Assembly: GCF_024749285.1 (NCBI RefSeq)
Contig: NZ_CP087196.1
Coordinates: 4,340,001-4,404,000, forward strand
Length of the DNA: 64,000 bases
DNA from: Pseudomonas sp. B21-015
GTDB lineage: Bacteria; Pseudomonadota; Gammaproteobacteria; Pseudomonadales; Pseudomonadaceae
Reading direction: 5' to 3'
Position numbers and translations under genes: made by a program. Shown piece by piece: positions 1 through 64,000 of this stretch (positions are counted from its first letter, which is position 1; each line of letters starts with the position of its first letter). The notes beneath the pieces are model-generated. The model was not told the DNA's origin. It did no database searches and worked only from the letters and a program-made list of their open reading frames with translations.

Positions 1-713
1 GCACGGCCAACCAATGCCGCGCACTGCTGACGGATATCTTCAACCATGCGGCAGCCAAGGGCCTGTGTCCGGACAATCCCGCGGCTAGCACCATCAATCG
101 AATCGAGAAGAAACTGCGCAAGCGCCATACCGTTGAAGGGCTCAAGGCAATTCGGGCAAAGGCGCCGGCCTGGCTGCAGAACGCAATCGACCTGGCACTG
201 ATCACCGCCCAGCGGCGCACCGACATTCTGGATATGCGCTTCGATGGCGTTCGGGAAGGGTTTCTGTATGTGGTGCAGAAGAAAACAGCCAAGGCCAGTG
301 ATGCGGCATGGATTCGATTTCGGGTGACGCCGGAACTCCAGGCAGTCATCAGCCGTTGCCGAGACGATGTCGTCTCGCCGTACCTGGTGCACCGCAAACC
401 GGATCGCCTGAAACAGAAGCAGGCGCAGACGAAGGATCACTGGACGAAGGTTGAAGAGCGGTATTTGACTCGAGCGTTCAAGGACGCCCGGGAGGCGGCG
501 GAATGCTACAAGGGATGGAAGGAGGAGGAGATGCCTGGCTTCCACGAAGTGCGAGCGCTGTCGCTACATCTGTACAAGAAAGCCGGAAAGGATGGGCAGA
601 AAATCGCGGGCCATACGAGCGAGGGCATGACCAAAAACTACCAGCGGGACCACGAGGAAATCATCTGGTCCGAGGCAATTCCGGACCTGAATATCAGCGA
701 AATCACCGGGTAG
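1..713 (+). CDS. Tyrosine recombinase/integrase, C-terminal part (5' end outside window)
   Basis: Catalytic domain of a phage- or island-type tyrosine integrase that would recombine element and chromosome ends. The frame is open from base 3, so the ATG at 234 is internal and the N-terminus lies left of the window. Visible motifs are the first catalytic Arg in TAQRRTDIL just before base 234, the HEVR box near 543-554, the GH of AGHTSEGM, and the presumed nucleophile Tyr in KNYQRDHEE near 639. It ends 88 bases before the 3' end of tRNA-Pro and points at it, the usual arrangement for an element integrated in a tRNA gene; the rest of the element is therefore expected to the left. The family is clear; the element type (prophage or genomic island) cannot be judged from here. 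Confidence 0.9.
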   Translation, partial: TANQCRALLTDIFNHAAAKGLCPDNPAASTINRIEKKLRKRHTVEGLKAIRAKAPAWLQNAIDLALITAQRRTDILDMRFDGVREGFLYVVQKKTAKASDAAWIRFRVTPELQAVISRCRDDVVSPYLVHRKPDRLKQKQAQTKDHWTKVEERYLTRAFKDAREAAECYKGWKEEEMPGFHEVRALSLHLYKKAGKDGQKIAGHTSEGMTKNYQRDHEEIIWSEAIPDLNISEITG

Positions 714-743
714 TTTTGCGCCAGTTTTGCGCGGGTTTTGCGC
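713..743 (+). repeat. Three 11-bp-spaced direct repeats of GTTTTGCGC
   Basis: GTTTTGCGC occurs at 713-721, 724-732 and 735-743, with an exact period of 11 bp, i.e. on about the same face of the helix. The first copy overlaps the integrase stop codon. They lie between int and the presumed attachment site at the tRNA 3' end, where arm-type integrase or excisionase sites sit in lambda-like systems. The repeats are seen directly; the binding role is inference. Confidence 0.7.
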
Positions 744-757
744 AGACCTGAAACGAG

Positions 758-792
758 AAAGGGGATCAAGCCGCTAAGTGCTTGATCCCCTT
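758..792 (-). terminator. Rho-independent terminator downstream of tRNA-Pro
   Basis: Read on the minus strand, AAGGGGATCAAG pairs with CTTGATCCCCTT around a short loop and is followed by a T-rich stretch (TTTCTCGTTT). It starts 9 bases past the tRNA CCA end, so it terminates the tRNA transcript. On the plus strand the trailing bases are not U-rich. Confidence 0.75.
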
Positions 793-800
793 ACGAAATA

Positions 801-877
801 TGGTCGGGACGGAGTGATTCGAACACTCGACCCCTAGCACCCCATGCTAGTGCGCTACCGGACTGCGCTACGCCCCG
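801..877 (-). tRNA. tRNA-Pro (anticodon GGG)
   Basis: 77 nt including an encoded CCA (TGG at 801-803 on plus). The acceptor arm CGGGGCG pairs with CGTCCCG; the anticodon stem CTAGC/GCTAG encloses the loop ATGGGGT with anticodon GGG; the T-arm holds GTTCGAATC. It decodes CCC and CCU. The 3' end faces the integrase at 713, so the 3' half is the likely attB/att core. No second copy of the tRNA end lies in the window, so the other att site is outside it. Confidence 0.95.
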
Positions 878-966
878 ACTAGGCGTTGACTCTGTTCCTC
901 ATCTCGAGGAACGCTCAAGAATATATCGCAAGCTTTTGAAAACTGGAAGTATTTAAAAGCAGGAAT

Positions 967-1323
967 TTATTTCTTGAGGACTACCAGAACATCTTCCAGC
1001 TCCGCGATCATCTGGCGGATCATTTGTTTGTATTGGGTGGTGTCGTCTTTGGCTTCATCGCCGGACAAACGCAGGCGCGCGCCGCCGATGGTGAACCCCT
1101 GATCGTAAAGAAGCGCGCGGATCTGCCGGATCATCAGCACGTCCTGGCGCTGATAATACCGGCGGTTTCCGCGGCGTTTGACGGGGTTGAGTTGAGGAAA
1201 CTCCTGCTCCCAGTAGCGCAGCACGTGCGGCTTTACCGCACACAGCTCGCTGACTTCACCAATGGTGAAGTAGCGTTTGCCCGGGATGACGGGTAGTTCG
1301 TCGTTATGACTTGGTTCCAGCAT
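967..1323 (-). CDS. MerR family transcriptional regulator
   Basis: Small MerR-type regulator of 118 residues starting [10 protein letters not shown]. The N-terminal winged helix-turn-helix is clear ([22 protein letters not shown], residues about 17-38, then [13 protein letters not shown]), followed by a short dimerisation helix that ends in leucine/valine-rich VLVVLKK. There is no metal-binding cysteine cluster, so a metal sensor is unlikely. The chosen ATG (1321-1323) overlaps the ihfA 3' end by 20 bases; an in-frame ATG three codons upstream is possible. The gene is the last of the pheST-ihfA unit and is conserved at this place in Pseudomonas from memory; its target is unknown to me. Confidence 0.9.
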
Positions 1324-1606
1324 AAGCCTCAACTCGGGCCTTCAACTTCTGCCCTGGACGAAAGGTGACCACACGGCGAGCCGTGATCGGGATTTCTTCT
1401 CCCGTTTTCGGATTGCGGCCAGGTCGCTGGCGTTTGTCCCGAAGGTCGAAATTGCCGAAACCGGACAATTTGACTTGTTCGTTGTCTTCAAGAGCGTGCC
1501 TGATTTCTTCAAAAAACAGTTCGACCAATTCCTTGGCTTCCCGCTTGTTCAGGCCCAGCTCTTCATACAGACGTTCCGCCATCTCAGCTTTCGTCAAAGC
1601 CCCCAT
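1304..1606 (-). CDS. ihfA: Integration host factor subunit alpha
   Basis: 100-residue DNA-bending nucleoid protein; with IhfB it forms IHF, needed for sigma-54 promoters, site-specific recombination and replication control. It starts [16 protein letters not shown] and has the HU/IHF signature [12 protein letters not shown] near residues 63-74 on the DNA-binding beta arm, with the proline that intercalates into the minor groove. It lies 3 bases after the pheT stop, as in enterobacteria, so it is co-transcribed with pheST. An IHF gene beside an integrase is coincidental here, since this is its usual core position. Confidence 0.97.
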
Positions 1607-1609
1607 ACG

Positions 1610-3991
1610 TCACTTCCTTAACGTGGCGTTCAACCTTTGTTCGAGCGAGGTGAGGATGTTTTGCGTCGTGGTATTCACCTCATCGTCATTAAGAGTGCGC
1701 GATGGATGCTGCCAGGTCAAGCCAACTGCAAGGCTTTTTCTATGCGGATCAATGCCTTTACCCTGATACACGTCAAATAGCCTGAGGTCCGTTAGCCATT
1801 CGCCTGCATTTTCACGGATTACGTCCAGTACGGCAGTGGCCGCAATGTCTTTGTCCGCCAGCAGTGCAAGGTCACGACGCACTTCAGGAAAGCGCGATAA
1901 CTCCTGGAATTTAGGCATTTTGCCCGAAGCCACTTCGGCCAGAACCAGCTCGAAAACGAAGACCGGACGGTCGAGACCGAGGGTTTTCGACAATTCAGGG
2001 TGGATGGCGCCGACATAACCTACCAAACGACCATCACGCTCGATGCGCGCGGTTTGACCCGGGTGCAACGCAGGGTGTTTACCTGGCACGAACGTGAACG
2101 AGTCCAGCGCACCGGCGAAGCCAAGCACCGCTTCCACATCGGCTTTGACGTCGAAGAAATCCACGACATCGCGACCTTGTGCCCAGCCTTCCGGCAGGCG
2201 GCTACCGCATACCACACCGGCCAGCATCGGCTCTTGCTTCAAGCCTTCCAGCTGACCGACGAAGCGCAGGCCGCTTTCGAACAGGCGGACGCGATCCTGC
2301 TGGCGGTTCAGGTTGTGCTGAAGTGCCTTGACCAGACCCGGCCACAGGGACGAACGCATCGCAGCCATGTCGTTGGAAATCGGGTTGGCCAGTAGCAGCG
2401 GCTCGACACCCGGATTAAACAACTCGAATTGTTTCGGATCGATGAAGCTGTACGTGATCGCTTCCTGATAACCACGGGCCACCAGCAGACGACGCAGCTC
2501 TGGCAGATCGCTGCGCGCTTCAGCCTTGGCTTGTGGCGCCAGACGGGCTTGCGGGTAACGAACCGGCAGGCGGTTGTAACCGTACAGGCGGGCCAGCTCT
2601 TCGATCAGGTCAACTTCCAGACTGATATCGAAACGGAAGCTTGGCACTTCTACGCGCCACTGCCCTGCCCCATCGGCAGAAATGGTCAGACCCAAAGCGC
2701 TGAGCAGACGCTCGACTTCGACCGAATCCATTTCCATGCCCAACATCTGGGTGATGCGCTGGGCACGCAGGGTGATCGGCGCGATCGACGGCAGGTGCTG
2801 CTCGCTGACGGTTTCGACGATCGGGCCGGCTTCGCCACCGGTGATTTCCAGCAGCAGGCCAGTGGCGCGCTCCATGGCTTCACGGGCCAGCTTCCAGTCC
2901 ACGCCACGCTCGTAGCGGTGCGAAGCGTCGGTGTGCAGGCCGTAGGAACGAGCCTTGCCAGCGACGGCAATCTGGTCGAAGAACGCGCTTTCCAGGAAAA
3001 TATCGCGCGTGGTCGCGGTGTTGACGCCGCTGTGCTCGCCGCCCATGACGCCGGCGATAGCCAAGGCGCGGGTGTGGTCGGCAATCACCAGCGTATCGCT
3101 ACGCAGGCTGACTTCCTGACCGTCGAGCAGCACCAGCTTCTCGCCTTCTTCGGCCATGCGCACGCGAATGCCGCCATTGATTTCGGCGAGATCGAAGGCG
3201 TGCAGCGGCTGACCCAGTTCCAGCATCACGTAATTGGTGATGTCGACGGCGGCGTCGATGCTGCGCACGTCGGCACGACGCAGGCGCTCGACCATCCACA
3301 GTGGTGTAGGTTTGGACAGGTCAACGTTACGGATCACACGACCCAGGTAACGCGGGCAAGCGTTTGGCGCCAGCACTTCGATCGAACGCACTTCGTCGTG
3401 TACGGCAGGAACGCTGGCAATGGCCGGGCGAACCACCGGGGCGGCATAAAGCGCACCGACTTCGCGGGCCAGACCGGCCAGCGACAGGCAATCACCGCGG
3501 TTCGGGGTCAGGTCGACCTCGATGCTGGCGTCGTCGAGGCTCAGGTATTCACGAATGTCCTGACCGACCGGCGCATCGGCCGGCAATTCCATCAGGCCGT
3601 CGTTGCCTTCGCCGATTTGCAGTTCGGCCTGGGAGCACAGCATGCCGTTGGATTCAACGCCACGCAGCTTGGCTTTCTTGATTTTGAAATCGCCCGGCAG
3701 TTCGGCACCGATCATGGCGAACGGGATCTTCAGGCCCGGGCGCACGTTGGGCGCACCGCATACGACCTGGAAAGTTTCCGCGCCACTGCTGACCTGGCAA
3801 ACACGCAACTTGTCGGCGTCCGGGTGTTGCTCGGTGCTCAGCACCTCACCCACCACCACGCCACTGAATTCACCGGCGGCCGGCGTAACACTATCGACCT
3901 CAAGACCGGCCATCGACAGACGAGCAACCAGCTCGTCGCGATTTACCTGCGGGCTTACCCAGCCACGCAGCCATTGTTCACTGAATTTCAT
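1610..3991 (-). CDS. pheT: Phenylalanine--tRNA ligase beta subunit
   Basis: 793 residues, the full bacterial length. Together with PheS it makes the alpha2-beta2 enzyme that charges tRNA-Phe. The N-terminal tRNA-binding OB fold is around residues 40-150 (VVGEVLSTEQHPDADKLRVC), followed by the B3/B4 editing region (residues about 210-385), the B5 domain (about 400-480), the catalytic-like core, and a C-terminal anticodon-binding FDX-ACB domain (FPEVRRDLALL near 705 onward). The start MKFSEQWLRGWV is standard; it lies 26 bases after the pheS stop. No truncation or odd codon use is seen. Confidence 0.98.
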   Translation of the reverse strand: MKFSEQWLRGWVSPQVNRDELVARLSMAGLEVDSVTPAAGEFSGVVVGEVLSTEQHPDADKLRVCQVSSGAETFQVVCGAPNVRPGLKIPFAMIGAELPGDFKIKKAKLRGVESNGMLCSQAELQIGEGNDGLMELPADAPVGQDIREYLSLDDASIEVDLTPNRGDCLSLAGLAREVGALYAAPVVRPAIASVPAVHDEVRSIEVLAPNACPRYLGRVIRNVDLSKPTPLWMVERLRRADVRSIDAAVDITNYVMLELGQPLHAFDLAEINGGIRVRMAEEGEKLVLLDGQEVSLRSDTLVIADHTRALAIAGVMGGEHSGVNTATTRDIFLESAFFDQIAVAGKARSYGLHTDASHRYERGVDWKLAREAMERATGLLLEITGGEAGPIVETVSEQHLPSIAPITLRAQRITQMLGMEMDSVEVERLLSALGLTISADGAGQWRVEVPSFRFDISLEVDLIEELARLYGYNRLPVRYPQARLAPQAKAEARSDLPELRRLLVARGYQEAITYSFIDPKQFELFNPGVEPLLLANPISNDMAAMRSSLWPGLVKALQHNLNRQQDRVRLFESGLRFVGQLEGLKQEPMLAGVVCGSRLPEGWAQGRDVVDFFDVKADVEAVLGFAGALDSFTFVPGKHPALHPGQTARIERDGRLVGYVGAIHPELSKTLGLDRPVFVFELVLAEVASGKMPKFQELSRFPEVRRDLALLADKDIAATAVLDVIRENAGEWLTDLRLFDVYQGKGIDPHRKSLAVGLTWQHPSRTLNDDEVNTTTQNILTSLEQRLNATLRK

Positions 3992-4017
3992 CCTGCTCTC
4001 CTAAGAATTCGTTACGA

Positions 4018-5088
<1,071 letters not shown>

Positions 5089-5143
5089 ATGACGTTTAAC
5101 ACCTGACCCCACAGAGGTGAGGCCGGGTGACTGTCGGGGGTAC

Positions 5144-5500
5144 TTAAGCCAAGGTGGCTTTAGCTTTCTCGACAATCGCAGCAAACGCCGCTTTTTCGTT
5201 CACTGCCAGATCAGCCAGAACCTTACGGTCGATCTCGATGGACGCTTTTTTCAGGCCGGCGATGAAACGGCTGTAGGACAGACCGTTGATACGTGCACCA
5301 GCGTTGATACGAGCGATCCACAGAGCGCGGAACTGACGTTTTTTCTGACGACGGTCACGGTAGGCGTATTGGCCTGCCTTGATTACCGCTTGCTTGGCAA
5401 CACGGAATACGCGCGAGCGAGCGCCGTAGTAGCCTTTAGCAAGTTTCAGAATTTTTTTGTGACGTTTACGGGCAATGACGCCACGCTTTACACGAGCCAT
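5144..5500 (-). CDS. rplT: 50S ribosomal protein L20
   Basis: 118-residue 23S rRNA-binding protein needed early in 50S assembly. It starts [19 protein letters not shown], the typical basic N-terminal extension, and contains the L20 core ([24 protein letters not shown]). It follows rpmI by 28 bases. In E. coli L20 represses rpmI-rplT translation; whether the leader structure is conserved here was not resolved by eye. Confidence 0.98.
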
Positions 5501-5528
5501 GAGTTACTTCCTCTATTCTTGACTAAAA

Positions 5529-5723
5529 TTAACGAAGGCGCAGCATGCGCTCGACTTTTGCCACGTCAGACGGATGCAGCAAGCTGCTACCGCGCAGTTG
5601 ACGCTTACGCTTGGTCGACATTTTAGTCAGGATGTGGCTCTTGAAAGCGTGCTTGTGCTTGATACCGTTAGCAGTTTTCAAAAACCGCTTAGCAGCACCA
5701 CTTTTCGTTTTCATTTTTGGCAT
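5529..5723 (-). CDS. rpmI: 50S ribosomal protein L35
   Basis: 64-residue, very basic ribosomal protein. It starts [20 protein letters not shown], the L35 signature, and lies between infC (60 bases upstream) and rplT, the conserved IF3-L35-L20 order. Confidence 0.98.
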
Positions 5724-5783
5724 GTTCGGATACTCCGCATTCAGTTGATAAACATAATCAGAAGGCCTGCCGTGCCCTGTTGA

Positions 5784-6335
5784 TTACTTCTTCTTTTTCG
5801 GGGCGATGACCATGATCAGCTGGCGTCCTTCCATCTTAGGATGCTGTTCGACCGAACCGTACTCGAGCAAGTCACCTTCAACTCGCTTGAGGAGTTCCAT
5901 CCCCAGCTCCTGGTGGGCCATCTCACGGCCGCGGAATCGCAAGGATACCTTGGCCCTGTCCCCGTCACTCAGGAAACGTACCAGGTTGCGCAGTTTTACC
6001 TGGTAATCCCCTTCCTCCGTCCCTGGACGAAACTTGATTTCTTTAACCTGAATCTGCTTCTGGTTTTTCTTGGCTGCGGCAATCTGCTTCTTCTTCTCGA
6101 AGATCGATTTGCCGTAGTCCATCAGTTTGCAAACAGGGGGTACTGCATCGGCGGAAATTTCCACCAGATCCAGCTTGGCCTCTTCAGCCTTAAGAAGCGC
6201 GTCTTCAATTGACACAATCCCAAGCTGTTCACCTTCAGCCCCAATTAACCGAACCTCGCGTGCCGAGATATTCTCGTTGATCGGGGCTTTCGGTGCAGCT
6301 CGTTTATCTTGTCTCATTTCACGCTTAATAATAAT
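5784..6335 (-). CDS. infC: Translation initiation factor IF-3 (AUU start)
   Basis: IF-3 binds the 30S subunit and rejects wrong initiator tRNAs and non-canonical start codons. The N-domain ([14 protein letters not shown]), the linker rich in Lys ([16 protein letters not shown]) and the C-domain ending VIAPKKKK are all present. The first ATG (6315-6317) lacks a usable Shine-Dalgarno. Upstream in frame come three tandem ATT codons then AAG CGT GAA; GGAG lies just before them. By spacing, the third ATT (6327-6329, 8 nt after GGAG) is the best initiator, giving 181 residues; the span given uses the first ATT (183 residues). AUU starts on infC are known to allow IF-3 to repress its own synthesis. 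The gene overlaps or abuts the thrS stop. Confidence 0.93.
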
Positions 6336-8257
6336 TACTCCGAATCTGGGCGACCACGCCGGGAAACCGCTTGCGCGAGAAACTCAGCGAACTGGGCGAC
6401 GGGCATCGAGCCCAGGTCAGCACCTTCACGAGTACGCACAGCGACAGTCTGCATCTCGACTTCCCGATCTCCGATAACCAAGAGATAGGGAACCTTGAGC
6501 AAAGTATGCTCGCGGATTTTAAAGCCGATCTTTTCATTTCTCAAGTCAGACTTGGCACGAAACCCGCTTTCGTTGAGAGTTTTTTCAACCTCGGCGGCAA
6601 AATCGGCTTGTTTATCAGTGATATTCATAATCACTGCCTGGGTCGGCGCCAGCCACGCAGGGAATGCACCCTCGTAGTGCTCGATCAGAATTCCGACGAA
6701 GCGCTCGAAGGAACCCAGGATCGCCCGGTGCAACATCACCGGGTGCTTGCGACTGTTGTCTTCGGAGACGTATTCGGCTCCCAGACGGACAGGCAGGTTA
6801 AAATCGAGCTGAAGGGTACCACACTGCCAGACGCGACCGAGGCAATCTTTCAGCGAGAACTCGATCTTCGGACCGTAGAACGCGCCCTCGCCTGGCTGCA
6901 AATCGTACGGCAAGCCAGCGCTATCAAGGGCTGCAGCCAGTGCAGCTTCGGCGCGATCCCACAGTTCGTCGGAACCAACGCGTTTTTCCGGACGAGTGGA
7001 CAGCTTCATCTCGACGTCTTTGAAGCCGAAGTCGGCATAAACGTCCATGGTCAGCTTGATGAACGCGGCGGATTCGGCCTGCATCTGCTCTTCAGTACAG
7101 AAGATGTGAGCATCGTCCTGAGTGAAGGCACGAACGCGCATGATGCCGTGCAGCGCACCCGACGGTTCATTACGGTGGCAGGCACCGAACTCGGCCAGAC
7201 GCATTGGCAGCTCGCGGTAGCTTTTCAGGCCCTGGTTGAACACCTGCACGTGGCAAGGGCAGTTCATCGGCTTGATGGCGTAGTCGCGGTTTTCCGACTG
7301 GGTGGTGAACATGTTGTCGGCGTAGTTGGCCCAGTGCCCGGATTTCTCCCACAGGCTGCGGTCAACGACTTGTGGAGTCTTGATCTCCAGATAACCGTTG
7401 TCGCGTTGAACCTTGCGCATGTACTGCTCGAGCACCTGGTACAGAGTCCAGCCGTTCGGGTGCCAGAACACCATGCCCGGCGACTCTTCCTGGGTGTGGA
7501 ACAGGCCCAGGCGCTTGCCGATCTTGCGGTGATCGCGTTTTTCAGCTTCTTCGATGCGCTGAATGTAAGCCGCCAGCTGCTTCTTGTCCGCCCATGCGGT
7601 GCCGTAAACGCGCTGCAATTGCTCGTTCTTGGCATCGCCACGCCAGTAGGCGCCAGACAGCTTGGTCAGCTTGAAGGATTTCAGGAAGCGCGTGTTCGGC
7701 ACGTGCGGGCCACGGCACATGTCGACGTATTCTTCGTGATAGTACAGGCCCATGGCCTGCTCGTTCGGCATGTCTTCGACCAGACGCAGCTTGTAGTCTT
7801 CGCCGCGGGCCTTGAACACTTCGATCACTTCGGCGCGCGGAGTGACTTTTTTGATCACATCGTAATCTTTCTCGATCAGCTGCTGCATGCGCTGTTCGAT
7901 GGCGGCCAGGTCGTCGGGCGTGAAAGGACGCTCGAAGGCGATGTCGTAATAGAAGCCTTCTTCGATGACCGGGCCGATGACCATCTTGGCCGTCGGGTAC
8001 AACTGCTTGACCGCGTGGCCAACCAGGTGGGCGCAAGAGTGGCGAATGATCTCCAGCCCCTCTTCATCCTTTGGCGTAATGATTTGCAGCGAGGAATCGC
8101 TGTCGATGATATCGCTGGCGTCGACCAGCTTGCCATTGACCTTGCCGGCCACGGTGGCCTTGGCCAGACCGGCACCAATGGATGCGGCGACCTCGGCTAC
8201 GGAAACCGGGTGATCGAATGAACGTTGACTGCCATCGGGAAGAGTAATAGTTGGCAT
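6335..8257 (-). CDS. thrS: Threonine--tRNA ligase
   Basis: 640-residue class II synthetase that charges tRNA-Thr and edits mischarged serine. Domains in order: TGS ([14 protein letters not shown] to about residue 62), the editing/SAD domain ([16 protein letters not shown], with the HxxxH-type motif), the catalytic core with zinc ligand Cys in [10 protein letters not shown] and motif 2 ([20 protein letters not shown]), and the C-terminal anticodon-binding domain (ending near [13 protein letters not shown]). The start at 8255-8257 is chosen for GGAGAGGAGG just upstream and for the family N-terminus; the longer in-frame ATG at 8290 falls inside the operator hairpin. First gene of the infC-rpmI-rplT-pheST-ihfA chain. 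Confidence 0.98.
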
Positions 8258-8276
8258 GGCGCCTCCTCTCCTAGTG

Positions 8277-8297
8277 GTGACCCCTACCAAAGGTCAC
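8277..8297 (-). promoter_or_regulatory. Putative thrS translational operator: tRNA-Thr anticodon-arm mimic
   Basis: On the minus strand GTGACCT pairs with GGGTCAC (7 pairs, the last a T-G) around a 7-nt loop TTGGTAG (8284-8290). The loop has T at the position of U33, GGT at the anticodon position (8286-8288; GGU reads Thr codons) and A at position 37. It ends 19 nt before the ATG, directly ahead of the Shine-Dalgarno, so the GGU is at -31 to -29. The E. coli thrS operator has an anticodon-arm mimic at about the same place, to which ThrRS binds and blocks ribosomes. The hairpin is seen; its role is inferred by analogy. Confidence 0.7.
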
Positions 8298-8351
8298 GTG
8301 GGTTGGGATGAGCCAGTACAAGATCCGGTCCAGGCCATTCAATAACGAACG

Positions 8352-8370
8352 CCTGCCTTACAGCGGCAGG
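8352..8370 (-). promoter_or_regulatory. Second hairpin in thrS leader with UGU loop
   Basis: On the minus strand CCTGCC pairs with GGCAGG around a 7-nt loop GCTGTAA whose centre is TGT (8360-8362), matching a Thr anticodon UGU followed by AA. Position 33 is C rather than U. It sits at about -113 to -95 from the thrS ATG, with a mostly unpaired linker to the first hairpin, the layout of domains 4-3-2 in the E. coli operator. Supporting element only; weaker than the proximal hairpin. Confidence 0.5.
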
Positions 8371-8629
8371 AGCCTTGCGGCCAACCGGAAAACCGAACCA
8401 GAGTGACTGGGATTCAAATCAGGGTTATTCGCGCCTCTGCCGCTACCGGGACTGAAGGTCATCCGGAGCCTGCAAACGCCCGAGCAGGGCATGCTAGCAC
8501 AGATGAACGGTCGTCGATGCACCGGGGTTTTCTGCTGGGGCAAATCAGGCTTTTTATGCCAGAGTGCTGAACTTGAACCCCGCGTCACCCATCAGATAAA
8601 AGACATTGACCCAAAAGGAGCATCTCAGC
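8371..8629. other. Divergent intergenic region between thrS and the 8630 gene
   Basis: Holds the thrS promoter (leftward) and the promoter of the small rightward gene. I could not assign -35/-10 boxes with confidence. A GATTCAAATC stretch near 8410 resembles a T-loop but does not fold into a tRNA. Confidence 0.5.
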
Positions 8630-8932
8630 ATGCGTCTGAATCGTTTATTTGCCGTCGTCGCACCCGTCGTCCTGCTGCTGCCGCTGACTGCTCATGCCGA
8701 CTGGCCGAAGGGCGAGCGCGAGAAGTACATGGCGCAGTGCACACAAGCTGCTTCCCCGCAGATTGGCGCTGCGGCTGCAAAAGCTCACTGTGCATGCGGT
8801 GCTGATGCGATCAAATCGTACCCGGCCAGCGACATCCAGTCATTGATGGACAACACCGCCAGTGACGCACTGAAACAAAAAGCACTGACTAAAATTGCCT
8901 CCTGCAAAGCCGATGAGAAGGCGAAAAAATAA
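8630..8932 (+). CDS. Small exported protein, function unknown
   Basis: 100 residues. The start MRLNRLFAVVAPVVLLL follows AAAAGGAG at a good distance; the ATG at 8606 would lie upstream of that site. A signal peptide with cleavage after AHA (about residue 22) is clear, so the product is periplasmic. The mature part is about 78 residues, Lys/Ala rich, with four cysteines (QCTQ, HCACG, SCKAD) that could form two disulphides. No catalytic motif is recognised. Its transcript reads away from thrS; it is monocistronic. Confidence 0.8.
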   Translation: MRLNRLFAVVAPVVLLLPLTAHADWPKGEREKYMAQCTQAASPQIGAAAAKAHCACGADAIKSYPASDIQSLMDNTASDALKQKALTKIASCKADEKAKK

Positions 8933-9224
8933 GCCCCACAGAACGCTTTGAAGGCCTTGAGAGCTGATGAAAAGCCTCTGAAAACAGCTTTTTCGTACAA
9001 AATATGCAGGTTTTACAGCTTTTTTTATTGTCTTTACTTTCGGCTGAAAGCCTTTTAAAACGGGGCTTTCAGCCACACATAGCAACAAAGAGAACGCGAC
9101 TGCAGGGCAAACAGCACGGCCGGGGGGCTCCCAAAGCGAACATTTCGACTATGATACTCCGGTGTGCCCAGTTGGCCTGAGCAGCACAGTACTACTGAAA
9201 ATATATGTTTCTTGGAGATACACC
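8933..9224 (+). other. Leader/promoter region of the cold-shock gene
   Basis: 292 bases with no gene. It contains a 10-bp hairpin (GGCTGAAAGC at 9042-9051 with GCTTTCAGCC at 9065-9074) not followed by a T run on either strand. A possible -10 box TATGAT lies at 9150-9155, which would give a leader of about 65 nt before the cold-shock ATG. Confidence 0.45.
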
Positions 9225-9437
9225 ATGTCTAATCGCCAAACCGGCACCGTTAAATGGTTCAACGATGAAAAAGGCTTCGGCTTCATCACTCCTCAAGGTG
9301 GCGGTGACGACCTGTTCGTACACTTCAAAGCTATCGAAAGCGACGGTTTCAAAAGCCTGAAAGAAGGCCAAACCGTTTCCTTCGTGGCTGAGAAAGGCCA
9401 AAAGGGTATGCAAGCTGCACAAGTTCGCCCAGAGTAA
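9225..9437 (+). CDS. CspA-family cold-shock protein
   Basis: 70-residue single cold-shock domain that binds single-stranded RNA and melts secondary structure. RNP1 (KGFGFITP) and RNP2 (DLFVHFKAI) are intact, and the N-terminal [13 protein letters not shown] signature is typical. The start is the ATG at 9225, preceded by TTGGAGATACACC. The length matches Pseudomonas CspA/CapB-type proteins. A terminator follows directly, so it is a single-gene unit. Confidence 0.96.
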
Positions 9438-9451
9438 TTTTCTGGCGCACT

Positions 9452-9483
9452 AAAAAACCCCGTCCATGTGACGGGGTTTTTTT
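9452..9483 (+). terminator. Terminator of the cold-shock gene
   Basis: AAAAAACCCCGTC pairs with GACGGGGTTTTTTT; strong GC stem followed by seven T on the plus strand. The A-run on the other side lets it work for the opposite gene (I78 lipoprotein) too. Confidence 0.9.
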
Positions 9484-9509
9484 ATGGATGAAACAAAAGC
9501 CTGCAGCAA

Positions 9510-9827
9510 TCAGCCGCAGTTGACGCGAGTGACCACCAGGTTGTTATCGGTGTTCAGGTTCAGGCGATCGGAGCGGTACTCCAGGGTCACCATGTCATCG
9601 GGCTTGAGGAACCGGGCATTCTGCGCGCCTGCACGGGTGCGTGCCTGCTCCAGCAGTTCGGGCGAAGCCTTTTTGCCAAGGGTGAATTCGGCAGCCTTTG
9701 CTTCACAACGGCTGTGGCCGGTATCGGTCGCCACCGGGTCCTTTACCGACTCGGTGGACGTACTGCTGCAACCAGCCAGCAGCGTGGCAGCCAACAAAGT
9801 ACCCAATGACGCGAGCTTCCAAGGCAT
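9510..9827 (-). CDS. Peptidase inhibitor I78 family lipoprotein
   Basis: 105 residues. A lipobox (LLAGCSS, Cys about residue 19) follows a hydrophobic signal, so the protein is lipid-anchored in the envelope. The C-terminal half has the I78 pattern (ARFLKPDDMVTLEYRSDRLN ... VTRVNCG), a fold shared with small serine-protease inhibitors. The start MPWKLAS is preceded by AAAGGAGG; the ORF's upstream ATG (9845) has no such site. The likely role is protection against proteases in the periplasm, by family only. Confidence 0.85.
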   Translation of the reverse strand: MPWKLASLGTLLAATLLAGCSSTSTESVKDPVATDTGHSRCEAKAAEFTLGKKASPELLEQARTRAGAQNARFLKPDDMVTLEYRSDRLNLNTDNNLVVTRVNCG

Positions 9828-9993
9828 GAAGCCTCCTTTTTTCAATAGTTAAGCTGAGATCGTGCGACCGCCATTTTGGTGTTTGGTTTCAAGACCGGCG
9901 CTATCACCCTGCCCTCGGCCTGGACAAGCGGCGAGTTTGCCTGAGCATCACCCTGCCGTTCATCCCGCAATCGTGACTAAATATGAACAGCGC

Positions 9994-10299
9994 TCAATAG
10001 ACGTCGATGTAGTCGAACGGCGGATTCGGCCAGTTTTCTTTCAGCGCATTAAATATCTGCATGACCCAGACTTCGTCGCTGGCCGCGACCAATCCGACAT
10101 AACCCGAGCCCTTGGCCCATGTTTCCAGGCGAAACAGCAGCCCGTCGATATCAGTACCGCCCACGACACCCGACGAAATGTAGGCGATGCCGCCCTTGGT
10201 GACCCGCAGCTGGGTGTGCTCATCATCGCTGGCAGAGGCCAGTAGCTGACGCACCGCCTCAAGGGTCAAGCCGTCAGGAGTGTTCAAATCGATCTGCAC
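9994..10299 (-). CDS. Conserved hypothetical protein
   Basis: 101 residues starting MQIDLNTPDGLTLEAVRQLL. Acidic, no signal peptide, no membrane segment; C-terminal aromatic patch (NWPNPPFDYIDVY). I do not recognise a family. It is separated from neighbours by 166 and 131 bases and is divergent from the small gene at 10431. Confidence 0.75.
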   Translation of the reverse strand: MQIDLNTPDGLTLEAVRQLLASASDDEHTQLRVTKGGIAYISSGVVGGTDIDGLLFRLETWAKGSGYVGLVAASDEVWVMQIFNALKENWPNPPFDYIDVY

Positions 10300-10430
10300 A
10301 GCACAGTCCTTGAAAATTCGTCAAAGACCAAGTGTCGCATAGCCCTCCCTTCATGCCTAAGTCGGAGTGCCAAACGTCCCGCAAAATGGTTAACTCGACA
10401 CTCAGACATCTCGATTTCACGAGCGCCATC

Positions 10431-10637
10431 ATGACCACCGTAAGCATCGACGCCAACATCACTATCAAGTGGCCACAGGGCCACAGCTCTTACAGCCCGG
10501 GCACCCCGGAAGAGTTGGCAATCATTGGTATCGATTTGCTGGTCAAGGAACTGGGGACGCAAGCCGCCCAGACCTTCATCGCACAGGTACTCGAGAAGTA
10601 CCCCGCCGACTATATGGGCGCAACAGAAACCGAGTAA
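10431..10637 (+). CDS. Small conserved hypothetical protein
   Basis: 68 residues from MTTVSIDANITIKWPQG. The internal ATG at 10431 is preferred over 10332 because the stretch between reads as non-coding promoter sequence and the mature protein looks complete from here. Cytosolic, acidic, no motif recognised. It ends just before the terminator shared with the convergent ribose operon. Confidence 0.65.
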   Translation: MTTVSIDANITIKWPQGHSSYSPGTPEELAIIGIDLLVKELGTQAAQTFIAQVLEKYPADYMGATETE

Positions 10638-10641
10638 GCGT

Positions 10642-10670
10642 AAAAACCCCGCAGGCGGGCACCTGCGGGG
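10642..10670 (-). terminator. Terminator of the ribose/nucleoside hydrolase operon
   Basis: On the minus strand CCCCGCAGG pairs with CCTGCGGGG and is followed by TTTTTACG. It lies 9 bases past the nucleoside hydrolase stop. Confidence 0.85.
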
Positions 10671-10678
10671 CATACGGC

Positions 10679-11707
10679 TTACTTCAGGCGAGCCAGCCGC
10701 TGGGTCAGCAGGTCGAAGAAGCCCTGAGCGTCGCCATTTTCAACCCAGAAGGCATTCTTCGGCGCCTTCAGGCCGTCATACCAGTCGACAATGGTCTGGC
10801 CAAAGGTCGGCCCTTCGCGGCTATCAACCACTACGTTGACCGAACGACCGGTGAACAGCTCCGGTTTGAGCAGGTAAGCGATGACCGTGGCGTCATGCAC
10901 CGGGCCTCCCGGAATACCGTAGTGCTCCATGTCGCCCTTGACGTATTCGTTGAGAATATCGCCCACCAGTTTGCTGGCATTGTTGTTCAGAGCGGCGATC
11001 TGCTTCAGGCGCGCTTCACTGGTGAGGATCTTGTGGGTCACGTCCAGCGGCAAATAAGTCAGCTTGACGCCGCTTTTCAGCACCACTTCCGCCGCCTGTG
11101 GGTCGGCGAACAGGTTGAATTCGGCCACCGGGGTGATGTTGCCGCCGTTGAAGTGCGCACCGCCCATGATCACCACTTCCTTGATGCCCTGAACGATTTC
11201 AGGTTCCTGGATCAACGCCAGGGCCAGGTTGGTCTGTGGCCCGAGCATGGCGATGGTGATGCTGTGGGGTTTGGCGGCTTTCAGGGTATCGATCAGATAG
11301 TTGACCGCGCTGCCTTCGGCCAGGCCTTTCTTCGGCTCATGCACGGTGACACCCGACAGGCCTTCCTTGCCGTGGATGTTCTCGGCATAGATCGGCGTGC
11401 GCATCAGCGGTTTCGGTGCGCCCGCGTAAACAGGCACCTCTTCGCGGCCCGCCCATTCGCGGGCCAGACGCGCGTTACGCGAGGTCTTGTCCAGGCGCAC
11501 GTTGCCAGCGACGGTGGTCAGTGCACGAATGTTCAGTTCTTCCGGCGAGGCCAGGGCAAACAGCAAGGCGACCACATCGTCGGCCCCCGGATCGGTGTCG
11601 ATGATCAAGTCGATCTTTTCCGCTGCCTGGGCGCTTGTTGCAGTAATCAGGGACAAAAGCAGCAGACTCCGAAGCAGGTGGTGCAGTTTCTGGGCATAGC
11701 GGTGCAT
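10679..11707 (-). CDS. Exported inosine-uridine preferring nucleoside hydrolase
   Basis: 342 residues. It splits ribonucleosides into base and ribose. The N-terminal calcium-binding motif DTDPGADDVVAL (about residues 37-48) and the C-terminal HDATVIAYLL block are family hallmarks. Unusually, residues 1-28 (MHRYAQKLHHLLRSLLLLSL... SAQA) are a signal peptide, so the enzyme should be periplasmic. It is the last gene of the rbs operon, 33 bases after rbsD, which suggests that ribose released from nucleosides outside the membrane is then taken up by RbsABC and phosphorylated by RbsK. The exact substrate (purine or pyrimidine) is not determined. Confidence 0.93.
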   Translation of the reverse strand: MHRYAQKLHHLLRSLLLLSLITATSAQAAEKIDLIIDTDPGADDVVALLFALASPEELNIRALTTVAGNVRLDKTSRNARLAREWAGREEVPVYAGAPKPLMRTPIYAENIHGKEGLSGVTVHEPKKGLAEGSAVNYLIDTLKAAKPHSITIAMLGPQTNLALALIQEPEIVQGIKEVVIMGGAHFNGGNITPVAEFNLFADPQAAEVVLKSGVKLTYLPLDVTHKILTSEARLKQIAALNNNASKLVGDILNEYVKGDMEHYGIPGGPVHDATVIAYLLKPELFTGRSVNVVVDSREGPTFGQTIVDWYDGLKAPKNAFWVENGDAQGFFDLLTQRLARLK

Positions 11708-11740
11708 AGCGCACTCCTTGTGCGTGGGAAGAACGGAAAG

Positions 11741-12145
11741 TTAGAACGTTACGCCAGCCACCAACACAATGTTGCAGTACGGCTGACATTCGCCTGTACG
11801 AACAATCGCCCGTGCTTGTCGGCTGAGCGCTTTGAATTGCTCATGACCGAGCAGTTCGCGCCGGCCAACCGCGCCTTCGGCATTCAGTTCATCCAGTGTG
11901 CTCAAGGCCGACGGTTTCTTGTCCAGAATCTCATGGGCCAGCACATGGCTTTCGACCTGCATTTCGCTGAGCACGACTTTCAAGGTACTGACGAAATCCG
12001 GAATGCCGTGGGTCAAGGCCAGATCGATCAATTCGACGCCGGGCGGTACGGGCAGACCGGCATCGCCGATCACGATCATGTCGCCATGGCCCAGAGACGC
12101 GATCAGCCGCGACAGCGCGACGTTGAGCAAAGGTGTCTTTTTCAT
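11741..12145 (-). CDS. rbsD: D-ribose pyranase
   Basis: 134 residues. RbsD interconverts beta-pyranose and beta-furanose ribose so that ribokinase receives the furanose. The family N-terminus [22 protein letters not shown] with the active-site His and the [11 protein letters not shown] segment are present. Its ATG overlaps the rbsK stop by 4 bases, implying translational coupling. Confidence 0.96.
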
Positions 12146-13059
12146 GGTGTTTTAAAGGCCTGTACGTCAGACAAGGTGGGAATCGAAGGTTGCGCGCCGG
12201 CCCGGGTGACCGACAGCGCAGCGGCGACCTGACCGAAACGGATCGCCTCGGCCTCGCCTTTGCCGGCCGCCAGGGCCGCGGCGAAACCACCGACAAACGT
12301 GTCACCGGCCGCAGTGGTATCGACCGCCTTCACTTTCGGCGCCGGGAAATGCTCCAAGCGTGTGCCATTGGCAAACAGCGATCCCTGAGCGCCGAGGGTA
12401 ATGATCACTTTGCCGGCACCCATGGCGATCAACCGGGTCGCGGCGATTTCGGCAGTGCTCAGGGAGTCCACGGGCAAACCGCTCAAGGCCGAGGCTTCGC
12501 TTTCGTTGGGGATCAGGTAATCGATGGCCGCGTACCAATCCGCTGGCAGCGGGCGACTGGCCGGCGCCGGATTGAGGATCACGGTTTTGCCCAGCTCACG
12601 GCCGCGCTTCAAGGCATGGCCGACCGTGACATCCGGCACTTCCAGCTGACAGATGATCACATCCGCCGTCTGCAACACGCTGTCGAAACGGTCGATCACC
12701 TCGGGGGTCAGCGCACCATTGGCGCCGGCAACAATCACAATCGCGTTCTGACTGTTGTCATCGACCACGATCAACGCCACACCGCTGGAATCTTCGACAG
12801 TACTGACTGCCTGGCAATCGATCTGATCGGCCAACAACGCTCCGCGCAGCGCGTCGCCATAGGCATCACTGCCGACACAACCGACCATCGACACCTGCGC
12901 CCCCAGACGCGCCGCGGCCACGGCCTGGTTCGCGCCCTTGCCACCGGAAACCGTGGAAAACGACTGGCCTATCAGCGTTTCACCACCACGGGGCAGCCGT
13001 GGCGCCCGGGTCACCAGGTCCATGTTCAGGCTGCCTATTACCACTACTTTTGCTGGCAT
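12142..13059 (-). CDS. rbsK: Ribokinase
   Basis: 305-residue PfkB-family kinase making ribose 5-phosphate. The N-terminal GSLNMDLV and [15 protein letters not shown] (about residues 38-52) bind sugar; the C-terminal anion-hole/catalytic motif [15 protein letters not shown] (about residues 246-260) holds the catalytic Asp. The gene follows rbsR by 24 bases and overlaps rbsD. Confidence 0.97.
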
Positions 13060-13083
13060 ACATCACTACTCATCAATTCGATT

Positions 13084-14103
13084 TCAGCGGTATTGGTCAA
13101 ACACACCGGCCAGCGGCGCGGTCGATTCTCGCAGGACAATACTGGGCGTCACGATGCGCTGATCGGTCGCCAGATCCGGCGCGGCAATCCGGCGCAGCAG
13201 CACCTCGGCCGCCATCTCGCCAAGCCGCAGGATCGACTGGCCCACGGTGGTCAACGCCGGATAGACATAACGGCTCATCTGGATATCGTCGAAACCGATC
13301 ACCGACAGCTCGGTGGGCACGCGAATATTGCGCTCGGCAGCGGCGCGCAACACACCGATGCCGATCATGTCGTTACCGGCGAAGATCGCACTGGGCGGAT
13401 TCCTTTCCAGCAGGATCGCAGCGGCGTTGTAACCGCCGGTGCTGGTGAAATCGCTTTCCAGCATGCGCTCGCGCGGCACTTCGACGCCCGCCTCTTTCAA
13501 GGCGCGGCAATATCCGGCCAGACGCATCTGCGCCACGCTGGTACTCGCCGGCCCGCCAATCGTGGCAATGTCCCGATGCCCCAGCTCCAGCAAGTGCCGG
13601 GTCGCCAGATAGGCGCCGTATTCGTGATCGATACGCACCAGGTCCGCATCGACGCCTTCCAGATCACGGTCGACGATCACCATCGGCGTGCGCACGCCCG
13701 CCAGGCCTTCAGCCAGGCCGCTGTCACCACCGGCAGACGCAACGATCAAACCGTCGATGCGTTTTTCCAGCAGTACGCGAAGGTAGCTACGCTGCTTGTC
13801 CGGGTTGTCGTCGGAATTACAGAGGATGACGCAATAGCCGTTGCGCTCGCAGTAATCCTCGATGCCACGGGCCAACTCGGCGAAGTAAGGGTTGAGGCTG
13901 TTGGGCACCAGCAGGCCGATGGTCGCGGTGGTTTTCGCTTTCAACGAGCGGGCCACGGCGCTGGGCACGTAGTCGAGGCTTTTGATTGCCGCCTCGACCT
14001 TGATCCGCACTTCCTCACTGACCGGCCGCGTCTTGTTCACCACATGGGAAACCGTGGTGTAGGAAATGCCCGCGAGTGCCGCTACATCCTTGATCGTTGC
14101 CAT
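13084..14103 (-). CDS. rbsR: LacI-family ribose operon repressor
   Basis: 339 residues. The N-terminal LacI helix-turn-helix (ATIKDVAALAGISYTTVSHV, with hinge ARSLKAKTTATIGLLVPN) is followed by a periplasmic-binding-protein-like ligand domain. It lies within the operon between rbsC (3 bases upstream) and rbsK, as I recall for P. aeruginosa. Its likely operator is the perfect palindrome at 17726-17741 over the operon promoter, so it would shut off its own operon in the absence of ribose. Confidence 0.93.
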   Translation of the reverse strand: MATIKDVAALAGISYTTVSHVVNKTRPVSEEVRIKVEAAIKSLDYVPSAVARSLKAKTTATIGLLVPNSLNPYFAELARGIEDYCERNGYCVILCNSDDNPDKQRSYLRVLLEKRIDGLIVASAGGDSGLAEGLAGVRTPMVIVDRDLEGVDADLVRIDHEYGAYLATRHLLELGHRDIATIGGPASTSVAQMRLAGYCRALKEAGVEVPRERMLESDFTSTGGYNAAAILLERNPPSAIFAGNDMIGIGVLRAAAERNIRVPTELSVIGFDDIQMSRYVYPALTTVGQSILRLGEMAAEVLLRRIAAPDLATDQRIVTPSIVLRESTAPLAGVFDQYR

Positions 14104-14106
14104 GAC

Positions 14107-15084
14107 TCAGGTCCGCCGGCTTGCGCGCTGACTGCGATAAGTATCGAGCACCACCGCCACCACGATAACCGCACCGGTGATGATGCGTTTGGTCGGTTCG
14201 GTCGCGCCGATCTGCGCCAGACCGGCCGCCAGTACGGAAATAATCAAGACGCCGAAGAACGTGCTGATAACCGAACCGCGCCCGCCCATCAGGCTGGTGC
14301 CGCCGATCACCACCGCGGCGATCACTTGCAGCTCCAGACCGGAACCGGCATTCGGGTCCGCCGCTTCCAGGCGAGAAATCTGAAACAGCGCAGCGATACC
14401 GGCCAGCAGCCCCATCAGACTGAAGACCAGGATCTTGTAGGGCTTCGGATTGATCCCTGCCAGACGCACCGCCTCTTCGTTGGTGCCGATGCCGATCAGG
14501 TAACGACCGAACACCGTACGCGTCAGCACGGCCTGGGCAATGAAGATAATCAGCAAGGCAATGATGAATGACGGCGAGATGCCGAATGCAATCGGGTTGG
14601 ACAGCCAAGCGAACGCATCACCGATGTACGCGGTGCGCGAACCGGTCATCTGATACGCCAGCCCCCGCGCCATTTCCAGCACCCCGAGGGACACGATGAA
14701 CGACGGAATCCGCCACGCCACGGTGATCGAACCGGTGAGGGTGCCAGCCAGTGCCGCAGCCCCCATACCCAGCAACGCCGCCGGCAACACGCTCCAGCCC
14801 CAGCCGAGGATCGCCACGCTGACCGTCGACGCCGCGAGCGCCAGCACTGAACCGACTGACAAATCGATTCCGCCGATGATCAATACGAAGGTCATGCCGA
14901 CCGCCAGCACCATCAAATCGGGAATCTGGTTGGCCAGGGTGCTGAAGGTGTCGTAAGACAGGAAATGGCTGCTCAGCACCGAGAACAGCGCGACCATCGC
15001 CAGCAAGGCACCGGCCAGGCCCAGGTAAGTGCCGAGGCCATAAAAATTGCCGCTACGTTTGCCGACCAGAGTTGCAGTATTCAT
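14107..15084 (-). CDS. rbsC: Ribose ABC transporter permease
   Basis: 325 residues, polytopic inner-membrane protein with about eight to ten hydrophobic segments. The BPD_transp_2 signature appears in GGIDLSVGSVLALAASTVSV and in the cytoplasmic loop (GTNEEAVRLAGINPKPYK) that docks on RbsA. The ATG overlaps the rbsA stop by 4 bases. Confidence 0.96.
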   Translation of the reverse strand: MNTATLVGKRSGNFYGLGTYLGLAGALLAMVALFSVLSSHFLSYDTFSTLANQIPDLMVLAVGMTFVLIIGGIDLSVGSVLALAASTVSVAILGWGWSVLPAALLGMGAAALAGTLTGSITVAWRIPSFIVSLGVLEMARGLAYQMTGSRTAYIGDAFAWLSNPIAFGISPSFIIALLIIFIAQAVLTRTVFGRYLIGIGTNEEAVRLAGINPKPYKILVFSLMGLLAGIAALFQISRLEAADPNAGSGLELQVIAAVVIGGTSLMGGRGSVISTFFGVLIISVLAAGLAQIGATEPTKRIITGAVIVVAVVLDTYRSQRASRRT

Positions 15085-16634
15085 GGAAGATCCCTAGGCG
15101 CTGCTTCGTTGAGCAACGCATCACGTTTTTGGTAGCCGGCGAAAGCGGCGGCAAGCAAATCATCCTGGGTCCAGCTGTCACGCTCGAAGGTGTCGATCAG
15201 ACGCCCTGCCGACAGCACACCGATGCGGTCGCAGATCAGCATCAATTCCCTCAGGTCGCTGGACACCACCACCAGCGCTTTGCCCTGACGGGTCAACTCA
15301 CCGAGCAACGTATAGATGTCGAACTTGGCGCCGACGTCGATGCCACGGGTCGGCTCGTCGAACAGCAACACTGTGCAGTCGCGCTCCAGCCAGCGACCGA
15401 TCACGACTTTCTGCTGATTGCCGCCGGACAGCTCCGAGACCAATTGCGTCGGGCTGGAGCTGCGAATGCGCATGGCGTCGATCTGACGCTGGGCCAGCGC
15501 CATCTCGTCAGCGTTGTTGACGAAGCCGCCGCTGGAAATCACCGGCATATTGCCCAGGGCAATGTTGGCGCTGATCGATTGCGTCAGCAGCAGGCCTTCG
15601 CCCTTGCGATCTTCGGTGATCAGCGCGATGCCATGACCGACCGCGTCGGCCGGCGAACGAATATTCACCACCCGAGCCGGCGCCCCTAGCGCGACGGTGC
15701 CGCTGTCGGCTGTATCGGCACCGAAGATCAGGCGCAGCAACTCGGTGCGCCCTGCCCCGATCAAACCGGAAATCCCGAAAATCTCGCCGGCGCGCACTTC
15801 GAAGGACACGTCGCGGACTTTGTCGGAGCGAGTCAGCCCTTTGACCGTCAAGGCTGGTGCGCCGATGTTGCGCGACCCCATGTCGATGTGTTCGCCCAAT
15901 TCACGGCCGACCATCAGGGTGACCAGTTGCTCACTGTTGTAATTGGCCATCGGCTCGACGCAGACCAGGTTGCCGTCGCGCAATACCGCGATGCGCTGGG
16001 CCACCCGCGCCAGTTCTTCAAGGCGGTGGGAAATGTAGATGATCGACACGCCGCGAGCCTGCAGGCGAGTGATCTGCTCAAACAACATTTCGACTTCACG
16101 GGCCGTGAGCATCGCGGTCGGCTCGTCGAGGATCAGCACATGGCAATCGCCGATCAGGTTGCGGGCGATCTCCACCATTTGCTGGTGGCCGATACCCAGC
16201 TCACCGACCAGGGTGTCCGGGTCGATGGCGTCGAGGCCGACCTGGGCCATGGCCTCGATCGCCGCCCTGCGCAATTGCTTGCGGCTGATCCAGCCACCGT
16301 GACTGGGCAGGTTGTCGAGGAACAGGTTTTCCGCCACCGACAACGTCGGCAACAGATTGAGTTCTTGCATGACCATGCGGATGCCCAGCTCTTCGGCCTG
16401 GCTCCGGCTGCCGGGACGGTAATCCTGCCCCTGGAATTGCATCTGGCCGGTGGTCGGCTCGACCAGTCCGCCAATGATTTTCGACAGCGTGCTTTTACCG
16501 GCGCCATTCTCGCCGGTCAGCGCCAGCACTTCACCGCGCATCAGCGTCAGGTCAATGCCGGTCAGGACGGGTTGGGCGTAGGTCTTGCCGATACCGCTGA
16601 CCGAGAGGACAGCGTTCGGGGCGCAAACGGACAT
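15081..16634 (-). CDS. rbsA: Ribose ABC transporter ATP-binding protein (two ATPase domains)
   Basis: 517 residues with two fused ABC domains. Domain 1 has Walker A GENGAGKSTLSKI (about residues 41-53) and Walker B LILDEPTAML; domain 2 has signature SGGNQQKVVIGRWL and Walker B LLFDEPTRGIDVG, with a degenerate Walker A (GLIGAGRTELLRL), typical of sugar CUT2 ATPases. It couples ATP hydrolysis to RbsC; it lies between rbsB and rbsC in the operon. Confidence 0.96.
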   Translation of the reverse strand: MSVCAPNAVLSVSGIGKTYAQPVLTGIDLTLMRGEVLALTGENGAGKSTLSKIIGGLVEPTTGQMQFQGQDYRPGSRSQAEELGIRMVMQELNLLPTLSVAENLFLDNLPSHGGWISRKQLRRAAIEAMAQVGLDAIDPDTLVGELGIGHQQMVEIARNLIGDCHVLILDEPTAMLTAREVEMLFEQITRLQARGVSIIYISHRLEELARVAQRIAVLRDGNLVCVEPMANYNSEQLVTLMVGRELGEHIDMGSRNIGAPALTVKGLTRSDKVRDVSFEVRAGEIFGISGLIGAGRTELLRLIFGADTADSGTVALGAPARVVNIRSPADAVGHGIALITEDRKGEGLLLTQSISANIALGNMPVISSGGFVNNADEMALAQRQIDAMRIRSSSPTQLVSELSGGNQQKVVIGRWLERDCTVLLFDEPTRGIDVGAKFDIYTLLGELTRQGKALVVVSSDLRELMLICDRIGVLSAGRLIDTFERDSWTQDDLLAAAFAGYQKRDALLNEAAPRDLP

Positions 16635-16690
16635 AAAAACTCTCCATGTGCTCGCCTCAAGAGGCGAGCACCGTTGTGTCGCCAGAAGGA

Positions 16691-17647
16691 CTACTTGGTA
16701 ACCAGCTCTACTGGGGTTTCGATGACGCCGTTGGTACCGCTGTCGACTTTCTCGCCTTTGATGATTTTCAGCGCGGTCTCGATGCCGAACACCGCTTGCC
16801 GGGCAGCAAACTGGTCGGCGGTGGCCAGGACGCGACCGTCCTTGAGCATTGGCTTGATCGCATTGATGTTGTCATAACCGACCACTTGCACCTTGCCGGC
16901 CTTGCCCGCTGCACGTACGGCAGATACCGCGCCGACAGCCATGCTGTCGTTGCCGGCCAGCAGGGCTTTGATGTTCGGGTATTCGCTGAGCATCGCCGAG
17001 GCTACCTTGCCGCCCTTGTCGATTTCCCAATCGCCAGACTGCAGGGACACGACTTTGATCTGCGCCGCTTCCATCGCATCCTTGAAGCCCGCCGTGCGCT
17101 GCTGGGCGTTGGTGGTGGTGGAAACGCCTTCGATGATGCCGACCTCATCACCGGCCTTCAGTTCTTTGGCCAGGTATTCACCCACCAGGCGTGCGCCTTT
17201 GCGGTTGTCCGGACCTACGAACGGAACGGTGATGTTTTTGCTTTTGACGACGGCCGGGTCCAGCTGGTTATCGATGTTGATCACGGTGATGCCGGCATCG
17301 ACTGCTTTCTTGATGACCGGGACCATGGCCTTGGAGTCAGCCGGGGCAATGACCAATGCATTGACTTTGGACAAAATCATTTGCTCGACGATGCGCGTCT
17401 GGCCAGCCGTATCCGTTTCGTCCTTGATGCCGTTGGAGATCAGTTCGAAGTCGCCGGAGTGGTCTTTCTGGTAGGCCTTGGCGCCGTCTTCCATGGTCAG
17501 GAAGAATTCGTTGGCCAGGGATTTCATGACCAGTGCGACTTTAGGTTTTTCAGGGGTTTCGGCGAACGCCGAAGAGACAGGTAAAGCGGCGGATGCGGCC
17601 GCCAGCATAGCGACAGCGAGAAGACGTCCAGCGAATGGCAGCTTCAT
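16691..17647 (-). CDS. rbsB: Ribose-binding periplasmic protein
   Basis: 318 residues; signal peptide to about residue 29 (ending SSAFA). The mature protein is a type I periplasmic-binding fold (VALVMKSLANEFFLTM..., VIAPADSKAMVPVIKK, INIDNQLDP, AGNDSMAVGAV). It delivers ribose to RbsAC and heads the operon, with 56 bases to rbsA. Confidence 0.96.
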   Translation of the reverse strand: MKLPFAGRLLAVAMLAAASAALPVSSAFAETPEKPKVALVMKSLANEFFLTMEDGAKAYQKDHSGDFELISNGIKDETDTAGQTRIVEQMILSKVNALVIAPADSKAMVPVIKKAVDAGITVINIDNQLDPAVVKSKNITVPFVGPDNRKGARLVGEYLAKELKAGDEVGIIEGVSTTTNAQQRTAGFKDAMEAAQIKVVSLQSGDWEIDKGGKVASAMLSEYPNIKALLAGNDSMAVGAVSAVRAAGKAGKVQVVGYDNINAIKPMLKDGRVLATADQFAARQAVFGIETALKIIKGEKVDSGTNGVIETPVELVTK

Positions 17648-17725
17648 GGGTTCACTCCGATCTTATGATTATTCTGAGCAACGCTTGCGCTGGATCATCA
17701 ATGGATCAGGCCATCGACGGCGACC

Positions 17726-17777
17726 ACGCAAACGTTTGCGTAGACCGAACTATGCGAACCCTGTCGAGTTTTGTCAA
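17726..17777 (-). promoter_or_regulatory. rbs operon promoter with RbsR-type operator
   Basis: On the minus strand a -35 TTGACA (17772-17777) and a -10 CATAGT (17749-17754) are 17 bp apart. A perfect 16-bp palindrome ACGCAAACGTTTGCGT (17726-17741) with a central CG, the shape of LacI/GalR-family operators, lies at about +1 to +16. Binding there would block initiation. The rbsB leader is about 95 nt. Confidence 0.85.
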
Positions 17778-17821
17778 CGACCCGTTCTGTGTCTCGGTTG
17801 GCAAAAACCAACCGTTTTACC

Positions 17822-18274
17822 TCACGCCGTGGTGCTGACCAGACCGCCACTGCTGGAATCCTTGGCCAGCTCTTTCACCAAACTGCCCGTCACTTGCGCG
17901 AGCGCCCCGCTGGTATTGGCGATTTGCCCCTGTATCGTCATGACAGCGGTGGACTTGGCTTCCGGGGTCGGATAATTCGCGGCTTGAGCGGCTGCCAGTT
18001 GTTGCTGCTGTTCGCGCAGTTGCTGCTGCAGTTCCTGCATGCGCTTGAGCAGCACCTGCACCGCAATACTTTGACTGCTGGTTTTCTCGGATTTGGTTTC
18101 GCCCTGAGCCCCTGCACCGCCACCGGTTCTGACCTGGTTGTCGCTGTCCTTCTCTTCACCCAGCGATTGGGCAGAGGCGTCGGAGGTCGCTTCACTCAAG
18201 GCGTTGATGGTCGCCGGGGACTTGCCCGCGATAGTGATAGCACCTGCATTGGGAAAACCGATGGTAAACGACAT
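17822..18274 (-). CDS. Coiled-coil hypothetical protein
   Basis: 150 residues. A Ser/Gly/Glu-rich N-terminal half is followed by a Gln/Leu-rich heptad segment (LLKRMQELQQQLREQQQQL, about residues 76-94) that should form a coiled coil, then an Ala/Thr-rich tail. No signal peptide. I do not recognise a family; proteins of this type occur singly in fluorescent pseudomonads from memory. It is divergent from the LexA-boxed gene at 18624. Confidence 0.7.
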   Translation of the reverse strand: MSFTIGFPNAGAITIAGKSPATINALSEATSDASAQSLGEEKDSDNQVRTGGGAGAQGETKSEKTSSQSIAVQVLLKRMQELQQQLREQQQQLAAAQAANYPTPEAKSTAVMTIQGQIANTSGALAQVTGSLVKELAKDSSSGGLVSTTA

Positions 18275-18589
18275 GTGAACTCCTTGAGAAAAAATCCTTG
18301 AAGGAGCATCGACCTGTGTGCGGGTTTCTTTAGCACTGATTTTCGATATCGCAAGGCGACTTGCTCAACGGCAAAGAGCTGCAACGGATGTTCTGGGAAT
18401 ACTGACTCGCCCTCGCCCTCGCCCGACCTGTTCCGGTTGGGCACCACGCTTACCACTCGCCAGCCTTGGCGAGCGGCTCACGACCTCTTCCGACAAAAAA
18501 CTTCCCACCGCCCTACATCAAACGGAAAAACTACTGTCAGAGGATTTTCTTGAACTTTAAGCAGTTGCGAAAATGCTTACAGTTAAATA
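18275..18589. other. Intergenic region upstream of the LexA-boxed gene
   Basis: About 315 bases without a gene. Rich in short C/T tracts near 18410-18440; no clear terminator or repeat. It must hold the promoter of the leftward coiled-coil gene. Its right end carries a TACAG half-site at 18578. Confidence 0.4.
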
Positions 18590-18605
18590 CTGTATGCCCG
18601 TACAG
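18590..18605 (+). promoter_or_regulatory. LexA box (CTGT-N8-ACAG)
   Basis: CTGTATGCCCGTACAG matches the gammaproteobacterial LexA core CTGT-N8-ACAG exactly. It ends 18 bases before the GTG of the 79-residue gene. An overlapping palindrome TACAGTTAAATACTGTA (18578-18594) and a second copy of TACAGTTAAAT (18578 and 18601) surround it. The match is seen; repression by LexA is inferred. Confidence 0.75.
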
Positions 18606-18623
18606 TTAAATAAGGATAATTCC

Positions 18624-18863
18624 GTGGCCACTACCTCTGACTCTCCTGACACCTATGAACGCCTGGGTATGCGCGTTCAGAAAATCATCAATTCCCCCAC
18701 CGCCCAGAAAGCCAAAGCAGCGCTGATCTTCCGTCTTCCGGACGAACCCGTGGATGAGTGGGAACGCCTGCTCGAAGAAATCGACGAGAACGACAACGTC
18801 ACCCTCGCCCATCGCGACGATGGCGGTGTGCAGATTTTCTGGGTAGTGCCGAAGGAAGATTGA
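18624..18863 (+). CDS. Small conserved protein, probably SOS-controlled
   Basis: 79 residues from GTG (ATAAGG about 9 nt upstream), starting MATTSDSPDTYERLGMRVQK. The ATG at 18573 lies within the operator and is rejected. Acidic C-terminal part (WERLLEEIDENDNVTLAHRDDGG). No family recognised. A LexA box precedes it, and endonuclease I follows after 4 bases, so both are probably one SOS-induced transcript. Confidence 0.8.
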   Translation: MATTSDSPDTYERLGMRVQKIINSPTAQKAKAALIFRLPDEPVDEWERLLEEIDENDNVTLAHRDDGGVQIFWVVPKED

Positions 18864-18867
18864 GTCG

Positions 18868-19557
18868 ATGAGTGTCCGCTGGTCTGCTTTACTGTTTTTG
18901 CTCATCACCCTCGGCGCCCAGGCTGGCGCCCCACGTACCTTCGACGAAGCCAAGAAAGTCGCCTGGAAGCTGTACGCTCCGCAATCCACCGAGTTTTATT
19001 GCGGCTGCAAATACACCGGCAACCGTGTGAATCTCGCCGCATGTGGTTATGTGCCACGCAAAAACGCCAAGCGCGCCTCGCGCATCGAGTGGGAGCACAT
19101 TGTCCCGGCCTGGCAGATCGGCCATCAACGCGAGTGCTGGCAACAAGGCGGTCGCAAGAACTGCACGCGCTACGACCCGACCTATCAAAAAGCCGAGGCC
19201 GACCTGCACAATCTGGTGCCAAGCATCGGCGAGGTGAATGGCGATCGCAGCAATTTCAGTTTCGGCTGGCTGCCCGTTCAATCGGGCCAGTACGGCTCGT
19301 GCCTGACTCAAGTAGACTTCAAGGCGAAGAAGGTCATGCCCCGCCCTTCCATTCGCGGCATGATCGCCCGGACGTATTTCTACATGAGTAAGCAGTACGG
19401 CTTGCGCCTTTCGAAACAGGATCGCCAATTATACGAAGCCTGGGACAAGACCTACCCGGTTCAGGCCTGGGAACGTCAGCGCAACCAGAGCGTGGCGTGC
19501 GTGATGGGTCGCGGCAACGAGTTTGTCGGCCCCGTCGACATGAAGGCTTGCGGCTAA
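18868..19557 (+). CDS. endA: Endonuclease I (exported DNase)
   Basis: 229 residues; signal peptide to about residue 20 (QAGA). A periplasmic or secreted non-specific DNase of the EndA/Vvn/Dns family. The metal-finger active site is seen in RIEWEHIVPAWQIG (catalytic His about residue 78) and in the downstream DLHNLVPSIGEVNGDRSNF with the Asn metal ligand; cysteines (YCGCKYTG, CG) likely form disulphides. It follows the LexA-boxed gene by 4 bases. Confidence 0.95.
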   Translation: MSVRWSALLFLLITLGAQAGAPRTFDEAKKVAWKLYAPQSTEFYCGCKYTGNRVNLAACGYVPRKNAKRASRIEWEHIVPAWQIGHQRECWQQGGRKNCTRYDPTYQKAEADLHNLVPSIGEVNGDRSNFSFGWLPVQSGQYGSCLTQVDFKAKKVMPRPSIRGMIARTYFYMSKQYGLRLSKQDRQLYEAWDKTYPVQAWERQRNQSVACVMGRGNEFVGPVDMKACG

Positions 19558-19610
19558 CCGGCGACTAAAACAGGCCTGATGCCTGATGCCAGTCAGTTAA
19601 GCACAACCCA

Positions 19611-19700
19611 TGCGGGAGCGGGCTTGCTCGCGAAGAGGCCAGCCCCTTCAAAATTGATGCCGACTGATACTCCGCCTTCGCGAGCAAGCCCGCTCCCACA
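19611..19700. repeat. REP doublet (REPIN-like)
   Basis: TGCGGGAGCGGGCTTGCTCG at 19611-19630 and its inverted copy ending at 19700 flank a 40-base spacer. Each arm is itself palindromic. It lies downstream of endA in a convergent intergenic region. Confidence 0.9.
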
Positions 19701-19772
19701 CGTTTCGCGCCCTGATTATCCTGATGCCAGGACGTTCTCCCGGCAGATTGCGCCCTCGCCGAACGCACAAAC

Positions 19773-19804
19773 AAAAACGCCCCGACCGAAGTCGGGGCGT
19801 TTTC
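19773..19804. terminator. Bidirectional terminator between endA and gap
   Basis: AACGCCCCGAC pairs with GTCGGGGCGTT around CGAA, with A-run on the left and T-run on the right. It can stop transcripts of both endA and the convergent gap gene. Confidence 0.88.
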
Positions 19805-19819
19805 ATGTGCGGCTAAGGC

Positions 19820-21268
19820 TTAGCGCGGGAACGCTGGCGGGTTTACACCGGCCATGTCTTCCATCACGCGAACGACCTGGCAGCTGTAACCGAACTCGTT
19901 GTCGTACCAGACGTACAGAACAACGCGGTTGTCCTGAACGATAGTCGCTTCAGCGTCCACAACGCCTGCGTGGCGCGAGCCAACGAAGTCGGTGGAAACC
20001 ACTTCCTGCGAATTGACGTAGTCGATTTGCTTGTGCAGATCGGAGTGCAGCGCCATGTAGCGCAGGTACTCGTTCATCTCTTCACGGGTAGCGGCTTTCT
20101 CAAGGTTCAGGTTGAGAATGGCCATCGACACGTTCGGCGTCGGAACACGGATCGCGTTACCGGTCAGCTTGCCGGCCAGCTCAGGCAGCGCCTTGGCGGC
20201 AGCGGTGGCAGCACCAGTCTCGGTGATGACCATGTTCAGCGCGGCGCTACGGCCACGACGATCGCCTTTGTGGAAGTTGTCGATCAGGTTCTGGTCGTTG
20301 GTGTACGAGTGAACGGTTTCGACGTGACCGTTGATGATGCCGAACTTGTCATTCACAGCCTTCAGCACCGGCACGATGGCGTTGGTGGTGCAGGAAGCGG
20401 CGGACACGATCTTGTCGTCAGCGGTGATTTCACCGTGGTTGATGCCGTGAACGATGTTCTTCAGCTTGCCTTTGCCAGGCGCGGTCAGAACAACGCGGTC
20501 GATACCCGGGCAGGCCAGGTGCTGGCCCAAGCCCTCGGCGTCACGCCATACACCGGTGTTGTCCACCAGCAGCGCATTTTTGATGCCGTACTGGGTGTAG
20601 TCCACTTCAGTCGGGTTCTTCGCGTAGATAACCTGGATCAGGTTGCCGTTGGCGGTGATGGTGTTGTTGGCTTCATCAATGGTGATGGTGCCATTGAACG
20701 AACCGTGCACCGAGTCGCGACGCAGCAGGCTGGCACGCTTGACCAGATCGTTCTCGGCGCCCTTGCGGACAACGATGGCGCGCAGACGCAGGCCGTCGCC
20801 ACCACCGGTTTTCTCGATCAGGATGCGCGCCAGCAGACGGCCGATACGACCGAAGCCATACAGGACAACGTCGGTGCCGGTACGACCGGAACCATTCTGC
20901 TTGCCGACCACATCGGCCAGTTCGTCACGGACGAACGCTTCGGCGGTACGGCCATTGCCTTCGGCCTTGAACTTGACGGCCAACTTGCCCAGGTCTACCG
21001 AAGCAGCGCCGAGCTTGAGCTCGCTCATTGCCTTGAGCAGAGGGAATGTTTCGTGGACGGACAATTCGCTGTCATCGGACTGGCGATGGCGAGCAAAGCG
21101 GTGAGCTTTGAGGATCGCGATGACAGACTGGTTGATCAGACTGCGGCCATAGATCGAGCTCACCACGTTGTTATTGCGGTAGAGCTGACCGATAAGCGGA
21201 ATCATCGCTTCTGCGAGTGCTTCACGGTCGATCCATTCACCAAGACACTGGTCGGGCTTCTGAGTCAC
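19820..21268 (-). CDS. Glyceraldehyde-3-phosphate dehydrogenase, long form
   Basis: 482 residues from GTG (21266-21268) preceded by GGAAGG; the frame continues upstream but nothing supports a longer start. Catalytic Cys in SAASCTTNAIVPVLK and the NAD-binding GFGRIGRLLARIL are present. It is about 140 residues longer than ordinary GAPDH because of an N-terminal helical extension (CLGEWIDREALAEAMIPLIG onward). This long type exists in Pseudomonas beside a classical gap gene and is thought to serve gluconeogenesis; that role is from memory, not from this sequence. Confidence 0.93.
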   Translation of the reverse strand: MTQKPDQCLGEWIDREALAEAMIPLIGQLYRNNNVVSSIYGRSLINQSVIAILKAHRFARHRQSDDSELSVHETFPLLKAMSELKLGAASVDLGKLAVKFKAEGNGRTAEAFVRDELADVVGKQNGSGRTGTDVVLYGFGRIGRLLARILIEKTGGGDGLRLRAIVVRKGAENDLVKRASLLRRDSVHGSFNGTITIDEANNTITANGNLIQVIYAKNPTEVDYTQYGIKNALLVDNTGVWRDAEGLGQHLACPGIDRVVLTAPGKGKLKNIVHGINHGEITADDKIVSAASCTTNAIVPVLKAVNDKFGIINGHVETVHSYTNDQNLIDNFHKGDRRGRSAALNMVITETGAATAAAKALPELAGKLTGNAIRVPTPNVSMAILNLNLEKAATREEMNEYLRYMALHSDLHKQIDYVNSQEVVSTDFVGSRHAGVVDAEATIVQDNRVVLYVWYDNEFGYSCQVVRVMEDMAGVNPPAFPR

Positions 21269-21637
21269 GGGAACCTTCCACATGTAGGGGCAGAAAAAAG
21301 GGGCTACATTATGCCGCCGAGTCCCTCCCGTAGCAATGCGCGCCTGTCGAACGGGCGGTAACAAAATCCCGTTCAAAAAAATCACGCCCTGCGCCAGCCC
21401 AGTAAAACCGGGGCTTTCAGCCTTGTCAAATTTTCGACGACAGCGCCGCCGTGTCCGTAACCCTCCGTAACACTGAGCGGTTTCGGCACTACATTTTCAC
21501 TATTAAAGCGCCAGTTTTTGTCATTACCACTACATTTTGCCCAACCTGTGTATATAGACACAGTCTGCAACTGACAGCCGGCACTCGAGACCGTTACAAT
21601 TGCCGACTTTGTCGCAACGCTTGGAGCTCAACCTTCC
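21269..21637. other. Divergent intergenic region between gap and mfd
   Basis: 369 bases without a gene. An AT-rich central part (about 21480-21570) should hold both promoters. Palindrome-like GTGTATATAGACAC is seen near 21548-21561. No terminator or REP element. Confidence 0.45.
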
Positions 21638-24600
21638 GTGCCCGTTCTGCGTCTACCGCTTCTCCCTGCCGCGGCAGGTAAACAGCACTGGGGCAACCTG
21701 CCCGGTGCCGCCCTGAGCCTGGCCATTGCCGAGGCCGCCAGCGCTGCCAAGCGCTTTACCCTGCTACTGACCGCCGACAGCCAGAGTGCCGAACGGCTGG
21801 AACAGGAGCTGAGTTTCTTCGCCCCGGATTTGCCTGTACTGCATTTCCCCGACTGGGAAACCCTGCCCTACGACCTGTTCTCGCCACACCAGGACATCAT
21901 CTCGCAGCGCATCTCCAGCCTGTATCGGCTACCCGAGCTGGCACATGGCGTTCTGGTCGTGCCGATCACCACGGCCCTGCACCGCCTGGCGCCGACCAAA
22001 TTCCTGCTGGGCAGCAGCCTGGTGCTGGACGTCGGCCAGAAGCTCGATGTCGAGCAAATGCGCAGCCGGCTTGAGGCCAGCGGCTATCGCTACGTCGATA
22101 CCGTATACGAGCACGGCGAGTTCACTGTGCGCGGCTCACTGATCGATCTGTTCCCGATGGGCAGCAAACTGCCCTTCCGCATCGATCTGTTCGACGACGA
22201 AATCGAAACCCTGCGCACCTTCGATCCGGAAAACCAGCGTTCCATCGACAAGGTGGACACCGTTCGCCTGCTGCCGGCGCGGGAGTTCCCGCTGCAAAAG
22301 GACGCGGTCACCCGTTTCAAGGCGCGCTTTCGCGAGCGTTTCGATGTCGACTTCCGTCGCTGCCCGATCTTTCAGGATTTGAGCAGCGGGATTACACCGG
22401 CGGGTATCGAGTACTACTTGCCGCTGTTCTTCGACGAAACCTCTACGCTGTTCGACTATCTGCCCCAGGACACACAAGTGTTCTCTTTGCCGGGCATCGA
22501 ACAGGCGGCAGAGAATTTCTGGAACGATGTGCGCAATCGTTACGAAGAGCGCCGTGTCGACCCATCTCGTCCTTTATTGCCACCGGCCGAGCTGTTCCTG
22601 CCCGTGGAAGATTGCTTTGCCCGCCTGAAGAACTGGCCGCGTGTGGTTGCCAGTCAACAGGATGTGGAAACCGGTGTCGGTCGCGAGCGCTTCCCGGCTC
22701 AGCCGCTGCCGAACCTGGCCATTGAAGCCAAGGCCACTCAGCCGTTGGCGGCGCTGGCCGGTTTCCTCGACGAATTCCCTGGCCGCGTGCTGTTTACCGC
22801 CGAATCCGCGGGCCGTCGTGAAGTGCTGCTGGAGTTGCTGGAACGCTTGAAGCTGCGACCGAAAACCGTCGACAGCTGGCCGGACTTTGTCGCCAGCAAG
22901 GAGCGCCTGGCGATCACCATCGCGCCGCTCGACGAAGGCTTGGTGCTGGACGATCCAGCCCTGGCGCTGGTCGCTGAAAGCCCATTGTTCGGTCAACGCG
23001 TGATGCAGCGCCGTCGCCGCGAAAAGCGCGCCGACGCCAACAACGATGCCGTGATCAAAAACCTCACCGAACTGCGCGAAGGCGCACCGGTGGTGCACAT
23101 CGATCACGGTGTCGGCCGTTATCTGGGGCTGACGATTCTGGAAATCGACAATCAAGCCGCCGAATTCCTGACCCTTGAATATGCCGAGAACGCCAAGCTG
23201 TACGTTCCGGTAGCCAACCTGCATTTGATCGCTCGTTATACCGGCAGCGACGATGCCCTGGCGCCGCTGCACCGCCTCGGTTCCGAGACCTGGCAGAAAG
23301 CCAAGCGCAAAGCCGCCGAACAAGTGCGCGACGTGGCCGCCGAGTTGCTCGACATCTATGCCCGCCGCGCCGCTCGCGAGGGTTATGCCTTCGCCGACCC
23401 GAAAGCCGATTACGCGACCTTCAGCGCCGGTTTCCCGTTCGAAGAAACCCCGGACCAGCAAACCACCATCGAAGCGGTGCGCGCCGACATGCTCGCGCCG
23501 AAACCGATGGATCGCCTGGTCTGCGGCGACGTCGGCTTCGGCAAGACCGAAGTGGCGATGCGCGCGGCGTTCATTGCGGTGCATGGCGGTCGTCAGGTGG
23601 CGATTCTGGTGCCGACCACCCTGCTCGCCCAGCAACACTACAACAGCTTCCGCGACCGCTTCGCCGACTGGCCGGTGAGCGTGGAGGTGATGAGCCGCTT
23701 CAAGTCGACCAAGGAAGTGAACGCCGCGGTCGCGGACCTGGCCGAAGGCAAGATCGACATCGTCATTGGCACACACAAGCTGCTGCAAGATGACGTCAAA
23801 ATCAAAAATCTCGGGCTGGTGATCATCGACGAAGAACACCGTTTCGGTGTCCGTCAGAAAGAGCAGCTCAAGGCGCTGCGCAGTGAAGTCGACATCCTGA
23901 CGCTGACCGCCACGCCGATTCCGCGCACGCTGAACATGGCGGTGTCGGGCATGCGTGACCTGTCGATCATCGCCACGCCACCGGCCCGTCGTCTGTCGGT
24001 GCGCACCTTCGTCATGGAGCAGAACAAGAGCACGGTCAAAGAGGCCCTGCTGCGTGAGTTGCTGCGTGGCGGCCAGGTCTACTACCTGCACAACGACGTG
24101 AAGACCATCGAGAAATGCGCCGCCGACCTCGCCGAACTGGTGCCGGAAGCGCGGATCGGCATCGGCCACGGACAGATGCGCGAGCGCGAACTCGAACAGG
24201 TGATGAGTGACTTCTACCACAAGCGCTTCAACGTACTGATTGCCTCGACCATCATCGAGACCGGCATCGACGTGCCGAGCGCCAACACCATCATCATCGA
24301 ACGCGCCGACAAGTTCGGCCTGGCCCAGTTGCACCAGTTGCGTGGTCGGGTCGGTCGCAGCCACCACCAGGCGTATGCTTACCTGCTGACACCGCCGCGC
24401 CAACAGATCACTCCCGACGCGGAAAAGCGTCTGGAAGCGATCGCCAATACCCAGGACCTCGGCGCGGGCTTCGTGCTCGCCACCAACGACCTGGAAATCC
24501 GTGGCGCCGGCGAACTGCTGGGCGATGGGCAGAGCGGGCAGATCCAGGCCGTGGGCTTCACGCTGTACATGGAAATGCTCGAGCGTGCAGTGAAGTCGAT

Positions 24601-25087
24601 CCGCAAGGGCGAACAGCCGAACCTCGATCAACCGCTGGGTGGCGGCCCGGAAGTCAATCTGCGTGTGCCGGCGTTGATCCCAGAAGACTACCTGCCGGAC
24701 GTTCATGCGCGCCTGATTCTCTACAAACGCATTGCCTCGGCCACCGATGAGGAGGGCCTCAAGGACCTGCAAGTGGAGATGATCGATCGTTTCGGCCTGC
24801 TGCCGGAGCCGACCAAGAACCTGGTGCGGATCACGGCGCTGAAATTGCAGGCCGAACAGCTGGGCATCAAGAAAGTCGACGGCGGCCCGCAAGGCGGCCG
24901 TATCGAGTTCGCGGCACAGACCCCGGTCGATCCGCTGACACTGATCAAGCTGATCCAGAGCCAGCCCAAACGCTACAAATTCGAAGGCGCCACGATGTTT
25001 AAATTCCAAGTGCCGATGGAACGCCCGGAAGAACGCTTTAATACTGTAGAGGCGCTATTCGAGCGCCTCATTCCGACCACTGCTTGA
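21638..25087 (+). CDS. mfd: Transcription-repair coupling factor
   Basis: 1149 residues from GTG with GGAG upstream. Mfd releases RNA polymerase stalled at lesions and recruits UvrA. Order: UvrB-like N-terminal modules (LPVLHFPDWETLPYD..., residues about 1-350), RNA-polymerase interaction domain (VVHIDHGVGRYLGL, about 485-560), SF2 helicase with Walker A GDVGFGKTEVAMR (about 630) and DEEH box IIDEEHRFGV, RecG-like translocase motif (GRVGRSHHQAYAYLL), and C-terminal TRCF domain. Complete. Followed by csiV after 10 bases. Confidence 0.98.
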   Translation: MPVLRLPLLPAAAGKQHWGNLPGAALSLAIAEAASAAKRFTLLLTADSQSAERLEQELSFFAPDLPVLHFPDWETLPYDLFSPHQDIISQRISSLYRLPELAHGVLVVPITTALHRLAPTKFLLGSSLVLDVGQKLDVEQMRSRLEASGYRYVDTVYEHGEFTVRGSLIDLFPMGSKLPFRIDLFDDEIETLRTFDPENQRSIDKVDTVRLLPAREFPLQKDAVTRFKARFRERFDVDFRRCPIFQDLSSGITPAGIEYYLPLFFDETSTLFDYLPQDTQVFSLPGIEQAAENFWNDVRNRYEERRVDPSRPLLPPAELFLPVEDCFARLKNWPRVVASQQDVETGVGRERFPAQPLPNLAIEAKATQPLAALAGFLDEFPGRVLFTAESAGRREVLLELLERLKLRPKTVDSWPDFVASKERLAITIAPLDEGLVLDDPALALVAESPLFGQRVMQRRRREKRADANNDAVIKNLTELREGAPVVHIDHGVGRYLGLTILEIDNQAAEFLTLEYAENAKLYVPVANLHLIARYTGSDDALAPLHRLGSETWQKAKRKAAEQVRDVAAELLDIYARRAAREGYAFADPKADYATFSAGFPFEETPDQQTTIEAVRADMLAPKPMDRLVCGDVGFGKTEVAMRAAFIAVHGGRQVAILVPTTLLAQQHYNSFRDRFADWPVSVEVMSRFKSTKEVNAAVADLAEGKIDIVIGTHKLLQDDVKIKNLGLVIIDEEHRFGVRQKEQLKALRSEVDILTLTATPIPRTLNMAVSGMRDLSIIATPPARRLSVRTFVMEQNKSTVKEALLRELLRGGQVYYLHNDVKTIEKCAADLAELVPEARIGIGHGQMRERELEQVMSDFYHKRFNVLIASTIIETGIDVPSANTIIIERADKFGLAQLHQLRGRVGRSHHQAYAYLLTPPRQQITPDAEKRLEAIANTQDLGAGFVLATNDLEIRGAGELLGDGQSGQIQAVGFTLYMEMLERAVKSIRKGEQPNLDQPLGGGPEVNLRVPALIPEDYLPDVHARLILYKRIASATDEEGLKDLQVEMIDRFGLLPEPTKNLVRITALKLQAEQLGIKKVDGGPQGGRIEFAAQTPVDPLTLIKLIQSQPKRYKFEGATMFKFQVPMERPEERFNTVEALFERLIPTTA

Positions 25088-25097
25088 AGGACGCCGC

Positions 25098-25676
25098 ATG
25101 CGCCTGTTTCGCTCACTGACCTTGTTGATGACGCTGTTAATGTCGTTGCTCGCCTCGACGGCGTTTGCCGATGATCTGTATCAGGTTGAAATGATTCTGG
25201 TGCGGCAAAACGCCGTGCCCGCCATCGTCAGCCGCGCCGCGCCGGAAGACTGGGCTGCCGGCGCCCAACGCATCAGCCCCGACAGCTTTCGCACGCCGAG
25301 CCTGAATACCGAAGTGGAAAAGCTCACCGCCAGCAACGAATACACAGTGTTGCTGCACAAGGCCTGGCAACAGAACCTGGGTGAAGAAGCCAGCAAAGTG
25401 GCGATCAGCGAAGGCAAGGAACAGTTTGGCCAGTTCCCGATCGAGGGCACGTTGAACCTGAAACTGGGGCGTTTCACCGACGTCGACGCCGACTTCTGGG
25501 TCAATCAGATTGACGCCAACGGCATGGTCACCGCCAGCGAACGCCTGAAACAGGAAAGCCACACCAAGAACGGCCATCTGAACTTCCTCGACAACGGTCA
25601 CCTGGGCCTGCTGATCAAGATCACCTCACTGACCGCTCCTGCGCCTCGGCCAGCCCCCGATGTAATTCCGGACTGA
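25098..25676 (+). CDS. csiV: CsiV-family periplasmic protein
   Basis: 192 residues with a signal peptide to about residue 24 (STAFA). The mature part starts DDLYQVEMILVRQ, the usual CsiV opening (Y.VE.IVF), and continues with conserved EGTLNLKLGRF and LNFLDNGHLGLLIKIT. In Vibrio CsiV helps assemble peptidoglycan with LpoA/PBP1A; in Pseudomonas it sits after mfd. Assignment by pattern and position; the activity here is inferred. Confidence 0.8.
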   Translation: MRLFRSLTLLMTLLMSLLASTAFADDLYQVEMILVRQNAVPAIVSRAAPEDWAAGAQRISPDSFRTPSLNTEVEKLTASNEYTVLLHKAWQQNLGEEASKVAISEGKEQFGQFPIEGTLNLKLGRFTDVDADFWVNQIDANGMVTASERLKQESHTKNGHLNFLDNGHLGLLIKITSLTAPAPRPAPDVIPD

Positions 25677-25687
25677 TTGAAGCCCTT

Positions 25688-28381
25688 ATGTCCTCCGCGA
25701 CCCTGAGCAAACCCCTGGCAACATCCTGGGTCAGCCGATTCAAGGAACAGAGCCTGGAGCGCGGCCGCCGCTACGCGCTGGAAAACCGCGTCAGGATCGT
25801 CGAAGTTGGCGACGCCACCATCACCGCCAGTTGCGAAGGCTCTGGCGGTAACGTTTACCGTCAGACCATTCGCCTGCGCGAGTCGGCCAAAGGCACCTTG
25901 CTGATGATCGACGCCACGTGCACCTGCCCGGTTCACAGCAACTGCAAACATTGCGCCGCGGTGTTGCTGCAAGTGCAGGAAACCCTCGCATACCCGGCCG
26001 CGGCAAAAGACGCCGAACTGCTGGAAAAACTTCAGGCCGTACTGGAAAACCGTAGCCCCAAGGCGCCGCCGCAAGTCTTGGTGGACAACGTGCAACCGGT
26101 GCCGCGCCTGTGGCTGGCGAGCATCGAGTTCAGCGCCTTCGAACCGCGTAACGGCAAGATGCAGCGTTATATCCAGCATCGTGCGGCGCTGTCCTTCAGT
26201 TACCTGGATGAATACGTCAGCGGACAGAAGAACGCCGACATCCTGATCCGCCAGGAGACGCAGACGTTGCGGATAAAACGTCACCCGGAAGTCGAACAGA
26301 CCTACAGGGAACAGCTGCGAATTCTCGGTTTCAAGGTCGCCACCCGACAAAGCAAGGCTTTGCCGGAAAGTGCCGGCGAACTCTACGAGATGGTCAACGA
26401 CAGCGCCTGGCTGACCTTCACCCTCAATGAGCTGCCGAAGTTGCGCACCCAAGGCTGGGAGTTGCAGATCGACGAGGACTTCGGCTTCGACCTGACCGCC
26501 GTGGACGATTGGTACGCCACCGTCGAGCAGGCACCGGAGCGAGACTGGTTCGACCTGGAACTGGGGATCATCGTTAACGGCGAACGCCTGAGCCTGCTGC
26601 CGATCCTGTTGAACCTGATGCGCTCCCACACCGAGATCCTCAACCCGGAACGGCTCGCCCGACGTCGCGACGACGAACTGATTCTGGTGAACATCCCGCA
26701 ACGCCGCAGCACCGACCAGGGCCCCTTGCAGGTCGCCCTGCCCTTCGGCCGCCTGAAACCGGTGCTGGCCACCCTCGGCGAGTTTTATCTGCAAGAACCC
26801 GGCGAAACCACGCTGCGCCTGAGCAAGGCCGACGCCACGCGACTGAACCCGCTGGAAGGCCTGCCGCTGCTCTGGGAAGGTGGCGAGCAGATCCGCACCT
26901 TTGCCCAGCGCCTGCGCGATATCAAGGACCACACCGCCGCCGCGCCCGAAGGCTTGAATGCCACCTTGCGCCCGTATCAGCTGGAAGGCCTGAGCTGGAT
27001 GCAGTCGTTGCGACAACTGGAAGTCGGCGGGATTCTCGCGGACGACATGGGCCTGGGCAAAACCCTACAGACCCTCGCGCACGTTCTCAGCGAGAAAAAT
27101 GCCGGGCGCCTCGATCGGCCGTGCATGGTGGTCATGCCCACCAGCCTGATTCCCAACTGGCTCGACGAAGCGGCGCATTTCACGCCGCAGCTCAAAGTGC
27201 TGGCGCTGTACGGTGTCAGCCGCAAAAAGCATTTCGACAATCTGGCCGATTACGACCTGATCCTGACCACCTATGCGCTGCTGCCCAAGGACGTCGAACG
27301 CCTGGCCGCGCAGCCGTTACACGTGCTAGTGCTGGATGAGGCTCAGTACATCAAAAACCCCAACAGCAAGGCCGCCCATGCGGCCCGTGAGCTGAATGCT
27401 CGCCAGCGGCTGTGCCTGAGTGGCACACCACTGGAAAACCACTTGGGCGAGCTGTGGTCACTGTTCCACTTCCTGCTGCCGGGATGGCTCGGTGACGTGA
27501 AAAGCTTCAACCGCGATTACCGCGTTCCGATTGAAAAACGCGCAAGCGAAGTAAGACTTCAACACCTGAACGGTCGGATCAAACCGTTCCTGCTGCGCCG
27601 GACCAAGGAACAGGTGGCCACCGAACTGCCGCCGAAAACCGAGATCATCCATTGGGTCGAGCTCAACGAAGCCCAGCGCGACGTATACGAAACCATGCGC
27701 CTGGCCATGGACAAGAAAGTCCGCGACGAAATCACCCGCAAGGGCGTGGCGCGCAGCCAGATCATCATCCTTGAGGCGCTGCTGAAACTGCGTCAGGTGT
27801 GTTGTGATTTGCGCCTGGTCAACGATGCCGCCCTGCCCGCTCGCGGCAGCACCTCCGGCAAACTCGACAGCCTGATGGAAATGCTTGAAGAGTTGTTCGA
27901 GGAAGGTCGGCGGATTCTGCTGTTCTCGCAGTTCACTTCAATGCTGTCGCTGATCGAGGACGAACTGAACAATCGCGGCGTGGCGTATGCGATCCTGACC
28001 GGGCAGACCCGCGACCGGCGCACGCCGGTGAAGGAGTTCCAGAGCGGCAAGCGTCAGATCTTTCTGATCAGCTTGAAGGCTGGCGGTGTAGGCCTGAACC
28101 TGACCGAAGCCGATACCGTGATTCACTACGACCCCTGGTGGAACCCGGCGACGGAAAATCAGGCGACGGATCGCGCGTATCGCATTGGCCAGGAGAAACC
28201 GGTGTTCGTCTACAAGATGATTGCCAGGGGCACGGTTGAGGAGAAGATTCAGCATCTGCAGAAGGAAAAGTCCGATCTGGCCGCAGGCGTGCTGGATGGG
28301 CGCAAGACCGGGGACTGGAAGTTGCAGAGTGATGATATCGAGGCGTTGTTTGCGCCGTTGCCGGAAAAAATCGACAAGTAG
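25688..28381 (+). CDS. SWIM-finger SNF2/RapA-type helicase
   Basis: 897 residues. The N-terminal SWIM zinc finger CTCPVHSNCKHCAAVLL (about residues 78-94; CxCx6CxH) is followed by a middle beta-rich region and a SNF2 ATPase: Walker A DDMGLGKTLQTLAH (about 455), DEAQ box LVLDEAQYIKN, motif III SGTPLENHLGELWSLFHF, and helicase C motifs ILLFSQFTSML and ATDRAYRIGQEKPVFVYK. A nucleic-acid remodelling ATPase is expected; the substrate is unknown. It follows csiV by 11 bases. Complete; no frameshift. Confidence 0.94.
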   Translation: MSSATLSKPLATSWVSRFKEQSLERGRRYALENRVRIVEVGDATITASCEGSGGNVYRQTIRLRESAKGTLLMIDATCTCPVHSNCKHCAAVLLQVQETLAYPAAAKDAELLEKLQAVLENRSPKAPPQVLVDNVQPVPRLWLASIEFSAFEPRNGKMQRYIQHRAALSFSYLDEYVSGQKNADILIRQETQTLRIKRHPEVEQTYREQLRILGFKVATRQSKALPESAGELYEMVNDSAWLTFTLNELPKLRTQGWELQIDEDFGFDLTAVDDWYATVEQAPERDWFDLELGIIVNGERLSLLPILLNLMRSHTEILNPERLARRRDDELILVNIPQRRSTDQGPLQVALPFGRLKPVLATLGEFYLQEPGETTLRLSKADATRLNPLEGLPLLWEGGEQIRTFAQRLRDIKDHTAAAPEGLNATLRPYQLEGLSWMQSLRQLEVGGILADDMGLGKTLQTLAHVLSEKNAGRLDRPCMVVMPTSLIPNWLDEAAHFTPQLKVLALYGVSRKKHFDNLADYDLILTTYALLPKDVERLAAQPLHVLVLDEAQYIKNPNSKAAHAARELNARQRLCLSGTPLENHLGELWSLFHFLLPGWLGDVKSFNRDYRVPIEKRASEVRLQHLNGRIKPFLLRRTKEQVATELPPKTEIIHWVELNEAQRDVYETMRLAMDKKVRDEITRKGVARSQIIILEALLKLRQVCCDLRLVNDAALPARGSTSGKLDSLMEMLEELFEEGRRILLFSQFTSMLSLIEDELNNRGVAYAILTGQTRDRRTPVKEFQSGKRQIFLISLKAGGVGLNLTEADTVIHYDPWWNPATENQATDRAYRIGQEKPVFVYKMIARGTVEEKIQHLQKEKSDLAAGVLDGRKTGDWKLQSDDIEALFAPLPEKIDK

Positions 28382-28398
28382 CGGCGATTATAGAATCG

Positions 28399-28498
28399 CC
28401 ATCGCGAGCAGGCTCGCTCCCACATTGGATCTGTGTTTGCCCACCATAATGGAGACAACACAAAATTAATGAGGGAGCGAGCCTGCTCGCGATGGGGG
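28399..28498. repeat. REP doublet
   Basis: CCATCGCGAGCAGGCTCGCT at 28399 onward and the inverted AGCGAGCCTGCTCGCGATGG ending near 28495, with about 48 bases between. Between convergent genes (helicase and methylthioinosine phosphorylase). Confidence 0.9.
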
Positions 28499-28519
28499 TC
28501 GACTCGATGTAACGACTGA

Positions 28520-29269
<750 letters not shown>

Positions 29270-30280
29270 TTAATCAATCAATTGAGCTTCTTTGAGCGCG
29301 CCGACGGCCGTCAGCCAGCGCGGATCTTGACGGTATTCGGTGTTGGCATACGCCTGCCCACGCATCCGCGCAATACGCGCCGAAGGTTTGACCTTCAAAC
29401 GCTGGGCGGCGCTCAAGGCCAGCTCGGCGGCCGCGCGGTCGTTGCACACCAGGCCCATGTCACAACCGGCGGCCAATGCCGCTTCGATGCGACTGGCAGC
29501 ATCGCCCACCACATGCGCACCGGCCATCGACAGGTCGTCACTGAAGATCACGCCATCGAATTGCAACTCGCCGCGCAGGATGTCCTGTAACCAGCGGCGG
29601 GAGAAACCAGCGGGCCGGGAATCGACTTGTGGATAAATAACGTGGGCCGGCATGACGGCGGCCAGCTGCTTGCTCAATCGCGCGAACGGCACCAGATCGT
29701 TGGCACGGATCTCATCGAGGCTGCGCTCGTCGTTGGGAATCGCAACATGGGAGTCGGCCTCGGCCCAGCCATGACCGGGGAAATGCTTGCCGGTGGCGGC
29801 CATCCCGGCGCTGTTCATGCCGCGAATGAATGCACCGGCGAGCAAGGCGGCGCGTTCGGGATCACCCTCGAACGAACGGGTTCCGACCACCGCGCTGCGC
29901 TGGTAATCCAGGTCCAGCACCGGGGCGAAGCTCAGGTCGAGACCGACCGCCAGCACTTCGGTCGCCATGATCCAGCCGCACTGTTCGGCCAGGTATTCGG
30001 CATTCGGGTTGTCGGCGATGGCGCGCATGGCTGGCAACCGCACGAAGCCCTGACGCAGCCGCTGAACCCGACCACCCTCCTGATCCACCGCCAGCAGCAG
30101 ATCGGGACGAATGGCGCGGATCGCAGCGCTCAACTCGCGCACCTGACGCGGGTGTTCGATGTTGCGGGCAAAAATGATCAGGCCGCCCACTTCAGGTTGA
30201 CGCAACAATTGGCGATCTTCAGACGTCAGCCAGGTACCGGCGACGTCCACCATCAACGAGCCTTGCAGGCCAGCAGTCAT
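29270..30280 (-). CDS. nagZ: Beta-N-acetylhexosaminidase NagZ
   Basis: 336-residue GH3 enzyme, cytosolic, that trims N-acetylglucosamine from anhydro-muropeptides in cell wall recycling. The catalytic pair is seen in KHFPGHGWAEADSHVAIP (His/Asp dyad, about residue 162-180) and the nucleophile Asp in VIFSDDLSMAGAHVVG (about residue 245). Its product is an inducer ligand for AmpC in other pseudomonads. Confidence 0.96.
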   Translation of the reverse strand: MTAGLQGSLMVDVAGTWLTSEDRQLLRQPEVGGLIIFARNIEHPRQVRELSAAIRAIRPDLLLAVDQEGGRVQRLRQGFVRLPAMRAIADNPNAEYLAEQCGWIMATEVLAVGLDLSFAPVLDLDYQRSAVVGTRSFEGDPERAALLAGAFIRGMNSAGMAATGKHFPGHGWAEADSHVAIPNDERSLDEIRANDLVPFARLSKQLAAVMPAHVIYPQVDSRPAGFSRRWLQDILRGELQFDGVIFSDDLSMAGAHVVGDAASRIEAALAAGCDMGLVCNDRAAAELALSAAQRLKVKPSARIARMRGQAYANTEYRQDPRWLTAVGALKEAQLID

Positions 30281-30435
30281 AGAAATTCCTTGATTACGAT
30301 AAACCCGGCTCGCACGAATTCGCCGCCATGGGCTGAGCCCGGCAGGTCGGCGATATCAATGAGGGGGTTCAGAACGAGAGTCGGCATGGGCGGCTAGCTT
30401 AGCGGATGTCAGCTGCCGCGCCCACCCGTGTGTGG

Positions 30436-31143
30436 TTAAACCTTGGCGGCCACCGGGGCCGATTTGCTGCGCGGACGCAACTGTGCAGTGGCCATGGCGG
30501 TGTCGGTGACGCCGGTTTCGGCACGCATGCCCGCGGCCAGGAACGGCACCATCAGACGCATCACTTGCTCGATGGAGGTGTTGACGCCGAAATCGGTCTC
30601 GGCAATCGCGCGCAAGGCCTTGATCCCCGACATGCTGAACGCCGCGGCACCGAGCATGAAGTGCACGCGCCAGAACAATTCGATCGGTGGAATGCGCGGT
30701 GCAGCCTCGTTGACCAGCATCATGTAGCGGCGGAAAACCTTGCCGTACATGTCTTCCAGATAACGACGCAAGTGCCCTTGGCTCTGACTGAAGGCCAGCC
30801 CCAGCAAACGCATGAAAATGGACAGGTCGTTGCCACTGCGTGGCTGCACCACCAGGGCTTGCTCGACGAGGATCTCCAGCAGCTCTTCAAGGGTCGGTTT
30901 GTTCTCGGGCTTGGCCGAACGGCGCTCCAGCTCTTTATCGAGACTGAGGCAGAACGGCCCGAGAAAACGCGAGAAGACCGCCTGAATCAGCGCCTTCTTC
31001 GATCCAAAGTGATAATTCACCGCCGCCAGATTGACACCGGCCTTGCTGGTGATCAGACGCAATGAGGTTTCAGCGAAACCTTTTTCCGCGAACAACTGCT
31101 CGGCAGCATCGAGAATGCGTTCAACGGTTTCCGACTGGGCCAT
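30436..31143 (-). CDS. psrA: TetR-family fatty-acid regulator PsrA
   Basis: 235 residues from MAQSETVERILDAAEQLF; the ATG at 31161 would lie in its operator. The N-terminal TetR helix-turn-helix (TSLRLITSKAGVNLAAVNYHFG, about residues 27-48) is clear. PsrA senses long-chain fatty acids, represses itself and beta-oxidation genes, and activates rpoS in P. aeruginosa. Two boxes of its consensus palindrome precede the gene (31159-31185), consistent with autorepression. It is divergent from lexA. Confidence 0.95.
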   Translation of the reverse strand: MAQSETVERILDAAEQLFAEKGFAETSLRLITSKAGVNLAAVNYHFGSKKALIQAVFSRFLGPFCLSLDKELERRSAKPENKPTLEELLEILVEQALVVQPRSGNDLSIFMRLLGLAFSQSQGHLRRYLEDMYGKVFRRYMMLVNEAAPRIPPIELFWRVHFMLGAAAFSMSGIKALRAIAETDFGVNTSIEQVMRLMVPFLAAGMRAETGVTDTAMATAQLRPRSKSAPVAAKV

Positions 31144-31158
31144 GGCTACTCCGCCTGA

Positions 31159-31185
31159 CAAACACTTGTTTGAAACATACGTTTC
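31159..31185 (-). promoter_or_regulatory. Two overlapping PsrA boxes
   Basis: CAAACACTTGTTTG (31159-31172) and GAAACATACGTTTC (31172-31185) each fit [G/C]AAAC-N4-GTTT[G/C], the published PsrA box. They share one base and start 15 bases upstream of psrA, so they should mediate autoregulation. Palindromes seen directly; binding inferred. Confidence 0.8.
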
Positions 31186-31310
31186 AGCCCAGGCCTTGTC
31201 AAGTCTGGCGGTTCGTTTTTGGAATGGTCGGTCAGTTATTTAACCATACAACAGTGGCGCTTCAATCAGCGAGCAGAATGACCGTCCAGCGGCCGGTAAA
31301 AAAAGGGGCA

Positions 31311-31362
31311 TTGCCAAGACTGGTTCACTGTATATAATCCCAGTCACTGTATAAAAAAACAG
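31311..31362 (+). promoter_or_regulatory. lexA promoter with two LexA boxes
   Basis: -35 TTGCCA (31311-31316) and -10 TATAAT (31333-31338), spacing 16. Box 1 CTGTATATAATCCCAG (31328-31343) covers the -10; box 2 CTGTATAAAAAAACAG (31347-31362) lies 10 bases before the lexA ATG. Box 2 is a full CTGT-N8-ACAG match; box 1 has CCAG instead of ACAG. Confidence 0.88.
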
Positions 31363-31372
31363 AGCGATCAAT

Positions 31373-31981
31373 ATGCTAAAGCTGACGCCACGCCAAGCAG
31401 AGATTCTGGCCTTCATCAAACGCTGCCTCGAAGACAACGGCTACCCACCGACCCGCGCGGAAATCGCTCAGGAACTGGGCTTCAAGTCGCCCAACGCGGC
31501 GGAAGAACACCTCAAGGCACTGGCCCGCAAGGGGGCGATCGAAATGACCCCCGGCGCCTCCCGCGGCATTCGCATCCCAGGCTTCGAAGCCAAGGCCGAC
31601 GAGTCCACGCTGCCGATCATCGGCCGAGTGGCGGCGGGTGCTCCGATCCTGGCCCAACAGCACATCGAAGAATCCTGCAACATCAACCCTTCGTTCTTCC
31701 ACCCTCGTGCCGACTATCTGCTGCGGGTCCATGGCATGAGCATGAAGGATGTCGGCATTTTCGATGGCGACCTGCTGGCCGTCCATACGACCCGCGAAGC
31801 CCGCAATGGCCAGATCGTGGTGGCACGGATCGGTGACGAAGTGACCGTCAAGCGCTTCAAGCGCGACGGCAGCAAGGTCTGGTTGATTGCCGAAAACCCT
31901 GAATTCGCCCCTATCGAAGTCAACCTGAAAGATCAGGAACTGGTCATCGAAGGCTTGAGTGTCGGCGTGATTCGCCGCTAA
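31373..31981 (+). CDS. lexA: LexA repressor
   Basis: 202-residue SOS repressor. N-terminal winged helix ([22 protein letters not shown]). The autocleavage site Ala88-Gly89 lies in GRVAAGAPI; catalytic Ser123 is in HGMSMKD and Lys160 in [11 protein letters not shown]. Followed by sulA after 10 bases, so the SOS checkpoint is co-transcribed. Two LexA boxes precede it. Confidence 0.98.
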
Positions 31982-31991
31982 AGGAGGCTTT

Positions 31992-32465
31992 ATGCAGTTC
32001 CCACACACCTCACAGCAAGCCCAACTACCGTTGTTCGAGGCGTTCATGGCGCAGCCGCTGGCGCCAATCCTGAAAGACGTGGTCGAGTCGCCCTGGAGCA
32101 CCGAGCCCGAAGTCTTCAGCGAACTATCACTGCGCGGCGCGGCCGGGAACTGCCTGAACCTTCTGGCACCGATTCTCAGGGAACTGAGCCAGGATCAGGA
32201 TGCACGCTGGCTGACACTGATCGCCCCGCCCGCCAGCCTGACCCAGGCTTGGTTACGGGACGCTGGCCTGAACCGTGAACGCATTCTGCTGCTGCAACCG
32301 CGCGGCGCACAGAGCGCTCAGCAGTTGACCTGTGAAGCCTTGCGACTTGGCCGCAGCCATACGGTTGTCAGCTGGCTAAATCCGTTGAGTACTTCGTCGC
32401 GGCAACAGTTGATCAGCGCTGCCCGTACCGGGGATGCGCAAAGCCTGAATATTCGACTGGGCTAA
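31992..32465 (+). CDS. sulA: SOS cell-division inhibitor SulA
   Basis: 157 residues. It halts FtsZ assembly during DNA damage. The FtsZ-binding region (LSLRGAAGNCLNLLAPILREL... ARWLTLIAPPASLTQAWL, residues about 44-88) matches SulA. The start is the ATG 10 bases after lexA, with AAGGAGG in the gap. Same transcript as lexA. Confidence 0.93.
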   Translation: MQFPHTSQQAQLPLFEAFMAQPLAPILKDVVESPWSTEPEVFSELSLRGAAGNCLNLLAPILRELSQDQDARWLTLIAPPASLTQAWLRDAGLNRERILLLQPRGAQSAQQLTCEALRLGRSHTVVSWLNPLSTSSRQQLISAARTGDAQSLNIRLG

Positions 32466-32495
32466 CTGATAAACACTGCGCGCTGAATAGCGCGG

Positions 32496-32521
32496 GGCTT
32501 CTCCATAGATATAGAGAAGCC
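32496..32521 (+). other. Hairpin downstream of sulA
   Basis: GGCTTCTC pairs with GAGAAGCC around CATAGATATA, followed by AATCTGT; preceded by a second small GCGCGCTGAATAGCGCG hairpin. Possible weak terminator of lexA-sulA; the T-run is poor. Confidence 0.45.
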
Positions 32522-32558
32522 AATCTGTAGAGGTATCGGCAGAATCCGACGGGCGGGA

Positions 32559-32792
32559 TCAATGAAGAACCCGTGGCCCCTCTTCCTTATCAAATTCGCC
32601 TTCAACCAGGCGTCCTGCCATCTGAACACCGACGCTCAACATCGCCTTGGCGACTTCCACGTGCTGGCCTTGCAGGAAAGCCTTGGCATCCTCGGAGAAA
32701 TCCAAAGTAACCAGAGAACCCTCGTCCTCAGCCCTGCGCAGCTCGATTCGGCCGTCTGGTAACTCGACAATTTCTAGAAAGGACGTTGGCAT
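32559..32792 (-). CDS. Conserved hypothetical protein
   Basis: 77 residues from MPTSFLEIVELPDGRIELRR, matching my memory of PA3009-type proteins. The upstream ATG (32921) is less likely because the sequence before MPTSF is not protein-like. Acidic, no signal peptide. No function known to me. Convergent with sulA. Confidence 0.78.
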   Translation of the reverse strand: MPTSFLEIVELPDGRIELRRAEDEGSLVTLDFSEDAKAFLQGQHVEVAKAMLSVGVQMAGRLVEGEFDKEEGPRVLH

Positions 32793-32933
32793 AAAGGTCT
32801 GTTCTCCACGAAAGGCGGAGATTATATAGGCATCGGCCAAGCTTCGCTCGGGATCTTGACCAGATGCCATCACGAAGAGAAATTTCTGACAACACCCTTC
32901 CTTGAGTCGGCCATTCGCCAAACACTCAATCTT

Positions 32934-33458
32934 TCAGCACTCGTTTAACCCTTCGCGAAACCTAATCGCCAAGCCTTTCAGGTTCTGGCGCCAGCTCTCC
33001 AGTTCCTCCCGGCTCAGCTCCTCAGGCGCCTCGTCTTCATCCAGATTGACGGCCAGAATGAGCGGCTGTGTCACATCGCCCTTGGGCTTGTGCGGAGTGC
33101 GAGGTGGCTGAAACAGCGCAGCATGAGCCGACAGCAGTTTGGCCAGCCAGGTCTCAGGGTTTTGCGCCAGCTCGACCATCTCCGCCATTTCCGGAATAGC
33201 GATGGTTTCGAGCACTTCGCGGGTCAGCAGCGTCTCTGCCCTAGGCGCATTGGCCTGAGGCAAGCGATAGAAACCGGCGATTTCATGACACAACCCCAGC
33301 AGCGCACCATACAGGTGAAACAACGCTGACTCGCGCCCGGCCTGAATCAGCGCCAGGGAGTTCATCGCCCGCCCCTCTTCAGCCCTGGCAAGCGCTTCCA
33401 GCGACAGGCCGGCGAAATAAATCTTCTGATTGGTACGGGTATAGAGTTCGTGGGCCAT
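32934..33458 (-). CDS. DUF6586-type hypothetical protein
   Basis: 174 residues from MAHELYTRTNQKIYFAGLSLEAL. All-helical, cytosolic; C-terminal acidic linker (NLDEDEAPEELSREELESWR). The family name is a recollection and could be wrong. Gene order topA-this-32559 gene is conserved in Pseudomonas. The ATG at 33473 is possible but has a poorer context. Confidence 0.72.
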   Translation of the reverse strand: MAHELYTRTNQKIYFAGLSLEALARAEEGRAMNSLALIQAGRESALFHLYGALLGLCHEIAGFYRLPQANAPRAETLLTREVLETIAIPEMAEMVELAQNPETWLAKLLSAHAALFQPPRTPHKPKGDVTQPLILAVNLDEDEAPEELSREELESWRQNLKGLAIRFREGLNEC

Positions 33459-33542
33459 GACGGCAGCCTCCACAACGAAATAATTGCTTCACGCAGGTCA
33501 GACAGTGTCGTGGATCACCCAAGCTCACCGCAAGCCCAAAAC

Positions 33543-33586
33543 AAAAAGGCCGCATGAAAACCCGAGGGTTGTCATGCGGCCTTTTG
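33543..33586 (-). terminator. topA terminator
   Basis: On the minus strand AAAAGGCCGCATGA pairs with TCATGCGGCCTTTT, followed by TTGTTTTG. It starts 14 bases past the topA stop. Confidence 0.88.
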
Positions 33587-33599
33587 TGTACAGCGGCTT

Positions 33600-36227
33600 T
33601 TAAGCCTTGGCTGCTGGACGCTTGTCTTCAACCGTCCACTTGCCGCCGTCGTAATACGCCTTCCAGCCAGTCGGTTTACCGTCGACCTCAGTCTGCACGT
33701 ACTGCTCTTTGGTCTTGCGGCTGTAACGGATCACTGCAGGAAGGCCGTCGGGATCTTTCTTCGGTGCTTCGCAAAGGAAGTGGTACTTCGGATCGATCTC
33801 ATCCTTGTGCGGCACGATCTCCACGACCAATGGAGCACGGGTCTCGCGGTTTTTCGGGAATTGGCTGGCCGCCAGGAACAGGCCGGAAGCACCGTCGCGC
33901 AGGATGTAGGTGTCGTTGACCTTTTCGCATTTGAGCTCAGGCATCTTCACCGGGTCCATCTTTGGCGGCGCCGCGTCACCGCTTTTCAGCAGCTTGCGGG
34001 TGTTCTTGCACGTCGCGTTGGTGCAACCGAAGAACTTGCCGAAACGGCCGGTCTTGAGCTGCATCTCGCTACCGCACTTGTCGCACTCCAGGCTCGGACC
34101 TTCATAGCCCTTGATGCGGTAAGTGCCCTCTTCGATTTCGTAGCCAGCGCAATCCGGGTTGTTACCGCAGATGTGCAGCTTGCGCTTCTCGTCGAGCAGG
34201 TAAGCATCCATCGCCGTGCTGCAGATCGGGCAGCGATGCTTGCCACGCAGGACCAGCGACTCGGACTCACCCTCGTCGTCCGCGGCGATTTCATCGCCCG
34301 GCACCAGGTTGACGGTGGCTTTGCAGCGCTCTTTCGGCGGCAGGCTGTAGCCCGAGCAACCGAGGAATACACCCGTCGAGGCAGTACGGATCTGCATCGG
34401 ACGACTGCACAACACGCACGGAATGTCAGTCATTACCGGCTGGTTGGCGCGCATGCCGCCTTCGGCGCTTTCGGCCACTTCGAGTTTCTTCTTGAAGTCG
34501 CCGTAGAACTCGTCGAGCACGTTTTTCCAGTCGCGCTCGCCCTGGGCCACATCATCGAGATTCTCTTCCATGCCGGCGGTGAAGCCGTAGTCCATGAGAT
34601 TGGAGAAGCTCTCGGCCAGACGTTCGGTGACGATATCGCCCATCTTTTCCGAATAGAAACGACGGTTATGCAGCGCCACGTAACCGCGGTCCTGGATGGT
34701 CGAAATGATCGCCGCGTAGGTCGAAGGACGACCGATGCCGCGTTTTTCCATTTCCTTTACCAGGCTCGCTTCCGAGTAACGCGCCGGCGGCTTGGTGAAG
34801 TGCTGGGTCGGATCAAGCTTGATCAGCTTCATCGCGTCGCCCTGGGCCATGTCCGGCAACACGTCGTCATCACCAGGCTTGGTGATTTGCGGCATGACGC
34901 GGGTGTAACCGTCGAACTTCAGGATGCGGCCCTTGGCGCGCAACTCGAAGTCACCGGCACCAACGGTAACCGTGGTTGACAGGTATTGGGCCGGCAGCAT
35001 CTGGCACGCCAGGAACTGGCGCCAGATCAGCTCGTAAAGCCGCTCGGCATCACGCTCCATGCCCGACAGCTTGCTTGGCTCGGTATTGGCATCAGACGGA
35101 CGAATCGCTTCGTGAGCCTCTTGTGCGCCTTCTTTGCTGCTGTAGACGTTCGGGGTTTCCGGCAGGTACTTCTTGCCGAATTCGCCTTCAATATAAGTAC
35201 GCGCCATCGTCACGGCATCGGCCGAGAGGTTGGTGGAGTCGGTACGCATATAAGTGATGTAGCCGGCTTCGTACAGACGCTGGGCCATCATCATGGTTTT
35301 CTTCACACCGAAGCCCAGGCGGTTGCTCGCGGCCTGTTGCAGGGTGGAAGTGATGAACGGTGCCGACGGTTTGCTGCTGGTCGGTTTGTCCTCGCGCTTG
35401 ACGATGCTGTAGCTGGAAGCCTTGAGCTTCTCCAGCGCGGCCATGGCCTGGGCTTCGTTGAGCGGCTTGAAGGCTTCGCCTTTCTCGCGGGCCACGTCGA
35501 AACGCACGGTCGCGCCCTTGGTGGTGCCGAGGTCAGCATGAACTTCCCAGTACTCTTCCGGGTTGAACGCGCGGATTTCACGCTCACGCTCGACCACCAG
35601 CTTCACGGCAACCGATTGCACGCGACCGGCGGACAGACCACGAGCGACCTTGGCCCACAACAGCGGCGAAACCATGTAACCCACCACGCGGTCAAGGAAG
35701 CGACGCGCCTGCTGAGCGTTTACGCGATCGATGTCCAGCTCGCCCGGCTGGGAGAAAGCTTCCTGGATCGCTTTTTTGGTGATTTCGTTGAACACCACAC
35801 GCTTGTAGCGGCTGTCGTCACCACCGATGGCTTCGCGCAGGTGCCAGGCAATGGCTTCCCCCTCGCGGTCCAAGTCGGTTGCGAGATAGATGGTGTCAGC
35901 ATCTTTGGCGAGCCGGCGCAGCTCTTCGATAACCTTTTCCTTGCCCGGGAGGATCTCGTACTTGGCTTTCCAGCCATGATCGGGATCGACCCCCATGCGC
36001 GAGACCAGCTGCTTGCGCGCTTTCTCCTTCGGCGTGAGCACCGGACCTTCACCTGCGGCGGCCTTGCCACGCTTGGCGGCAGGCTCTTTGCTGGCGCTAG
36101 CCGAACCGCTGGTGGGCAGGTCTCGGATATGGCCGATACTCGACTTCACCACGTATTGGTTACCCAGATACTTGTTGATGGTCTTGGCCTTAGCCGGGGA
36201 TTCCACAATGACCAGCGATTTGCCCAT
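33600..36227 (-). CDS. topA: DNA topoisomerase I
   Basis: 875 residues. Type IA enzyme that removes negative supercoils. Toprim domain [20 protein letters not shown] with the acidic [13 protein letters not shown] motif (about residues 118-131); the catalytic Tyr is in [17 protein letters not shown] (about residue 327). A Lys/Ala/Gly-rich insert (about residues 42-70) after the first strand is usual for Pseudomonas. C-terminal zinc-ribbon repeats ([40 protein letters not shown]) bind DNA. Convergent with sulA-side genes, upstream of a DUF1653 gene. Confidence 0.98.
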
Positions 36228-36341
36228 GGATCAGAAAATTCCTGAATTCTAAAAGTGAAAGGCGGTTGGCGCCTGACGCGGCACCGCTATATATAGTGGC
36301 TACAAGGTGAGGTCAAGCGCAGGGTTCTGCGCGCACTCCCC

Positions 36342-36578
36342 TTATGGCTGCGGAAAAACGCTCGGTTCGGCTTGCACCAAAGCAAAGCGTGGCACCTGTT
36401 CGCCGTCAACCTCGACCGACTCCAGGAACATGCTCAAGGGACGCACCCAAAAGCCGTAATCGCCATACAGGGCTTGGTAGAAGACCACTTCTTCTTCGGT
36501 CTCCGAATGCCGCGCAACACTGAATACGCGGTACTGCGGACCTTTGTAATGCTGGTAGAGCCCAGGTTGTATCGGCAT
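36342..36578 (-). CDS. DUF1653 domain protein
   Basis: 78 residues from MPIQPGLYQHYKGPQYRVFS. The DUF1653 pattern is clear: YxHYKGxxYxVxxxARHSET EE VVxYQALYGD, then WVRPLSMF. Single-domain; function unknown. Upstream ATG (36596) has no better ribosome site. It sits between topA and fadA. Confidence 0.85.
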   Translation of the reverse strand: MPIQPGLYQHYKGPQYRVFSVARHSETEEEVVFYQALYGDYGFWVRPLSMFLESVEVDGEQVPRFALVQAEPSVFPQP

Positions 36579-36633
36579 GCTTTGGCCCTCACTCAAATCT
36601 TTTTAAAATAAAAACAAAATAAATCCGGAAAAA

Positions 36634-36661
36634 CAAAAACCGGGGCACTTGGCCCCGGCTT
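36634..36661 (-). terminator. fadBA terminator
   Basis: On the minus strand AGCCGGGGCC pairs with the matching half around AAGT, then TTTTTGTTTTTCC. It starts 16 bases past the fadA stop. Confidence 0.85.
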
Positions 36662-36676
36662 CCATCAACGAAACGC

Positions 36677-37858
<1,182 letters not shown>

Positions 37859-37882
37859 TCACTCTCGCTCTAGTGTGGGCGC

Positions 37883-40030
37883 TTAACCGAAGAAGCTCTG
37901 ACCGTTTTTGGCCATTTCACGCAGCTTCGCGGTCGGGTGGTACAGCGCGCCCAAATCAGCGTACTGGTCAGCCAGGGCAACGAACTCTGCAACACCGATC
38001 GAGTCGATGTAACGCAGCGCACCGCCACGGAATGGAGGGAAACCAATACCGTAGACCAGACCCATGTCGGCTTCGGCGGCGGTATCGACAATGCCGTCTT
38101 CCAGGCAGCGCACGGTTTCCAGGCACAGCGGGATCATCATCCAGTTGATGATGTCTTCGTCAGTGACTTCGAGCTGTTGGAAAACGATCGGCTTGAGCAC
38201 TTCCAGCACCGACGAATCGGCGACTTTCTTCTGCTTGCCGCGCTTGTCGGTTTCGTAGGCATAGAAACCCTTGCCGTTCTTCTGGCCCAGGCGCTTGGCT
38301 TCATAGAGCACGTCGACGGCCGAACGACGGTCGTCCTTCATGCGATCCGGGAAGCCTTCAGCCATGACGTCACGACCGTGGTGACCGGTGTCGATGCCGA
38401 CCACGTCCATCAGGTATGCCGGGCCCATTGGCCAGCCGAATTTCTCCATGACCTTGTCGATACGGACGAAGTCCACGCCGGCGCTGACCAGTTTGGCGAA
38501 ACCACCGAAGTACGGGAACAGCACGCGGTTGACCAAAAAGCCCGGGCAGTCGTTGACGACGATCGGGTTCTTGCCCATTTTCTTGGCGTAGGCAACGGTG
38601 GTGGCAACGGCCACTTCACTGGACTTCTCGCCACGGATCACTTCAACCAGCGGCATCATGTGCACCGGGTTGAAGAAGTGCATGCCGACGAAGTTTTCCG
38701 GACGCTTGAGGGCTTTGGCCAGCAAGGTGATGGAAATGGTCGAAGTGTTGGACGCGAGGATGGTGTCCTCTTTGACCTTGCCTTCGACTTCGGCCAGAAC
38801 GGCCTGCTTGACCTTCGGGTTCTCGACAACGGCTTCGACGACCAGGTCGACGTGACCGAAATCGCCGTAAGACAGGGTCGGACGAATACCGTTGAGCACT
38901 TCGGCCATCTTCGCCGCAGTCATGCGACCTTTATCAACGCGGCCCACCAGCAGTTTGGCGGCTTCGGCCAGACCTTGCTCGATACCGTGCTCGTTGATGT
39001 CTTTCATCAGGATCGGCGTGCCTTTGGAGGCCGACTGATAAGCGATACCGCCCCCCATGATGCCGGCGCCCAATACGGCGGCCTGCTTCACTTCCTTGGC
39101 GATTTCGTCGTAGGCCTTGGCCTTTTTCTTCAGTTCCTGATCGTTCAGGAACAGACCGATCAAGCTCTGCGCGGCAGAGGTCTTGGCCAGTTTGACGAAA
39201 CCGGCGGCTTCGACTTCCAGCGCCTTGTCGCGCCCGAAGTTCGCAGCTTTCTGGATGGTCTTGATCGCTTCGACCGGCGCCGGGTAGTTCGGGCCCGCTT
39301 GGCCGGCCACGAAACCTTTGGCGGTTTCAAACGACATCATTTGTTCGATGGCGTTGAGTTTGAGTTTTTCGAGCTTCGGCTGACGCTTGGCCTTGTAGTC
39401 AAACTCACCGGAGATGGCGCACTTGATCAGGTTCAGCGCCGCTTCCTGCAACTTCTGCGAGTCGACCACAGCGTCGACGGCACCGACTTTCAACGCGTCT
39501 TCAGCGCGGTTTTCCTTACCGGCAGCAATCCACTCGATGGCATTGTCGGCACCAATGATGCGCGGCAAACGCACAGTACCGCCAAAGCCTGGGTAGATGC
39601 CCAGTTTGACTTCCGGCAGGCCGATTTTGGCGGTGCTGGCCATGACGCGGAAATCCGCCGCCAGGCACATTTCCAGACCGCCGCCCAGTGCGATGCCATT
39701 GATCGCGGCGACAGTCGGGACATTGAGGTCTTCAAAATCGCTGAAAATCTTGTTGGCTTCGAGGTTGCCAGCAACAAGCTCTGCATCCGGCAGCTTGAAG
39801 TTGTCGACGAATTCGGTGATGTCGGCGCCGACGATGAATACGTCCTTGCCACTGCTGACGATCACACCCTTGATCGAAGCATCTGCCTTGATGGTGTCTA
39901 CAGCCTGACGCAGTTCGTTCAGGGTAAGACGGTTGAACTTGTTGACGGACTCACCCTTGAGGTCGAATTTCAATTCGACGATGCCACTTTCAAGAGCCTT
40001 AACCGTGATGGCTTTACCTTCGTAAATCAT
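37883..40030 (-). CDS. fadB: Fatty-acid oxidation complex alpha subunit
   Basis: 715 residues from [16 protein letters not shown], with GGAGATCAGTTG before the ATG; the frame's earlier ATG (40078) is rejected. Enoyl-CoA hydratase/isomerase domain first ([30 protein letters not shown]), then 3-hydroxyacyl-CoA dehydrogenase (NAD motif [45 protein letters not shown]). Forms a complex with FadA. PsrA represses fadBA in P. aeruginosa; a candidate half-site pair is at 40181-40207. Confidence 0.97.
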
Positions 40031-40180
40031 CAACTGATCTCCACGATATGGAAGCTGAACAGTACACGTCGGACGCAAGCGACTGGCTCGGCAGGGACGT
40101 TTATCGTCGATGCTAACGCCAATTCACCCGGCACACCCGCCAACGCGATAGTCGGGATTCTGTAGGAGCGGTGTGTAATA

Positions 40181-40207
40181 CAAACGCTCAATTCATACGC
40201 CCGTTTG
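40181..40207 (-). promoter_or_regulatory. Possible PsrA half-sites upstream of fadB
   Basis: CAAAC (40181-40185) and GTTTG (40203-40207) form an inverted pair separated by 17 bases, not the 2-4 bases of a standard PsrA box. Each fits a half-site. Low-confidence. Confidence 0.3.
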
Positions 40208-40486
40208 ATTTGGGTACGTCACCTTCACGGAATTTCCGACAATTGTCAATCGCCCAAAACACTGGTTGAAACGCGACTTTCCAGTCACTTCCGTACCACG
40301 AAGACCTGCAACACGCGGATGCCCGCGAGGCCATTCATAGAATCAATAGTTAGAAAAGTCGCCCTAATTACCGGCGGCCTGTGTTTAACAAGCTACGCTG
40401 GCGGGACTCTGAAGAAAAAATTTGAACGCTTTTGGCGAATGCCCAGCGTAAGATCAGTGCCACAAAGAATTACCGGCCTGCCTGGC
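40208..40486. other. Intergenic region upstream of fadB with possible sRNA locus
   Basis: No convincing gene: the 157-residue frame starting at 40205 has a composition unlike coding sequence and ends inside the antisense of the next gene. The segment holds the leftward fadB promoter and, on plus, a TTGAAC (about 40421) and TAAGAT (about 40451) with atypical spacing upstream of an orphan terminator (40487-40522). Confidence 0.4.
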
Positions 40487-40522
40487 CAACCCCAGCCCGA
40501 TGATGATGTCGGGCTTTTTATT
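40487..40522 (+). terminator. Orphan rho-independent terminator (candidate sRNA end)
   Basis: AGCCCGA pairs with TCGGGCT around TGATGATG, followed by TTTTATT on plus. No protein gene precedes it on that strand, so it ends an unannotated transcript or a small RNA. Preceded by a small GGCC-TGCCT-GGCC hairpin. Confidence 0.75.
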
Positions 40523-40527
40523 GCCTC

Positions 40528-40563
40528 TGTAGCCGCTGCCGAGCCTGCGAGGCAGCGGCTACA
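40528..40563. repeat. Single REP-type palindrome (CGCTGCC family)
   Basis: TGTAGCCGCTGCC pairs perfectly with GGCAGCGGCTACA around GAGCCTGCGA, a 13-bp stem. Sequence differs from the GGGAGCG-type REPs elsewhere in this window. It lies just past the 40573 gene's 3' end and may also stabilise its transcript. Confidence 0.8.
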
Positions 40564-40572
40564 GATCGGGTT

Positions 40573-41010
40573 TCAAGCGAGTGCTTTGAGCGTGGCGTCG
40601 ATCTGTTGCAGAACCTCGGCCTCACCCTTCTCGCCCCAATACAGGGCAATCATTTGCTTGTCCGCCTCGATCTTGTAGACGTTGGCAGGCAATTTTTCGA
40701 AATGATTCAGCAGCGCTCCATCCTCGCAGACCTCCTGCCACTGATTGACCCACACCCCCGGCGCTTTCTGCCAATAGCTCCAGCACGCCGGCTGAGTGCC
40801 ACGGCGCGGCCGATGGTACTGGGCGCAAGGGCTCGGCGGCTCCTGGCTCAGCCAGTGCGGCCACTCCTGGGGCGCCAGTTGCATGGCAAGGCCAATGCGC
40901 CGCGCCTCCATGCGCAGGGCCATGCGCCCGCTCTGGCCACGAGACGGACGCAACCAGGCCAGTGGGCTCAGCACCACCAACAGGATTGACACCACTATCC
41001 AGACCGTCAT
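40573..41010 (-). CDS. Membrane-anchored hypothetical protein
   Basis: 145 residues from MTVWIVVSILLVVLSPLAWL, an N-terminal membrane anchor (residues about 2-22) followed by a basic cytosolic or periplasmic part with several Trp. The upstream ATG (41040) adds ten unlikely residues. Conserved in Pseudomonas near fadB from memory; no function known. Confidence 0.78.
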   Translation of the reverse strand: MTVWIVVSILLVVLSPLAWLRPSRGQSGRMALRMEARRIGLAMQLAPQEWPHWLSQEPPSPCAQYHRPRRGTQPACWSYWQKAPGVWVNQWQEVCEDGALLNHFEKLPANVYKIEADKQMIALYWGEKGEAEVLQQIDATLKALA

Positions 41011-41114
41011 ATCTGTACTCCCGATTCTTGATGAGCCCATTGAGTCACTCTGAAACCAATGCGCTTGAAACCAGCCATACTTACCAATATTGCAATCCTC
41101 AGGAGGAGCACCTC

Positions 41115-41552
41115 ATGCCCTACCACCATATTCTGGTCGCTGTAGATCTAACCGAAGAGTGCGATCCTGTAATCCACCGCGCTCGCGAACTCTCGGTGAG
41201 CAATGGCGCGAAGCTGTCCCTGGTGCATATTGTCGAGCCGATGGCCATGGCCTTTGGCGGCGACGTGCCGATGGACCTTTCCCAGTTGCAACAACAACAG
41301 TTCGATCAGGCCAAGGAGCGCCTTGAGCGGTTGATCGTGAAATACCCGGAACTCTCCAAGGAATACAGCCACTTGACCTACGGCCAGCCGCGCCAGGAGA
41401 TTCACCACCTTGCCAAGGAACAAACCTGCGACCTGATCGTGGTGGGCAGTCATGGTCGGCATGGTCTGGCGCTGTTGCTGGGCTCCACCGCCAACGACGT
41501 ACTGCACGGCGCGCCTTGCGATGTGCTGGCGGTGCGCCTGATCAAAAGCTGA
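41115..41552 (+). CDS. Universal stress protein, UspA family
   Basis: 145 residues from MPYHHILVAVDLTEECDPVI; the ATG follows AGGAGGAGCACCTC. The ATP-binding C-terminal motif GSHGRHGLALLLGSTANDVLHGAPCDVLAVR is G-2x-G-9x-G(S/T) type, so it should bind ATP. Single-domain, cytosolic. The frame extends upstream without a better site. Divergent from the 40573 gene. Confidence 0.93.
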   Translation: MPYHHILVAVDLTEECDPVIHRARELSVSNGAKLSLVHIVEPMAMAFGGDVPMDLSQLQQQQFDQAKERLERLIVKYPELSKEYSHLTYGQPRQEIHHLAKEQTCDLIVVGSHGRHGLALLLGSTANDVLHGAPCDVLAVRLIKS

Positions 41553-41615
41553 CAACCCATACCCTGCTCGCTCCCACAGGGGATCTAACGCAGCCAACAG
41601 ATCGAGCTCCATACG

Positions 41616-41655
41616 AAAAGCCCGGCGCTCATCACTGAACGCCGGGCTTTTTTAT
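41616..41655. terminator. Bidirectional terminator between usp and uup
   Basis: AAAAGCCCGGCG pairs with CGCCGGGCTTTT around TCATCACTGAA, with A and T runs on both sides. A half REP (GCTCGCTCCCACAGG near 41567) precedes it. Confidence 0.88.
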
Positions 41656-41666
41656 AGCCGGATCAA

Positions 41667-43589
41667 TCAGGCATCCAGTTCGGCCCAGCGCTCGACCATC
41701 ACGTCGAGTTCAGCCTGCAATTGCTCGAGCTGAGCGATCACCGCAGCCGTCTCGGCAGGTGGACGCTGATAGAAGCCGGCATCCGCCATCTGCGCTTCAA
41801 CCAGCGCGATCTGCTGCTCCATGGCTTCGATCTGGCCTGGCAAGGCTTCCAGCTCACGCTGCAACTTGTAGCTGAGCTTCTTTTTCGCCACCGGCGCCGG
41901 GGCTTCCACCGCAGCGACTGGCGCAGGCTCGGCCGTCACGACGGCAGAGTTCAGGTCGGCCTTGCCGGATTTGCTCTCGGTCACGCCCAGCAGGCGCGGC
42001 GAGCCGCCCTGACGCAGCCAGTCCTGATAACCACCGACGTATTCGCGAACCTTGCCTTCACCTTCGAAGACCAGGGTGCTGGTGACCACGTTGTCGAGGA
42101 ATGCCCGGTCGTGGCTGACCATCAGCACGGTGCCATTGAAGGTCAGCAAGACCTCTTCCAGCAGCTCAAGGGTTTCCACGTCCAGGTCGTTGGTCGGTTC
42201 GTCGAGCACCAGCAGGTTCGCCGGCTTGCTGAACAGTTTGGCCAGCAACAGCCGGGCACGCTCACCACCGGACAGCGCCTTGACCGGCGTACGAGCACGC
42301 TGCGGGCTGAACAGGAAGTCGCCGAGGTAGCTCAGCACATGGCGGCTCTGACCATCGATGTCGATGAAGTCACGGCCTTCGGCCACGTTGTCGATCACGG
42401 TCTTTTCCAGGTCCAGCTGATGGCGCAACTGGTCGAAGTAGGCCACGTCGATGCGCGTCCCCTCTTCCACTGCGCCGCTGGTCGGTTGCAGACCGCTGAG
42501 CATCAGTTTCAGCAACGTGGTCTTGCCGGTACCGTTGGCGCCGAGCAGACCGATGCGGTCGCCGCGCTGCAGGACCATCGAGAAATCCTTGATCAGGAAC
42601 GGACCGCCCGGGTGAGCGAAACTCACGTTCTCGAGCACCATCACCTGCTTGCCGGACTTGTCGGCGGTATCCAGCTGGATGTTGGCCTTGCCGGTACGCT
42701 CACGACGCTCGCTACGCTCGACGCGCAGGGCTTTGAGTGCACGGACACGGCCTTCGTTACGGGTGCGACGCGCCTTGATGCCCTGGCGGATCCAGACTTC
42801 TTCCTGGGCCAGTTTCTTGTCGAACAGCGCGTTGGCGGTTTCTTCAGCGGCCAGTGTGGCTTCTTTGTGCACGAGGAAGCTGGCGTAATCGCCGTTCCAG
42901 TCGATCAAGCCGCCGCGATCCAGTTCCAGGATGCGGGTCGCAAGGTTCTGCAGGAATGAACGGTCGTGCGTGATGAACAGCACAGCGCCCTGGAAATCCT
43001 TCAGCGCTTCTTCGAGCCAGGCGATGGCACCGATGTCCAGGTGGTTGGTCGGTTCGTCGAGCAGCAGCAGGTCCGGTTCGGAAACCAGAGCCTGGGCCAG
43101 CAGGACGCGGCGACGCCAGCCGCCGGACAATTCGGCGAGGGTTTTGTCGGCCGGCAGTTGCAAGCGGCTCAACGTGCTGTCGACCAGTTGCTGCAAACGC
43201 CAGCCATCGCGGGCTTCGAGGTCGTGCTGGACGTGCATCAGTTTGTCCAGATCGGCGTCGGTAACGATGTTCTGGCTCAGGTGGTGATACTGCGCGAGCA
43301 GCTCGCCAACACCGTCCAGGCCTTCGGCAACCACGTCGAACACGGTCCGCTCGTCGGCTACCGGCAATTCTTGCGGCAATTCGCCGATCTTGAGACCAGG
43401 CGCACGCCAAACGGAGCCGTCATCAGGCTTCTGGTCGCCTTTGACGAGCTTCATCATGCTGGACTTGCCAGTGCCATTGCGGCCGATGATGCACACCCGC
43501 TCACCACGGGCGATCTGCCAGGACACCTTGTCCAACAACGGCATAGCGCCGAAAGCAAGGGACACATCGCTGAATTTGAGCAGGGTCAT
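41667..43589 (-). CDS. uup: ABC-F ATPase Uup
   Basis: 640 residues from MTLLKFSDVSLAFG. Two ABC domains joined by a linker: first Walker A GRNGTGKSSMMKL (about residue 36), signature LSGGWRRRVLLAQAL; second Walker A GANGTGKTTLLKL, signature LSGGERARLLLAKL and Walker B LLVLDEPTNDLDVETL. A C-terminal coiled coil (from about residue 555) binds DNA/ribosome in Uup. No membrane part: soluble. Possibly linked to ribosome or recombination-intermediate handling. Confidence 0.95.
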   Translation of the reverse strand: MTLLKFSDVSLAFGAMPLLDKVSWQIARGERVCIIGRNGTGKSSMMKLVKGDQKPDDGSVWRAPGLKIGELPQELPVADERTVFDVVAEGLDGVGELLAQYHHLSQNIVTDADLDKLMHVQHDLEARDGWRLQQLVDSTLSRLQLPADKTLAELSGGWRRRVLLAQALVSEPDLLLLDEPTNHLDIGAIAWLEEALKDFQGAVLFITHDRSFLQNLATRILELDRGGLIDWNGDYASFLVHKEATLAAEETANALFDKKLAQEEVWIRQGIKARRTRNEGRVRALKALRVERSERRERTGKANIQLDTADKSGKQVMVLENVSFAHPGGPFLIKDFSMVLQRGDRIGLLGANGTGKTTLLKLMLSGLQPTSGAVEEGTRIDVAYFDQLRHQLDLEKTVIDNVAEGRDFIDIDGQSRHVLSYLGDFLFSPQRARTPVKALSGGERARLLLAKLFSKPANLLVLDEPTNDLDVETLELLEEVLLTFNGTVLMVSHDRAFLDNVVTSTLVFEGEGKVREYVGGYQDWLRQGGSPRLLGVTESKSGKADLNSAVVTAEPAPVAAVEAPAPVAKKKLSYKLQRELEALPGQIEAMEQQIALVEAQMADAGFYQRPPAETAAVIAQLEQLQAELDVMVERWAELDA

Positions 43590-43801
43590 GAGCTTCTCCA
43601 AAAACCGGGCGCGCATTCTACCTGACTTGAGGCTTCAGAAGGCCGGCAATTTCGCTGTGACAACACTCTGACTAATAATTGTTGCGAACTTGTGCCGCTA
43701 GCCCGGCAAAGCTTTCACCGGGTGCTGGCAAAAGGCTAAGCTACAGATATCAAGTGCCGGCGTTGCCGGCACATGTCACGATTTCTCTGCCCGGACGTAC
43801 C

Positions 43802-45730
43802 ATGCGCAGTCGCCTTTTCAATCTTTTTTCATGTTTGCTTCTTACCGCCGCTGCCGTTCAATCCGCCCAGGCGGTAGACCTGTCTACCCAACGCCAGTAT
43901 TACGACGAAGCCAAGCGTGCCTTGGCCAAGGGCGATTCCGGCCCTTATTTCCGTTATAGCCAGGCGCTCAGCGATTATCCGCTGACCCCCTACCTGGCTT
44001 ATGACGAACTGACCGCGCGGCTGAAAACCGCGAGCAATGCCGAAATCGAGAACTTCCTCGCCGAACACGGTGACCTGCCGCAAGCCAACTGGATGAAATT
44101 GCGCTGGCTGCGCTGGCTGACCGAACGCGGCGATTGGGCGACCTTCGTCAAATACTATGATCCCAAGCTCAATTTCACCGAACTGGACTGCCTGAACGCG
44201 CAGTATCAGATCAGCCATAACCGCAAGGCTGAAGGCTACGTCAACGCCGAAAAGCTCTGGCTGAGCGGCAAAACCCAGCCCGAGGCATGCGATGCAGTGT
44301 TCGGCATGTGGGCCGCCGATGGTCAACTGACTGAACAGAAACGCTGGGAACGCACCAAACTCGCCGCCCACGCCCGCAACTACCCGCTGGCCAACAGCCT
44401 GATCAATGGCCTGACAACCCTCGCCCCGCGCGGTCGTCTGCTGGTGGATGTGGCGCAGAAACCCGAGCTGCTGAATCAGCCGTCGCGCTTCATCCCGGCC
44501 GATGAGCCGATGTCCGACATAGTCAGCCTTGGCCTGCGCCGCCTGGCTCGTCAGGATCCGGACAAGGCCATGGCCCTGCTCGACGGTTATGCCAGCAGCA
44601 TGCACTTCTCCCGTGACGAAAAAGTCGCGATCGCCCGGGAAATCGGCCTGACCCTGGCTCGACGTTTCGACAGCCGCGCGCTGGACGTGATGACCAAATA
44701 CGACCCGGAACTGCGGGACAACACCGTTTCCGAATGGCGCTTGCGCCTGCTGTTGCGTCTGGCCCGTTGGGACGACGCCTATCAGTTGACCCGCCGCCTG
44801 CCTCAGGACCTGGCCACTACCAATCGCTGGCGTTACTGGCAGGCTCGCAGCCTGGAGCTGGCGCAGCCGCAGAATCCGCAAGCGCAGACGCTTTACAAGA
44901 ACCTGGCTCACGAGCGCGACTTCTACGGTTTCCTGGCGGCCGATCGCTCACAGTCATCCTATTCGCTGAACAACAAACCGCTGGTGCTCAGCCAGGCGCT
45001 GATCAACAAGGTTCGCAATACCCCAGGTGTGCGCCGCGCGCTGGAGTTCCATGCCCGCGGGCAGATCGTCGACGGCCGCCGCGAGTGGTACCACGTCAGC
45101 CGGCACTTCAGCCGTGATGAAATGGTCGCCCAGGCGAAACTGGCCTACGACCTGAAATGGTATTTCCCGGCGATCCGCACCATCAGTCAGGCGCAGTACT
45201 GGGACGATCTGGACATCCGCTTCCCGATGGCCCACCGCGAAACCCTGGTGCGCGAAGCCAAGGTCCGTGGACTGCACTCGAGCTGGGTATTCGCCATCAC
45301 CCGCCAGGAAAGTGCCTTCATGGACGACGCCCGCTCCGGCGTCGGCGCCAGCGGCCTGATGCAACTGATGCCCGTCACCGCCAAGGAAACCGCGCGCAAG
45401 TTCAGCATTCCGCTGGCCTCGCCGCAGCAGGTGCTGGATCCGGACAAGAACATCCAGCTCGGTGCCGCTTACCTGAGCCAGGTGCACAGCCAGTTCAACG
45501 GCAACCGCGTCCTTGCCTCCGCCGCTTACAACGCCGGCCCCGGCCGCGTGCGTCAATGGCTGCGCGGTGCCGATCACCTGAGCTTCGATGTGTGGGTAGA
45601 AAGCATCCCGTTCGACGAAACCCGCCAGTATGTGCAGAACGTGCTGTCGTACTCGGTGATCTACGGCCAGAAACTCAATTCACCGCAGCCGCTGGTGGAT
45701 TGGCATGAGCGCTACTTTGACGATCAATAA
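43802..45730 (+). CDS. slt: Soluble lytic transglycosylase
   Basis: 642 residues from MRSRLFNLFSCLL, with a signal peptide to about residue 24 (SAQA). The long superhelical U/L domain is followed by the C-terminal transglycosylase domain: catalytic Glu in ITRQESAFMDDARSGVGASG and the GLMQLMPVTA, AAYNAGPGRVRQWL motifs. Cleaves glycan strands making anhydro-muropeptides, which NagZ later processes. A GTGCCGGC-GTT-GCCGGCAC hairpin (43754-43772) lies just upstream. Confidence 0.96.
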   Translation: MRSRLFNLFSCLLLTAAAVQSAQAVDLSTQRQYYDEAKRALAKGDSGPYFRYSQALSDYPLTPYLAYDELTARLKTASNAEIENFLAEHGDLPQANWMKLRWLRWLTERGDWATFVKYYDPKLNFTELDCLNAQYQISHNRKAEGYVNAEKLWLSGKTQPEACDAVFGMWAADGQLTEQKRWERTKLAAHARNYPLANSLINGLTTLAPRGRLLVDVAQKPELLNQPSRFIPADEPMSDIVSLGLRRLARQDPDKAMALLDGYASSMHFSRDEKVAIAREIGLTLARRFDSRALDVMTKYDPELRDNTVSEWRLRLLLRLARWDDAYQLTRRLPQDLATTNRWRYWQARSLELAQPQNPQAQTLYKNLAHERDFYGFLAADRSQSSYSLNNKPLVLSQALINKVRNTPGVRRALEFHARGQIVDGRREWYHVSRHFSRDEMVAQAKLAYDLKWYFPAIRTISQAQYWDDLDIRFPMAHRETLVREAKVRGLHSSWVFAITRQESAFMDDARSGVGASGLMQLMPVTAKETARKFSIPLASPQQVLDPDKNIQLGAAYLSQVHSQFNGNRVLASAAYNAGPGRVRQWLRGADHLSFDVWVESIPFDETRQYVQNVLSYSVIYGQKLNSPQPLVDWHERYFDDQ

Positions 45731-45793
45731 CCGGTAAGGCCGGTTATGCAGGAGCTTGCCGAAGGCTGCGCTCTTTGCTTTGAGACGTAAACG

Positions 45794-45828
45794 AAAATGC
45801 CCGCATCAATTGATGCGGGCATTTTTTT
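45794..45828 (+). terminator. slt terminator
   Basis: AAAATGCCCGCATCA pairs with TGATGCGGGCATTTT, followed by TTTGTG. It lies 60 bases past the slt stop. A small REP-like fragment (AGGAGCTTGCCGAAGGCTGC) precedes it. Confidence 0.88.
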
Positions 45829-45848
45829 GTGTCCATCCAGTTCAATCT

Positions 45849-46057
45849 TCACCGCGTCGCGGTCTGCTTGCCAAGTTCGGTCAAACGATACCTTTGAGCC
45901 GGACTATTGGGCGAATCGGGATTCGTCATTTCAATCAAATTGGCGGCCAGTGCCGGTTTGAGATAGTTAGTTCGGAAGGTCGCCTGCTGCCGATCTCTTA
46001 TCTTAAATGGAGCAAAACGGCTGAGGCCATCGGAGATCTTCGGGGGCTGCCGGGTTT
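45849..46057 (-). pseudogene. Remnant of a Fic/AlbA-type winged-helix protein
   Basis: Reading leftward, about 69 codons are open from just after an in-frame TAG (46058-46060) to a TGA (45849-45851), with no start codon or ribosome site. The translation contains ATFRTNYLKPALAANLIEMT followed by NPDSPNSPAQRYRLTELGK, a pattern that I know from the C-terminal winged helix of Fic and AlbA/RecG-like regulator proteins. The N-terminal part is lost. It lies between slt and the Tai4 gene in a decayed patch. Too short to be assigned more exactly. Confidence 0.6.
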
Positions 46058-46179
46058 CCTATGTTGCCCCGGTCTTGCACACCTGCGCACAGCCGCCACC
46101 CCAATTTGCAGCCGAGCGGGTGGAGATGGCCGTGAGAGTGTAGGAGCTGTCCCAGATACCCGGCGCCAGGATTAACGTT

Positions 46180-46611
46180 TCACTTGCCCTGCCTGTAAAT
46201 CCGATTGGGGTGGATAACCAGACGCTTGACCTGTGCATCCAACTCGTTGCTGTGATACAGGTCCAGGCATTTCAGCAAATCGAAACGCACGCCCTGGACT
46301 TCCGACTCGACCAGCGGGTTGTGATAGTCACGCGCCAAGTAACGATCCACCTGGGTCTTGATCGCGTCGGGGGCCTTTTCCAGGTCGTACTCGGTCCAGT
46401 CGCGCAATGCGCTGATGCTGCTTCCTGCGTCAATGGCTGCTGACTTGTCCTCCTTGTAGGCGTTCGCAATGCAGGTCGCGAGCACCATGTCTTTGTAATT
46501 CTGCCCGTAGGTACGTGCACTGGCCTCCGGGGATATACCCCCAGTGTCTTTCGCATAACCAACGGAGGCCAGCAACATGAGTGGCAGGATGCCCAATAGA
46601 ACCTTCTTCAC
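46180..46611 (-). CDS. Tai4-type T6SS immunity protein (orphan)
   Basis: 143 residues from GTG (46609-46611) with GGAG six bases before; the longer frame (46731) extends across the effector remnant and is rejected. A signal peptide (MKKVLLGILPLMLLASVGYA) targets it to the periplasm where Tae4 amidases act. The mature protein is short and Cys-containing (LATCIANAYKED, LLKCLDLYHSNELDAQVKRL), as in Tai4. The start overlaps the stop of the truncated effector by 4 bases (GTGA), so it was translationally coupled. Effector damage plus intact immunity suggests retained protection. Confidence 0.7.
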   Translation of the reverse strand: MKKVLLGILPLMLLASVGYAKDTGGISPEASARTYGQNYKDMVLATCIANAYKEDKSAAIDAGSSISALRDWTEYDLEKAPDAIKTQVDRYLARDYHNPLVESEVQGVRFDLLKCLDLYHSNELDAQVKRLVIHPNRIYRQGK

Positions 46612-46946
46612 AGCAATCTCCAGAAGTTCGCACGGTCGGTGCGATAGTTCGCGCCGGGTTCGTTGAAATAGCAGTGGTCGTAGCAAGTACTGCCGTTGAA
46701 CAGCGTGGCATGCCCCTGGGCATCCCACCAACCCTGCACTTCAAACAGGATCACCCCCTTCTTGCCTCTCAGGGCTCCGCCACCCGAGGGTGGATACTGC
46801 ACGACTTCAGCTTTGCCCCAGCGTTGTTCCAGAACGGCAATAAGGTTTTTGACGCGGAAGAAGTACTGGGACTTGTCGGCACCGGACACGGTTTGCCCCG
46901 GCACACTTGGAATTTTCAGACCTGCCTGGTTCAGGATATTGTACCG
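46608..46946 (-). pseudogene. 5'-truncated Tae4 amidase effector
   Basis: Tae4 is a T6SS-delivered cell-wall amidase with a Cys-His active site. The recognisable part is YNILNQAGLKIPSVPGQTVS to the C-terminus WRLL, including the catalytic His in AQGHATLFNGSTCYDHCYF. The part that should carry the catalytic Cys, about eight residues ahead of LNQAG, is missing: the frame there continues into the ABC exporter's 3' end. No start codon or ribosome site of its own. A deletion fused the neighbour's end to the effector. Family assignment by pattern. Confidence 0.7.
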
Positions 46947-46962
46947 GGGCGCCAGCAGCGCC

Positions 46963-48741
46963 TTACGCTCGCAGATCGGTTTCAACCTTGCCATCATTGA
47001 ACTGCAACGCCGCCAGCCGCGCATACAGCGCATTACTCGCAATCAACTCCTGATGCGTTCCCACCGCCACCAGTTTCCCTTGGTCCATCACCGCGATCCT
47101 GTCGGCGTTTTTCACCGTGGCCAGTCGGTGGGCGATGACCAGTGTGGTGCGGTTTTTCATCAGGCTGGGCAGGGCTTGCTGGATCAGGTGCTCGCTCTGG
47201 GCGTCGAGGGCGCTGGTGGCTTCGTCCAGCAACAGGATCGGCGCGTCCACCAGCAGCGCCCGGGCGATGGCCAGGCGTTGGCGTTGCCCGCCGGACAAAC
47301 CAAGACCTGCGTCGCCGAGGTGAGTCTGGTAGCCGTTGGGCATTTGCTCGATGAAGTCGTGGGCGTAGGCGATTTTCGCCGCTTCCTGAACCTGGGCCAA
47401 GGTCGCCTTCGGGTTGCCGTAGCGAATGTTCTCTTCGATGCTGCCGAAGAACAGCGTCGGGGTTTGCGAGACGAGGGCGAAGCAGCGACGCAGGTCCAGA
47501 GGATCGAGTTGAGTCAGCGGCACACCGTCCAGCAGGATGCGTCCTTCGGCGGGGTCGTAAAAACGCAATAGCAGGTCATACACCGTCGACTTGCCAGCAC
47601 CGGACGGCCCGACCAAGGCAAGGGTTTCGCCGGCGTTGATGGTCAGATTCAAGCCATCGACGGCATAGCTTTCAGGACGCGACGGGTAGGAAAAGCGCAC
47701 ATCGTGCAGCACCAGATTACCCTTCACCCGTTCAGGCAACGTCACCAGACCTTGGGTCGGTGGCTGGATGATGTTTTCTGAACGCAACAACTCGGCAATA
47801 CGTTCCGCCGCCCCTGCCGCTCGCTGCAGTTCGCCGATCACTTCACTCAACGTGCCGAAGGCGCCGCCCACGATCAGGCTGTAAAAGACGAACGCCGCCA
47901 ATTCACCCGCGGAAATCCGCCCGGCGATGACATCCATGCCGCCCACCCAGAGCATCACCCCGACCGCGCCCAACACCAGCACGATCACCAGGGTAATCAG
48001 CCAGGCCCGCTGGAAAATGCGCTTGCGGGCGGTGTTGAAAGCCTCTTCCACGGTCGTGGCAAAACGCTGTTCGTCCTGGACCTGATGGTTGTAGGCCTGC
48101 ACGGTTTTGATCTGACTCAGGGTTTCGGAGACATAGCTGCCGATATCGGCGATCCGGTCCTGGCTCAGACGCGACAGGGTGCGCACCCGACGCCCGAAAA
48201 TCAGGATCGGCGCGACCACCAACGGCAACGCGACCACCACGATGCTGGTGAGTTTGGGGTTGGTGATAAACAGCAAGACAATCCCGCCGATCACCATCAG
48301 CCCATTACGCAGGAACAGCGACAGCGAAGAACCGATCACCGACTGCAGCAGCGTGGTATCTGCAGTCAGACGTGACTGGATTTCGGAGCTGCGGTTGTCT
48401 TCATAGAACCCCGGATGCAGGTAGACCAGATGGTTGAACACCCGACGGCGGATGTCCGCGACAACGCGTTCGCCGATCCACGACACCAGGTAAAAACGCG
48501 CAAAGGTGCCGATTGCGAGGCCGACCACCAGCAGCATGAACAGGGCAATCGATTGGTTGAGCAAATGCGGCGATCGGGTCATGAAACCCTGATCCACCAG
48601 CAGGCGAATCCCCTGTCCCATGGACAAGGTGATGCCGGCCGTGACGATCAACGCCAGCAAGGCGCCCAAGGCCGGCCAGCGATAAGGCGTGATGAAACGG
48701 GTGGCCAGGCGAATGGCGCGGCGGTGACGGGCAGAGAGCAT
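46963..48741 (-). CDS. MsbA-like ABC exporter
   Basis: 592 residues from MLSARHRRAIRLATRF. A fused half-transporter: six-segment membrane domain (residues about 20-310) and an ATPase with Walker A VGPSGAGKSTVYDLLL (about 374-390), signature LSGGQRQRLAIARALL and Walker B PILLLDEATSALD. Lipid or drug export is expected; closest recalled homologue is PA3228, not the LPS MsbA itself. The upstream ATG (48762) is possible. Its 3' end abuts the truncated effector. Confidence 0.92.
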   Translation of the reverse strand: MLSARHRRAIRLATRFITPYRWPALGALLALIVTAGITLSMGQGIRLLVDQGFMTRSPHLLNQSIALFMLLVVGLAIGTFARFYLVSWIGERVVADIRRRVFNHLVYLHPGFYEDNRSSEIQSRLTADTTLLQSVIGSSLSLFLRNGLMVIGGIVLLFITNPKLTSIVVVALPLVVAPILIFGRRVRTLSRLSQDRIADIGSYVSETLSQIKTVQAYNHQVQDEQRFATTVEEAFNTARKRIFQRAWLITLVIVLVLGAVGVMLWVGGMDVIAGRISAGELAAFVFYSLIVGGAFGTLSEVIGELQRAAGAAERIAELLRSENIIQPPTQGLVTLPERVKGNLVLHDVRFSYPSRPESYAVDGLNLTINAGETLALVGPSGAGKSTVYDLLLRFYDPAEGRILLDGVPLTQLDPLDLRRCFALVSQTPTLFFGSIEENIRYGNPKATLAQVQEAAKIAYAHDFIEQMPNGYQTHLGDAGLGLSGGQRQRLAIARALLVDAPILLLDEATSALDAQSEHLIQQALPSLMKNRTTLVIAHRLATVKNADRIAVMDQGKLVAVGTHQELIASNALYARLAALQFNDGKVETDLRA

Positions 48742-49008
48742 GAAGATCATCCGATGGCACAACTCATGACTTTAACCTGATCAAGCCTACACCGGTCGAC
48801 AGGATTGAACGCTGTAAATCACAATGAGTCGGGTTAATTATGACCGCCAAGACTAGTGGCTAGAGATTATTGGTCTAAAGTCCAGGTGGAAACATCAGGG
48901 TATTTCTGATGGACTGAAGAGGCCGACCTGAAAGATCGCAGGGAATTGTCACAGCCCGGTCACTTGGCGGTTTTACAGTAAGCACACAACCTGATGAGGA
49001 GACAGGCC
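48742..49008. other. Divergent intergenic region
   Basis: 267 bases between the exporter and the 59-residue gene. Nothing identifiable beyond presumed promoters; a short inverted AGTCCA...TGGACT lies near 48877-48917. Confidence 0.4.
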
Positions 49009-49188
49009 ATGTCCTTGCAAAACAGCAGCGATGACAAGATTCAAGTGATCCGCACACAGCCAGACCAGTCTCTGGGTTGCTCGATGATCGATGAGGAAGG
49101 GCGCGAAGTACCGATCACTGAAAACATGATTCAGGACGCTTGCCGCGAACTGGAAAAGCGATTGGTCAAGCCTGTCGAACAAAAGTGA
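49009..49188 (+). CDS. Small conserved hypothetical protein
   Basis: 59 residues from MSLQNSSDDKIQVIRTQPDQ, with AGGAGACAGGCC before the ATG. Acidic, soluble; PA1571-like from memory. No motif. A terminator follows after 18 bases, so it is monocistronic. Confidence 0.8.
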   Translation: MSLQNSSDDKIQVIRTQPDQSLGCSMIDEEGREVPITENMIQDACRELEKRLVKPVEQK

Positions 49189-49206
49189 TATAGCCACCGT
49201 CTTCTT

Positions 49207-49234
49207 GACCCGGCCTTGTTGGCCGGGTTTTTTA
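49207..49234 (+). terminator. Terminator of the 59-residue gene
   Basis: ACCCGGCC pairs with GGCCGGGT around TTGTT, followed by TTTTTTAT. Confidence 0.9.
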
Positions 49235-49261
49235 TGGGCTTTATCCGGGAACGGCGGCGCG

Positions 49262-49362
49262 CCCCATCGCGAGCAGGCTCGCTCCCACAGTAGATCTCCA
49301 CTGAATACAGATTTGCTATACGACTGAGATTAAGTGTGGGAGCGAGCCTGCTCGCGATGGGG
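49262..49362. repeat. REP doublet
   Basis: CCCCATCGCGAGCAGGCTCG at the left and its exact inverted copy at the right (28 bases each) around a 45-base spacer. Same arms as the doublet at 28399. Confidence 0.92.
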
Positions 49363-49374
49363 CCAACTCGATGT

Positions 49375-50517
49375 TCAGACAGCCGAAGCCCCCAAAGCCG
49401 CCACAATCCGCTGCAACGCCGGCGAATCCCCTTCAATCCGCACCTTCGACCCATCGATTTCACGTCGCCGCGGGTAATGTTTGCGCAGCGCATCGAACGC
49501 TGCACGCTGCTCGCTCAGATTGCCTACAAGGCTGCGACGGAAATCCGCGTCGTCGCGGCGCGGGTCGTACACGCCACGGCATAACATCGCCAGCGCCCAG
49601 GCCGGATCGGTATCGGCATTCAACGTCACGGCCGACAGCCATGGCGCTGGCAGCAAATCGCTCAGGCTGACCTGTTCCGGTTGCCCAAGGAACTTGCAAA
49701 ACGCCTGATAGATCTGCGCCGTCCCGCGCTGCTTGCCGTCGAGGCTGTAACCGGCAATGTGCGGCGTCGCGATGACACACAACTCCGCCAGCGCTACATC
49801 GACCTCAGGCTCAGCCTCCCAGACATCCAGCACCGCTTGCAGGTCTTCACGTTGCAACAGCACTTGGCGCAGGGCGGTGTTATCCACCACCGGGCCACGA
49901 CTGGCGTTGATCAACCAAGTGCCGGACTTGAGTTGGTTCAACCGTTTTTTATCGAACAGATGCCAGGTTGCCTGAGGGCCTTGCTTGTCCAGCGGCGTGT
50001 GCAGGCTGATGACGTCGCATTGCTCGATGATCTGCTCGAGACTGACGTAATCGCCCCCTTCAGCGGCTTGCCGGGGTGGATCGCAAACCAGCACGTTCCA
50101 GCCCAGGCCTTGCAGAACCCTGACCAGCCGCCCGCCGACTTCACCGGCACCGACCACGCCGTAGGTGCGCTGAGTCAGGTCGGCGCCTTCGATTTCGGCC
50201 AGGGTCAGCAGGCTGCCCAGCACGTAATCGACCACCCCCCGGGCATTGCAGCCCGGCGCGCTGGACCAGGTGATGCCGGCCTGCTGAAAGTAGTCCAGAT
50301 CCAGGTGATCGGTCCCGATGGTGCACGTGCCGACAAAACGCACCTTGCTGCCTTCGAGCAACGCGCGGTTGACGTTAGTCACCGAGCGCACCAGCAGCAC
50401 ATCGGCCTGCTCGACAGTGGCGCGGTCGATGGAACGTCCCGGCACTCGGCGGATTTCACCGAAGCTTTCAAAGAAAGCATCGAGCAGCGGGATATTTTCG
50501 TCGGCAACAATCAGCAT
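49375..50517 (-). CDS. pdxB: Erythronate-4-phosphate dehydrogenase
   Basis: 380 residues. NAD-dependent D-2-hydroxyacid dehydrogenase that makes the second step of pyridoxal phosphate synthesis. NAD motif [19 protein letters not shown] (about residue 120); substrate and catalytic Arg/Glu/His in [25 protein letters not shown] and [17 protein letters not shown]-terminal DUF3410 domain (residues about 285-380) marks true PdxB. Starts [16 protein letters not shown]. Confidence 0.96.
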
Positions 50518-50612
50518 GGCAGGCTCCTTTGGCGGACCGGCAGTTTAGGCGCAGATGACCGTGATGGGCCAGCAGGCATTGTTCACCTTAAATGTGAAGG
50601 GGCCACTCATCC

Positions 50613-50640
50613 TGCGGGAGAGGGCTTGCCTGCTCCCACA
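50613..50640. repeat. Single degenerate REP
   Basis: TGCGGGAGAGGGCTTGCCTG then CTCCCACA: a single copy with mismatches in the stem, no partner nearby. Confidence 0.65.
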
Positions 50641-50759
50641 AGGGTCTCAAACACCGCAAGCAACCATTTACAAATCCGCAACACAGGATTTTTCCTGACC
50701 ACGGCGTCAAGGCGTAGAATGCGCCGCCTCGCGCATCAAAACCCTTTGGACGTTTCGCC

Positions 50760-52169
50760 TTGAATTCCGTGACTGACCGCCCCTCCGCTATTTCCCTCAC
50801 CCGCCCGGCCCGGGTTCGCCTGGAGCTGAAAAACCTGCTCGGCCTGGCGTTGCCGATCATGATCGCGCAACTGGCGACCACCGCCATGGGCTTCGTCGAT
50901 GCGGTGATGGCCGGTCGGGTCGGGCCTCGCGACCTGGCGGCCGTCGCACTGGGCAACTCGATCTGGGTGCCGGTGTTTCTGCTGATGACCGGCACACTGC
51001 TGGCCACCACCCCGAAAGTCGCCCAGCGCTTCGGCGCCGGCACCCACAGCGAGATTGGCCCGATCGTACGCCAGGCCTTGTGGCTGGCGCTGGTGGTGGG
51101 TTTGATGGCGAGCGGCATGCTGTTCAGCGCCGAACCAATCCTGCACATCATGAAGGTCGACCCCGAGCTGATCGGCCCGTGCATGCAATACCTGCACGGC
51201 ATCGCCAGCGGTCTGCCCGCCGTCGCGTTCTATCACGTGCTGCGTTGCTTCAGTGATGGCCTGGGCCGCACCCGCCCGGCCATGGTCCTTGGCCTGTGTG
51301 GGTTGGCGCTGAACATTCCGCTCAATTACATCTTCATCTACGGCCATTTTGGTGTGCCGGCCATGGGCGGTGTCGGCTGCGGCTGGGCCACAGCCATCGT
51401 GATGTGGGTGATGGCGTTGGGCATGGCCGGCTGGGAGCGCTGGGCGCCGGCCTATCAGTCGAGTGAGTTGTTCAGCCGTTTTGACTGGCCGCAGTGGTCG
51501 GTGATCAAGCGTTTGCTGGGCATCGGTTTGCCGATTGGCATCGCGGTGTTTGCCGAGTCGAGCATCTTCGCCGTGATCGCGTTGCTGATCGGCAGCCTCG
51601 GCGCCACCGTGGTCGCCGGGCACCAGATTGCCCTGAATTTCAGCTCGCTGGTGTTCATGATCCCCTACTCCCTGGGCATGGCCGTGACCGTGCGGGTCGG
51701 CCAGGCACTGGGCCGTGAAGAACCACGGGAAGCACGCTTCGCCGCCGGCATCGGCATGGGCACTGCGCTGGCGTACGCCTGCCTGTCGGCGAGCCTGATG
51801 CTGTTGCTACGCGAACCCATCGCCGCGATCTACACCGCCGACCCGACGGTGATTCACGTGGCCGCGATGCTGATTGTGTACTCGGCGCTGTTTCAGTTTT
51901 CCGATGCGATTCAGGTGACGGCGGCCGGTGCGCTGCGGGGCTATCAGGACACTCGGGTGACGATGATCCTGACGTTGTTCGCGTACTGGGGAATTGGTTT
52001 GCCCGTGGGTTACGCCCTGGGCCTGACCGATTGGTTCGGCACGCCGAGCGGCCCGAGCGGGCTGTGGCAGGGTTTGATCGTCGGCTTGAGTTGCGCGGCG
52101 CTGATGCTGTCGATCCGCCTGGCGCGCAGCGCACGCAAGCGGATCCGCCTCAATCGTTCGGCCGGTTAA
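50760..52169 (+). CDS. MATE-family multidrug efflux transporter
   Basis: 469 residues, twelve hydrophobic segments. Cation-driven exporter. Start TTG at 50760 is taken from the frame ([20 protein letters not shown]); GTG at 50769 is an alternative, and neither has a strong ribosome site. MATE signature regions [20 protein letters not shown] and [20 protein letters not shown] are seen. PmpM/NorM-type. It converges with tusA: the two stop codons overlap in TTAA. Confidence 0.93.
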
Positions 52170-52417
52170 GCGAGTTTCTTGCGAATCCAGTAGAGGTAGG
52201 TGCCTGCCTCTTCGTGCTGTGCGACCAGTTCGTGGTCGAGAAACACGCAGAACTTGGGAATGTCGCGACGGGTCGACGGGTCGGTAGCGATCACCTTCAG
52301 CAAACCGCCGGGCACCAGGTCGCGGATGTGCTGGTGCAACATCATCACCGGTTCCGGGCAATTGAGACCGGTAGCGTCGAGGGTGCCGTCTACCGGCGTA
52401 TCGATCATTTCACTCAT
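52166..52417 (-). CDS. tusA: Sulfurtransferase TusA
   Basis: 83 residues. Carries sulfur on a Cys for tRNA 2-thiouridine and molybdenum cofactor paths. The catalytic Cys is in [21 protein letters not shown] (about residue 20), with the PEP-type Pro next to it. C-terminal part ends [20 protein letters not shown]. Complete. Confidence 0.94.
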
Positions 52418-52479
52418 GGTTTACTCCTGAAACTTGCCGGCATTGTCGCGCATTGTCGGGTGTCTAGTCACTGACAGCT

Positions 52480-52591
52480 GATCGTTCCCACGCTCTGTGT
52501 GGGAATGCATCCCGTGACGCTCTGCATCACATCCAAAGGCGGAACGCGGAGCGTCCCCGGCGGCGTTCCCACGCAGAGCATGGGAACGATC
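52480..52591. repeat. Long inverted repeat of the GTTCCCACGC type
   Basis: GATCGTTCCCACGCTCTG at the left end and the inverted CAGAGCATGGGAACGATC at the right; inner parts (GTGTGGGAATGC, GCATTCC-like segments) form further stems. Unlike the GGGAGCGG REPs. Repeats of this type are frequent in pseudomonads from memory. Confidence 0.85.
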
Positions 52592-52602
52592 GGCACACAA
52601 AG

Positions 52603-53676
52603 TCAGCGGGACTTGGGTTTCTTTACGTCGAGCCGGCGCAAATGGCAGGTCACTTCTTCACGGTCGTGATACAGCTGCTTGCAGCCGATTTCAACCCGAA
52701 TACCCCGCGCCTTGAACCCCTCGGCAATACGCTCCAGCAAGCGCTTCACTTCGGCATAACGCTGCTTCATCGGCAGCTTGAGGTTGACCACCGCTTCCCG
52801 GCAATGCCCCTCGCCAATCCATTCTTCCAGCATCGCCGCGTTGCGCGCCGGTTTCTCGACGATGTCGCAGACCATCCAGTCCACCGGCTGCTTGGGCTTG
52901 AAGGTGAAACCGTCGGCCATCAAGTGTTGAACCAGACCAGTGTCCATCAGGCTTTCGGCCATCGGGCCGTTGTCGATGGCGGTCACCAGCATGCCACGAT
53001 TGACCAGTTGCCAGGTCCAGCCGCCAGGGGCGGCGCCGAGGTCGACACCGGTCATGTCGCTATGCAGGCGCTCGTCCCACTGGTCGCGGGGGATGAAATG
53101 GTGCCAAGCCTCTTCCAGTTTCAACGTCGAACGGCTCGGCGCTTCACGGGGAAACTTCAGGCGTGGAATGCCCATCGGCCACATCGCCGAATTGTTCGAC
53201 TCCGCCAGGCCCATGAACACTTCGCGGCCGCTCTTGAAGGTCAGCAGCAGCCGCGGTTTGTTGGGGTCTTCCACCAGTTTGCCGGCCGCCATCAGTGCCT
53301 TGCGCAGGTGAACTTCGAATTTTTTGCAGAAGTTCGACAGTTCTTTGCCATCGTTGGTGTCGACCATTTCCAGCCACAGGCTGCCACACAGCGGGAAGTC
53401 CGCCATGTGCGCAAGGATCACGCTGATGCGATCAGTTTCCGGCAGATCAATAAAGATTCCACGGGCCCACTGACGCGGGAAGATCAGGTCGGCGAAACGC
53501 TGGCCACGCATCAGGCGTTCGGCGCCGTCTTCTTCGGTGCAGATAAATTCGGCATAGGCGCTGGCGGTCTTGGCCTTGGCATAACCGGCCACGTTCAGCC
53601 GCGCGGCATGTTCGGAAATCTCGGAACAGACTTCGCCTTCGAAGCCCGGCCGGCAATGCATAAAGAGGGTGTTCAT
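52603..53676 (-). CDS. rlmM: 23S rRNA (cytidine-2498-2'-O)-methyltransferase
   Basis: 357 residues. Methylates C2498 of 23S rRNA. An N-terminal THUMP-like region (residues about 1-170) is followed by a Rossmann methyltransferase with SAM motif GVDLGAAPGGWTWQL (about residue 222). Catalytic KDKE-type residues include MVCDIVEKPARN and VVNLKLPMKQRY. Complete; length as for the family. Confidence 0.94.
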   Translation of the reverse strand: MNTLFMHCRPGFEGEVCSEISEHAARLNVAGYAKAKTASAYAEFICTEEDGAERLMRGQRFADLIFPRQWARGIFIDLPETDRISVILAHMADFPLCGSLWLEMVDTNDGKELSNFCKKFEVHLRKALMAAGKLVEDPNKPRLLLTFKSGREVFMGLAESNNSAMWPMGIPRLKFPREAPSRSTLKLEEAWHHFIPRDQWDERLHSDMTGVDLGAAPGGWTWQLVNRGMLVTAIDNGPMAESLMDTGLVQHLMADGFTFKPKQPVDWMVCDIVEKPARNAAMLEEWIGEGHCREAVVNLKLPMKQRYAEVKRLLERIAEGFKARGIRVEIGCKQLYHDREEVTCHLRRLDVKKPKSR

Positions 53677-53899
53677 TCTTACTCCTGGGCAGTTGGCGGA
53701 AAAATTGCGCCACTGCGCGATGCCCAGACTTGCGTTGAAGCAAAGCCTGTCACGAAAACCGGCGCATGATAGCCGAGATCGGCCCCCTGGACTTGTCCAT
53801 AGCGTCCGGTTATTAGCCTTAACGTCTAAACAGGGCTAGGTTAAAGGCTCTGTCCGTCCTCTCAGTCCGTAGCCGCGCGGATCTAAAGGAGTCATTTCA
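53677..53899. other. Divergent intergenic region between rlmM and acnA
   Basis: 223 bases. Carries both promoters; AAAGGAG precedes the acnA ATG. No repeat or terminator noticed. Confidence 0.4.
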
Positions 53900-56641
<2,742 letters not shown>

Positions 56642-56657
56642 CGCCCTTGCTGACATC

Positions 56658-56686
56658 GACACCGCCTTCGGGCGGTGTTCTTGTTT
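56658..56686 (+). terminator. acnA terminator
   Basis: ACACCGCC-TTCG-GGCGGTGT hairpin with a UUCG tetraloop, followed by TCTTGTTT. Confidence 0.82.
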
Positions 56687-56744
56687 ACGCGGTGTACGGT
56701 TCTATAATCGCGCGCCCAATCATTTTGTATCGATCACAAATCAA

Positions 56745-56836
56745 ATGCGGGAGCGAGCTTGCTCGCGAAGGCGGTGTGTCAGACAACGAAGAGGTTGAAT
56801 GTTAAACCGCTCTCGCGAGCAAGCCCGCTCCCACAG
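56745..56836. repeat. REP doublet
   Basis: TGCGGGAGCGAGCTTGCTCG at the left and the inverted CGAGCAAGCCCGCTCCCACA at the right, about 50 bases apart. The arms differ slightly (GAGCTTGC versus GCGGGCTTGC). Confidence 0.88.
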
Positions 56837-56878
56837 AAACTGAGGCAATCCGCAGATTCTCTGAAACAAGGATTTCAA

Positions 56879-57670
56879 ATGATCGCTCTGCCATGGATCT
56901 ATCTGGCACTTCTCTCCATTGGCTATAGCCTGGCTTTGATCTACGGCCATCTCGGCTGGCTGGCCGCTATCTCTTTCGGGTTGCTGCTGTTTGCCGGCTT
57001 CGCCGTTCGCCAACAACAGATTCCGCTTGGCCGCTACCTCGGCCACGGCTTGTTCATCGTTCTGGCGGTAGCGCTGGCAATGCACTGGCTTCCCGGCTTC
57101 TACAACGGTCGCGCCATCGATCCCCAACGTTTCACCGACGATGCCGTGCCGTTCGCCATGTACCTGAATCAGGACAAACCCCTGATCGGCTTCTGGCTGT
57201 TGCTGGTTTGCCCGTGGATTATCGGCCGGCGTTCGCTGCGACTGGCCGTTTATGCCACCGCCCTCGCCCTGACCGTAAGCGCCGTGCTGGCCTTGGGTGG
57301 CGCGCTGTTGCTGGGCGTGATCAGTTGGGCGCCGAAGTGGCCGGATCAAGCCTGGCTGTGGGTGCTGAACAATCTGTTGCTGGTGACGCTGGTGGAAGAA
57401 GCGCTGTTTCGCGGCTACATCCAGGGCGGTCTGAGCCGGCACTTCAAACACCTGCCTTATGGCGAAAGCCTCGCGCTGGTGCTCGCATCAATGCTGTTCG
57501 GCCTCGTTCATCTGGGCGCTGGCTGGCAATGGGTGTTGCTGGCGAGCCTGGCGGGGCTCGGCTACGGCCTTGCCTACCGTTTCGGCGGGTTGGGCGCGGC
57601 CATCGCCACCCATTTTGGTTTGAATTTGCTGCATTTCGGGCTGTTCACTTATCCGATGCTCGCCGGGTGA
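56879..57670 (+). CDS. CPBP-family intramembrane metalloprotease
   Basis: 263 residues from MIALPWIYLALLSIGYSLAL; the frame before this runs through the REP. About seven hydrophobic segments. CPBP motifs: EEALFRGYIQGGL (Glu-Glu-x3-Arg, about residue 175), LFGLVHLGAGW (His, about 204) and HFGLNLLHFGLF. An inner-membrane protease or Abi-like protein; substrate unknown. Lies between acnA and aer, as recalled for PA1560. Confidence 0.9.
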   Translation: MIALPWIYLALLSIGYSLALIYGHLGWLAAISFGLLLFAGFAVRQQQIPLGRYLGHGLFIVLAVALAMHWLPGFYNGRAIDPQRFTDDAVPFAMYLNQDKPLIGFWLLLVCPWIIGRRSLRLAVYATALALTVSAVLALGGALLLGVISWAPKWPDQAWLWVLNNLLLVTLVEEALFRGYIQGGLSRHFKHLPYGESLALVLASMLFGLVHLGAGWQWVLLASLAGLGYGLAYRFGGLGAAIATHFGLNLLHFGLFTYPMLAG

Positions 57671-57773
57671 CGCAATGATCGTTTTGCGACGCGTCACTGA
57701 TTATTGAAAAAAAACCTCAATAAGTTCCTGACGATGCCGATAACCGCTCAAAGCCTTGCGGATTGAGAAAGCC

Positions 57774-59339
57774 ATGCGTAACAACCAGCCCATTACACAA
57801 CGCGAACGGACCTTCCCGGCTCAGCAACGGTTGATTTCCACCACCGATGCCAAGGGCTTGATCACCTACTGCAACGATGCTTTCGTCGAAATCAGCGGGT
57901 TTTCTCGTGAGGAACTGATCCGTGCGCCGCATAACCTGGTCCGTCACCCCGACGTCCCGGCTGCGGTGTTCGCGCACATGTGGGGCACACTGAAACAAGG
58001 CTTGCCATGGATGGGCATTGTCAAGAATCGCTGCAAGACCGGTGACCACTACTGGGTTAACGCCTATGTCACACCGGTGTTCGATGGCAATCAGGTGATC
58101 GGTTACGAGTCGGTGCGGGTCAAACCCACCGCCGAGCAGATCCGCCGTGCCGAAGCGCTCTACCAACGCATCAACCAGGGCAAGTCAGCCGTTCCTCAAA
58201 CGGATAAGTGGTTGCCGGTACTTCAGGACTGGCTGCCGTTCATACTGATCAGCCAACTGAGCTTCATGATTGGCGCCACGTTGACGTCGCAGTGGGGCTT
58301 CGCCCTCGCCGCCGGCCTCTCGGTGCCATTGGGTTTGATGGGCTTGAGCTGGCAACAGCGCGGTATCAAGCGTCTGCTGCGCCTGGCCGAGCAGACCACG
58401 TCCGACCCGCTGATCGCGCAGATGTACACCGATAGCCGCGGTGCCCAGGCGCGTCTGGAGATGTCGATCCTCAGCCAGGAAGCACGCCTGAAAACCTGCC
58501 TGACCCGCCTGCAGGACACCGCCGAGCATCTGACGGAGCAAGCGAAGCAGTCCGACGCCCTGGCCCACAACAGCTCCACGGGCCTGGAACGTCAACGGGT
58601 CGAAACCGAGCAGGTGGCGACCGCCGTCAATGAGATGGCCGCCACCACTCAGGAGGTTGCCAGCCACGTGCAGCGCACCGCTGACGCCACTCAGGAAGCC
58701 AATCGCCTGACCGGTCGCGGTCGCGATATCGCCGGGGAAACCCGCGAAGCTATTCAGCGCCTGTCGGCGGTGGTCGGTGAAACCGGCCTGACGGTCACGC
58801 AATTGGCTAAAGACAGTAACGAAATCGGCGGTGTGGTTGATGTGATCAAAGGCATCGCCGACCAGACCAACCTGCTGGCCTTGAACGCCGCGATTGAAGC
58901 CGCGCGTGCCGGTGAGATGGGCCGTGGTTTTGCGGTGGTGGCCGACGAAGTTCGCCAACTGGCGCAACGCACCAGCGAATCCACCGGGCAGATCCACGCC
59001 CTGATCGCCAAGCTGCAACAGACCGCCGGCACGGCGGTGCAAACCATGGAGGCTGGCCATCGCCAGGCCGAAGAAGGTGTGGCACGGGTATTGGAAGCGG
59101 ATCAGGCGCTGGTGGGCATCAGCGAAGCCGTGGCCCACATCACCGACATGACCACTCAGATCGCTGCCGCTACCGAAGAGCAAAGCGCTGTGGCCGAAGA
59201 AATCAGCCGCAACATCAGCAACATCTCGCAACTGGCTGACCAGACCTCGGAACAGGCACAGAACTCGGCGCTGTTGAGCGAGGAACTGACCAAGACCGCG
59301 AATACCCAGTATTCGTTGGTGGAGCGGTTTAACCGCTGA
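57774..59339 (+). CDS. aer: Aerotaxis receptor Aer
   Basis: 521 residues from [19 protein letters not shown]-terminal PAS domain ([20 protein letters not shown], residues about 18-110) should bind FAD and sense redox; two hydrophobic segments ([18 protein letters not shown] and a following one, about 155-195) anchor it; methyl-accepting domain ends with the hairpin motif [20 protein letters not shown]. No periplasmic sensor. Signals to CheA/CheW. Adjacent to the cytochrome oxidase genes. Confidence 0.96.
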
Positions 59340-59355
59340 TCAGTGACAGCAAAAC

Positions 59356-59391
59356 GAAAACCCGGACGGTGAAAACTTCCGGGTTTTTTAT
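59356..59391 (+). terminator. aer terminator
   Basis: AAAACCCGGA pairs with TCCGGGTTTT around a 10-base loop, then TTATTG. Confidence 0.88.
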
Positions 59392-59421
59392 TGCCATTCT
59401 GAAAATAGTGACGCCTGTCCG

Positions 59422-59526
59422 GGCCCCTTCGCGGGCAAGCCCGCTCCCACAGGGTTTTGTATTGATCATAAAAATCGAGCGACACCGCCAGTCACTGTGG
59501 GAGCGGGCTTGCCCGCGATGAGGCCC
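59422..59526. repeat. REP doublet (GCGGGCAAGCCCGC arms)
   Basis: GGCCCCTTCGCGGGCAAGCC at left and the inverted GGCTTGCCCGCGATGAGGCC at right. Arms use GGGCAAGCCC, a variant of the other REPs. Between convergent genes. Confidence 0.9.
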
Positions 59527-59544
59527 CGGCAGGCACTGCAAATC

Positions 59545-60222
59545 TTACTGTAGAAATTCCGCAACCTTCCTCGCCGCAGCCGCCAAATGCTGCTCATGGG
59601 TAAACCCCGAAGCCTTCAACGGCTTCAAATCATGGTCCCCTGCCGTCAGCCAGAACACCTCGATAGCCGGGGCCAATGCGTAAGCCTCCACGGCTTCACG
59701 ATTACCCAACGCATCCCTCTCCCCCTGCACGATCAACGTCCGGGTTTTCAGAGCCGCCAAATGCTCGACCCGCGGCTTCTCCGGTTTGCCCACCGCATAA
59801 AACGGATAACCGAGACACACCAGCGCATCCGCTTCCAGCTCATCGGCTAAAAGACTGGCCATCCGCCCGCCCATGGACTTGCCGCCAATGGCCACACGCC
59901 CAGTGACATGGCGTCGCACCAAGGCATACACCTCGCGCCAGCACTCCAGCAATTTCGGCGCCGGGTTCGGCGGGCGCTTGCCGCCATCGGCACGGCGCTG
60001 GGCCATGTACGGAAACTCGAAACGCAACACATTGACCCCATGTGCAGCAAGGCGCACAGCCATGTCGCTCATCCAGCCACTGTCCATCGGCGCACCGGCG
60101 CCGTGAGCGAGAATCAGTGTCGCCGAAGCCGGTGTCGAGGCCGCATTCCACAACCATCCATGATCCTGCACGCACTGCGCCCATTGATCCCCGTCAATAC
60201 TGGCCTTGTGCTGTTTGTCCAT
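59545..60222 (-). CDS. Alpha/beta hydrolase (KANL3/Tex30-type)
   Basis: 225 residues from MDKQHKASIDGDQWAQCVQD; the ATG at 60291 is less likely as the ORF before it is not protein-like. Nucleophile elbow GGKSMGGRMASLL (Ser, about residue 115), oxyanion strand LILAHGAGAPMDSGW, and C-terminal TAGDHDLKPLK with the catalytic His. Cytosolic; substrate unknown. Divergent from ccoN. Confidence 0.9.
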   Translation of the reverse strand: MDKQHKASIDGDQWAQCVQDHGWLWNAASTPASATLILAHGAGAPMDSGWMSDMAVRLAAHGVNVLRFEFPYMAQRRADGGKRPPNPAPKLLECWREVYALVRRHVTGRVAIGGKSMGGRMASLLADELEADALVCLGYPFYAVGKPEKPRVEHLAALKTRTLIVQGERDALGNREAVEAYALAPAIEVFWLTAGDHDLKPLKASGFTHEQHLAAAARKVAEFLQ

Positions 60223-60317
60223 GCTTGCCTCGCTTTTAGTCTGCCTATAACTCCAGACGAAGGGAGCGTTGCCTTGCGCAAACGCTCTCACTTCGGCTGA
60301 ACCGTGGATGGGGAACC

Positions 60318-61742
60318 ATGAACACTTCTATCAGTACCGCCTACAACTACAAGGTGGTCCGCCAATTCGCCATTATGACGGTGGTATGGGGCATCGTCGG
60401 CATGGGGCTCGGGGTTTTTCTCGCCGCCCAGTTGGTCTGGCCCGAACTCAACTTCAATCTGCCATGGACCAGCTTCGGGCGGTTGCGTCCGCTGCACACC
60501 AACGCGGTGATCTTCGCCTTCGGCGGCTGCGCCTTGTTCGCCAGTTCTTTCTATTCGGTGCAACGCACCTGCCAGGCCCGTTTGTTTGCGCCGAAAATCG
60601 CCGCGTTCTGCTTCTGGGGCTGGCAACTGGTGATCCTGCTGGCGGCCATCAGCCTGCCGCTCGGCTACACCAGCTCCAAGGAATACGCCGAACTGGAATG
60701 GCCGATCGACATCCTGATCACCATCGTCTGGGTGGCCTATGCCATCGTGTTTTTCGGCACGATCATGCAGCGCAAGACCAAACACATCTATGTCGGTAAC
60801 TGGTTCTTCGGTGCGTTCATCATCACCGTGGCGATCCTGCACATCGTCAACAACCTGGAATTGCCGGTGAGCCTCACCAAGTCCTACTCGGTGTACGCCG
60901 GTGCGACCGATGCCATGGTGCAGTGGTGGTACGGACACAACGCCGTAGGCTTTTTCCTCACCGCCGGTTTTCTCGGGATGATGTACTACTTCGTGCCGAA
61001 ACAGGCCGAGCGTCCGGTGTATTCCTATCGCCTGTCCATCGTGCACTTCTGGGCGCTGATCACCCTGTACATCTGGGCCGGCCCCCACCACTTGCACTAC
61101 ACCGCACTGCCGGACTGGGCGCAGTCGCTGGGCATGGTGATGTCGCTGATCCTGCTGGCGCCGAGCTGGGGCGGGATGATCAACGGCATGATGACCCTGT
61201 CGGGCGCCTGGCATAAGTTGCGCAGCGACCCGATCCTGCGTTTCCTCGTGGTCTCCCTGGCGTTCTACGGCATGTCGACCTTCGAAGGGCCGATGATGGC
61301 AATCAAAACGGTCAACGCCCTCTCCCACTACACCGACTGGACCATCGGCCACGTTCACGCCGGCGCGCTCGGCTGGGTGGCGATGATTTCCATCGGCGCG
61401 CTGTACCACATGATCCCGAAAGTCTTCGGCCGCGAGCAGATGCACAGCACCGGCCTGATCAATGCGCACTTCTGGCTGGCGACCATCGGCACCGTGCTGT
61501 ACATCGCCTCGATGTGGGTCAACGGCATCGCCCAGGGCCTGATGTGGCGCGCCGTCAACGAGGACGGCACGCTGACCTATTCCTTCGTCGAAACCCTGGT
61601 GGCCAGCCACCCAGGTTTCGTCGTACGGCTGGTGGGCGGTGCGATCTTCCTCAGTGGCATGTTCCTGATGGCTTACAACACCTGGCGCACCGTGCGGGCC
61701 TCACAGCCTGCCGAAGCCGCCGCTGCTGCGCAGATCGCCTGA
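60318..61742 (+). CDS. ccoN: cbb3-type cytochrome c oxidase subunit I
   Basis: 474 residues, twelve membrane helices. Catalytic subunit with two b hemes and CuB. Ligands: heme b His in [16 protein letters not shown], binuclear centre His in [14 protein letters not shown] and [13 protein letters not shown], and [12 protein letters not shown] near the C-terminus. Starts [18 protein letters not shown]. No ANR box (TTGAT-N4-ATCAA) is seen in the 95-base upstream gap. Confidence 0.97.
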
Positions 61743-61752
61743 GGAGTCCGCC

Positions 61753-62361
61753 ATGAAACACGAAACAATCGAGAAAAACGTCGGCCTGCTGCTGTTGCTG
61801 ATGGTGCTGGCCGTGAGCATCGGCGGCCTGACCCAGATCGTCCCGCTGTTCTTTCAGGACGTGACCAACAAACCGGTGGAAGGCATGAAGCCCTACACCG
61901 CGTTGCAACTGGAAGGTCGCGACATTTACATCCGCGAAGGCTGCGTCGGTTGCCATTCGCAGATGATCCGCCCGTTCCGTGCCGAAACCGAGCGCTATGG
62001 CCACTACTCGGTGGCCGGGGAAAGTGTGTGGGATCACCCGTTCCTTTGGGGTTCGAAACGAACCGGACCTGATTTGGCGCGAGTGGGCGGTCGCTACTCC
62101 GAAGACTGGCATCGCGCGCACTTGTACAACCCGCGCAACGTGGTGCCGGAGTCGAAGATGCCGGCCTACCCGTGGCTGGTGGCCAATCCGGTCGACAGCA
62201 GCCACACCGAAACCAAGCTCCGCGCCATGCGTACTCTCGGCGTGCCGTACACCGATGAGGACATCGCAGGCAGTGTCGAGTCGCTCAAGGGCAAGACCGA
62301 AATGGACGCGCTGGTTGCCTACCTTCAAGTGCTCGGCACTGCCATCAAGAGCAAGAGGTGA
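61753..62361 (+). CDS. ccoO: cbb3-type cytochrome c oxidase subunit II
   Basis: 202 residues. Membrane-anchored monoheme cytochrome c: N-terminal helix ([18 protein letters not shown]), then heme motif [14 protein letters not shown] (CxxCH, about residue 60). Relays electrons to CcoN. Ten bases after ccoN. Confidence 0.97.
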
Positions 62362-62366
62362 GCCCC

Positions 62367-62573
62367 ATGGTCTTTGAAATGAGCAGTGGAATGATCCGCG
62401 GCCTGGGCACGGTCGTGGTGTTCGTGGCCTTCGTCGGCCTGACGCTGTGGGTGTTCAACGGCAAGCGCGATCCGGCATTCGCCGAAGCGCGCCTGCTGCC
62501 GTTCGCCGACGAACCGCAACAAGGCAACGCCACCACCCAAGAACCTGCAACAACAAGGAGTACCCGGCCATGA
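62367..62573 (+). CDS. ccoQ: cbb3-type oxidase assembly subunit CcoQ
   Basis: 68 residues from [20 protein letters not shown]; one membrane helix, then a basic cytosolic tail. The ATG at 62367 is 5 bases after the ccoO stop; its stop overlaps the ccoP ATG by 4 bases (ATGA). Stabilises the complex. Confidence 0.9.
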
Positions 62574-63523
62574 CCACCTTCTGGAGTACGTGGATCTGCG
62601 TACTGACCATCGGCAGCCTGATCGGCCTGACCTGGCTGCTGATCGGCACGCGCCGAGGGGAAACCAAGGGCAGCACCGACCAGACCATGGGCCACAGTTT
62701 CGACGGCATCGAGGAGTACGACAACCCGCTGCCGCAGTGGTGGTTCATGCTGTTCGCCGGCACGCTGGTGTTCGCCGTGGGCTACTTGATCCTTTACCCG
62801 GGCCTGGGCAACTGGAAAGGCATCCTGCCGGGTTACGAGGACGGCTGGACCGGCGTCCACGAGTGGGAAAAAGAGATGAACAAGGCTGACGCGAAGTTCG
62901 GACCGATCTTTGCCAGGTTTGCGGCCATGCCCGTGGAAGAAGTTGCCAAAGACCCGCAAGCGCTGAAAATGGGCGGTCGTCTGTTTGCGTCCAATTGCTC
63001 GGTGTGCCACGGCTCGGATGCCAAGGGCGCGTTCGGCTTCCCCAACCTGGCGGACAGCGATTGGCGCTGGGGCGGGGGCGCCGAGACGATCAAAACCACG
63101 ATCATGGGCGGTCGCATGGCTGCGATGCCGGCGTGGGGTGAAATCCTCGGGGACGCGGGCGTGAAAAACGTCGCGGCGTATGTGCGTCACGAACTGGCCG
63201 GCCTGCCCTTGCCGGAAGGCAGCACCGCCGATCTGCAAGCCGGACAGCAAGTGTTCAGCACCACCTGCGTAGCCTGTCATGGGGCAAACGGCCAGGGCAC
63301 TGAAGCCATGGGCGCGCCGAATCTGACGCACCCGGCCGGTTTTATCTACGGTACTAGCCTGGCGCAACTGCAACAGACTATTCGCCATGGCCGCCAGGGC
63401 CATATGCCAGCGCAAAACGAACTGCTGGGCAACGACAAGGTGCAATTGCTGGCCGCTTACGTGTACAGCTTGTCCCACGGAGTCAGCACCGAGCGTTTGC
63501 AGGCACAAGGCAAAAGCGAATAA
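62570..63523 (+). CDS. ccoP: cbb3-type cytochrome c oxidase subunit III
   Basis: 317 residues from [20 protein letters not shown]. Diheme cytochrome c subunit. Two N-terminal membrane helices (residues about 5-25 and 58-78), then heme motifs [12 protein letters not shown] (about residue 145) and [12 protein letters not shown] (about 234) with Met ligands further on. Overlaps ccoQ. Last gene of the operon. Confidence 0.97.
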
Positions 63524-63538
63524 TTTTTGACCGCTCTA

Positions 63539-63564
63539 CTGCCGCATTCTGCGGAATGCGGCAG
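63539..63564. other. Strong hairpin after ccoP
   Basis: CTGCCGCATTC pairs with GAATGCGGCAG around TGCG; an 11-bp perfect stem 16 bases past the ccoP stop. No T-run on either side, so termination is uncertain; it may protect the mRNA end or allow partial read-through into the next operon. Confidence 0.7.
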
Positions 63565-64000
63565 TTCCCTGCCTCTTTGCGACCCATTGTCGCACCCTCC
63601 CATTCCCCTTCCTTTCGGTTCACCAGATTCGGGTCTAAGCTTCCTCGGTGCGGACTGGCATGAGTCGGTTCCAGGTCGATTTTACCCGATGTGTTCGACG
63701 ATTCTGCTCGATGACAGGCCGCAAAGGCTGGTAGATACCGGCTGTCGCGCACATTGCCGTCTGTCCCTCGATCTTTGCGTTTGAACACACACCGTTACAT
63801 CTGACCTGACCCCTTCGCTTTTTTCATCCGCTGCGACATTTTGTCAGAGGGCAATTTTGTCCTTACGCGGCGCATGGAAAGGCCGCAGAATCAGCTTTTG
63901 AAAGCATTGACCCAGGTCATGGCGCGTTGCAATGACCCCCCGCTTTCTACATACTTGCGGCCGATTTTTACTCCTAATAAAACACCCAAACCGTGGAACC
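63565..64000 (+). promoter_or_regulatory. Leader/promoter of a second cco operon, with ANR-like site
   Basis: 436 bases without a convincing gene (two short frames look spurious). TTGACCCAGGTCAT (63907-63920) resembles the ANR/FNR box TTGAT-N4-ATCAA with three changes. The last bases AAACCGTGGAACC repeat the AACCGTGGA...GGAACC that directly precedes the ccoN ATG at 60318, so another ccoN probably begins at or near 64001. The site is about 80 bases before that point. Confidence 0.55.

What the first reader, a model, noticed from the sequence alone, without database searches (positions are those of the whole stretch)
8277..8297. tRNA-Thr anticodon-arm mimic directly upstream of the thrS Shine-Dalgarno
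The minus strand forms a 7-bp stem with a 7-nt loop TTGGTAG: U33-like T, anticodon-like GGT (Thr), A37-like A. It lies at -40 to -20 from the ATG, with GGU at -31 to -29, where the E. coli thrS operator has its CGU-containing mimic. The loop here would imitate the GGU isoacceptor rather than CGU. This predicts ThrRS autorepression in Pseudomonas, which I have not seen described.
Basis: partly seen in the sequence, partly recalled or inferred. Interest (0 to 1): 0.75.

Follow-up and report, generated by a model that had tools for sequence, protein, structure and literature searches.

The report
Threonine tRNA mimics before thrS
The start of the gene for the bacterium's threonine-tRNA charging enzyme carries two RNA hairpins that copy the tip of its threonine tRNAs, most likely so that spare enzyme can bind its own message and switch itself off, a control known in E. 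coli and here traced through Pseudomonas and many families of its bacterial class.

Summary
The minus-strand hairpin 8297-8277 (7 bp, loop TTGGTAG, GGU at -31..-29 of thrS) is in 98 of 98 thrS leaders of Pseudomonas and near relatives, with compensatory stem changes across Gammaproteobacteria. A covariance model of it has one strong hit in this genome, at thrS. In 140 genomes of the class (this one included), 49 of its 53 hits lie at one spot before thrS. The E. coli thrS operator hairpin is its homologue (21 of 25 bases); 8294-8280 matches the anticodon arm of this genome's tRNA-Thr(GGU) at 13 of 15 bases.

E. coli also has a second arm, but this construction was found only in Pseudomonas and close kin.

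Best reading: a ThrRS-binding translational operator of the E. coli kind. Loop position 34 varies among relatives, so the mimicry rests on G35-U36, not on the GGU isoacceptor. Binding and repression were not tested. New member of a known kind.

The parts
6335..8257 (-). thrS, threonyl-tRNA synthetase, 640 aa, start ATG 8257-8255
   Evidence: ORF; the one TIGR00418 match over the cut-off in the genome, 749 bits; aligns over residues 1-635 with E. coli ThrRS 1qf6 residues 1-636; 415 of 640 aligned residues identical to the E. coli protein of L084
8277..8297 (-). arm 1: anticodon-arm mimic GTGACCT-TTGGTAG-GGGTCAC, counterpart of E. coli operator domain 2
8286..8288 (-). anticodon-like GGU of arm 1 (-31 to -29)
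   Evidence: 8294-8280 matches tRNA-Thr(GGU) positions 28-42 at 13 of 15 bases
8272..8276 (-). conserved tail CACTA/CACTG directly after arm 1
   Evidence: alignments A1 and A3; 46 of 53 class leaders have CAC there by the scan
8262..8273 (-). Shine-Dalgarno region TAGGAGAGGAGG
   Evidence: which register is used was not tested
8298..8312 (-). conserved linker CTCATCCCAACCCAC between the two domains, partly able to pair with the Shine-Dalgarno
   Evidence: near-invariant in A2; pairing probabilities
8313..8410 (-). upstream junction domain (CCAGT...ACTGG), counterpart in role of E. coli domain 4
   Evidence: model R2: only match in the genome at E <= 10, E 4.2e-13 (the window is one of the rows R2 was built from); pair counts
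8352..8370 (-). arm 2: second anticodon-arm mimic CCTGCC-GCTGTAA-GGCAGG, UGU at 8362-8360
   Evidence: loop GU invariant in 70 of 70 aligned leaders; stem cells 99% paired; folds with z -3.5
8371..8382 (-). small hairpin GGCC-GCAA-GGCT beside arm 2
   Evidence: predicted fold; 93.4% of cells paired in A2; not drawn by RNAalifold
8336..8351 (-). arm 3 CGTTCG-TTAT-TGAATG, making the junction four-way in part of the genus
   Evidence: a rough scan finds such a hairpin in 36 of 71 distinct domains, with many different complementary stems
8392..8399 (-). 5' strand of the closing helix GGTTCGGT
8322..8329 (-). 3' strand of the closing helix ACCGGATC

Best explanation
The thrS leader is a translational operator of the E. 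coli thrS kind. Free ThrRS, a homodimer with two anticodon-binding domains, binds the two tRNA-Thr anticodon-arm mimics on its own mRNA (arm 1 next to the Shine-Dalgarno, arm 2 in the upstream junction domain) and so keeps the 30S subunit off the ribosome binding site. When tRNA-Thr is plentiful it competes for ThrRS, and thrS translation is released. Shown here: the two arms, their conservation, stem covariation for arm 1, invariant G35-U36, attachment of arm 1 to thrS, homology of arm 1 to the E. coli operator, and resemblance to the host's own tRNA-Thr. Inferred from E. coli: that ThrRS binds, that one dimer holds both arms, and that binding represses.
For: Arm 1 is in 98 of 98 leaders of Pseudomonas and near relatives and in about 70 of 80 loci chosen by protein alone. 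A1: 97.4% of cells paired, 5 of 7 pairs changed on both sides (2 of 500 shuffles reach this), 25 such cells against 5.7 in shuffles, 0 of 500. A3 (53 genomes, one per family): 35 against 9.2, 0 of 500. R1: in this genome E 3.2e-7 at thrS; the next hit, 0.06, lies inside a 371-codon open frame. In 140 class genomes, 49 of 53 hits lie 221-251 nt before the thrS domain match. In 249 genomes of the phylum there are 44 hits; 39 of the 40 tested lie before thrS, and the other four (G000, G062, G075, G122) do so. E. coli arm: 21 of 25 bases identical. Host tRNA-Thr(GGU): 13 of 15, the only 15-mer within two mismatches in the 64-kb window. Arm 2 loop UGUAA equals tRNA-Thr(UGU) 34-38, and its GU is invariant in 70 of 70. 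ThrRS aligns full length with E. coli ThrRS. In E. coli the mechanism is experimental (passages read: PMC7373986, PMC9976931, PMC3858243).
Against: No binding, expression or transcription-start data; no sigma-70-like promoter was found in 8240-8660. The whole-leader energy is ordinary. In the A1 and A3 scans GT was required, so its constancy there is partly by construction; the unconstrained cases are A2 for arm 2 and the free-loop pattern for arm 1. In A1 'further pair types' does not exceed shuffles (252 of 500). Covariation for the upstream domain is weaker: in A4, pairs changed on both sides are reached by 178 of 500 shuffles and such cells by 38 of 500, although A2 gives 1 and 0 of 500. 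Two near relatives, L036 and L037, have arm 1 but no arm 2 by the scan. Arm 1 was not found in 80 of 133 family leaders of the class. The Shine-Dalgarno is partly paired in the predicted fold (mean unpaired 0.33), unlike the unpaired one stated for E. coli (PMC3858243).
Confidence: 0.87

Rival explanations
1. The inverted repeat GTGACC-N9-GGTCAC is a DNA operator for a transcription factor rather than an RNA arm.
For: It is a near-perfect palindrome; arm 1 is identical in 81 of 98 leaders of Pseudomonas and near relatives.
Against: G-T wobble pairs are the commonest type at some positions (GU in 15 of 38 at columns 6-20, UG in 23 of 38 at columns 9-17), which fits RNA pairing and not DNA symmetry. 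The loop is asymmetric, with GT in 98 of 98 where it was left free. The tail and the distance to the start codon are conserved.
Confidence: 0.03
2. The conserved linker (8312-8298) and the Shine-Dalgarno pair below arm 1, so the hairpin is chiefly a masking stem or thermometer; ThrRS plays no part.
For: Linker-Shine-Dalgarno pairing is predicted and the linker is near-invariant in A2.
Against: It does not explain GU at loop positions 35-36, the match to tRNA-Thr, the attachment to thrS across families whose linkers differ, or the second arm. It could act together with ThrRS binding.
Confidence: 0.06
3. A transcription attenuator or T-box-like element controls thrS.
For: The terminator scan flags arm 2 with a T-containing tail.
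Against: The tail CGTTCGTTAT is no run of T and differs in relatives. One site against 0.5 expected is not notable. No Rfam family, T-box included, reaches its gathering score in the window.
Confidence: 0.02
4. The arm is a relic: inherited from an ancestral ThrRS operator but no longer used in Pseudomonas.
For: No functional data; the arm was not found in 80 of 133 families of the class.
Against: Compensatory stem types near the window (81 leaders with GTGACCT/GGGTCAC, 9 with GTGGCCT/AGGTCAC) and invariant GU in two arms point to present selection.
Confidence: 0.05

Closest known systems
Escherichia coli thrS operator (domains 1-4), ThrRS autorepression
   Same: Gene, place before the Shine-Dalgarno, 7-bp/7-nt arm with U33-N34-G35-U36, tail CACCACT, 21 of 25 bases of arm 1, and a second upstream anticodon-like arm (in E. 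coli, as stated in passages of PMC9976931 and PMC7373986).
   Different: Arm 1 reads GGU instead of CGU. The second arm (UGU, 7-nt loop) sits in a three- or four-way junction closed by CCAGT/ACTGG that model R2 does not find in the E. coli locus. The Shine-Dalgarno is partly paired in the predicted fold. No experiments here.
Yeast ThrRS binding to RPC10 mRNA through an anticodon-arm-like element (PMC9956033, passages read)
   Same: ThrRS recognises a tRNA-Thr anticodon-arm mimic in an mRNA.
   Different: Eukaryote, another target gene, not autorepression of thrS.
Yeast AspRS and HisRS anticodon mimics in their own mRNAs (passages in PMC7373986, PMC9976931, PMC6542539)
   Same: A synthetase binds its own mRNA by anticodon mimicry.
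   Different: Other synthetases, other architectures.
T-box leaders of Firmicutes (thrS of Bacillus subtilis; mechanism recalled, passages of PMC3997798 speak of the thrS leader terminator and its processing)
   Same: Leader control of thrS.
   Different: The T-box binds tRNA and acts by antitermination (recalled); no T-box match here.

Membership tests
E. coli-type thrS translational operator | Located in the thrS leader directly upstream of the Shine-Dalgarno | tested here: met
   8297-8277, -40 to -20 of the ATG; same place in E. coli L084
E. coli-type thrS translational operator | Domain-2 arm with 7-nt loop carrying U33 and the Thr identity bases G35-U36 | tested here: met
   Loop TTGGTAG; 98 of 98 leaders of Pseudomonas and near relatives have GT there without its being required
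E. coli-type thrS translational operator | Homology of arm 1 to the E. coli sequence, beyond analogy | tested here: met
   21 of 25 bases including the CACCACT tail; intermediates in many families
E. coli-type thrS translational operator | Second upstream anticodon-like arm (domain 4) | tested here: met
   Arm 2, loop GU in 70 of 70; built differently from E. coli
E. coli-type thrS translational operator | Open Shine-Dalgarno and single-stranded linker between the arms (domains 1 and 3) | tested here: inconclusive
   Predicted partly paired: linker 0.64 unpaired, Shine-Dalgarno 0.33 unpaired; prediction only
E. coli-type thrS translational operator | Full-length ThrRS with N-terminal domains and conserved anticodon-binding domain | tested here: met
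   Aligned over residues 1-635 with 1qf6. Residues I recall as operator contacts in E. coli (N575, E600, R609) are the same in the window's protein; their role is recalled, not from a call
E. coli-type thrS translational operator | ThrRS binds the leader and represses translation; tRNA-Thr relieves it | not testable with these tools
   needs gel shift, toeprint, reporter fusion
T-box | Rfam T-box match / specifier loop, T-box bulge, terminator | tested here: not met
   no Rfam family reaches its gathering score in the window

The most novel reading that the evidence does not exclude
The gammaproteobacterial thrS operator is a modular array. One ancient arm beside the Shine-Dalgarno is kept by descent, and accessory anticodon arms (none to two more) are added lineage by lineage: a cloverleaf-like junction in Pseudomonas, and tandem copies about 33-36 nt apart in other families, with three in L182. 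In this genome the two arms copy two different isoacceptors (GGU and UGU), so the leader could weigh the ThrRS occupancy of both pools, and arm number would tune cooperativity and sensitivity.
Probability: 0.3. Interest if true: 0.62.

Novelty: new member of a known kind. Interest (0 to 1): 0.5.

Why it matters
The E. coli thrS operator is a textbook case of tRNA mimicry in an mRNA. Showing that its core arm is conserved in many gammaproteobacterial families, with a constant G35-U36, a free position 34 and second arms that differ by lineage, gives a comparative data set of natural variants for ThrRS-RNA recognition and for how autorepression evolves. It also makes a clear, testable prediction for Pseudomonas. 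In the eight literature searches that ran (an open-licence library, listings capped) I saw no paper describing it there.

Tried and rejected
Whole-leader folding energy: no signal. Megablast of a 38-nt piece of the leader against E. coli genomes: no match; E. coli thrS was then reached by a distant search with the gene. Sigma-70 promoter scan of the leader: none found. DNA palindrome, attenuator and T-box readings: see rivals. Reading the upstream in-frame TTG (inside the loop) as a start: rejected because the offset of the loop from the ATG varies among relatives (-26 to -49, and -56 in G044 by its assigned start) while the stem covaries.

Second arms outside Pseudomonas. A strict scan for contiguous stems gave GT loops upstream no more often than several other loops. 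A scan allowing one mismatch gave GT in 6 of 53 leaders with arm 1 (next best non-tRNA loop 3) against 1 of 80 without it. With R1 unfiltered on 53 leaders the six best non-main hits (16.2 to 9.8 bits, in L242, L254, L182 twice, L200 and L266) are all on the thrS strand just upstream of the main arm, while the next four (9.2 bits) are on the other strand. All but the first are individually weak (E 0.2 to 0.92), so tandem arms are likely but not proven. The large excess of AC loops in these scans I put down to the tRNA-Val gene upstream (ARAGORN names it in six of eight loci tried).

Rows dropped or corrected. Of 11 leaders positive only in the scan, five (G012, G033, G058, G094, G132) were kept and six (G016, G025, G082, G085, G124, G139) rejected by judgement. 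For L180 the scan picked a wrong hairpin; the R1 position was used in A3. Twenty of the 133 starts do not show the usual N-terminal motif and some may be wrong. From A1, L040 and L060 and letter-identical arms were left out. From A2, L036 and L037 (no arm 2) and L004, L006, L009 (close to the window) were left out. From A4, L036, L037 and L059 (no domain by the pattern), L023 and L130 (over-long matches) and further near-duplicates were left out. G009 and G106 were dropped because thrS is cut by a contig end; G005 and G050 because no start was found. A2 rows start at -150, so the outer helix is cut off in part of them. The shuffle control failed with a script error and was redone.

Full report
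What is there. On the minus strand thrS starts at ATG 8257-8255. The gene is the one TIGR00418 match over the cut-off in a 6.59-Mb genome.

Is it more than chance. Letter-shuffled leaders give such an arm in 0.3% (no mismatch) or 4.2% (one mismatch) of 8100 trials. ThrRS protein alone was used to collect named loci; the tool kept the best 80 of 583. The one-mismatch arm scan is positive in 72 of these 80, and also in E. coli; two of the 72 (L040, L060) lack the conserved tail and look like chance. The misses are L051, L054, L063, L068, L077, L082 and L083 (titles: Lysobacterales, Luteimonas, Aquincola, Burkholderiales, a gammaproteobacterial MAG, Methylococcaceae, Methylumidiphilus) and L066 (Halomonas), which shows a degenerate look-alike by eye. 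For Pseudomonas and near relatives, 98 of 98 leaders (window included; the other 97 give 74 distinct sequences over -140..-45) have the arm, found with a pattern that left the loop free: 81 are identical, and 9 carry GTGGCCT/AGGTCAC.

Covariation. Alignment A1 (38 distinct arms): 97.4% of cells paired, 5 of 7 pairs changed on both sides (2 of 500 shuffles), 25 such cells against 5.7 in shuffles (0 of 500), and 30-56% paired when the strand is slid; 'further pair types' does not exceed shuffles (252 of 500). Alignment A3 (53 arms from other loci, one per family, 50 distinct; 2 rows are letter-identical to A1 rows): 92.3% paired, 5 of 7 pairs, 35 cells against 9.2, all five measures 0 of 500. 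The loop-closing pair is the weak one (24 of 50 unpaired in A3). G-T wobbles are frequent, as expected of RNA and not of a DNA palindrome. GT at loop positions 4-5 was demanded in the A1 and A3 scans, so its invariance there is partly by construction; it was not demanded.

Specificity. Covariance model R1 (the window is one of its rows) hits this genome at thrS with E 3.2e-7; the next of 8 hits is 0.06 and lies inside a 371-codon open frame. In a sample of 140 genomes drawn evenly over the class, this one included (138 with thrS), R1 gives 53 hits in 50 genomes, and 49 of them lie 221-251 nt before the start of the thrS domain match on its strand; the other four have 22.2-23.4 bits. Leaders were fetched for 135 of the 138, of which 133 gave a start; 53 of 133 have the arm, 48 of them by R1 and five added from the scan by my judgement, six others being rejected. 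In 249 genomes of the phylum R1 gives 44 hits, 43 of them in the class; 39 of the 40 tested against thrS lie before it, the exception being the one outside the class (G225), and the four not tested there are G000, G062, G075 and G122, which one search had placed before thrS. Within this sample the arm is attached to thrS and to Gammaproteobacteria.

Kinship with E. coli and with tRNA. The E. coli leader (L084) reads GTGATCT-TTCGTGT-GGGTCAC-CACTG at -35, 21 of 25 bases identical to the window. The window's genome has tRNA-Thr(GGU) with anticodon arm ACCC-TTGGTAA-GGGT and tRNA-Thr(UGU) with loop CTTGTAA; I looked at 19 loci of 68 tRNA matches, so further Thr isoacceptors may exist. Arm 1 matches the former at 13 of 15 bases, the only 15-mer within two mismatches in the 64-kb window. 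Folding closes both the mimic and the real tRNA arm to the same triloop. Position 34 is G 18, C 12, T 5, A 3 in A1 and C 35, G 12, T 4, A 2 in A3; position 33 is T in 35 of 38 and 47 of 53; position 37 is A in 32 of 38 and 48 of 53. The mimicry thus rests on G35-U36, which fits the statement in PMC7373986 (passage read) that G and U act as identity elements in the E. coli mimics. Section 27 of PMC9976931 (read) says only that Thr identity lies in acceptor-stem pairs and the anticodon.

The second arm. Upstream, 8410-8313 forms a junction closed by CCAGT/ACTGG and GGTTCGGT/ACCGGATC. It holds a small hairpin, the arm CCTGCC-GCTGTAA-GGCAGG (8370-8352) and, in part of the genus, a third hairpin (36 of 71 distinct domains by a rough scan, with many different complementary stems). 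In alignment A2 (70 leaders, aligned by sequence only) the loop GT of arm 2 is invariant and its stem cells are 99% paired. Of 80 leaders scanned earlier, 78 have an upstream 7-nt GT arm and L036 and L037 have none; these two were left out of A2. RNAalifold by itself finds the closing helix GGTTCGGT/ACCGGATC and arm 2, but not the CCAGT/ACTGG helix or the small hairpin. Counts on A2: 91.5% paired, 38 double-changed cells against 14.2, 0 of 500. On A4 (34 rows, other trimming) the signal is weaker: 87.3% paired, double-changed cells 38 of 500, double-changed pairs 178 of 500. Model R2, built from A4, finds the domain once in this genome (E 4.2e-13) and, among 46 loci of other genera or second thrS copies, only in Azomonas L059; none in 55 class leaders. 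The rows of A2 and A4 themselves are Pseudomonas, Stutzerimonas (L050), one gammaproteobacterial MAG (L034) and, in A2, Azomonas (L059). In E. coli the second anticodon-like arm (domain 4) has another build. Arm 1 is thus the conserved core and the second arm is lineage-specific.

More arms elsewhere. With R1 unfiltered on 53 leaders, the six best hits besides the main arms are all on the thrS strand just upstream of the main arm (L242, L254, L182 twice, L200, L266). All but the first are individually weak. A strict scan showed no preference for GT loops; a looser one gave 6 of 53 against 1 of 80. I read this as probable tandem arms in at least five leaders, three arms in L182, unproven.

Mechanism. 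In E. coli, ThrRS binds the two arms, its N-terminal part clashes with the 30S subunit, and tRNA-Thr competes (passages in PMC7373986, PMC9976931, PMC3858243). The window's ThrRS aligns over its full length with E. coli ThrRS (415 of 640 identical), and three residues I recall as operator contacts (N575, E600, R609) are unchanged. The step from RNA anatomy to repression is an inference. A possible difference is that the linker can pair with the Shine-Dalgarno, so ThrRS binding could also stabilise a masked state.

Literature. Eight searches of an open-licence library ran; listings were capped. None of the listed titles or passages read reports thrS operators in Pseudomonas. The 1996 EMBO J paper on the E. 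coli operator is not held, and other key E. coli papers were known only from reference lists, so earlier remarks on conservation in other bacteria may exist there.

Verdict. The finding is real and its interpretation is mostly right; it is a new member, with a lineage-specific second arm, of a known kind of operator. Interest 0.5: solid and testable, but the mechanism is known from E. coli.

Noticed in passing
L020 1183-1259, L050 1199-1275, L146 135-211, L205 322-398, L229 121-198, L182 13-89: A tRNA-Val(GAC) gene lies just upstream of thrS in several gammaproteobacterial families (ARAGORN in six of the eight loci tried; a rough pattern for a tRNA end hits 25 of 53 leaders with arm 1 and 14 of 80 without). 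The window has none there.
   Followed up: partly
G164:C24, G183:C5, G402:C14, G419:C1 (second place): A second, lower-scoring thrS gene in four Pseudomonas genomes. The upstream regions of the two that were fetched (L143, L144) have no R1 match and no R2 match, so the second copy may escape this control.
   Followed up: partly
L182 181-202, 212-232, 246-273; L242 105-131 and 140-161; L254 209-225 and 241-268; L200 259-286 and 301-319; L266 256-283 and 297-311: Likely tandem anticodon-arm mimics (two or three) before thrS in other families.
   Followed up: partly
L044-L048 (Psychrobacter) and L038, L039, L041, L064 (Acinetobacter), about -33 to -49 of thrS: These Moraxellaceae have quite different stems (ATGATTG/CAATCAT, ATGCTCC/GGGGCAT) around the same GU loop, natural double mutants of the arm.
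   Followed up: yes
window 8364-8358: The loop of arm 2 lacks the U33 of a true anticodon loop (C here), while the bases UGUAA equal tRNA-Thr(UGU) 34-38; why U33 is dispensable in arm 2 is unexplained.
   Followed up: no
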